Shown piece after piece: positions 1 to 34,939 of a stretch of 34,939 bases of DNA. Location of the stretch: positions 1-34,939 of the forward strand of contig JAJRPL010000044.1 of assembly GCA_024280815.1 (NCBI GenBank). The letters run 5' to 3'. The first letter of the stretch is position 1; the number at the start of each line of letters is the position of its first letter. The notes under the pieces were generated by a model that saw nothing but the letters and a program-made list of their open reading frames with translations, did not search any database and had not been told where the DNA came from. The stretch comes from Bacteroidota bacterium (GTDB lineage: Bacteria; Bacteroidota; Bacteroidia; Flavobacteriales; Flavobacteriaceae). The translations under genes were made by a program, and so were the position numbers.

Positions 1-258
1 CGAAGAATTGATCGACTAGGCTTTAATGACTTTGCCATCTGTATGGCAAAAACACAAAAATCTTTTTCTGATAATGAAAAGTTAATTGGTAGACCAACAG
101 GGTTTAGAGTAACTGTACGTGAGATAGAAATTGCTGCGGGTGCTCAGTTTTTAATTCCTATTTTAGGTAAAATGATGCGTATGCCAGGTTTGCCAGCAAC
201 ACCAGCCTCTGAAAACATGAGTATTGATGAAAATGGCACGATTTCTGGATTGTCATAA
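1..258 (+). CDS. fhs: Formate--tetrahydrofolate ligase, C-terminal fragment (5' end outside window)
   Basis: The reading frame is open from base 1 and ends at TAA 256-258. The first translated residues include FAICMAKTQKSFSDN, which matches the conserved PxCMAKTQxSxSD block near the end of formate-THF ligase. It is followed by the RE(I/V)xxxAGAxFxxPxxGxMxxMPGLPxxPA tail typical of the family. The enzyme makes 10-formyl-THF from formate, THF and ATP in cytosolic one-carbon metabolism. Only about 85 C-terminal residues of a roughly 550-residue protein are visible. The internal ATG at 43 lies inside the conserved motif and is not a start. Identification is strong despite truncation by the window edge. 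Confidence 0.93.
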   Translation, partial: RRIDRLGFNDFAICMAKTQKSFSDNEKLIGRPTGFRVTVREIEIAAGAQFLIPILGKMMRMPGLPATPASENMSIDENGTISGLS

Positions 259-263
259 AATAG

Positions 264-271
264 TATATTTG
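264..271 (+). promoter_or_regulatory. Putative -7 box (TATATTTG) upstream of the M28 peptidase gene
   Basis: TATATTTG matches the Bacteroidota -7 consensus TAnnTTTG exactly and lies 23 bases before the ATG at 295. No well-spaced -33 TTG is evident (the nearest, at 250-252, is too close), so this is a tentative call. Confidence 0.4.
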
Positions 272-294
272 TCGAATCTTAATAAACTAAAATA

Positions 295-1248
295 ATGAAA
301 ACAAAACTAGTATTGATCTTAAGCTTATTAATTGTAACTGCAAGTTATAGTCAACATGAACCCGTAATTCCGCCATCAGCTGTAGAAGTAACTATTGACA
401 GCCTTACTGTAAAAAAACACCTCTATACATTGTCTGATGATGCTATGGAAGGTAGAAAAATTGGAACGCCAGGTATTGAAAAAGCAGCACAATACATAGA
501 ATCTGAATTTGAGAGAATTGGTTTGGGGAAGTTTAAAGACTTGACTTCATTTCGTCAGAATTTTCAATAAGACGAAATGGATTTATTTAATATTATAGGT
601 GTTTTAGAAGGTCGTAGTAAAAAAGATGAATATGTTGTCGTTTCTGCACATTATGATCATTTAGGATTGAAAAGTAGCGGAAGCGATAAAATTTATAATG
701 GTGCTGATGATGATGCTTCCGGTGTTTCTGCGGTATTGGCGTTAGCTGAATACTTTAAAGCAAAAGGAACTAATGAGCGAACTATTGTATTTGTAACCTT
801 TACAGGTGAAGAAGCAGGCATGTTAGGTTCAACCTATTTCGGAACACAAATTGATGCCTCTAACTATGTTGCAGGTATCAATATTGAAATGATTGGGAAG
901 GAATCTAAATTCGGATCAAAAACTGCATGGTTGACTGGTTTTGACCGTTCTGATTTTGGAAAGATTATCCAGAAAAATTTAGAAGGTACAGCCTATAAAT
1001 TATACCCTGACCCTTATACAGGTTATAATTTGTTTTTCAGATCTGACAATGCTTCCATGGCAAAATTAGGAATACCAGCTCATACATTTTCTACTGGGCC
1101 ATTAGATAATGACAAACATTATCATAAAGTATCTGATGAAGCTGAAACATTAAATGTGACCACAATTACTGAAACGATTAAAGCCATTGCTAAAGGTACA
1201 GAGAGTATTATAAGAGGTGTTGACACACCTTCTAGAATAAAAGATTAA
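295..1248 (+). pseudogene. M28 family metallopeptidase interrupted by an in-frame TAA
   Basis: One frame runs from ATG 295 to TAA 1246-1248 and is broken only by TAA at 568-570; codons on both sides are in the same frame. Residues 1-20 are a signal peptide (MKTKLVLILSLLIVTASYSQ). After the stop come the M28 zinc-peptidase motifs: SAHYDHLG, NGADDDASG, TFTGEEAG, NIEMIG (Glu where many M28 enzymes have Asp) and a C-terminal HTFSTGP...HYH segment. The product would be an exported di-zinc aminopeptidase. The stop falls in the variable linker between the N-terminal part and the catalytic domain. With no frameshift, it could be a true nonsense mutation, a base-call error, or the scar of a short in-frame deletion. 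Reinitiation at ATG 577 would give a catalytic domain without an export signal. Confidence 0.8.
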
Positions 1249-1310
1249 TTAATGATGTTACAAAATTAAATTTTGTACGTCTTGTAAACTATACAACTAA
1301 AATTAAACGA

Positions 1311-3200
1311 ATGAGAAAAGTAATAATTACACTATTTACAGCCCTAGTATTGGTGAGCTGTAGCACAACAAAAACAACAACTAATGATTTAGCAACACAA
1401 ATACCTATAAGTACTGCTATAGATTTAACTCAAGTAAAAGATGATAAAGTACCCGTTACTATTAACCCCGGAAGGTTTACTGCAGAAACAGTTACCTATA
1501 GATTACCAAAAGTAATTCCAGGCACATATGCTATAAGTAATTTTGGAAAGTATGTTGATGATTTTAAAGCCTATGATTATAAAGGTAATGTATTAACTGT
1601 TACAAAAACAGACACAAATACTTGGACAATTACTAATGCCAGTAATTTAGATAAAATAGAATATAATGTTAATGACACCTTTGATGTTGAAGTTACTGGT
1701 GGAATAGGTAAAGAAGTACCTTTTTCTCCTTCAGGCACAAATATTGAGCCGGCTAATTATGTCTTGAACCTTCATGGATTTATTGGATATTTTGATTCAC
1801 TTAAGAACAATCAATATAAATTAGACGTAACAGCACCTTCATCTTTTATACGCTCTTCAGCATTAAAAAGTACAGGTACTACAACTAGTGAAGACGGATC
1901 AAAAACTACCACCAGTTATTTAGCAACAAGATATTTTGACATTACTGACAACCCAATGATGTATGGTAAATTAGATGTAGAAGAGTTTCAGGTTGGAGAT
2001 ATAAAAATTGTATTGAGTGTTTATTCTCCAAATAAAATACATAATGCTAAAAAAATTAAAGAGACTATGCATAAAATGATGTTAGCTCAAAAAGCTTATT
2101 TAGGCGATATAAATTCTACTACTAGATATGATATTTTTCTGTATTTAGCTGAACAAGGAGAAAAATCTCCTAAAGGTTATGGAGCTTTAGAGCACCATAC
2201 ATCTACCGTTGTAGTTTTACCTGAAGCAATGCCAGAAGAAGCATTAGACAAGAGTATGGTTGATGTTGTTTCTCATGAGTTTTTTCATATTGTAACACCT
2301 TTAAGTGTACATTCAGAAGATGTTCATTATTTTGATTATAATAAACCTACATTTTCTAAACATTTATGGATGTATGAAGGGGTAACAGAATATTTTGCTA
2401 ACTTATTTCAAATAAATCAAGGTTTGGTTTCTGAAAATGAGTTTTATACAAAAATACTAGGTAAAATTCAGGCAGCTTCTAGTTTAGATGATACCATGAG
2501 CTTTACTAAAATGAGTGAAAATATTTTAGAAAAACCTTATGCTAATAATTATTTAAATGTTTATCAAAAAGGTGCTTTGATAGGAATGTGTATTGATATT
2601 TTAATGCGTGAAGAGAGTAATGGTACAAGGGGTATATTATCTTTAATGAAAGAATTATCTTTAAAATATGGAAAAAACAAACCTTTTGAAGATGATAAAT
2701 TAATTGAAGAAATTACTGCCATGACATATCCTTCTGTAGGTGAGTTTTTAACTACACATGTAGTGGGTACTACACCCATAAATTATAATGTTTTTTTTGC
2801 AAAAGTAGGGTTAGAAGTTGCTGAAAGTAACGTTGAAACTAACTACATGCAAAATGCTGGTGCTTTAATTATTAGAGGTGACCAAGAAAAAGGAACTATC
2901 TTTTTTAATAATTTAGTTACCGAAAATAGCTTTTGGAATGAGCAAGGTGTACAAGCAAATGATGTTATTAAAAGTATTGATGGAACTGTTTTAACCATAC
3001 AAAATGCAAATCAAATAATTGGACAGGCTTTTTCTTGGAAACCTGGAAAAGAAATTGAAGTAGTATTAGATAGAAACGGACAGGAAGTTGTTATCAAAAC
3101 AACGCTTACACAATCTTATACTAAAGGCAAAAATTTAAAATCTAAAGCAGGAATAACTGATAAGCAAGTAGCATTAAAAAAAGCTTGGTTAAAAGGGTAA
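1311..3200 (+). CDS. M61 family (glycyl aminopeptidase-like) lipoprotein peptidase with PDZ domain
   Basis: The protein has 629 residues. The N-terminus is a lipoprotein signal with lipobox LVSC (Cys about residue 17), so it should be anchored in an envelope membrane. Residues about 25-230 form the all-beta N-terminal region typical of M61. The zinc site is HEFFH at residues 322-326, followed by MYEGVTEYF with the third ligand probably Glu356. Residues about 510-600 resemble a PDZ domain (NDVIKSIDGTVLTIQNANQI), as is usual in M61 peptidases. It is a complete gene followed directly by a strong terminator. It follows the M28 peptidase at a distance of 62 bases, so both may serve extracytoplasmic peptide turnover. 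The physiological substrate cannot be inferred. Confidence 0.88.
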   Translation: MRKVIITLFTALVLVSCSTTKTTTNDLATQIPISTAIDLTQVKDDKVPVTINPGRFTAETVTYRLPKVIPGTYAISNFGKYVDDFKAYDYKGNVLTVTKTDTNTWTITNASNLDKIEYNVNDTFDVEVTGGIGKEVPFSPSGTNIEPANYVLNLHGFIGYFDSLKNNQYKLDVTAPSSFIRSSALKSTGTTTSEDGSKTTTSYLATRYFDITDNPMMYGKLDVEEFQVGDIKIVLSVYSPNKIHNAKKIKETMHKMMLAQKAYLGDINSTTRYDIFLYLAEQGEKSPKGYGALEHHTSTVVVLPEAMPEEALDKSMVDVVSHEFFHIVTPLSVHSEDVHYFDYNKPTFSKHLWMYEGVTEYFANLFQINQGLVSENEFYTKILGKIQAASSLDDTMSFTKMSENILEKPYANNYLNVYQKGALIGMCIDILMREESNGTRGILSLMKELSLKYGKNKPFEDDKLIEEITAMTYPSVGEFLTTHVVGTTPINYNVFFAKVGLEVAESNVETNYMQNAGALIIRGDQEKGTIFFNNLVTENSFWNEQGVQANDVIKSIDGTVLTIQNANQIIGQAFSWKPGKEIEVVLDRNGQEVVIKTTLTQSYTKGKNLKSKAGITDKQVALKKAWLKG

Positions 3201-3211
3201 TATCAGGTAAG

Positions 3212-3249
3212 AAAAAAGTCCTGAGTGATTAATCATTCAGGACTTTTTT
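3212..3249. terminator. Bidirectional intrinsic terminator between convergent genes
   Basis: Two 19-base arms (3212-3230 and 3231-3249) pair along their whole length with one G-U pair. The GC part is GTCCTGA/TCAGGAC, flanked by A-tract and T-tract. It lies between the convergent M61 gene and the DUF4412-like gene and can serve both strands. Confidence 0.88.
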
Positions 3250-3267
3250 TAATATTATTTAATGTAC

Positions 3268-3930
3268 TTATTTTGCATTTGGCATTTCTAATTTTTCATA
3301 ACCTTCTGGAACAGTCATATCAAATTTACTATCATCTACACTTTCACTTTTAATTTCAGTAACTTCCATAATAGTGTCCATATCCATTCCATTTTGATTC
3401 ATACTGATATTCATATATAAAGGAAATCCTTTTATTTTACCTCCCAATGCAGCACTATATTGTTCTTGAGCTACAATTTTATCAGTAACAAACATTTTTA
3501 TTTTCAATTCTACACCTTGTTGTTTAGTAACAACATCATACCCTTTACATTCATACCCGGCTACAGTTTTAGTTTCTCCATTTGGAGTAACTGTTATTTC
3601 TTTTAATTCTTCTTCAGATTTTTTAAGACTTTGTTTAATATATTTTTTACCCATCATAGGGTTATCCATTAAAGTAAGAGTTTCTTTAGTGTCATTATTA
3701 ATAATAGAAGTGGTTTTACCAGCCATGGGGTTATCCATTTCTGTTCTTCCCTTATTTCCTTTAAAATAGGTTATCGTAGATAAGTCTCCTAGCATGGCAA
3801 ACGCTGCTTTCATTTGTTCATTATCACTACTCATGGTTACTTTTGTAGAAATAACACCTTCTTTAATTTCTTTTTGAGCAAAAAGACTTACGCTCATAGT
3901 TACTAGTAATACTAAAATAATTTTTTTCAT
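3268..3930 (-). CDS. Secreted DUF4412-like protein
   Basis: The protein has 220 residues and begins with a clear signal peptide (MKKIILVLLVTMSVSLFAQ, cleavage about residue 19). The mature part has the layout of periplasmic or outer-membrane-associated DUF4412-type proteins: an early strand with YFKGNKGRTEMDNP, a repeated MDNPM(A/M)GK motif, a central VAGYECKGYDV segment, and a terminal MEVTEIKSESVDDSKFDMTVPEGYEKL that resembles the closing strand of GLPGLI/DUF4412 proteins. No catalytic residues are recognisable. It lies 21 bases downstream of mdh on the same strand and is probably cotranscribed with it. The function is unknown; the family assignment rests on motif resemblance only. Confidence 0.7.
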   Translation of the reverse strand: MKKIILVLLVTMSVSLFAQKEIKEGVISTKVTMSSDNEQMKAAFAMLGDLSTITYFKGNKGRTEMDNPMAGKTTSIINNDTKETLTLMDNPMMGKKYIKQSLKKSEEELKEITVTPNGETKTVAGYECKGYDVVTKQQGVELKIKMFVTDKIVAQEQYSAALGGKIKGFPLYMNISMNQNGMDMDTIMEVTEIKSESVDDSKFDMTVPEGYEKLEMPNAK

Positions 3931-3951
3931 AGTTCTTTTTTTAAGATTGAT

Positions 3952-4878
3952 TTAAAGTTCTAATAATCCGTTTGTTTTTTTAACTGCAGCTGCACTTTCT
4001 TGCATTTTTGATTTTTCTGCATCTGTTAGCTTTATTTTTACAATTCTTTCAATACCGTTTTTACCTAAAATTACAGGTACACCAATAGAAATGTCAGTCA
4101 AATCATATTCACCTTCTAATAAGGTCGAGACAGGAAACATTTTATGCGTATCGCAGGCAATAGCTTGAACCATACCAGAAACTGCAGCACCAGGTGCATA
4201 CCAAGCAGAAGTACCTAATAAACCTGTTAGTGTTGCACCACCAACTTTAGTATCTGCGGCTACTTTTTCTAAACGATCTTCAGATAAAAATTCAGTTACA
4301 GGAACACTATTTCTTGTTGCTAAACGTGTTAACGGAATCATTCCTTTGTCAGAATGACCTCCAATTACCATGCCGTTAATATCATATATTGGAGCTTCTA
4401 AAGCTTCCGCCAAACGATATTTAAAACGAGCAGAGTCTAAAGCACCACCCATACCAATAATTCTATTTTTTGCTATTCCAGTAGTTTTATGCACCAAATA
4501 AGCCATCGTATCCATAGGGTTACTTACTATAATAAGTATGGTGTTTGGTGAATGTTCTAATAAATTGGAAGATACCATTTTTACGATTCCTGCATTGATA
4601 CCAATTAATTCTTCACGAGTCATTCCTGGTTTTCGTGGTATGCCAGAAGTAATTACACAAACATCACTATTCGCTGTTTTAGAATAATCGTTGGTTATTC
4701 CGGTAATTTTAGTGTCAAATCCGTTTAAAGAAGCGGTTTGCATTAAATCCATTGCTTTACCTTCAGCAAAACCTTCTTTAATATCTAAAATTACAACTTC
4801 AGAAGCGAAATTTTTAATGGCTATGTATTCTGCACAACTTGCACCTACTGCTCCTGCACCTACTACTGTTACTTTCAT
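3952..4878 (-). CDS. mdh: Malate dehydrogenase (LDH-like type)
   Basis: This 308-residue cytosolic enzyme interconverts malate and oxaloacetate with NAD in the TCA cycle. The Rossmann nucleotide motif GAGAVG is at residues 7-12 with Asp32 at the end of the second strand, which favours NAD. Substrate arginines are Arg82 and Arg88 (GIPRKPGMTREEL) and Arg151, and the catalytic His175 is in IGGHSDKGM. The doubly basic PRKPGMTR loop separates malate from lactate dehydrogenase. Length is standard for the type. It lies 27 bases downstream of gyrB on the same strand, so it probably shares gyrB transcription. Confidence 0.96.
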   Translation of the reverse strand: MKVTVVGAGAVGASCAEYIAIKNFASEVVILDIKEGFAEGKAMDLMQTASLNGFDTKITGITNDYSKTANSDVCVITSGIPRKPGMTREELIGINAGIVKMVSSNLLEHSPNTILIIVSNPMDTMAYLVHKTTGIAKNRIIGMGGALDSARFKYRLAEALEAPIYDINGMVIGGHSDKGMIPLTRLATRNSVPVTEFLSEDRLEKVAADTKVGGATLTGLLGTSAWYAPGAAVSGMVQAIACDTHKMFPVSTLLEGEYDLTDISIGVPVILGKNGIERIVKIKLTDAEKSKMQESAAAVKKTNGLLEL

Positions 4879-4905
4879 TGTATTAATTTTTATATTAGTT
4901 GATGG

Positions 4906-6870
<1,965 letters not shown>

Positions 6871-6881
6871 TCAAGAACATA

Positions 6882-6889
6882 CAAATATA
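6882..6889 (-). promoter_or_regulatory. gyrB -7 box (TATATTTG on minus strand)
   Basis: Minus-strand TATATTTG is an exact TAnnTTTG match, 38 bases upstream of the gyrB ATG. The hairpin at 6893-6916 begins three bases further upstream and overlaps the region where a -33 element would lie. Confidence 0.6.
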
Positions 6890-6892
6890 AAA

Positions 6893-6916
6893 AAACACGT
6901 TCTTTTGAACGTGTTT
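6893..6916. terminator. Bidirectional hairpin upstream of gyrB (AACACG family)
   Basis: Perfect 10-base arms AAACACGTTC and GAACGTGTTT with a TTTT loop. It belongs to the same hairpin family as 7493-7523 and 8062-8087. It probably stops minus-strand transcription from the small secreted-protein cluster before gyrB. Confidence 0.6.
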
Positions 6917-6996
6917 AATAGGTGATTAATAACGGAAGTTATTAACAAGTTTTCCCAGCTTTTAATGAACTTAAAAACATTTCTTTTTATATAAAA

Positions 6997-7032
6997 GAAA
7001 CAGCCTAATATAGAAATACATTAAACTGTTTC
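6997..7032 (-). terminator. Terminator of the PepSY-like gene at 7078-7389
   Basis: Arms GAAACAG (6997-7003) and CTGTTTC (7026-7032) are a diverged version of the perfect hairpins that follow the three neighbouring small genes. It lies 46 bases beyond the stop codon. Confidence 0.6.
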
Positions 7033-7077
7033 AACTCATCATAGCAATTAATTCTTTGTATCACTATAATAAATTTG

Positions 7078-7389
7078 TTATAAATCTTTTTGCTCTATAA
7101 TTTTACCTGCATTATTAAATAATACTTCAATACTAGCCGTATCGTCTTTAGTCAATTGCACATAATATACTTCTTGACCATCTAATATTGATTTAAAAGC
7201 TTTACCTGCTGTATAATTAGAAAATTCTGAAGTTATAGCATTGGTAATTGCTTCAGGTAATTCACCTACTTGAATTTCACTTTTTTCTTGTTGGATAGTC
7301 TCTGCAGTGGCTTCAACTACATCTTGAGCGAATACGGTACTTGTTAAACTTAATGTCACAAATACAATTAAATAACTTAGCTTTCTCAT
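7078..7389 (-). CDS. Small secreted PepSY-like (BLIP-like fold) protein
   Basis: The protein has 103 residues: signal peptide about 1-21 (ending TSTVFAQ), a short acidic linker, then about 65 residues (ELPEAITNAI, YTAGKAFK, EVYYVQL, ASIEVLFNNAGKIIEQ). That order of helix, charged turn and beta hairpins is characteristic of PepSY_like proteins, which often sit beside two-component systems in Bacteroidota. It is the last of four small genes and is clearly paralogous to the one at 8655-8948. Its promoter carries the 11-bp tandem repeat described under 7421-7453. The function is unknown; an envelope-stress accessory or sensor-modulating role is inference from context. Confidence 0.75.
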   Translation of the reverse strand: MRKLSYLIVFVTLSLTSTVFAQDVVEATAETIQQEKSEIQVGELPEAITNAITSEFSNYTAGKAFKSILDGQEVYYVQLTKDDTASIEVLFNNAGKIIEQKDL

Positions 7390-7420
7390 GATTTTTATTT
7401 TTAATAATTTTTTGTTGATT

Positions 7421-7453
7421 CAAATGTAAATAGAGAATCTAAAGAGAATCTTA
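7421..7453 (-). promoter_or_regulatory. Promoter A: -7 box plus 11-bp tandem operator
   Basis: Plus-strand CAAATGTA (7421-7428; minus TACATTTG, an exact TAnnTTTG) is followed after 3 bases by AGAGAATCTAA (7432-7442) and AGAGAATCTTA (7443-7453). On the minus strand the repeat replaces the -33 region, as expected for activation by an OmpR-family regulator binding direct repeats with an 11-base period. Confidence 0.72.
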
Positions 7454-7492
7454 AGTGTTTTTTTGAGTTAATAAAAGACATTATTAAAATAA

Positions 7493-7523
7493 AAAAAACA
7501 CGCTCAACAAAAGCGTGTTTTTT
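7493..7523. terminator. Second-position bidirectional hairpin (AACACGCT family)
   Basis: Arms AAAAAACACGCT (7493-7504) and AGCGTGTTTTTT (7512-7523) have T-tracts on both strands. It lies between the terminator of the gene at 7709-7924 and promoter A. Confidence 0.7.
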
Positions 7524-7628
7524 AAACGTTGTTCAATAATTTTGTAATATCGAACGTATTCTCAAAAATAGAGAGAAGTGTTTAAATTTAGAGTGTTTAT
7601 TATATTTTAATAAGTTGATTTGGAAAAA

Positions 7629-7668
7629 GAAACAGCTTAACTTTGTAGTAAAAACATTAAGCTGTTTC
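7629..7668 (-). terminator. Terminator of the acidic gene at 7709-7924
   Basis: Perfect 12-base arms GAAACAGCTTAA and TTAAGCTGTTTC; on the minus strand the stem is followed by a TTTTT run. It is nearly identical to the hairpins at 8162-8202 and 8584-8624, so the terminator was duplicated with the gene. Confidence 0.82.
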
Positions 7669-7708
7669 AGTAAAAGCAATCAACCCAATTTGCTTTATTT
7701 TTTAACAA

Positions 7709-7924
7709 TTACTCAGGATTTTCAACTTCCTCAGTAGCTTCCTCAACTTCATCTTCTTTTTTATCATCAACGGCTTCTGTTGCTTCTTCGGTAGCTTCAA
7801 CTTCGGTAGCTTCAACTTCTGTTGCTTCAACAGCTTCTTCTACTGCTGTTTCTTCTTGTGCGAATGTATTTGTACTGATTAAACATAATGCAGCAAATAC
7901 AAATAGGTAACTTAACTTTTTCAT
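7709..7924 (-). CDS. Small secreted acidic, low-complexity Glu/Ala/Thr/Val protein
   Basis: The protein has 71 residues. Residues 1-22 are a signal peptide ending TNTFAQ, almost identical to that of the gene at 8244-8483. The mature part is about 48 residues, almost all Glu, Ala, Val, Thr, Asp and Lys, with tandem VEATE units and a shared C-terminal EEVENPE. No fold or catalytic motif is visible. The unrelated plus-strand frame is a by-product of the repeat composition. Promoter, leader and terminator match the neighbouring small genes, which supports a real expressed gene. The function is not recognised; an exported polyanion is all the sequence shows. Confidence 0.7.
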   Translation of the reverse strand: MKKLSYLFVFAALCLISTNTFAQEETAVEEAVEATEVEATEVEATEEATEAVDDKKEDEVEEATEEVENPE

Positions 7925-7966
7925 AATTTTTGTTTTTAATTATTAGTGTTAATTGTTTTGTTATGA

Positions 7967-7999
7967 CAAACGTAAGAAGAGAATCTAAAGAGAATCTAA
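7967..7999 (-). promoter_or_regulatory. Promoter B: -7 box plus 11-bp tandem operator
   Basis: CAAACGTA (7967-7974; minus TACGTTTG) is followed after 3 bases by two perfect copies of AGAGAATCTAA (7978-7988 and 7989-7999). Geometry is identical to promoter A. Confidence 0.75.
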
Positions 8000-8061
8000 A
8001 GTATTGAATATACTTTTTCGGAGTAAAGTTAGAGATGTTTGGATAGAGTTATGTTACAAAA

Positions 8062-8087
8062 AAAACACGCTATATAAAGCGTGTTTT
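8062..8087. terminator. Second-position bidirectional hairpin (AACACGCT family)
   Basis: Arms AAAACACGCT (8062-8071) and AGCGTGTTTT (8078-8087), preceded by an A-tract so that the minus-strand copy ends in a T run. It sits between the terminator of the gene at 8244-8483 and promoter B. Confidence 0.65.
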
Positions 8088-8161
8088 AATCAATTTCTCT
8101 TAGGGGAGAAATTTTTAAACTTAGAGTGTTTATTGTATTCTGATAAGTTGATTTGGAAAAA

Positions 8162-8202
8162 GAAACAGCTTAATTTTGTAGTAAAATATATTAAGCTGTT
8201 TC
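8162..8202 (-). terminator. Terminator of the acidic gene at 8244-8483
   Basis: Perfect arms GAAACAGCTTAA (8162-8173) and TTAAGCTGTTTC (8191-8202), followed by a T run on the minus strand. Confidence 0.82.
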
Positions 8203-8243
8203 AATTAAAAGCAATCAACCCAATTTGCTTTGTTTTTTAACAA

Positions 8244-8483
8244 TTACTCAGGATTTTCAACTTCCTCAGCAGCTTCTTCAACTTCATCTTCTTTTTTAGC
8301 TTCAACAGTTTTTTTAGCTTCAACAGTAGCATCAGTTGCTTCATCTACAACTTCTTCAGTTGCTTCAACAGCTTCTTCTGTAACTTCAACAGCTTCTTCA
8401 GTTGCTGTTTCTTCTTGTGCGAATGTATTTGTACTGATTAAAAATAATGCAGTAAATACAAATAGGTAACTTAGCTTTTTCAT
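8244..8483 (-). CDS. Small secreted acidic, low-complexity protein (paralogue of 7709-7924)
   Basis: The protein has 79 residues with signal peptide about 1-22 (MKKLSYLFVFTALFLISTNT...). The mature part is composed of EEAVE, VTEEAVEATEEVV and VEAKK units and ends in the same EEVENPE tail as its neighbour. The two genes, with about 90 bases upstream and the terminator downstream, are tandem duplicates that differ mainly in the number and kind of acidic repeats. No enzymatic motif is present. The antisense frame of similar length is a shadow. Expression is supported by a conserved promoter with a degenerate tandem operator. The role is not recognised. Confidence 0.7.
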   Translation of the reverse strand: MKKLSYLFVFTALFLISTNTFAQEETATEEAVEVTEEAVEATEEVVDEATDATVEAKKTVEAKKEDEVEEAAEEVENPE

Positions 8484-8524
8484 GATTTTTGTTTTTAATT
8501 ATTAGTTTCTAATGTTTGTTATGA

Positions 8525-8557
8525 CAAATGTAAATATAGAATCTAAAGATATTCTAA
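8525..8557 (-). promoter_or_regulatory. Promoter C: -7 box plus degenerate 11-bp tandem operator
   Basis: CAAATGTA (8525-8532) is followed after 3 bases by ATAGAATCTAA (8536-8546) and AGATATTCTAA (8547-8557). The 11-base period and spacing are kept although bases have changed, which suggests selection on geometry. Confidence 0.65.
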
Positions 8558-8583
8558 AGTTATTGATTCTTTTAGTAAAAAAA

Positions 8584-8624
8584 GAAACAGCTTAATGTTG
8601 TAGTATAAAATATTAAGCTGTTTC
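8584..8624 (-). terminator. Terminator of the PepSY-like gene at 8655-8948
   Basis: Perfect arms GAAACAGCTTAA (8584-8595) and TTAAGCTGTTTC (8613-8624) with a following minus-strand T run. The second AACACG hairpin is absent from this copy. Confidence 0.8.
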
Positions 8625-8654
8625 AGTAAAAGCAATCAACCCACATTTACTTTA

Positions 8655-8948
8655 TTATTGTATTACTTTGCCTTCAGCATTATAATCTACTTCAATAGCT
8701 TCACCATCTTTAAATAATTGTATTGAATATATATATTGTCCGTTTTTTGAAGATGTAAAGACTTTTCCAACAGAGTATCCTTTATAATCTGTAGCCAATG
8801 CTTTTGCAATTGCTTCAGGAAGTTGATCTAAGTGAATTTCAGCTCTTTCTTGTTGAACCACTTTAGCTACTTGTTCTTCTTGTGCAAAAGTAGTTGTGTA
8901 GATTAAACTTAATAGTATGAATGCTATTAGAGTGCTTAATTTTCTCAT
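8655..8948 (-). CDS. Small secreted PepSY-like protein, first of four promoter-sharing genes
   Basis: The frame is open upstream to 9023, but the correct start is ATG 8948: it begins a signal peptide (MRKLSTLIAFILLSLIYTTT, cleavage after FAQ), and the promoter and operator at 8972-9004 lie inside the longer frame. The 97-residue product has the same plan as the gene at 7078-7389: an acidic linker, then LDQLPEAIAKAL, YSVGKVF, YIYSIQL, AIEVDYNAEGKVI. This looks like the PepSY_like / BLIP-like fold. It lies directly downstream of the histidine kinase gene at 9089-10351 but has its own promoter. The function is unknown; periplasmic feedback on the kinase is an inference. Confidence 0.75.
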   Translation of the reverse strand: MRKLSTLIAFILLSLIYTTTFAQEEQVAKVVQQERAEIHLDQLPEAIAKALATDYKGYSVGKVFTSSKNGQYIYSIQLFKDGEAIEVDYNAEGKVIQ

Positions 8949-8971
8949 GATGTTTATTTGTTTTGTTACCA

Positions 8972-9004
8972 TAAATATAGAAAGAGAATCTAAAGAGAAT
9001 CTAA
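8972..9004 (-). promoter_or_regulatory. Promoter D: -7-like box plus 11-bp tandem operator
   Basis: TAAATATA (8972-8979; minus TATATTTA, one base off TAnnTTTG) is followed after 3 bases by two perfect AGAGAATCTAA copies (8983-8993 and 8994-9004). It is the copy closest to the two-component genes and fixes the start of the downstream gene at 8948. Confidence 0.7.
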
Positions 9005-9088
9005 AGGTGATAGAGATATACAAGACATCCCTTTTAATCCCTCATTGAAGGTTTGTAAATTAAAATCTTTTTGGCCATCGCCCTGCGA

Positions 9089-10351
9089 TTAAAAAATAAC
9101 AGAAATGGTATGAATTTCTTTTTCACAACTATAATTAAGTTGCCAATTATTGACATCGCAAATTTGTTTGATAATTGCTAAACCCAACCCAAGAGAATCT
9201 TTTAGAGTACTTTCTTTTTTAAAGCGATTGAAAAGGTTTTTAGGATCACCCTTTAAAGGTTTTCCTGTATTAGAAAAGATTAGTGTATCTTTAGTATAAG
9301 TGATATTTATTTTTCCGTTAGGGATGTTATGCTTAATTGCATTGCTCAATAAGTTAGAAATTAAAGTATCTACTAATATTGTATTAGCAGAGCTGATGTG
9401 GTCAGACAACTCTGTCTGTATAGTGATGTTTTTATTAATGATGAAATCCTCGTAGTTTTCAAGTGATTTTTCAATTAACTTTTTAAAAGACACCTCTTCT
9501 TTATTACTAAATTGTTGATTTTCTACTTTTGCCAAGAGCAGTAGTGTCTTGTTTAATTTAGAAAGACGGTTTCCTGCTTGGTAAATGGATTGCAATTGTT
9601 CTGATTGTTCTTTTGTTAAGTCTGATGATTGTAATAAGAGTTCAATTTTTGATTTCATAATAGCTAAAGGAGTTTGCATTTCATGAGATGCATTTTCAGA
9701 AAACTCTTTTAAATTATTAAAATCAGATTGTAATTTTTGTGTTAAGCTTTTTATAGAAGTGTTCAACTCTTTAAATTCATCAATATCTGAAGGTACTAAT
9801 TCAATAGTGTTTTGGTTTTGTATAGAGAAATTTTTAAGCTTATCAATATTTGTATAAAAAGGTTTCCATATTTTTTTTGAAATCTGAGTATTTAATATCC
9901 AAAGCCCAGACAATAACAATAAAATAATAATAAAAGTAGTAATTAAAATTACCCATATAAAATCTTGATTTCTAACTAAAGAGTTTCGTGCAATTATTTT
10001 ATATCGAACACCTTGTAAGGTTTCATATGAGGTTAATTGTCTATATTTTTCAAACTCATCAACACCTTCTCCTTGAATGAGCCTAAGAATTAATGTGTCT
10101 TTGTAAATTATGGTGTCTTTTGGATATAATTTGTTTTCGGCTTCATTTAATTCTTCAGGTTCTTCAAATATGGTTAATGGAACATCATATTTTACTCTCT
10201 TAGCGACAATCTCTTTATTGTAAAATAACTGATTGTCTAACCTATTATTCATTACATTGGTTAATACAAAAATAAGTATGGCACCAGAAAGGATAAATAT
10301 AATAATCGATAACCATAAATAAGTTCTGCCAGTTTTCCGTATGAGTTTCAT
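9089..10351 (-). CDS. Two-component sensor histidine kinase
   Basis: The protein has 420 residues. Transmembrane segments at about 12-33 and 131-153 enclose a periplasmic sensor region of about 95 residues with many charged residues. A short linker follows, then the HisKA helix with FSENASHEMQTPLAI (phospho-acceptor His223). The HATPase domain has the N box (LISNLLSNAIKHN) and G box (DSLGLGLAIIKQI) but a compact ATP lid. It lies 42 bases downstream of the response regulator at 10394-11080 and would phosphorylate it. The signal is unknown. The four downstream small secreted genes are the likely output and could also modify sensing. Confidence 0.93.
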   Translation of the reverse strand: MKLIRKTGRTYLWLSIIIFILSGAILIFVLTNVMNNRLDNQLFYNKEIVAKRVKYDVPLTIFEEPEELNEAENKLYPKDTIIYKDTLILRLIQGEGVDEFEKYRQLTSYETLQGVRYKIIARNSLVRNQDFIWVILITTFIIILLLLSGLWILNTQISKKIWKPFYTNIDKLKNFSIQNQNTIELVPSDIDEFKELNTSIKSLTQKLQSDFNNLKEFSENASHEMQTPLAIMKSKIELLLQSSDLTKEQSEQLQSIYQAGNRLSKLNKTLLLLAKVENQQFSNKEEVSFKKLIEKSLENYEDFIINKNITIQTELSDHISSANTILVDTLISNLLSNAIKHNIPNGKINITYTKDTLIFSNTGKPLKGDPKNLFNRFKKESTLKDSLGLGLAIIKQICDVNNWQLNYSCEKEIHTISVIF

Positions 10352-10393
10352 AAGTATTTACTCAATGTGTTTAAGTTGCTAATTTTCGTATAA

Positions 10394-11080
10394 TTATTTC
10401 TCAACATCTGTGAATTTATAACCAAGCCCGTACATGGTTTGTAGGTAATCTGTCCCTTCTAGTTTCTTTATTTTTTTTCTTAGATTACCCATGTGAGTAT
10501 AAATGAAGTCATAGCTGTCTGCCATCTCTATATCATCACCCCAAAGATGTTCTGCTATTGATTCTTTGGTAAGTACCTTATTTTTATTGGTGATAAAATA
10601 TAATAGTAAATTGTATTCTTTTTTGGTCAATTCCATGTGTTTTCCATGAATTGTTACAGTTTTTGAACTTGGATCAATATTTATTTCATTAAATTGAATA
10701 CTACTATCATCACCATCAAAATTTCTACGCCTTATTAACGAATTAATCCTTGAATTGAGTTCTGCCAAGTGAAACGGTTTCGTAATGTAATCATCAGCAC
10801 CAAGATCTAATCCTTTTAATTTGTCATCTAAAGAGTTTTTTGCAGAAACAATTAACACACCAGTTTTTGAGGACTGTTCTTTTATTAATTCTAACAAATT
10901 TAATCCGCTACCATCAGGTAATGTGATGTCTAATATAATAATGTCATATCCAAAACTTATAATTTTATCTTCAGCATCAAAAAAGGAAGATGCACTTTCA
11001 CAAATAAAATCTTCGTTTTTTAAATAAGTAGTCATTGAATCGAGTAATTCAATTTCATCTTCAACAATTAAAATTTTCAT
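10394..11080 (-). CDS. OmpR/PhoB-family response regulator
   Basis: The protein has 228 residues. The receiver domain, about 1-115, has acidic pocket Glu7/Asp8, phospho-acceptor Asp51 (IIILDITLPDGSG), Ser79 and Lys101 (DDYITKPF). The C-terminal winged helix, about 130-225, has MELTKKEYNLLLYF, then the recognition helix region SYDFIYTHMGNLRKKI and a closing beta wing (QTMYGLGYKF). OmpR-family regulators typically bind direct repeats with a period of 10-11 bases; four such sites lie upstream of the neighbouring small genes. No such site is seen before this gene itself, so autoregulation is not evident. The gene is paired with the kinase at 9089-10351. Confidence 0.95.
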   Translation of the reverse strand: MKILIVEDEIELLDSMTTYLKNEDFICESASSFFDAEDKIISFGYDIIILDITLPDGSGLNLLELIKEQSSKTGVLIVSAKNSLDDKLKGLDLGADDYITKPFHLAELNSRINSLIRRRNFDGDDSSIQFNEINIDPSSKTVTIHGKHMELTKKEYNLLLYFITNKNKVLTKESIAEHLWGDDIEMADSYDFIYTHMGNLRKKIKKLEGTDYLQTMYGLGYKFTDVEK

Positions 11081-11183
11081 AGTGCTAAATAATTTATTTT
11101 ATAATTTTGATTTGTTGCGGTTGACTACTTTTAATTGTTCTATTTATTTAACGGGTTGTTTGATCTATTAATTGTCTAAAATA

Positions 11184-12014
11184 TTATTTTTTTCTTAAAA
11201 TTGCTTTGTCTGTAAACTTTTCAATAGTAATTGCAGGGTTATTATAAATATGAACCTCAGAGTTATCAATTGCTGAGATAAGAATAGATGTTTTAGCATT
11301 TGCCTGTACATCTGCACTGTCAGAAGCGTCTATAATAACATCACTACTTTCTAATGCCTGACCTTTAAAATCACTTTTATTTTCTGCATTTACATACAAT
11401 TCTGAACAAGTGCCAGAAACGCTAGTTGTTGAATTTCCTTGAAGAGTGGCTTCTACATGATTACAAGAAATATTTAATTTAGCTTTTCCAGATTTATCTG
11501 CATTAATATAAACTTCATCTGCATTTACGGTTAATTTTACATTTGCACTTTCATTGTTGTTTAATATGAATTTTGAAGCGTGAATGTCTAAAGTTAATTT
11601 TGAATCATCATCAGCATTAATAGTGATTTGGTTAAATTTCAATGTGCTGGTAGATCTAATATCTGATTTATCATTACTTATAATTTCATCGATATAATTA
11701 TCAATAACCACATAAACTTTTAAGGCTTTTTTTCGGACAATTCTTTTAGTTAAACTGATAATTAATGTACTGTCAATTACCTCTGTTAATACTGCAACGT
11801 GCAAGTTTTCATCTGCTTCAACAGTAACTGATTGTTCCATGCCTTGGGTAAGGATAACATCTAGTTTGTCATTAACTTCAATTTTATTAAAATTGTCAAT
11901 GTATCTGTCTTCAGTAGTTACAATTTTATTCCCTTTTAATTTATCTTGTGCAGATAGGTTTAAAGGTATTGAAACCAATGTAATGAGTGCAATTATAAGG
12001 TTGATATTTTTCAT
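11184..12014 (-). CDS. Secreted GIN-domain (DUF2807) beta-helix protein
   Basis: The protein has 276 residues with signal peptide about 1-22 (MKNINLIIALITLVSIPLNL). The mature region starts with RYIDNFNKIEVNDKLDVILTQG, the typical opening of head GIN (DUF2807) domains. It continues as repeated short strands with regularly placed Asn, Asp and Ser (NADDDSKLTLDIHA, NADEVYINADKSGKAKL, NASDSADVQANAKTS), as in a right-handed beta-helix. Such proteins are exported and often sit beside regulators in Bacteroidota; their role is poorly defined. The gene lies 103 bases upstream of the response regulator and could be cotranscribed with it. It lacks the tandem operator in its own upstream region. Confidence 0.8.
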   Translation of the reverse strand: MKNINLIIALITLVSIPLNLSAQDKLKGNKIVTTEDRYIDNFNKIEVNDKLDVILTQGMEQSVTVEADENLHVAVLTEVIDSTLIISLTKRIVRKKALKVYVVIDNYIDEIISNDKSDIRSTSTLKFNQITINADDDSKLTLDIHASKFILNNNESANVKLTVNADEVYINADKSGKAKLNISCNHVEATLQGNSTTSVSGTCSELYVNAENKSDFKGQALESSDVIIDASDSADVQANAKTSILISAIDNSEVHIYNNPAITIEKFTDKAILRKK

Positions 12015-12051
12015 TTATATAGTATTGTAAAAGCCAAAGATATCACAAAAA

Positions 12052-12083
12052 ACAAAAACTTCGAATTTAAACGAAGTTTTTGT
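12052..12083 (-). terminator. Terminator after asnB
   Basis: Perfect 12-base arms ACAAAAACTTCG (12052-12063) and CGAAGTTTTTGT (12072-12083) with an 8-base AT loop, between the asnB stop and the GIN-protein start. The A/T-rich arms on both sides could act in both directions. Confidence 0.75.
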
Positions 12084-12109
12084 TATAAAACTGATGTGGA
12101 ACTTATGTT

Positions 12110-13773
12110 TTAATACGCATCATCATGTACATTAGCGACTGCTCTTCCAGAAGGATCATTCATGTTTTTAAAACTTTCATCCCATTCTAATGCGATTTTT
12201 GTACTACACGCTACAGAAGCTTCTTGAGGCACACATAAAGCGGCAGCATCACTAGGGAAATGTTCTGTAAAAATTGAACGGTAATAAAATTCTTCCTTTG
12301 AAGTTGGGGTTTGTAAAGGGAATTTAAACTTGGCATTTGCCAGTTGTTCATCGGTTATGGCTTCATTTACTACTTCTTTCAAGGTGTCAATCCAACTATA
12401 ACCAACACCATCAGAAAATTGTTCTTTTTGTCGCCAAGCCACACTTTTGGGTATCATATCTTCAAAAGCTTTTCTTACTACCCATTTTTCCATACGTTCA
12501 CCATTAATCATTTTGTCTTGCGGATTGATACGCATGGCAACATCCATAAATTCTTTATCTAAAAAGGGTACACGCCCTTCAATGCCCCAAGCGGCTAAAC
12601 TTTTATTGGCACGCAAGCAATCATACATGTGTAATTTACTCAATTTACGAACTGTTTCTTCATGAAATTCTTTCGCATTTGGTGCTTTATGAAAGTATAA
12701 ATAGCCTCCGAAAAGTTCATCAGCTCCTTCGCCAGATAGCACCATTTTTATTCCCATAGATTTGATAACTCTAGCCATTAAGTACATAGGTGTAGAGGCT
12801 CTAATTGTGGTAACATCATAAGTTTCTAAGTTGTAAATCACATCACGAATAGCATCTAATCCTTCTTGAATGGTGAATTTTATTTCATGGTGAATTGTAT
12901 CTATATGATCTGCGACTACTCGTGCAGCAGCTAAATCTGGCGAACCTTCTAATCCTACAGAAAAGGAATGTAATTGTGGCCACCAGGCATCTTTAGTATC
13001 GTCAGATTCTATACGTTTTTCAGCATATTTTTTTGCTATTGCAGAGGTAATTTATGAGTCTAACCCTCCAGAAAGTAATACTCCATATGGTACATCAGAC
13101 ATCAATTGTCTATGAACAGCAGCTTCTAATGCTTCTTTAATTTCTTGAATACTGGTTTCATTATCTTTTACAGCGTCATATTCCGTCCAATCTCGATGGT
13201 ACCATTTAACAAGTTTTCCATTACTACTTGACATATAATGACCTGGAGGAAATAATTCTATTTTGGTACAAACGCCCTCTAAAGCTTTTAGTTCAGAAGC
13301 AACATAGAAAGTCCCGTTTTGATCCCATCCAATATATAATGGAATAATACCCATGTGATCTCTCGCAATAAAATATTCATCTTTTTCAACATCATAAATA
13401 GCAAAGCCAAAAATTCCATTCATTTCATCAATAAAATCAACACCCTTCTTTTGGTATAATGCTAAAATAACTTCACAATCAGATTCTGTTTGAAAATTGT
13501 ACGAACCTTCAAATTGTTTTCGTAACTCTCTATGGTTATAAATTTCGCCATTGGCAGCTAAAATTAGAGACTTATCCTCATTAAATAGAGGCTGCTTACC
13601 TGAAGCAGGATCAACAATAGCTAGGCGTTCATGAGCTAATATAGCATTATCCTCACTATGAATTCCACTCCAATCTGGACCTCGATGACGAATTTTTTAG
13701 ACATTTCTAAAACTTGAGGTCTTAATACCTCAACATTTTGCTTTAAATCGAATGCACATACAATTCCACACAT
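12110..13773 (-). pseudogene. asnB: Asparagine synthase B (glutamine-hydrolysing), disrupted by a frameshift and an in-frame stop
   Basis: The start is ATG 13773, giving MCGIVCAFD with the N-terminal nucleophile Cys2. After about 26 codons the frame breaks at an A6 tract (T6 on plus, 13693-13698); one extra A restores the conserved RHRGPDWSG. The glutaminase domain then continues (HERLAIVDP, NGEIYNH, MNGIFGFA) to the PP-loop SGGLDS, which is followed at once by TAA (13052-13054) where AsnB has a second Ser (TCA to TAA fits). The synthetase domain is otherwise intact (LSGEGADELFGGY, RVPFLDKEF, ending HDDAY). The restored length of about 554 residues is normal. The enzyme makes Asn from Asp, Gln and ATP. 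Two lesions make it a pseudogene as written; sequencing error is a real alternative. Confidence 0.88.
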
Positions 13774-14057
13774 AATATTTTATATTTCTAATTACACTGC
13801 AAATGTTAGTTTTTTATTTTAACATGAAAACAAAAACACATGATATAGTTACAGTTTATAATTAAACATGTGCAATTTACCAAATATTTAAACTAAAATT
13901 AATGATAAAGAATAGGTTTAGGTGTAATAGATAAAAAGCAGGCTGTTTTTATAAAAAGTAGTGGGCTATCTAATGAGTTCGGTTACTCTTCAAAATCCTC
14001 AAAATAAACCTTACCTCTAACGCTTGGGTCGAGACTGTTGATTGTTAGAATGAAAGT
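13774..14057. other. Gene-poor gap with an in-frame extension of the membrane-protein gene
   Basis: No complete gene is visible. On the minus strand, the frame of the membrane-protein gene (stop TAG 14058-14060) stays open after the stop for a further 24 codons to TAA 13984-13986, encoding the protein-like end GKVYFEDFEE. The rest is AT-rich and probably contains the asnB promoter region; no clear TAnnTTTG box was located. Confidence 0.4.
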
Positions 14058-15749
14058 CTATTTGGGTTTGGAAGATAAAAAACCATCCTTAATGTTCTTG
14101 GTTCGCATTTGAGGAATATGATTATAATATGTCGAAAAATATTCAACCATATCTTTGTTTGCACAAGGTAATGGCCCATTAGAGGTTTGCCAAAAAAACA
14201 AGGAATCTTTTGATGGAGAAAAATATTTTAAATTTTGTATTTCATATTCAATAAATTCTATATCCTCAAACTGAGTAATTGATCGTGGTGAAATTATTTG
14301 AGAAAGTATTAGAGGGTACTTCTTACTCATAATTTTATTGTTTGTTACACCATTTAGGTTTAACCCGAATACTCCTAATAAAGTTAGTAGCACCAAATTT
14401 ATTGCAAAAAGAAATTTAATTATATTATACTTTCTATGTAATAAGTTTGCAGATATGAATAAGCCTATTGATAGTAAAACGGGTAGAAAAAATCTATATT
14501 GAGGTGATGTTGTGTAAAACACAATAAACTGAATAAGAAAATAAATATAGAGATAAATCATTTCTTTTTTCTTGTAGTTGAAAAAAGGGAATAAGAATAG
14601 TAAGAGCAAAATTGATTTATTTAAAATACCATTGAGTTTAGGTAAATTGAGCCACATCGAAAATTTGTTAATAAAACTAAGACTATTGAATTCTTCCCAA
14701 TTAGACATTTGCCAACCATACATAGAAGTCGACTGATAATAAAAGTGTTGTAAATTATCATTTAGTTTCCAATCAACATTAACTAATTCATATCCTATTG
14801 ATAGAGGATATAATGGATATCCAGTAATAATACTATTTTTTATGATGAAACTGGATAATGCGATAAAAGATAAAACTATAGGTAATTTCCAATTATTAAA
14901 ACCTTTAGTTTTTACAAGAGTAATTAACAGTAAAATTAAAATAGGAGCTACTGTAACTTTGATTAAGATAGCTAATAAGGTCAACACAGTAATCAGATTT
15001 ATATGATTGCTGCTATTATTTTGAAAAGACTCAATGAATAAGTATATAATAACGGGTACTATAATTATAGTTGGAAGATCAGGAGAAGGGGAGGGAATAA
15101 AAAGAAAAAGAAAAACTAGTGAAATGATAATAAGTGAAATAAATAAATCATTTTTATTTCCAATCGTTTTATATGTTTCCCATTTTTCTAGACAAAAAAA
15201 ACTTGTGATAATTATTAAGAAGCCATTTAAATCATTTAAATCAGATGTAATAAAACTAAAATTAAAACCTGCTTGTAATATGTGCCATCCAGAAGATTGT
15301 CCGAAGAACAAATGCAAATTTGCAAGACCTTTAACTAAGCCATAGTTATTTAACCATTTTATGGTTTGTATATAATAAGATTCATTGTCAGTAAGAAATG
15401 GTAATGATGATGAGTGGATTAGTGAGATTATAATAATAAATAAAAATAGAAATCTACTGCTAATTGAAAATTTAACAAATGAATTTATTGTATTGAGGAT
15501 TATTTTTTTTACGCTAGAAAAGTGAAAAGTAATAAATAAAGTTGAAGCAATTAAGTGTATTAAAAAAAAGTAAAAATCTAATGGAAAAAAAATCGCGTAA
15601 AATGTTGAAATAATTAATTGAATAAAAAAACCAACTAAAATTGTAAATAATATATTGTAATTCTCTAACGGTATCCATTTATTGAAAATTATTCCAATTC
15701 CAAGTGAAATGTATAGAATAAAAAAATATGATAGTAAGATTAAAACCAT
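14058..15749 (-). CDS. Multi-pass integral membrane protein, possibly GT-C glycosyltransferase-like
   Basis: The protein has 563 residues, very hydrophobic, with about 11-13 predicted membrane segments from residue 1 to about 460. A soluble C-terminal tail of about 90 residues follows (FSPSKDSLFFWQTSNGPLPC...IKDGF). A long gap between the early segments contains LTDNESYYIQTIKWLNNYG, an acidic loop after the first helices as in GT-C or ArnT-like enzymes and in the LIC_10190-type membrane proteins of Bacteroidota and spirochaetes. I cannot assign a substrate. The start ATG 15749 precedes a hydrophobic helix directly. Base composition is even more AT-rich than the neighbours. The gene stands alone, without sugar-metabolism genes around it. 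The TAG stop is followed by an in-frame protein-like extension. Confidence 0.6.
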   Translation of the reverse strand: MVLILLSYFFILYISLGIGIIFNKWIPLENYNILFTILVGFFIQLIISTFYAIFFPLDFYFFLIHLIASTLFITFHFSSVKKIILNTINSFVKFSISSRFLFLFIIIISLIHSSSLPFLTDNESYYIQTIKWLNNYGLVKGLANLHLFFGQSSGWHILQAGFNFSFITSDLNDLNGFLIIITSFFCLEKWETYKTIGNKNDLFISLIIISLVFLFLFIPSPSPDLPTIIIVPVIIYLFIESFQNNSSNHINLITVLTLLAILIKVTVAPILILLLITLVKTKGFNNWKLPIVLSFIALSSFIIKNSIITGYPLYPLSIGYELVNVDWKLNDNLQHFYYQSTSMYGWQMSNWEEFNSLSFINKFSMWLNLPKLNGILNKSILLLLFLFPFFNYKKKEMIYLYIYFLIQFIVFYTTSPQYRFFLPVLLSIGLFISANLLHRKYNIIKFLFAINLVLLTLLGVFGLNLNGVTNNKIMSKKYPLILSQIISPRSITQFEDIEFIEYEIQNLKYFSPSKDSLFFWQTSNGPLPCANKDMVEYFSTYYNHIPQMRTKNIKDGFLSSKPK

Positions 15750-15927
15750 AAAAAAATATGAAGACTAAACATATTATTAGTTATTAATAAGTAACTAATT
15801 AGGATGAAATCCAAATTCAGCGATAAGAGTTAGTAATTCCAAGATATTCACTTGATTTTTAATAGTAGGCATCATTAATATTTATTTTAAGTTGAAGTAT
15901 AAATAATTAGGATCAATACACTTTAAG

Positions 15928-15959
15928 TTGTTATATATGTAGAGAATTACATATTTTTG
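15928..15959 (+). promoter_or_regulatory. Promoter of the T9SS cargo gene
   Basis: TTG at 15928-15930 and TATTTTTG at 15952-15959 fit the Bacteroidota -33/-7 pattern with a 21-base spacer. The -7 box ends 13 to 19 bases before the two candidate ATGs. Confidence 0.6.
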
Positions 15960-15978
15960 TAATCAAACTTAAATGCTT

Positions 15979-16902
15979 ATGAATAAACTTTTTACACTAA
16001 TTTGTATTGTAGGGCTGAGTTCGCAAATCACGTATGCACAAGAATTATATGTGGGTGATAATGCAGAATTTTACTTGGGGAAGGATTTGCCTTTTACTAC
16101 AAACAATACAATTGTAACGCTAGGTTCTACAGGAATTTTCTCCGTAGAAGCTGAAACAGATTGGGGTTCGCTTAGCGAATACGTCAATGGGAAAGTACTT
16201 GCTTACGGTACAGGAACTACTAAATTACCAACAGGTAACAATGGAGTTTATGCTCCAGTAATAGCAAATCATACTGGTGATATAAAAGCATCCTATTTTA
16301 ATACTACACCAACAACAGGCACAAATGGAGCAGATGTAGATGCTGTTTCTACCAAAGAATTTTGGGAATTAACAGGTAATGCTGTTATTACTTTGCCATG
16401 GAATTCAGAGAGTGATATAACTTCTCTAGTTACTAATAATGGAGGAGTATTAAACGCTGTTTCTATTGTAGGATATAATAATGGTACTTGGGATTTAGCT
16501 AGTGCGTTAAATACAAATACTATAACAGGAGATTTGTTAAATGGTACGGTTACTAGCGACGCAGCCAATGAAATAACCTTAGGTGATTTTACACAATACA
16601 CTTTTGGTGTCGATCACCAAGCCGTATTGGCAATTGATGACTTGTTTTTGATTGCAGACATTAACATACTTTCAAACCCTATTGAAATGGGTAAGAATAT
16701 TAAATTCATTTCTTCAACTGACTTTTCTGGTTTAGAGATTTCGTTGTTTGATATAAACGGCAGACACTTACAATTGTATAAAAATATTGTTTCAAATAAT
16801 GGAGTTGGAATTTTACAAATCCCAAATCTATCAAGCGGAATTTATATTCTTCGATTTGAACAAGAGGGGAAACAAGGTGTTAAAAAAATATTAGTTAAAT
16901 AA
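15979..16902 (+). CDS. Secreted protein with C-terminal type IX secretion sorting domain
   Basis: ATG 15979 is preferred over ATG 15973, because MNKLFTLICIVGLSSQITYAQ is then a standard signal peptide; the product has 307 residues. The middle is rich in Gly, Thr and Asn (VNGKVLAYGTGTTKLPTGNNG, TTGTNGADVDAVSTKEFWELTG), as in flavobacterial beta-sandwich surface proteins. The last 75 residues form a T9SS type A sorting domain (SNPIEMGKNIKF, LEISLFDINGRHL, LSSGIYILRFEQEGKQGVKKILVK), so the protein should be exported across the outer membrane and the domain removed. The binding or enzymatic role of the central part is not recognisable. A short-gap downstream gene at 16918 is probably cotranscribed. 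Confidence 0.8.
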   Translation: MNKLFTLICIVGLSSQITYAQELYVGDNAEFYLGKDLPFTTNNTIVTLGSTGIFSVEAETDWGSLSEYVNGKVLAYGTGTTKLPTGNNGVYAPVIANHTGDIKASYFNTTPTTGTNGADVDAVSTKEFWELTGNAVITLPWNSESDITSLVTNNGGVLNAVSIVGYNNGTWDLASALNTNTITGDLLNGTVTSDAANEITLGDFTQYTFGVDHQAVLAIDDLFLIADINILSNPIEMGKNIKFISSTDFSGLEISLFDINGRHLQLYKNIVSNNGVGILQIPNLSSGIYILRFEQEGKQGVKKILVK

Positions 16903-16917
16903 GATAAAATTACAATT

Positions 16918-17898
16918 ATGAATAAAAAGATACAATTATCAGTATTGATGTTTGCTATTACTTTTGCAGGTTTTGCACAAGTGGGTATTGGTACTACAAG
17001 TCCTGATGCTTCATCAGCATTAGACATTACTGCAACAGACAAAGGTTTTTTAATGCCTAGAATGACAACGGCACAAAGAACGGCAATCGCTAGTCCTGCA
17101 ATGGGTTTACAAGTTTTTGATACAGACACCAAATCTGTATGGATAAATGATGGTACCTTATGGAAAGAGAATTCTGGAGGTGGTAAATTTGTGGATGGAA
17201 TTTCTCCAGATATAGCATATTATGATGGGAAAGTTCGTATTGGGACAAATACTTCTGGCCCACACAAACTCAATGTTGAAAGTAGAAAGTCTGATGATGC
17301 TCATAATCGTGGAATTTCAACTAATGCAGTATATGAAGGAACAGGCACAAGTGAATCAACGTATGGTATTACCAGTACAGCAAGTAATGCAAGTACAGGT
17401 ACCATAGCTTTTGCAATTGGAACAAGAAGTACGGTAGCGAATGGTACTAGCGTTGCTGCTGGAGGAACTGTTTCTCAGGGATTTGGCTCTTGGGGAGAAA
17501 TTGAGAATTATGGAAATATGGGTTTTGTTAGTGGAGCAGTTGGTTCTATTACAAATAACGGAACAATAACTGATGCTGTTGGCTTGTATCTACAGCATTT
17601 AGGAACAGGAACTACAACCAATGGTTATGCAATTTATATCGATGATAGTTTTAATAAAGGAACTGGTAAGAATTATTCTATTTTTTCAAATTCTAATGCT
17701 GATTCTTACCTCAAAGGTAATATAGGTGTTGGTATTGAAGCTCCACAACAAAAAGTGCATATTAGCGGAGCTATGCGTTTAGAGCCTCAAGCTGCAGCAC
17801 CTGCTGGTGGAGCTTTAGGAGATTTGTATGTAAATACTGATGGTAAATTATATTTTCACAATGGTACCGCTTGGAAAGAAGTTCAATTAGCTCCTTAA
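16918..17898 (+). CDS. Secreted surface or tail-fibre-like protein, function unknown
   Basis: The protein has 326 residues with signal peptide about 1-20 (ending FAGFAQ). The sequence VGIGTTSPDASSALDITATDKGFLMPRM is a widespread N-terminal block of Bacteroidota surface proteins that resemble phage tail-fibre or collar proteins; the related GVGIEAPQQKVHISGAMRL recurs near the C-terminus before LYVNTDGKLYFHNGTAWKEV. The centre (about 130-245) is rich in Gly, Thr, Ser and Asn and probably forms a beta-helix. No enzymatic motif and no T9SS domain are visible. It begins 15 bases after the T9SS cargo gene. The trp leader promoter starts only about 20 bases after its stop. Confidence 0.72.
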   Translation: MNKKIQLSVLMFAITFAGFAQVGIGTTSPDASSALDITATDKGFLMPRMTTAQRTAIASPAMGLQVFDTDTKSVWINDGTLWKENSGGGKFVDGISPDIAYYDGKVRIGTNTSGPHKLNVESRKSDDAHNRGISTNAVYEGTGTSESTYGITSTASNASTGTIAFAIGTRSTVANGTSVAAGGTVSQGFGSWGEIENYGNMGFVSGAVGSITNNGTITDAVGLYLQHLGTGTTTNGYAIYIDDSFNKGTGKNYSIFSNSNADSYLKGNIGVGIEAPQQKVHISGAMRLEPQAAAPAGGALGDLYVNTDGKLYFHNGTAWKEVQLAP

Positions 17899-17920
17899 AA
17901 AGACAGTAGTGTAATTGTAT

Positions 17921-17950
17921 TTTGTAAATTCAAAAAAATGATTACATTTG
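17921..17950 (+). promoter_or_regulatory. trp operon promoter
   Basis: TTTG at 17921-17924 (-33) and TACATTTG at 17943-17950 (-7, an exact TAnnTTTG) are separated by 18 bases. Predicted transcription start is about 17956-17958, just before the leader peptide ATG at 17968. Confidence 0.7.
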
Positions 17951-17967
17951 TCTCAATCAAATTAAAC

Positions 17968-18030
17968 ATGAAAATAGTTTTAAATACAAATTGGTGGTGG
18001 TGCTCTCGAAACTCAACATTCGTGAAGTAA
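17968..18030 (+). CDS. trpL: Trp operon leader peptide with three tandem Trp codons
   Basis: A 20-codon ORF starts at ATG 17968 and stops at TAA 18028-18030. Residues 9-11 are encoded by TGG TGG TGG (17992-18000), followed by C, S, R, N. Trp is very rare in the window, so three in a row just before trpE is not expected by chance. The ORF begins about 11 bases after the predicted transcription start and is followed after 31 bases by an intrinsic terminator, then trpE. This is the plan of ribosome-mediated attenuation: when charged tRNA-Trp is scarce the ribosome stalls at the Trp codons and the terminator should not form. The peptide itself probably has no other function. Confidence 0.8.
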   Translation: MKIVLNTNWWWCSRNSTFVK

Positions 18031-18061
18031 TCCTATTATCGTATTTAAAAATAAAATATAT

Positions 18062-18092
18062 AAAGGCTTGTCAATCACGACAGGCCTTTTTT
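18062..18092 (+). terminator. trp attenuator terminator
   Basis: Arms AAAGGCTTGTC (18062-18072) and GACAGGCCTTT (18079-18089) pair with one G-U pair around a 6-base loop and run into a T6 tract (18087-18092). It lies between trpL and trpE, 65 bases before the trpE ATG. TCGTGA (18020-18025, end of trpL) can pair with TCACGA (18075-18080, loop and start of the 3' arm), a possible alternative fold; this was not tested by folding. Confidence 0.8.
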
Positions 18093-18156
18093 ATTTATAC
18101 TGAATTTATTTCAGTATCTCATAAATAAGACAATACTGAAAAGCTCAGCATAAAAA

Positions 18157-19559
18157 ATGAAAAAATACAATCTTAATACCCATCATAAAAAATAATTGCA
18201 GATACCATCACACCGGTAAGTGTCTATCTGAAAATTAGAGACCAATACCCTAACAGTATTTTATTAGAGAGTAGTGATTATCATGGCAATGACAATAGTT
18301 TTTCGTACATCTGTTTTAACCCGATAGCCTCTATAAAAGTTGAAAATGAAAAGATTACCCAAACTTTTCCTGATGGAAGTACAGAAGAACAACTAATTGA
18401 TGCAACTACTGATGTGCCAAATGTAATTCATCAATTTTCAAAACGATTTAAAGTTGATAATGACCAAGATTTTAAGTTTATAAACAACGGATTATTCGGT
18501 TATACAACCTATGATGCAGTACGTTATTTTGAGGATATTGAGATCTCTAAAAAAGAAAATTCTTTAAAAATTCCTGATATTTATTATGCTGTTTATCAAA
18601 ATATTATTGCCATTAACCATTTTAAAAATCATGCCTATATTTTTGCTCATTCCTATGATAATGATAGTAATATAGAAAGCATTCATCAATTGATAAAAGC
18701 ACAAAATTTCACCACTTATAAATTTACACAAGACGGAGAAATTAGTTCTAATTTAACAGACAATGAATACAAAGAACATGTGAAAATAGCAAAAAAACAT
18801 TGTGCAAGAGGTGATGTTTTTCAATTGGTATTGTCCAAAAAATTTACACAAAGCTTTAAAGGCGATGAGTTTAATGTGTATAGAACCTTACGAAGTATAA
18901 ATCCGTCACCATATTTATTCTATTTTGATTACGGAGATTTTAAAATTTTTGGAAGTTCACCAGAAGCACAGCTAATTGTAAATAATGGGTTGGCAGAAAT
19001 TCATCCGATTGCAGGAACATTTAAACGCTCAGGTAATGATGAAAAAGATGCTGAATTGGCAAAGAAATTATCGGTAGATGAAAAAGAAAATGCAGAGCAT
19101 GTCATGCTGGTTGATTTGGCAAGAAATGATTTAAGCAGACATGGTAGTCAGGTTAAAGTTGAAACCTATAGAGAGGTTCAATTTTTTTCACATGTTATCC
19201 ATTTGGTAAGTAAAGTCATAGGAAAGAAAAATAAAGATACCACGACTATGCAGATGGTGGCAGACACATTTACTGCAGGTACATTGAGTGGAGCTCCTAA
19301 GCATAGAGCGATGCAATTGATTGAACAATATGAAAAAACGAGTAGAGCTTTTTATGGTGGGGCGATAGGTTTTATGGATTTTGATGGTAATTATAACCAC
19401 GCTATTATGATTCGTACTTTTTTAAGTAAAAACCATGAATTGCATTGGCAAGCAGGTGCAGGGTTGGTGTCAAAATCAGAACCAGAAAACGAATTACAAG
19501 AAGTATACAACAAATTAGGAGCCTTGACAAAAGCGATTGAGTTGGCTGAACGAGTATAA
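18157..19559 (+). pseudogene. trpE: Anthranilate synthase component I, with one frameshift near the start
   Basis: ATG 18157 starts MKKYNLNTHHKK, then an A6 tract (18187-18192) runs into TAA. With one extra A the frame continues without interruption as IIADTITPVSVYLKIRDQYP to TAA 19557-19559 and gives a normal 467-residue TrpE. Visible features are the early LLESSD motif of the Trp-binding N-terminal domain, the chorismate-binding domain with SPYLFYFDYGDF, GSSPEAQL, PIAGTFKR, DLARNDLSR, GTLSGAPKHRAMQLI and GGAIGFMDF, and a final QAGAGLVSKSEPENE. Starting at the later ATG 18414 would delete the N-terminal domain and is unlikely to be the native form. With TrpG it converts chorismate and Gln to anthranilate. 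As the operon is otherwise complete, an A7-to-A6 sequencing error is plausible. Confidence 0.9.
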
Positions 19560-19569
19560 ATAATAAAAT

Positions 19570-19608
19570 CCCCTTTCTCTCGACACTTCGGGATTGAAAG
19601 GGTTAGAG
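19570..19608. repeat. GC-rich palindromic element, trpE-trpG junction
   Basis: Arms CCCTTTC (19571-19577) and GAAAGGG (19596-19602), with CTCGA/TTCGGG-like inner bases. It belongs to the dispersed palindrome family found through the trp operon. It places a TTG in frame before trpG that is not the likely start. Confidence 0.6.
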
Positions 19609-19614
19609 ATAGAA

Positions 19615-20163
19615 ATGAAAAAAATATTAGTCATAGATAATTACGATAGTTTTACGTATAATTTAGTCCATTATTTAGAGGACTTAGGTTGTGAAGTAAC
19701 CGTAAAACGAAACGATAAATTAACCTTAGAAGAAGTTCAACCTTTTGATAAAATTGTATTATCACCAGGCCCAGGTATCCCTGATGAAGCAGGTTTATTA
19801 AAACCAATTATCAAAAAATACGCAGCCACCAAAAGTATTTTAGGTGTCTGTTTGGGGCAACAAGCTATTGCAGAAGTTTTTGGTGGAAAAATTATCAATC
19901 TAGATACCGTTTATCATGGAGTTGCTACGGAAATTGAGCAAAAAGTAGATGATGAAGTATTGTTTAAAGGATTGCATAAAACCTTAACTGTTGGTCGTTA
20001 TCATTCTTGGGTGGTTGACACCAATTTACCAGAAGTATTAGAGGTCACTTCGGTTGATAAAAACGGACAAATCATGTCTTTACGACATAAAACATATGAT
20101 GTGAAAGCAGTACAGTTTCATCCAGAATCGGTATTAACACCAGATGGAAAACAACTATTATAA
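19615..20163 (+). CDS. trpG: Anthranilate synthase component II (glutamine amidotransferase)
   Basis: ATG 19615 is chosen because MKKILVIDNYDSFTYNLVHY is the canonical TrpG start; an in-frame TTG at 19594 would only add residues from the upstream palindrome. The 182-residue class I amidotransferase has the LSPGPG oxyanion region (residues 49-54), nucleophile Cys79 in GVCLGQQ, and His169/Glu171 in VQFHPES. It supplies ammonia from glutamine to TrpE. It is a separate polypeptide, not fused to TrpD. Length is typical of the family, with a slightly short C-terminus. Confidence 0.95.
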   Translation: MKKILVIDNYDSFTYNLVHYLEDLGCEVTVKRNDKLTLEEVQPFDKIVLSPGPGIPDEAGLLKPIIKKYAATKSILGVCLGQQAIAEVFGGKIINLDTVYHGVATEIEQKVDDEVLFKGLHKTLTVGRYHSWVVDTNLPEVLEVTSVDKNGQIMSLRHKTYDVKAVQFHPESVLTPDGKQLL

Positions 20164-20205
20164 AATTGGATAAAGAATTAAAAGACGATTATTAACTTAA
20201 CAATT

Positions 20206-20232
20206 CCTCCCCTTTGGGGAGGTTAGGAGGGG
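20206..20232. repeat. GC-rich palindromic element, trpG-trpD junction
   Basis: CCTCCCC / GGGGAGG around TTT, followed by TTAGGAGGGG. It ends one base before the trpD ATG, so the element directly forms the trpD translation-start region. Confidence 0.7.
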
Positions 20233-20233
20233 A

Positions 20234-21235
20234 ATGAAACAACTATTAAACAGATTAATCAATCACGAAACCATATCGAAAGAAGAGGCAAAACAAGTAT
20301 TGGTAAATATTTCGAAAGGAGATTATAATCAAAATCAGATTGCCTCATTTTTAACGGTATATATGATGCGAAGTGTTACTGTTGAAGAGTTAGAAGGTTT
20401 TAGAGATGCCTTGTTAGAATTGTGTATTGCCATAGATTTGTCTGATTACAATACCGTTGATTTATGTGGTACAGGTGGTGATGGTAAAAACACCTTCAAT
20501 ATTTCTACATTGTCTTCTTTTGTAACTGCTGGGGCAGGAGTACATGTAACCAAACATGGTAATTACGGAGTGTCTTCAATTTCAGGTTCTAGTAATGTGA
20601 TGGAATTTTTAGGGATAAAATTCAGTAATGATAAAGATTTTTTGAAGATGTGTTTAGACCAAGCAGGAATTTGTGTGTTGCATGCACCATTATTTCATCC
20701 TGCTATGAAAAACGTAGCACCTATCCGTAAAGCATTGGGTGTAAAAACTTTTTTTAATATGTTAGGGCCAATGGTAAATCCGTCTTTTCCAAAAAATCAA
20801 TTGGTAGGCGTTTTTAATTTAGAACTGGCGAGAATGTATAGTTATCTCTATCAAAAATCAGATAAAAATTTTACCATTTTACATGCCTTGGATGGTTATG
20901 ATGAAATTTCTTTAACAGGAGCTACAAAAATGATTTCTAATTATACGGAAACTATTCTAAGTCCAGTAGATTTTGGCGTAGATAAAATTCAACAATCTGA
21001 TATATTTGGTGGAAATACCGTTGAAGAATCTGCCAAAATATTTATGAAAGTGATAAGTGGAGAAGGTACAGAAGCTCAAAACAATGTAGTTTCTGCGAAT
21101 GCAGGAATGGCAATTGCAACCGTTAAAAATTTAAATCCAAAAGAAGGCTTTGAACTGGCAAAAGAATCATTATTGAGAGGTAAAGGGTTAGAAACGTTGA
21201 AAAAGTTACAAGAAAAAAGTAGACAGTTGAAATAA
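20234..21235 (+). CDS. trpD: Anthranilate phosphoribosyltransferase
   Basis: The protein has 333 residues, the usual length. It transfers phosphoribose from PRPP to anthranilate. Motifs: GTGGDGKNTFNIST (PRPP/phosphate loop), VTKHGNYGVSSISGSSNVME, HPAMKNVAPIRKALGVKTFFNMLGP, and LDGYDEISLTGAT (Mg-binding acidic pair region). The N-terminal helical bundle begins at MKQLLNRLINHETISKEEA. It begins one base after the palindrome at 20206-20232 and is cotranscribed with trpG and trpC. Confidence 0.96.
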   Translation: MKQLLNRLINHETISKEEAKQVLVNISKGDYNQNQIASFLTVYMMRSVTVEELEGFRDALLELCIAIDLSDYNTVDLCGTGGDGKNTFNISTLSSFVTAGAGVHVTKHGNYGVSSISGSSNVMEFLGIKFSNDKDFLKMCLDQAGICVLHAPLFHPAMKNVAPIRKALGVKTFFNMLGPMVNPSFPKNQLVGVFNLELARMYSYLYQKSDKNFTILHALDGYDEISLTGATKMISNYTETILSPVDFGVDKIQQSDIFGGNTVEESAKIFMKVISGEGTEAQNNVVSANAGMAIATVKNLNPKEGFELAKESLLRGKGLETLKKLQEKSRQLK

Positions 21236-21257
21236 ATATATAAACTAAAAATAAAAG

Positions 21258-21292
21258 TCCTTTCTCCTTTGGAGAGAGGATTTAGGAGAGAG
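21258..21292. repeat. GC-rich palindromic element, trpD-trpC junction
   Basis: CCTTTCTCC / GGAGAGAGG around TTT, with a further TTAGGAGAGAGG, directly before the trpC ATG at 21294. It has the same plan as 20206-20232 (arms, then TTAGGAG...). Confidence 0.65.
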
Positions 21293-21293
21293 G

Positions 21294-22073
21294 ATGAACA
21301 TACTAGACAAAATAATAGCAGACAAAAGAAAGGAAGTCGCCTTAAAAAAGGAACACATTCCAGTTCAACTACTAGAGCAGATACCTTTTTTTGAACGGGC
21401 AACCATTTCTTTGGCAAATAATTTAAGAAATAGCTCAACGGGAATTATAGCAGAATTTAAAAGAAAATCTCCTTCAAAATCTATAATTAATAATACAGCT
21501 ACTGTTGAAGATGTTGCTTTTGGATATGAAAATGCAGGAGTTTGTGGTATGTCAGTTTTAACCGATGAAATTTATTTTGGGGGCACTTTAGATGATTTAA
21601 TACTCGCCAGAGAAAGTTGTAATTTACCACTATTACGAAAGGATTTTGTTATTGATGAATATCAATTGTTAGAAGCTAAAGCTTTTGGTGCTGATGTTAT
21701 TTTATTAATCGCAGCGGTATTGACCAAACAAGAAATCAAACAATTTTCAACCTTTGCAAAAGAATTAGGGTTAGATGTATTGTTAGAAGTACACGATGAA
21801 AAAGAATTACAAAAATCTATCATGCCAAGCTTAGATATGTTAGGTGTAAACAATAGAAATTTAAAAACTTTTGAAGTGAGTTTAGATATGAGTAAAGAGC
21901 TGGCAAGTAAAATACCGAATGATTTTGTAAAAGTTTCTGAAAGTGGTATTAGTTCAGTTGAAGCCATAAAAGAATTAAAACCTTATGGGTATCAAGGGTT
22001 TTTGATAGGCGAGAATTTTATGAAAACTGAAAATCCTGGAGAAAGTGCTAAGAAGTTTATTAGCCTCCTCTAA
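21294..22073 (+). CDS. trpC: Indole-3-glycerol phosphate synthase
   Basis: The protein has 259 residues, a TIM barrel that decarboxylates and cyclises CdRP to indole-3-glycerol phosphate. Motifs: MNILDKIIADKRKEVALKK start, AEFKRKSPSK (catalytic Lys), VLTDEIYFGG, LLRKDFVIDEYQL (catalytic Lys), LLEVHDEKEL, GVNNRNLKTFEV, and SESGI with FLIGENFM at the phosphate site. The C-terminus (FISLL) runs into the palindrome at 22063-22102, which supplies the stop TAA. The original C-terminus may have been slightly altered by that insertion. Confidence 0.96.
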   Translation: MNILDKIIADKRKEVALKKEHIPVQLLEQIPFFERATISLANNLRNSSTGIIAEFKRKSPSKSIINNTATVEDVAFGYENAGVCGMSVLTDEIYFGGTLDDLILARESCNLPLLRKDFVIDEYQLLEAKAFGADVILLIAAVLTKQEIKQFSTFAKELGLDVLLEVHDEKELQKSIMPSLDMLGVNNRNLKTFEVSLDMSKELASKIPNDFVKVSESGISSVEAIKELKPYGYQGFLIGENFMKTENPGESAKKFISLL

Positions 22074-22102
22074 CTCCTACAAAGGAGGGGAATTAAGAGG
22101 TT
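22063..22102. repeat. GC-rich palindromic element overlapping the end of trpC
   Basis: CCTCCT and AGGAGG arms (about 22064-22087) around ACAA-type loop bases, followed by GGAATTAAGAGGTT. It overlaps the last codons and stop of trpC and looks like the reverse orientation of the elements before trpD and trpC. Confidence 0.6.
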
Positions 22103-22129
22103 AATATTTTTAAAATTAAGAATTAAGTA

Positions 22130-22861
22130 ATGAGTGTAGAACAAGACAAATTCTTTCCCTTCGAGGGAGATGCCGAAAGGCAGAGGGGGCTCAAAATCTG
22201 CGGTATGAAACACCAAGAAAATATCCTAGCAGTTGCTGCATTGCAACCAGACTATCTAGGTTTTATTTTCTATGAAAAATCTGCCCGTTTTTTTGATGGA
22301 GAAATACCCGATTTACCTAAAAACATCAAAAAAGTAGGTGTTTTTGTAGACGCTTCTGTTGAATATATTCTTAAAAAAGTAATTGAATATGATTTGCAAG
22401 CAGTACAATTACATGGCAATGAGTCACCTGAATTTTGTGAAGTATTACTTCGTCACCCTGTCCCGAAGTCTCGGGAGTATTCAGGGTCTCATCAAACAGA
22501 AATCATCAAAGTCTTTTCCATAAAAGACACCTTTAATTTCTCAGTTTTAAAAGCCTATGAAGAAGTGTGTGATTACTTTTTATTCGATACCAAAGGAAAA
22601 AAACCTGGAGGGAATGGTTATACGTTTAATTGGGAAGTGTTAAAAGAGTACCCATCAACAAAACCCTATTTTTTAAGTGGTGGTATTGGGCTTGAAGAAG
22701 TTGACAACATATTGTCTTTCCTGCGTAGGCAGCCCCGAAACTTCGGGGCAAAATATTGCTACGCCATCGACGTAAACAGTAAGTTTGAAATCAAACCAGG
22801 ATTAAAAGATATAGATAAATTAAAAGAATTTAAAAAGAACTTGTCATTTCTATTGAGATGA
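22130..22861 (+). CDS. trpF: Phosphoribosylanthranilate isomerase with translated palindrome insertions
   Basis: The 243-residue product is about 40 longer than the usual 200 or so. Catalytic Cys24 lies in KICGM, and GVFVDA, AVQLHG, FDTKGKKPGGNGYTFNW, FLSGGIG and AIDVNSKFE are all present, so the TIM barrel is recognisable. Because KICGM normally starts at about residue 4, and 22130 is the only in-frame upstream ATG seen, residues 2-20 (DKFFPFEGDAERQRG) are translated from a palindrome. Two more palindromes encode LRHPVPKSREYSGSHQT (between strands, before IIKVFS) and RRQPRNFGAK (before YCYAIDV). All keep the frame and fall in loops. It isomerises PRA to CdRP. Activity is plausible but untested. 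Confidence 0.88.
   Translation: MSVEQDKFFPFEGDAERQRGLKICGMKHQENILAVAALQPDYLGFIFYEKSARFFDGEIPDLPKNIKKVGVFVDASVEYILKKVIEYDLQAVQLHGNESPEFCEVLLRHPVPKSREYSGSHQTEIIKVFSIKDTFNFSVLKAYEEVCDYFLFDTKGKKPGGNGYTFNWEVLKEYPSTKPYFLSGGIGLEEVDNILSFLRRQPRNFGAKYCYAIDVNSKFEIKPGLKDIDKLKEFKKNLSFLLR
22151..22189. repeat. Palindromic element inside the trpF coding start
   Basis: Nested arms CCCTTCGAGGG and TGCCGAAAGGCA followed by GAGGGGG. It is read in frame as part of the TrpF N-terminal extension. Confidence 0.65.
22452..22492. repeat. Palindromic element inside trpF (middle)
   Basis: Outer arms ACCCTG / CAGGGT and inner arms TCCCGA / TCGGGA (loop AGTC). The ends GTCA...TCTCAT match the ends of the element at 24191-24217. 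It is read in frame in TrpF. Confidence 0.75.
22715..22765. repeat. Palindromic element inside trpF (near 3' end)
   Basis: Inner arms CCCCGAA / TTCGGGG (22733-22748) nested in GCGTAG (22723-22728) / CTACGC (22759-22764). It starts GTCTTTCCTGCG, resembling a GTCATTCCTGCG-type terminus. It is translated in frame, adding about 10 residues. Confidence 0.7.
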
Positions 22862-22919
22862 AAATTCAAATAAAATTAAACAAGTGACCGCTTTAAACTA
22901 AGAATATAAATTGAAAGGT

Positions 22920-22951
22920 TGTCCCCTTGAGGGGACTTTAGGGGTGTTTGA
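22920..22951. repeat. GC-rich palindromic element, trpF-trpB junction
   Basis: GTCCCCTTGAGGGGAC (22921-22936) followed by TTTAGGGGTG. It has the same arms-plus-TTAGGGG plan as the junction elements before trpD and trpC. Confidence 0.7.
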
Positions 22952-23003
22952 TATTGACACTAAAAACATTAAACTCCCATCTTAATAGTAACATAATAGT
23001 ATT

Positions 23004-24185
23004 ATGAATTACAACACAAACGAGAAAGGCTACTACGGAGAGTTCGGCGGAGCTTACATTCCAGAAATGCTTTATCCTAATGTAGAAGAATTACGTCAGA
23101 ATTATCTTAAAATAATGGAAGAACCTTCTTTTCAAAAAGAATTTAATCAACTATTGAAAGATTATGTGGGTAGACCTTCTCCATTGTATTTTGCAAAACG
23201 CTTATCAGAAAAATACAAGACAAAAATTTACTTAAAACGAGAAGATTTAAACCATACTGGAGCACATAAAATCAACAATACTATTGGTCAGATATTGATG
23301 GCAAAACGTTTGGGTAAATCTCGAATTATTGCTGAAACTGGGGCTGGTCAACACGGTGTGGCTACTGCAACGGTTTGTGCTTTGATGGGATTAGAATGTA
23401 TCGTGTATATGGGCGAAATTGATATTGCTCGTCAAGCACCTAATGTTGCTAGAATGAAAATGTTAGGAGCAACTGTTGTGCCTGCTTTATCAGGAAGTAG
23501 AACGCTTAAAGATGCAACGAATGAAGCCATAAGAGATTGGATAAATAACCCTGTAGATACTTATTATATTATAGGCTCTGTAGTTGGCCCTCATCCTTAT
23601 CCAGACATGGTAGCACGTTTTCAGGCAATAATTTCTGAGGAAATAAAATGGCAATTAAATGAGCATGAGGATAGAGAAAACCCAGATGTTGTGATTGCTT
23701 GTGTTGGAGGGGGAAGTAATGCCGCTGGTGCATATTATCATTATTTAGATAATTTAGAGGTGAAACTAATTGCGGTAGAAGCTGCAGGTTTAGGTATTGA
23801 TTCAGGTGAAAGTGCTGCTACTTCTGTTTTGGGAAAAGAAGGAATTATCCACGGAAGTAAAACCTTATTAATGCAAACGGAAGACGGACAAATAACTGAA
23901 CCTTATTCAATTTCTGCTGGATTAGATTACCCTGGTGTTGGGCCATTACACGCTCATTTATTTGAAACTAAAAGAGCAGAATTCGTTTCGGTAACTGATG
24001 ATGAAGCTATGAAAGCTGGCATAGAATTATGTGAGTTAGAAGGCATTATCCCTGCTATAGAAAGTGCTCACGCTTTGGCTATTTTTGAAAAACAAACATT
24101 TAAACCAGAAGAGGTAGTTATTCTAAATTTATCGGGTAGAGGTGATAAAGATTTGAATACGTATATTGATTATTTCGGATTATAA
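23004..24185 (+). CDS. trpB: Tryptophan synthase beta chain
   Basis: The protein has 393 residues, a PLP enzyme that condenses indole with serine. The start [21 protein letters not shown] is typical of the TrpB1 type that pairs with TrpA. Lys89 in HTGAHKINN binds [16 protein letters not shown] carries the catalytic Glu loop; GGGSNAAG forms the phosphate cup; LSGRGDKD is the C-terminal signature. It is a complete, normal-length gene. It is separated from trpA by an inserted GIY-YIG unit (24191-24540), which is unusual because trpB and trpA are normally adjacent or overlapping. Confidence 0.97.
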
Positions 24186-24190
24186 ATTTT

Positions 24191-24217
24191 GTCATTTCCG
24201 CTTTCGCGGAAATCTCA
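24191..24217. repeat. Left inverted palindromic repeat of the GIY-YIG unit
   Basis: GTCATTTCCGC / GCGGAAATCTC around TTTC. Preceded by TTTT, it forms, with 24514-24540, a pair of inverted terminal elements (TTTTGTCATT at the left edge, AATGACAAAA at the right edge). Confidence 0.75.
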
Positions 24218-24229
24218 TAAATAGTATTT

Positions 24230-24514
24230 ATGCACATGTTTTATGTTTACATATTAACAAATAAGAATCATACAACTTTATATATTGGGATGACTAATAA
24301 TTTAAAGAGGAGGTTAATTCAGCATAAAAATGGAAAGAAAAATTCATTTTCAGTAAGATATAATTTAGATAAACTAGTTTATTTTGAAACTACAAAGTAT
24401 GTCTTAAATGCGATTAAGAGAGAAAAGCAACTAAAAAAGTGGAATAGAGAGTGGAAAAATAACCTAATAAATGGACTGAATCCAGATTGGAATGACCTTT
24501 CGGATAATTTTTAG
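24230..24514 (+). CDS. Small GIY-YIG nuclease-domain protein, inserted between trpB and trpA
   Basis: The protein has 94 residues (or 92 from ATG 24236). It consists of just one GIY-YIG domain: FYVYILTNKNHTTLYIGMT carries the two signature strands (YVYIL and LYIGMT), LKRRLIQHK the conserved Arg helix, and AIKREKQLKKWNREWK the helix with the metal-binding Glu. The family (YhbQ / UPF0213-like small proteins) is common in Bacteroidota and its cellular role is not settled; endonuclease activity is inferred from the fold. The stop TAG shares its last base with the right palindrome, and the start lies 13 bases after the left one. The gene and repeats make a compact 350-base unit within the trp operon. 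Confidence 0.87.
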   Translation: MHMFYVYILTNKNHTTLYIGMTNNLKRRLIQHKNGKKNSFSVRYNLDKLVYFETTKYVLNAIKREKQLKKWNREWKNNLINGLNPDWNDLSDNF

Positions 24515-24540
24515 AGATTCCCTCTTGCGAGGGAATGACA
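24514..24540. repeat. Right inverted palindromic repeat of the GIY-YIG unit
   Basis: GAGATTCCCTC / GAGGGAATGAC around TTGC. Its reverse complement has the same GTCATT...AATCTC termini as the left copy but a different stem (CCCTC versus TCCGC), so ends are conserved while stems vary. Confidence 0.75.
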
Positions 24541-24553
24541 AAACATACACTAA

Positions 24554-25321
24554 ATGATGAACAGAATAAACCAAAAACTACAAGAGGATAAAAATTTATT
24601 ATCCATTTATTTCACAGCAGGATATCCAAAACTAGAAGATACAGTTAGTATTATTCAAAATTTAGAAAAATCTGGTGTAGATATGATAGAAATAGGCTTG
24701 CCTTTTAGCGATCCGTTGGCAGACGGCCCAACTATCCAAGCTAGTTCAACGCAAGCGTTGAAAAACGGAATGACAACCAAATTACTTTTTGAACAATTGA
24801 AAGACATTCGTAAAACGGTAAATATTCCATTGATTATTATGGGTTATTTCAATCCTATGTTACAATATGGTGTTGAAGCATTTTGTAAAAAGTGTCAAGA
24901 AATTGGTGTTGACGGACTGATAATTCCAGATTTACCTGTTGATGAATTTCATGAAAAGTACAAAACTATTTTTGAGAAATACGGACTCATTAATGTATTT
25001 TTAATCACACCGCAAACTTCTGATGAACGTATCAAATATGTAGATTCTATTTCTAACGGATTTATCTATATGGTCAGTTCAGCAAGTGTTACCGGTAGTC
25101 AGTCAGGTTTTGGCTCTGAACAAACCGATTACTTTAAACGTATTGCAGATATGAACCTTAAAAACCCTCAAATTGTAGGTTTTGGTATTTCAAATACTAA
25201 AACATTTACTCAAGCTACAAAACATACAAAAGGAGCTATAATAGGTTCTGCATTTATCAAACACCTAACAGAAAACGGTGTTGATACGATTGGTGAATTT
25301 GCAAAAAAAATACTAGAGTAA
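24554..25321 (+). CDS. trpA: Tryptophan synthase alpha chain
   Basis: The protein has 255 residues, a TIM barrel that cleaves indole-3-glycerol phosphate to indole and G3P. Catalytic residues are Glu46 (DMIEIGLPFSDP) and Asp57 (LADGPT); the phosphate site is formed by GFGISNTK and GAIIGSAFIK. The YMVSSASVTGSQSGF loop 6 is conserved. ATG 24557 is an equally possible start. The stop TAA overlaps the following ATG (25321), so translation is coupled to trmL. It is the last trp enzyme of the operon. Confidence 0.96.
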   Translation: MMNRINQKLQEDKNLLSIYFTAGYPKLEDTVSIIQNLEKSGVDMIEIGLPFSDPLADGPTIQASSTQALKNGMTTKLLFEQLKDIRKTVNIPLIIMGYFNPMLQYGVEAFCKKCQEIGVDGLIIPDLPVDEFHEKYKTIFEKYGLINVFLITPQTSDERIKYVDSISNGFIYMVSSASVTGSQSGFGSEQTDYFKRIADMNLKNPQIVGFGISNTKTFTQATKHTKGAIIGSAFIKHLTENGVDTIGEFAKKILE

Positions 25322-25776
25322 TGGCAATGAATATTGTTTTGATTGAGCCTGAAATTCCGAATAATACAGGTAATATTGGTAGACTAAGCTTGGCTTCAGG
25401 ATCAAATTTACATTTGGTAAAACCTTTTGGTTTTGAAATTAGTGATGCCAGATTAAAACGAGCAGGCTTAGATTATTGGCAACACTTATCGGTAATTATT
25501 TATGAGAATATTGAAGATTTTTTTATTAAGAATAAAGACAAAAAAATGGTGTTTTTATCCAGTCATGGAAAAAAGGAGCATTGGTCAATAAATTTTGAAG
25601 ATGAGTTATTTCTTGTTTTCGGAAAGGAATCTCTAGGCTTACCTAAAAATATTTTAGAAAAACATTCTGAGAAACTCTACAAAATTCCGTTGTACAGCGA
25701 ACATATAAGAAGCTTAAATATTGCAAACGCTGTGAGTATTGTTGTTTATGAGGGTTTGAAACAACTTAAAGGATAA
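25321..25776 (+). CDS. trmL: tRNA (cytidine(34)-2'-O)-methyltransferase, SPOUT family
   Basis: The protein has 151 residues; the typical start is either ATG 25321 or ATG 25327 (MNIVLIEPEIPNNTGNIGRL). SPOUT/TrmH motifs: the N-terminal EPEIPNNTGNIGR, middle LVFGKESLGLPKNIL, and C-terminal IPLYSEHIRSLNIANAVSIVVYEGL, which build the trefoil-knot AdoMet site. It 2'-O-methylates the wobble base of some leucine tRNAs. It overlaps the trpA stop by one base, so it is probably part of the trp transcript; no metabolic reason is apparent. Confidence 0.93.
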   Translation: MAMNIVLIEPEIPNNTGNIGRLSLASGSNLHLVKPFGFEISDARLKRAGLDYWQHLSVIIYENIEDFFIKNKDKKMVFLSSHGKKEHWSINFEDELFLVFGKESLGLPKNILEKHSEKLYKIPLYSEHIRSLNIANAVSIVVYEGLKQLKG

Positions 25777-25805
25777 TTACTATCTTTACTGCATAACTTT
25801 TTTGA

Positions 25806-27263
25806 ATGAAACTTAAAAAATTCTCTTTACGTACTCGTATTTTCTTAGTCATGATTATGTTGGTTGTTTTGGCTTCCATACTAATTGCTTTGGTGGCTGT
25901 TTATCAGTACAATGAACAAACTAAAGATTATCACAAAGGCAGGTTAGAACGTAAAGAAAATGCTATTAAAACTAGCATTGATATTGAGTTACAACGCAGA
26001 ACTACGTATCCTGTTGAAGAACAATATTTAGATTTAATTTTTAAAGATAAAATTTACGATATTTCTGACATTAACCAGTTAGATATACTTATGTTTAATT
26101 TGAAAGGAGAATTATTACTAAATACCTCATCAAGTTTTACAAAAGATACTACCAATTATAATTTATCTACTAATGTTTTAACTAAACTTGAAGAAAGTAT
26201 TGACCATAGAATGGTTACTGAAAATAAGACCTCAACAGGTATAAAATATCAATCTTCATATAGCTATATTTATGATAATAAATTTAAACCTATTGGTATA
26301 TTACATTTACATTACTTAAAAGATAATTCTTTTCAAGAGAAAGAATTGAAAGAATTTTTAGAACGTTTGGCATTTGTATATTTTTTACTATTGTTAATTG
26401 CGATTACTGTAGCTTATTTTATTTCAAAATATATAACAAAATCTATTGAAACGGTAAGTGAAAAAATGAATAGGACAGCTTTAAATAAGCGTAATGAAAA
26501 AATTATCTTGAAAAATGCTAGTGTAGAAATTTATAACTTGGTTAATGCATACAATAGTATGGTTGATGAATTAGGTGAAAGTGCTGTGAAATTAGCAAAA
26601 AGTGAACGTGAACAAGCTTGGCGAGAAATGGCAAAACAAGTAGCACATGAAATTAAGAATCCGTTAACACCAATGCGATTGACCGTACAGAGTTTTGAAC
26701 AGCGATTTGATGTAAACGATCCTGATATAAAAACTAAATTAAGTGAGTTTAGCAAATCATTAATTCAGCAAATAGATACTATGAGCTCTATAGCTTCTGC
26801 TTTTTCTAGTTTTGCAGAGATGCCAAAACAAAAAAGGGAAACCTTAGACGTTGTTGAGGTGGTAAGATTGGCGATAGATATTTTTAATGAAGAATATATC
26901 CATTATTTTCATGAAAAGGATACCTTAATTGCTCAATTAGATAAAACGCAACTCATTAGAATAGTTACCAATTTGGTAAAAAACGCAATACAATCAATGG
27001 AGGATAATCAGTATCCAAAAATTGAAGTTAAGGTGAAGGAAGAAGATGGAAATGTAGTTATTAGTGTGGCTGATAATGGAAAAGGAATTTCTGAAGAGGA
27101 TAAAAATATGATTTTTGAGCCAAAATTCACCACAAAATCCAGTGGAATGGGTTTAGGCTTACCCATGATAAAAAATATTGTAGAAGCTTATAACGGAAGT
27201 ATTACCTTTACAACAGAAATAAATAAAGGAACGGTATTTACAGTTAGCATTCCAAAAAAATAA
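25806..27263 (+). CDS. Orphan membrane sensor histidine kinase (HAMP, NtrY-like)
   Basis: The protein has 485 residues. Transmembrane segments at about 10-33 and 187-207 flank an extracytoplasmic region of about 150 residues. A HAMP-like linker follows (about 208-262), then HisKA with AWREMAKQVAHEIKNPLTPMRL (His281), whose NPLTPM signature is typical of NtrY/AtoS-like kinases. HATPase boxes are IRIVTNLVKNAIQSM (N), VADNGKGI (G1) and GMGLGLPMIKNI (G2). No response regulator gene is adjacent. It begins 29 bases after trmL and ends 5 bases before the enoyl-CoA hydratase, so it is in an operon. The signal is unknown. Confidence 0.9.
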   Translation: MKLKKFSLRTRIFLVMIMLVVLASILIALVAVYQYNEQTKDYHKGRLERKENAIKTSIDIELQRRTTYPVEEQYLDLIFKDKIYDISDINQLDILMFNLKGELLLNTSSSFTKDTTNYNLSTNVLTKLEESIDHRMVTENKTSTGIKYQSSYSYIYDNKFKPIGILHLHYLKDNSFQEKELKEFLERLAFVYFLLLLIAITVAYFISKYITKSIETVSEKMNRTALNKRNEKIILKNASVEIYNLVNAYNSMVDELGESAVKLAKSEREQAWREMAKQVAHEIKNPLTPMRLTVQSFEQRFDVNDPDIKTKLSEFSKSLIQQIDTMSSIASAFSSFAEMPKQKRETLDVVEVVRLAIDIFNEEYIHYFHEKDTLIAQLDKTQLIRIVTNLVKNAIQSMEDNQYPKIEVKVKEEDGNVVISVADNGKGISEEDKNMIFEPKFTTKSSGMGLGLPMIKNIVEAYNGSITFTTEINKGTVFTVSIPKK

Positions 27264-27268
27264 AAAAT

Positions 27269-28042
27269 ATGTCATACACAAACATCTTAGTTACAGAAAA
27301 TGATAGTATTACAACCATTACTATCAATCGCCCCAAAAAATTAAATGCTTTAAATAGAGAGACTATTCAGGAATTACATGACGCTTTCGCGGATGCTGAT
27401 TCAGATGAAGAAACAAGAGTAATTCTCCTCACAGGTAGTGGAGATAAAGCTTTTGTTGCTGGTGCAGATATTTCTGAATTTGCAAATTTTGATGTTGCAG
27501 AAGGTGCAAATCTTTCTAAAAAAGGACAAGAACTATTATTTGATTTTATTGAAATTTTAAGTACTCCAGTTATTGCTTTAATAAACGGATTTGCTTTAGG
27601 TGGCGGATTAGAATTAGCCATGGCTTGTCATTTTAGAATTGCTTCTGATAATGCAAAAATGGGTTTGCCAGAAGTGAGCTTAGGAGTGATACCTGGTTAT
27701 GGAGGTACACAACGTTTGCCACAATTGGTTGGTAAAGGTAAAGCGATGGAAATGATTATGACAGCTACTATGATTACTGCAGAAGATGCCTTGCAAAACG
27801 GATTGATAAATCATGTAACCACACCAGAAGAATTGCTAACATTGGCAGAGATCATCGCCAATAAAATACTAAGAAATTCACCTATGGCAATTGCTTCAGC
27901 TATTAAAGCTGTGAATGCTAATTTTGAGGATGGTGTAAATGGCTATCAAGTAGAAATAGCACAATTTGGACACTGTTTTGGTACGGAAGATTTTGAAGAA
28001 GGGACAACCGCGTTTTTAGAAAAACGTAAGGCTAATTTTTAA
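27269..28042 (+). CDS. Enoyl-CoA hydratase/isomerase family protein
   Basis: The protein has 257 residues with the crotonase fold. AFVAGADISEF and ALINGFALGGGLELAMACHF form the oxyanion hole, and both catalytic glutamates of enoyl-CoA hydratases are kept (Glu115 in GGLELAM, Glu135 in GLPEVSLG), followed by IPGYGGTQRLPQLVG. It hydrates trans-2-enoyl-CoA in beta-oxidation or a short-chain acyl-CoA pathway. Its closeness to the kinase (5 bases) suggests cotranscription; no other beta-oxidation gene lies nearby. The exact substrate is not assignable. Confidence 0.93.
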   Translation: MSYTNILVTENDSITTITINRPKKLNALNRETIQELHDAFADADSDEETRVILLTGSGDKAFVAGADISEFANFDVAEGANLSKKGQELLFDFIEILSTPVIALINGFALGGGLELAMACHFRIASDNAKMGLPEVSLGVIPGYGGTQRLPQLVGKGKAMEMIMTATMITAEDALQNGLINHVTTPEELLTLAEIIANKILRNSPMAIASAIKAVNANFEDGVNGYQVEIAQFGHCFGTEDFEEGTTAFLEKRKANF

Positions 28043-28062
28043 ATTTAGTTAAATAAGTTACA

Positions 28063-28932
28063 ATGAAAAAACAAAAACTAGTATTAATAGTATTCCTATT
28101 TTTAGGTTTAATAGTAACATCTATTACCGCACAAGAAAAAAGTAATAGCTTATTATGGAAAATTGAAGGTGATAGTATTCAAACTTCTTATATTTTCGGT
28201 ACCATACACCTTTTACCTCAAGAAGATTATGTGTTAAAAGACAGCGTAAAAAATGCTTTTGAAAAATCAGATGTAATCTATCTCGAATTAGATTTGGATG
28301 ATCCTAGCTTTATGAAAGACATGATGAAATATTCAATGTTAGAAGAAGGTGATGAATTAAAAGCTCATATGGACAGTACAGAATATGTTTTTTTAAATCA
28401 ATACATGAATAAAAATATTGGTGTAGGCTTAAAACAACTCAATAGATTTAAACCACTTTCTTTAACATCCATGATTATGACTACTTTTATGGGTAAACAA
28501 TTGGCTAGTTATGAGTTGACTTTTATAAATATGGCAAAAGAAGCAGAAAAAGAACTGAAAGGCTTAGAAACTATTGAATCTCAAATGGCAATTTTTGATG
28601 AAATACCTTATGATGAACAAATAGATGATATTATTAAAATGTTAAAATCACCTGATGAGACAAAAAAGCTTTACGCTAATATGATAACCCTTTATAAAGC
28701 GGAAAACATTACAAAACTATTTGAATCTATGGAAGACTATTTTGACAATGATCAAGAAATGATGAAGAGTTTGTTATTTGATAGAAATGAAAATTGGGTA
28801 CAACAAATACCTGAGATATCAAAAAAGCAAAAAGTGTTTTACGCTGTCGGTGCAGGACATTTAGGCGGAGACAAAGGTGTTATTCAATTATTGAAATCTG
28901 CTGGTTATAAAGTAACACCAGTGTTAGATTAA
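28063..28932 (+). CDS. Secreted TraB/GumN family protein
   Basis: The protein has 289 residues with signal peptide about 1-23 (ending SITAQ). LLWKIEGDSIQTSYIFGTIHLLP contains the family GTIH motif (His49). Then come DVIYLELDLDD, a helical middle, and the C-terminal VFYAVGAGHLGGDKGVIQLLKSAGYKV with the second conserved GxGH. This is the GumN/TraB fold related to Tiki metalloproteases; bacterial roles are unclear. It starts 20 bases after the hydratase and is probably in the same transcript. Envelope localisation is inferred from the signal peptide. Confidence 0.88.
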   Translation: MKKQKLVLIVFLFLGLIVTSITAQEKSNSLLWKIEGDSIQTSYIFGTIHLLPQEDYVLKDSVKNAFEKSDVIYLELDLDDPSFMKDMMKYSMLEEGDELKAHMDSTEYVFLNQYMNKNIGVGLKQLNRFKPLSLTSMIMTTFMGKQLASYELTFINMAKEAEKELKGLETIESQMAIFDEIPYDEQIDDIIKMLKSPDETKKLYANMITLYKAENITKLFESMEDYFDNDQEMMKSLLFDRNENWVQQIPEISKKQKVFYAVGAGHLGGDKGVIQLLKSAGYKVTPVLD

Positions 28933-28991
28933 TAATGTGTAACAAATTTTTAGAATAAGAGTCTTATTAATATAACTAAATTTTAATAACT

Positions 28992-31631
28992 ATGAAAACA
29001 ACAAAACTACTTTTTATGTTATTTGTAATGATTTCATTACAAATAACCAGTCAAGAAAAAAACGCACCCTTAATTGATAGAGATATCTTTTTTGGTAATC
29101 CTGAAATAGCTTCAGGACAATTAAGCCCAGATGGACAATGGATTTCTTTCCAAAAAGAATACAACGGTATTCTAAATGTTTGGGTTAAAAAATTTGATGA
29201 ACCTTTTGAAAAAGCAAAACCTTTAACCAATAATGAAAGACCTCTTGGTGGATATTTTTGGACACATGATAGTAAATATATCCTTTTTGTAAAGGATAAT
29301 AAAGGTGATGAAAACTATAATATTTATGCAGTAAACCCGAAAGATGAGGCGGTAAAAGAAACTGGAGTTCCTGTTTCTAAAAATTTAAGCCCTATGAAAG
29401 ATGTGAGGGTTGTGATTTATCAGGTGAGTAAAAAAGACCCTAATATTATGATGGTTGGCATAAATGATAGAGACAAAGCATGGCACGATTTATACAAACT
29501 AAACATTGCAACCGGAAAATTAGATTTATTATTTGAAAATAAGAATAGAATAACGGGATGGGATTTTGATTGGGATGAAAAACCACGTTTGGCATACCGT
29601 ACTAATGAACAAGGATTCTCAGAAATCTTACGTATTGATGGAGATAATAAATTTACAAAAATATACGAAACTAACTTACAAGAAAGTGCATATATAGCTG
29701 GATGGAATAAAGACAATACCAACACCTATTTAGTCTCAAATAAAGGAGATGTAAATTTTTCTACGCTATATTCTTTTGATCCACAAACAGAAAAGGTTGA
29801 AAAAATTGAAAGCGATCCAAAAAATAAAGTAGATTTTGGAGGTCTATTTATTGATGATAATACCAGAGAAATTCTGTACACTTCGTACACATACGATAAG
29901 AGAGAACGTCTTTGGAAAAATAAAGAGTGGAACAAAATGTTTAAACATCTTCAAAACAAATTTAAAGGCAAAGAAATAGGTTTTGTAAGTTTCACTAAAG
30001 ATTATAACAAAATGTTGATTTCTGTTAGTGGAGATAAATATGCCTCTGAAACCTACCTTTATGATAGAGATACAAAAAAAATAACTCATCAATATACCCC
30101 TAGACCTCGTCTAAAAGAAGTAGAAAAATATTTGGCTACCATGGAACCTATTTCGTTTAAAAGTAGCGATGGTTTAGAAATTCCAGGCTATTTAACCATT
30201 CCTTTTGGTGCCAAAAAAGAAAATTTACCATTGGTGGTTTTAGTCCATGGAGGTCCAAAAGGCCCAAGAGATTATTGGGGTTATAACTCTTATGCACAAA
30301 TGTTAGCCAATAGAGGGTATGCAGTTTTGCAACCTAATTTTAGAGCTAGTGGTGGTTATGGTAAATCATTTTTAAATGCAGGAGATAGAGAGTGGGGTAA
30401 AAAAATGCAAGATGATGTTACTTGGGGAGTTAAACATTTAGTTGCCGAAGGTATTGTCGATAAAGACCGTGTTGCTATTATGGGTGGTAGTTATGGTGGC
30501 TATGCAACACTAGCAGGTTTAGCCTTTACGCCAGAAGTATATACTTGTGGTGTTGATATTGTAGGGCCTAGTAACTTATTTACGCTTTTAGAATCTATCC
30601 CTGCGTATTGGGAAGCCTTTAGAAAAAGTTTATATGAAATGACTGGAGACCCAGAAACTGAAGAAGGTAAAAAATTAATTAGAGAAGCGAGTCCGTTATT
30701 TAGTGCACATAAAATAACGAAACCTTTATTGATTATTCAAGGGGCAAATGACCCAAGAGTAAAACAAGCGGAAAGCGATCAAATAGTTGTTTCTATGCGT
30801 GATTCTGGTAAAGAAGTTGAGTATTTATTGGCTGATGATGAAGGTCACGGATTCAGAAAACCAAACAATAGAATGGCAATGTGGGTAACTACTGAGAAAT
30901 TTTTAGCAAAACATTTAGGTGGTCGTTATCAAGAAACCATGTCTGAAGAGGTGGCTAAACGATTAAAAGAAATCACACAAGATGTTTCTAAAGTAGTTTA
31001 TAAAAAAGCAGAAACGGTTGAAGTACCATCAGCTTTACCAGTATTGAATAATGATTTAAAAGAAGGAACTCACCAATATGATATTACAATAGCTGTACAA
31101 GGGCAAAATATACCTATGCAAGCCACGCGTACTATTAAAAAAGAAGGAAAACAATTGGTTATTACTGACGCTTCTATTTCTGCAATGGGTAATAATGAAG
31201 AGATTATTTATTTAGAAAATATGGTTGCTGTAAAAAGGATTATTAAGCAAGGTGGACAAACCATAGAAGTTAATTACGCTCCAGAAAAAGTTTCTGTAAC
31301 CATGATGGGTAAAACAAAAGATTTTCCTGTAGATGGTGCATTACTTACTAGTGGAGCTGGTTATGATATGTTAATTGCTAGATTTCCTTTAGCTGAAGGA
31401 TATAAAACATCTTTTTACAATTTAGATGTGATGACTCAAAAGTTAAAAACTATGAAATTAGAAGTTGTAGGTAAAGAAGAAGGGAAATGGAAAGTGAAAA
31501 TAGTGAATGCTGAAAATGAAAAAGAAGAAACAATTTTAATGATAGATCCTGTTATAAAACTAGCAACCTATCTTGAACAAGTTGTGCCTGCAATGGGTAA
31601 TGCAAAAATCACTTCAACTTTAAAGAATTAA
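28992..31631 (+). CDS. S9 family (prolyl oligopeptidase) peptidase with long C-terminal extension
   Basis: The protein has 879 residues; related S9 enzymes are usually about 630-700. Signal peptide about 1-20 (ending ITSQ). Residues about 30-380 form the beta-propeller (repeated [10 protein letters not shown] and [10 protein letters not shown] strands). The alpha/beta hydrolase domain follows with [18 protein letters not shown], Ser500 in [10 protein letters not shown], Asp587 in GANDPRV and His619 in DDEGHGF, so the triad is complete. Residues about 645-879 are an extra domain ([34 protein letters not shown]...) with a DUF3108-like beta character, not recognised. It is likely a periplasmic or secreted oligopeptidase. 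A terminator-like hairpin follows. Confidence 0.9.
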
Positions 31632-31658
31632 TTTAAAAATTATTCAATTATAGTTAAC

Positions 31659-31685
31659 AAAGGGGTGGCATTAAGCCATCCTTTT
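31659..31685 (+). terminator. Putative terminator after the S9 peptidase
   Basis: AAAGGGGTGGC (31659-31669) pairs imperfectly (one bulge, one G-U pair) with GCCATCCTTT and runs into TTTT. It is 28 bases after the stop. Confidence 0.6.
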
Positions 31686-31738
31686 GTAATTCTACTAATA
31701 AAGTTATTTGAGAATCTACTGCTACTGAGAACTGCTGA

Positions 31739-32404
31739 CTAGACCTCTCCATTCCATTCATTATAAAACTGTTGTAAATAAGTTTCCATAAATTGATGCC
31801 TGTCTGTGGCAATTTGCCGCCCTGTTTTGGTATTCATTTTATCTTTTAAAAGGAGCAATTTTTCATAAAAATGATTGATTGTTGGTGCGGTAGATTTTTT
31901 ATACTCTTCTTTAGTCATGTTTAAATTTGGTGGAATGTCTGGATTGTAGATTTCTCTATTTTTAAATCCACCATAATTAAAACAGCGTGCAATACCAATG
32001 GCACCAATAGCATCCAAACGATCTGCATCTTGTACCACATCTAACTCTTTTGAAGAAAATGTACGTTTTACATTTCCTCCCTTAAAAGAAATATTCTTAA
32101 TAATTTGCACCACATGTTCAATGATGGCAGAATCTACATTTTGCGAAAGTAAAAATTCAGTTGCTTTTTTGGGTCCGATAGTTTCATCACCTCCCGATGC
32201 ATCGGGATGAAATTTAGAGTCTGCAATATCATGTAATAATGCTCCTAGAGTAACTACAAAATCATCTACTTTTTCTCCTTTAGAAATTAATTTAGCATTA
32301 GTAAACACTCTTTGGATGTGAAACCAATCATGACCACCTTCAGCACCTTGAAGGGTTTCTTTTACAAAAAGAATAGTTTTTTCAATAATGAGTTTTTTAT
32401 GCAT
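31739..32404 (-). CDS. HD-domain phosphohydrolase (YedJ-like) with a translated palindrome
   Basis: The protein has 221 residues. Motifs: GGHDWFHIQRV (first metal His), ALLHDIADSKFH (HD pair), and VVQDADRLDAIGAIGIARCF. This is the soluble HD hydrolase type related to YedJ. Its nucleotide or phosphate ester substrate is unknown. Between the HD helix and the next helix, the residues PDASG are encoded by a perfect palindrome (32192-32206), where relatives commonly read straight from SKFH to GDETIGP. The insertion keeps the frame in a loop. It is convergent with the S9 peptidase, and its stop overlaps a short CTGCTGACT-type sequence. Confidence 0.87.
   Translation of the reverse strand: MHKKLIIEKTILFVKETLQGAEGGHDWFHIQRVFTNAKLISKGEKVDDFVVTLGALLHDIADSKFHPDASGGDETIGPKKATEFLLSQNVDSAIIEHVVQIIKNISFKGGNVKRTFSSKELDVVQDADRLDAIGAIGIARCFNYGGFKNREIYNPDIPPNLNMTKEEYKKSTAPTINHFYEKLLLLKDKMNTKTGRQIATDRHQFMETYLQQFYNEWNGEV
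32192..32207. repeat. 16-bp perfect palindrome within the HD gene
   Basis: TCCCGATGCATCGGGA is self-complementary. It shares the CCCGA...TCGGG core with the trpF palindromes and adds five codons (PDASG) to the HD protein. Confidence 0.7.
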
Positions 32405-32417
32405 AGTGCAAAATAAT

Positions 32418-32442
32418 AAATCCCCAGTTTTTCTGAGGATTT
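32418..32442 (-). terminator. Terminator after the desaturase gene
   Basis: Arms AAATCCCCAG (32418-32427) and CTGAGGATTT (32433-32442) with one mismatch. It lies between the desaturase stop and the HD gene start on the minus strand, with a T-rich stretch following. Confidence 0.65.
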
Positions 32443-32467
32443 TATATGATTTATTATATTCAAATAA

Positions 32468-33454
32468 TTAACGAGTGGCAGCTTCAACCCATTTAAATTG
32501 ATAAGAATCTTCGGGTATTTTCATTCGGTCAGCGAGTCTTAACATTCTTGAAGGTAAACTCATTAAATAATCTCTAGCTTTTTCAGCTTCATCAGTCAGG
32601 TCAGTAATCTTGTCTATTTCCCAACGTTTTATGAGTTTATCCATAATTTCAACATAGTCAAATGAAGTGTATACACCAATACGTTGTGCTGTATTTGAAA
32701 ATTCTTCAAAAGCAGTACCAATTTTATTTCCAGACTCTCTAATGAATAAAGCAGGCATCAAAATTTTTTGTTTCATCATGTATTGAAAAGATAGCATCAT
32801 CTGGCTCGGATCAACCTTGAAAATACGTTCTACGAATTCTGAATAAGCATTGTGATGTCTCATTTCGTCACCAGCAATAATTTTACACATTTTAGCCAAT
32901 TGTTTATTGCCTTTTTCTCTAGCAATTTTAGCAACTCTGTTGTGCGAAATATAAGTAGCTAATTCTTGAAAACTGGTATATACAAAATTTTTATAAGGGT
33001 CTCTACCTGTGCCAATATCAAAACCATCAGCAATTAAATGTTGCGTAGTTTTTTCAATTTCTTTCATGTTCACCCTACCAGAAAGGTATAAATATTTATT
33101 TAATACATCACCATGTCTATTCTCTTCTGCTGTCCATTGTCTAATCCATTTTCCCCAAGGATTTCTTCCTACTTGATCTATTCCTTCAACATCCATCAAC
33201 CATGATTCGTAGGTAGGTAAAGCTTCTTCAGTAATCATATCACCTACTAAAACTACCCAAAAATCATAAGGTAATTCTTTTGCCAATTCACGAATTTCTG
33301 TGACTTCATCAAAAAAGTGATCACCTTCAGAATTAGGTAAAAAATCAGAAGGTTGCCATATTTTATCTACAGGAATAAGATACTTCTCTATAAGAGTATC
33401 AATATCTTTTTCTAGAAATTGCATGACTTCTAGTCTTATATTTTTTAATGACAT
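32468..33454 (-). CDS. Acyl-ACP desaturase, ferritin-like di-iron type (fatty acid desaturase 2 family)
   Basis: The protein has 328 residues. Two di-iron motifs are visible: WTAEENRHGDVLNKYLYLSG and IAGDEMRHHNAYSEFVERIF, each the ExxH of the soluble plant-type stearoyl-ACP desaturase family. The protein is soluble, with no membrane helices. It introduces a double bond into acyl-ACP for membrane-lipid unsaturation. It lies 9 bases downstream of the PlsC acyltransferase, so the two form a lipid-synthesis operon. The position of the double bond cannot be told from sequence. Confidence 0.93.
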   Translation of the reverse strand: MSLKNIRLEVMQFLEKDIDTLIEKYLIPVDKIWQPSDFLPNSEGDHFFDEVTEIRELAKELPYDFWVVLVGDMITEEALPTYESWLMDVEGIDQVGRNPWGKWIRQWTAEENRHGDVLNKYLYLSGRVNMKEIEKTTQHLIADGFDIGTGRDPYKNFVYTSFQELATYISHNRVAKIAREKGNKQLAKMCKIIAGDEMRHHNAYSEFVERIFKVDPSQMMLSFQYMMKQKILMPALFIRESGNKIGTAFEEFSNTAQRIGVYTSFDYVEIMDKLIKRWEIDKITDLTDEAEKARDYLMSLPSRMLRLADRMKIPEDSYQFKWVEAATR

Positions 33455-33463
33455 ATATTTTTT

Positions 33464-34201
33464 TTAAGTATGAACACCATTTTTAATGGTAGTTTCTATG
33501 TTTTTAATTAGCGTTTCTTTGTCAGTAAAAGTAGCATTTTTTATGGGTTTATGCACATTAAATGTAATATGAGCCCCTAAACCCATAGGAAATTTTCCGT
33601 AACGAACTGTTTTCCAGGAGTTATTGATAGAAATAGGTACAACAATTGCTGTAGGTATTTCTTTAAACAATATTAATAAGCCTCTTTTTTGAAATGCTTT
33701 TGGTACTCCGTCTTTACTACGTGTACCTTCAGGGAAAATCACAGCAGTTCCTTTAGTCCTTTCTATACGTCTAGAAAAATCTAATAAAGCTTTGATTGAT
33801 TGCCTAGGATTTTTTCTGTCAATCAATACGCCTCCGCCATGACGTAAATTATAAGAAACGCTAGGAATGCCTTTACCCAATTCAATTTTACTAATAAATT
33901 TGGGAGACAGTTTACTCATATACCACATAATTGGTGGTATATCAGCAATACTTTGATGGTTAGCAACAATAATTATGGGTTGGTTATTATCTATTTGATA
34001 AGGATTGTTAAAGGTAAAACGCGTACCTAAAATGTTATAGCATCGCAATAAAAAGAACTGCAATATGTTGACACTTTTTTGAAGTGCTTTCTTTCCAAAA
34101 AGACGATCACTTATCCAGAATATAGGATGAAAAATCACCAATGTTAACAGAAAGCATAAATTAAAAATTATAGATATTGGATAAGCTATTAATTTTTTCA
34201 T
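33464..34201 (-). CDS. plsC: 1-acyl-sn-glycerol-3-phosphate acyltransferase family protein
   Basis: The protein has 245 residues with a hydrophobic N-terminal segment (about 5-30) that anchors it to the inner membrane. Acyltransferase motif I, NHQSIADIP (His82, Asp87), and motif III, FPEGTRSKDG, are present, with motif II-like GGVLIDRKNPRQS between them and PISINNSW as motif IV. It acylates lysophosphatidic acid in phospholipid synthesis, or a related acceptor. It is the first gene of the operon with the desaturase. Confidence 0.9.
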   Translation of the reverse strand: MKKLIAYPISIIFNLCFLLTLVIFHPIFWISDRLFGKKALQKSVNILQFFLLRCYNILGTRFTFNNPYQIDNNQPIIIVANHQSIADIPPIMWYMSKLSPKFISKIELGKGIPSVSYNLRHGGGVLIDRKNPRQSIKALLDFSRRIERTKGTAVIFPEGTRSKDGVPKAFQKRGLLILFKEIPTAIVVPISINNSWKTVRYGKFPMGLGAHITFNVHKPIKNATFTDKETLIKNIETTIKNGVHT

Positions 34202-34215
34202 TTTTTAAAAAAGTC

Positions 34216-34277
34216 CTCCCCTTAGGGGAGTCTCGAATCTTCGGAATAAAGGTTAAGATCCCGCTCTTCAGCGGGAT
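34216..34277. repeat. Two GC-rich palindromes between plsC and the bacilliredoxin gene
   Basis: CTCCCCTTAGGGGAG (34216-34230), then a CGAATCTTCGG segment, then ATCCCGC / GCGGGAT (34258-34277). They are relatives of the trp-operon palindromes and lie in the 134-base gap upstream of plsC. Confidence 0.65.
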
Positions 34278-34335
34278 TAGTTCAGCTAAAACTTTAAATT
34301 AAATTCCTTCTTCATCTTTTTAAAGTTGAGTTTCT

Positions 34336-34746
34336 CTAACAAAATTCTTCGTAAGCCGCAGCTAAGTTGCTTGCAATCATTTCAGCAGACCTACCTTCAA
34401 TATGATGACGCTCAAGCATGTGTACCAATTCGCCATCCTTAAATAAAGCTACCGCCGGAGATGAAGGAGGAAAAGGAATCATATGTTCTCTTGCCTTTGC
34501 AACAGCATCAACATCAACTCCTGCAAAAACAGTGGTGATATGTGTTGGTGTTTTATCAAATTGTAATGAAGCGATAGTGCCTGGTCTTGCTGTACCTGCT
34601 GCACATCCACAAACGGAATTCACCATAACTAAGGTAGTACCACCTTCATTTAAAATATTATCAACATCACTAGCTGTATGTAATTCTTTAAAACCAGCGT
34701 TTACTAATTCTTGACGCATTGGTTTTACTATTTCTTCTGGATACAT
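34336..34746 (-). CDS. BrxA/BrxB family bacilliredoxin
   Basis: The protein has 136 residues. The N-terminal MYPEEIVKPMRQELVNAGF and the CGC motif (Cys46-Gly-Cys48 in VNSVCGCAAGTARPG) are diagnostic of the YphP/YqiW bacilliredoxin family, with PFPPSSPAVALFKDGELVHMLERHHIEGR in the thioredoxin-like half. It reduces protein mixed disulfides of low-molecular-weight thiols; which thiol is used in this organism is not known from the sequence. An exact -7 box (TATCTTTG) lies 33 bases upstream. Confidence 0.94.
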   Translation of the reverse strand: MYPEEIVKPMRQELVNAGFKELHTASDVDNILNEGGTTLVMVNSVCGCAAGTARPGTIASLQFDKTPTHITTVFAGVDVDAVAKAREHMIPFPPSSPAVALFKDGELVHMLERHHIEGRSAEMIASNLAAAYEEFC

Positions 34747-34778
34747 ATTTTTATAATTTTTTAAAATAAATTCTGCTA

Positions 34779-34786
34779 CAAAGATA
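34779..34786 (-). promoter_or_regulatory. -7 box of the bacilliredoxin gene
   Basis: Minus-strand TATCTTTG is an exact TAnnTTTG, 33 bases before the ATG at 34746. It is one half of a divergent promoter pair. Confidence 0.6.
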
Positions 34787-34794
34787 CATATAAT

Positions 34795-34802
34795 TATATT
34801 TG
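34795..34802 (+). promoter_or_regulatory. -7 box of the terminal TerB-like gene
   Basis: TATATTTG at 34795-34802 is an exact TAnnTTTG, 27 bases before the ATG at 34829, divergent from the bacilliredoxin promoter with 8 bases between the two boxes. Confidence 0.6.
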
Positions 34803-34828
34803 AATTTTATTAGAAAATAAAACGATTT

Positions 34829-34939
34829 ATGTCAAGTTTCGCAAAGTTTATTGGTGCAAGTTTAGGATGGTCTTTAGGTGGGCCAATTGGTGGAATTTTA
34901 GGTTTTGCTTTAGGAAGTTTAATTGATGGTTTTTCTGGA
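34829..34939 (+). CDS. N-terminal fragment of a TerB/DjlA-like protein (3' end outside window)
   Basis: ATG 34829 opens a frame that runs off the window after 37 codons. The visible part, MSSFAKFIGASLGWSLGGPI followed by GGILGFALGSLIDGFSG, is the Gly-rich membrane-like leader typical of DjlA-like and TerB-domain proteins of Bacteroidota (compare the AKWIGGGLGWAFGGPIG type). The catalytic or J-domain part is not in the window. It has its own -7 box. Confidence 0.7.
   Translation, partial: MSSFAKFIGASLGWSLGGPIGGILGFALGSLIDGFSG

Follow-up and report, generated by a model that had tools for sequence, protein, structure and literature searches.

The stretch of DNA analyzed here, referred to as the window, is 34,939 nucleotides long and represents contig 75 of a 2.6-Mb MAG of a marine member of the Flavobacteriaceae that is 72% complete. 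Its trp operon contains a trpF gene with three palindrome-derived segments (sites 1–3), a partner palindrome at the trpC/trpF junction, and, between trpB and trpA, a gene for a small GIY-YIG nuclease bracketed by two REPs (Table 1). Loci with which the window was compared are designated by L numbers.

Table 1. Features of the trp region of the window
Feature	Position	Strand	Description	Basis or comparison
Partner palindrome, trpC/trpF junction	22064..22100	+	supplies the trpC stop (22071-22073); replaces the ancestral ATGA overlap	
trpF (phosphoribosylanthranilate isomerase)	22130..22861	+	243 aa, three palindrome-derived segments	PF00697, fold, catalytic residues
Site 1, N-terminal palindromic insert (CCCTTCGAGGG, GCCGAAAGGC)	22151..22189	+	translated FFPFEGDAERQRG	sequence; empty in relatives starting MKLKVCGM
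Site 2, CGTC-tagged REP, arms ACCCTG/CAGGGT, tail CTCAT	22451..22492	+	translated RHPVPKSREYSGSH; α4–β5 loop	
Inner palindrome TCCCGAAGTCTCGGGA, nested in the site 2 REP	22461..22476	+		genome counts of family CCCGAANNTTCGGG; similar nesting in L273, L279
Site 3 outer unit, TGTC-tagged REP remnant TGTCTTTCCTGCGTAGGCAG	22713..22732	+	translated SFLRRQ	intact TGTCATTCCTGCGTAGGCAGGAATCCA in L044, L045
Site 3 inner palindrome GCCCCGAAACTTCGGGGC	22732..22749	+	translated PRNFGA; α7–β8 loop; replaces GAATCC of the REP	
TGTC REP, left boundary of the trpB/trpA GIY-YIG unit	24190..24213	+	8-bp stem, 4-nt loop, head outward	
Single-domain GIY-YIG nuclease, candidate REP mobilizer	24230..24514	+	94 aa	PF01541, E 3e-16; REP flanks
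TGTC REP, right boundary of the GIY-YIG unit	24517..24540	-	head outward	

The product of trpF matches PF00697 (E 5e-33), and an AlphaFold2 model built on a 49-sequence alignment matches the TrpF structures 1nsj and 1v5x (TM 0.83 by target), so that both the PRAI domain and the barrel fold are found. Cys24 (in KICGM), Arg53, and Asp153 (in FDTKG) are present and the reading frame is intact, in agreement with an earlier note on this DNA, made from the sequence alone, that the catalytic motifs are kept. That note had also described TrpF as overlong, with the surplus in three segments that coincide with palindromes. Alignment with 27 relatives and verification of the palindromes in the sequence bear this out: the protein is ~35–40 residues longer than those of close relatives (205–209 aa), at exactly three places. 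The N terminus is extended by about 18 residues, the middle segment (QLHGNESPEFC to IIKVF) has 26 residues compared with a mode of 14, and the third (SGGI to DVNS) has 27 compared with a mode of 23. At least two GC-rich hairpins, the observed number, are reached in 0.2% of codon-shuffled versions of trpF. Separately, in L030, L034, L036, L060, and L064, which represent several genera, TrpF lies within a single open frame of 609–628 aa, apparently a trpF-trpB fusion.

The N-Terminal Segment

In relatives, trpF starts MKLKVCGM and its ATG overlaps the trpC stop codon as ATGA (L002, L003, L007, L008, L013, L046, L047, L051, L059). In the window, L043, L004, and L044, trpC and trpF are separated by more than 100 bp containing two palindromes. 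The trpC stop of the window lies within the first of these (CCTCCTCTAA), and the second is read as the N terminus of TrpF. No ATG, GTG, or TTG occurs in frame between 22130 and KICGM in the window; therefore, site 1 is translated if TrpF is made. In L043, L004, and L005, the palindrome ends in GGTGTGAG or GGGGTGAGG, which creates an in-frame GTG, and an ATG is found there in L044, so that TrpF of these four loci could start 3′ of the palindrome. The original start has been displaced, as proposed previously, but the first seven residues of the protein (MSVEQDK) are nonpalindromic.

Site 1 has neither a CGTC nor a TGTC tag and so falls outside the CGTC-tagged REPs; relatives have a CTCTCC..GGAGAG palindrome at this position. 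The site 1 palindrome belongs to a family other than those of sites 2 and 3 and splits the ancestral ATGA overlap of trpC and trpF. GC-rich palindromes mark almost all junctions of the trp operon in the window (20206–20237, 21258–21294, 22064–22100, and 22921–22936).

The Nested REP of Site 2

Site 2 is laid out as CGTC-ACCCTG-[TCCCGAAGTCTCGGGA]-GTATT-CAGGGT-CTCAT. The CGTC tag adjoins an A-initial stem (CGTC-ACCCTG), as in CGTC-tagged REPs. In place of their 8–9-bp stem and 4–5-nt loop, site 2 has 6-bp arms and a 21-nt loop that contains the inner palindrome, and its tail is CTCAT rather than CCA; flavobacterial REPs in this analysis often end in CTCA. A simple short-loop form, CGTCACCCTGAATTTATTTCAGGGT, is present in L006, and decayed forms of the nested element are present in L010, L011, L012, and L008.

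The inner palindrome belongs to a family, CCCGAANNTTCGGG (CCCGAAN(0-5)TTCGGG), with 18 sites genome-wide compared with none for a reversed control pattern. Members of this family are likewise nested in intergenic REPs at two unrelated loci, as TGTCATTCCTG[TCCCGAAACTTCGGGA]GCAGGAATCCA in L279 and as CGTCACCCTG[TCCCGAAGCTTCGGGA]TATAATGACG in L273, and the genome also has a CCCGAAACTTCGGG palindrome within a gene other than trpF, in the hypervariable linker of a helix-hairpin-helix protein (L278/L311). The genome was sampled by stretches; 22 of the 81 contigs sampled read as N, and density figures derive from the remainder. A strict REP scan of this sample, the definition of which misses decayed copies, gives nine hits, no more than in shuffles; therefore, copy number was taken from patterns, by which REPs are few (11 GTCATTCC..GGAATC sites).

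Two further arrangements were observed. In L270 (G000:C92:40, 107, 174), a 67-nt tandem repeat has CCCGAAACTTCGGG in every unit, and L267, L268, L274, L275, and L277 are five MITE-like copies with inverted ends near AACGTGAGTTCGACAT that combine a CCCGAAGATTCGGG palindrome with a TGTC REP.

Repeated Insertion into One Loop

Among 73 TrpFs, the segment from CGM to QLHG varies between 64 and 71 aa and that from IKVF to LSGGI is 52 aa in 71 proteins, and site 2 ranges across Flavobacteriaceae from 12 to 71 aa with a mode of 14. The REP families in long site 2 loops differ between genera, and the REPs often form a plus-then-minus pair (L052, L076, and L045). In L052, from Aquaticitalea lipolytica, the REPs are GTCATTCCGAA and GTCATGCTGAAC and the predicted TrpF peptide is CHSEFISESDDEMLKQVQHD; L070 also has GTCATGCTGAAC. 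The REP is ACCCCGAAC in L076, TTTCGAGCGCAGTCGAGAAATC in L071 and L087 with variants in L080 and L089, and CATTACGAG in L045 and L046. In L016 (G006:C268), two outward REPs in site 2 of trpF surround a gap of 338 N, approximately the size of a GIY-YIG unit.

Alignment with relatives, the check suggested in the earlier note, placed the surplus residues at three points and revealed empty sites in sister sequences. The L052 loop is 35 aa compared with 14 aa in each of L059, L062, and L068, the difference being an exact 63-nt block that is a perfect plus/minus REP pair; the L013 loop is 38 aa compared with 14 aa in L003 and L007. The label “REP in site 2” requires about 11 changes on a tree of the TrpF core of which the deep forks are weakly supported (bootstrap range 10–12, with at least five changes forced by well supported branches). 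Hairpin shuffles within single loops give weak P values for decayed copies, and weight was therefore placed on the cross-species comparison. The α4–β5 loop, site 2, is a hotspot of repeated independent REP insertion.

The Third Segment

In L044 and L045, site 3 holds an intact REP, TGTC-ATTCCTGC-GTAG-GCAGGAAT-CCA, read as SFLRRQES, in which the tag, the 8-bp stem, the 4-nt loop, and the CCA tail are all present. From the copy in the window, the stem's 3′ half has been lost; GCCCCGAAACTTCGGGGC took the place of the 3′ part of the REP, with a gain of four residues. The site 3 loop is mostly 23 aa whether or not a homologue bears a REP, such that the outer REP adds no length; replacement is therefore likelier than simple insertion, and only the inner palindrome adds residues. 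As judged from the sequence, the outer REP of site 3 could possibly reflect either replacement or convergence. A third palindrome had been noted before and is present, at 22713–22749; its previously assigned end, 22765, was over-extended, since TGCTACGCC represents conserved CYA codons that are also found in relatives without the insert. The outer arms formerly attributed to this palindrome were rejected as conserved codons.

Position of the Segments in the Fold

The active site of a (β/α)8 barrel is situated at the C-terminal ends of the strands, in the β-to-α loops. The AlphaFold2 model has a mean pLDDT of 88 and assigns α4 to residues 100–108, β5 to 124–131, α7 to 188–199, and β8 to 210–215. 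The inserts make up the N terminus, the α4–β5 loop, and the α7–β8 loop in this model, with pLDDT values below those of the core. Placement on a structure, another check that had been suggested, was thus carried out on the model, in which all three inserts are predicted to lie opposite the catalytic face of the barrel.

Origin of the Segments

Taken together, it is quite likely that mobile palindromic repeats inserted in frame gave rise to the three segments and were thereby turned into protein. This reading is directly supported by the palindromes, the multicopy families, the empty sites of sisters, the repeated insertion at site 2, the selection on the core, and the position of the inserts in the model. 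CGTC/TGTC-tagged REPs would have entered sites 2 and 3, each later acquiring an inner CCCGAA..TTCGGG palindrome, and at site 1 a palindrome of another family, plus its partner, may have split the trpC/trpF overlap. The inserts presumably persist because they encode open, flexible peptide where a TIM barrel tolerates it, on the face opposite the active site.

An improbable alternative is that the palindromes arose in place, through replication template switching at hairpins that perfected imperfect inverted repeats, with no involvement of mobile copies. Palindromes within palindromes, seen at both site 2 and site 3 as well as in L043, L279, and L273, would fit such a process, but the inner unit and the outer one each belong to a shared, tagged family that recurs at unrelated loci, and entire plus/minus REP pairs appear at once in L052 and L076.

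It is very improbable that the extra residues are ordinary ancestral loops with DNA that is palindromic by chance. TrpF loops do vary, and site 3 is 23 aa with or without a REP; against this stand exact REPs with genome-wide copies, sisters that differ by one block, and a single site occupied by different REP families. Distant Bacteroidota, to which the earlier note had pointed for a possible refutation of insertion, lack the residues, and the Bacteroides loop is 14 aa. For sites 1 and 2, as opposed to the outer unit of site 3, the ancestral-loop explanation is already largely refuted.

Decay of TrpF, as a pseudogene or MAG artifact in which inserts are tolerated for want of selection, is extremely improbable: although the source is an incomplete MAG and further ORFs of the window appear disrupted (295–1248 and 12110–13423), the frame survives three inserts with every catalytic residue kept, the core is under purifying selection (dN/dS 0.05–0.19 against seven relatives), this is the single trpF found in the genome, and the hotspot recurs in assemblies of cultured strains (L052, L070, and L080).

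REP-Bracketed GIY-YIG Genes

The 94-aa protein encoded between trpB and trpA matches PF01541 above the cutoff and contains YVYIL..LYIGMT, identifying a GIY-YIG domain. REP-bracketed GIY-YIG loci comprise 24190–24540 of the window together with L143–L175, L237–L265, and L295–L310 from Bacteroidota and Proteobacteria. For 55 GIY-YIG genes of the genus and family, the flanks up to 140 nt from the gene (15.4 kb) contain 40 strict REPs, compared with 16 elsewhere (141 kb). Of these 40 flanking REPs, 38 are oriented head-outward, and their distance from the gene is mostly 9–44 nt on the upstream side and between −7 and 16 nt on the downstream side. REP identity is 0.86 within a pair compared with 0.64 across pairs. 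The arrangement extends to Alphaproteobacteria: homologues carried by plasmids and secondary replicons in Shinella, Rhizobium, Neorhizobium, Novosphingobium, and Sphingobium are bracketed in the same manner, and Aeromonas shows it roughly. The homologue from Neisseria (47% identity) is situated inside an array of CGTCATTCCCGC..GCGGGAAT repeats, which is not the bracketed arrangement. Many GIY-YIG genes have no REP by the strict test, including trpB/trpA ones of other genera (L237–L243, 69–77% identical). The REP pairs inside trpF of L052, L076, and L045 are oriented as the ends of a GIY-YIG unit would be after loss of the gene.

No strict CGTC/TGTC REP occurs within 1.5 kb of any of 27 Y1 transposase loci in the genus. 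Because REPs bracket GIY-YIG genes and not Y1 transposase genes, the GIY-YIG nuclease is the best candidate mobilizer; for the proposal that REPs are spread by the small nucleases that they bracket, a candidate role that we infer, the chances appear about even. The nuclease might cut at the tagged hairpin, upon which a REP–REP unit, with or without the nuclease gene, would be copied into new sites, by analogy with the role supposed for RAYT transposases with GTAG REPs. CGTC REPs may, tentatively, represent the ends of a mobile unit of ~350 bp (REP, GIY-YIG gene, inverted REP) present in several phyla, of which gene-less REP–REP derivatives would enter protein genes in frame and would have repeatedly built new surface loops of TrpF.

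A less likely, though conceivable, reading is that the trpB/trpA junction harbors the GIY-YIG gene as a free-standing homing endonuclease, with REP flanks as incidental passengers. GIY-YIG genes are found at this junction (24186–24553 in the window) in at least 19 genomes from many genera with 46–78% identity, often without recognizable REPs, and the junction is a possible homing target. The tight spacing and orientation of the REP flanks at dozens of other loci, the matching of REPs within pairs, and the presence of such flanks in other phyla argue against incidental passengers. Mobilization by RAYT-type (Y1, HUH) transposases instead of GIY-YIG nucleases is highly unlikely: Y1 transposases occur in 11 of 17 genomes of the genus and have elsewhere been associated with GTAG REPs (PMC3733652), but the Y1 loci lack the head-outward flanks of the GIY-YIG genes, and Di Nocera et al. 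likewise found no CGTC-flanked RAYT in 2013 (PMC3733652).

GIY-YIG genes at trpB/trpA are present in L005, L033, L036, L045, L054, L056, L060, L064, L081, L083, L101, L171, and L237–L243; others are located at trpD/trpC in L054 and L089 and at trpC/trpF in L006. Site 2 loops are not predictably longer where the trp locus contains a GIY-YIG gene (P 0.20), and local seeding of trpF inserts by the trp-operon gene was unsupported in that comparison. Members of another GIY-YIG subfamily are found beside or between seemingly duplicated tRNA gene fragments in L146 and L152 (also L143, L148, and L150).

Comparison with Known Repeat Systems

CGTC-tagged REPs were described by Di Nocera, De Gregorio, and Rocco in 2013, are present in Bacteroidetes, and had no dedicated enzyme reported; they include RPE-4 and RPE-6 of Rickettsia, and their hosts include Azospirillum lipoferum, Novosphingobium aromaticivorans, and Neisseria (PMC3733652), all of which are also hosts of GIY-YIG homologues. 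By sequence features, the site 2 insert and the outer unit of site 3 appear to belong to this REP superfamily of RPE-4 and RPE-6. The elements described here share with CGTC-tagged REPs the CGTC/TGTC tag, the A-initial short stem, dispersed copies, paired units, and an occurrence of some copies inside ORFs of known proteins (PMC3733652); they differ from them as described in that one enzyme loop is hit repeatedly across a family, in their nesting, and in the bracketing of a GIY-YIG gene.

The comparison with Rickettsia palindromic elements made in the earlier note, that of palindromic repeats lying in frame in a conserved gene, holds because the site 2 loop was repeatedly filled by REPs and clean empty-site sisters exist, with the link to RPEs made through the published class assignment (PMC3733652). 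The likeness is one of class, that of palindromes lying in frame and translated; RPE-1 is longer and not so tagged, and the present host is not intracellular. The inverted REP pair as a unit, and the flanking of a presumed mobilizer's gene, are shared with the GTAG REPs, REPINs, and RAYTs, whereas the tag here is CGTC/TGTC and the enzyme is a GIY-YIG protein rather than an HUH tyrosine transposase, with none of the Y1 loci flanked.

Among the papers searched, none linked GIY-YIG proteins to REPs. Chenal et al. reportedly described in 2025, from transformation and biochemistry, a family of site-specific single-strand GIY-YIG nucleases, Ssn, that acts on the Neisseria NTS repeat. As in that reported system, a single-domain GIY-YIG protein is tied to a dispersed repeat; insertion into protein genes and head-outward bracketing go beyond it.

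In-frame palindromic insertion was previously viewed mainly as a peculiarity of Rickettsia. Here, a loop of an easily assayed enzyme from cultivable, free-living bacteria has repeatedly taken up different mobile palindromes, and, as empty-site sisters exist, both the cost of newly translated mobile DNA and its fate become directly measurable. The bracketing of GIY-YIG genes offers a testable answer to the 2013 question of what moves CGTC REPs and, if the proposal is true, the TrpF loop would be a natural record of mobile DNA becoming protein.

Other Features of the Window

The disrupted ORFs of the window encode an M28-type peptidase and an asparagine synthetase, each split into two ORFs by a frameshift or an assembly error. 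At 7078–9023, a gene for a small secreted protein (~100 aa) is present in tandem copies separated by conserved spacers.
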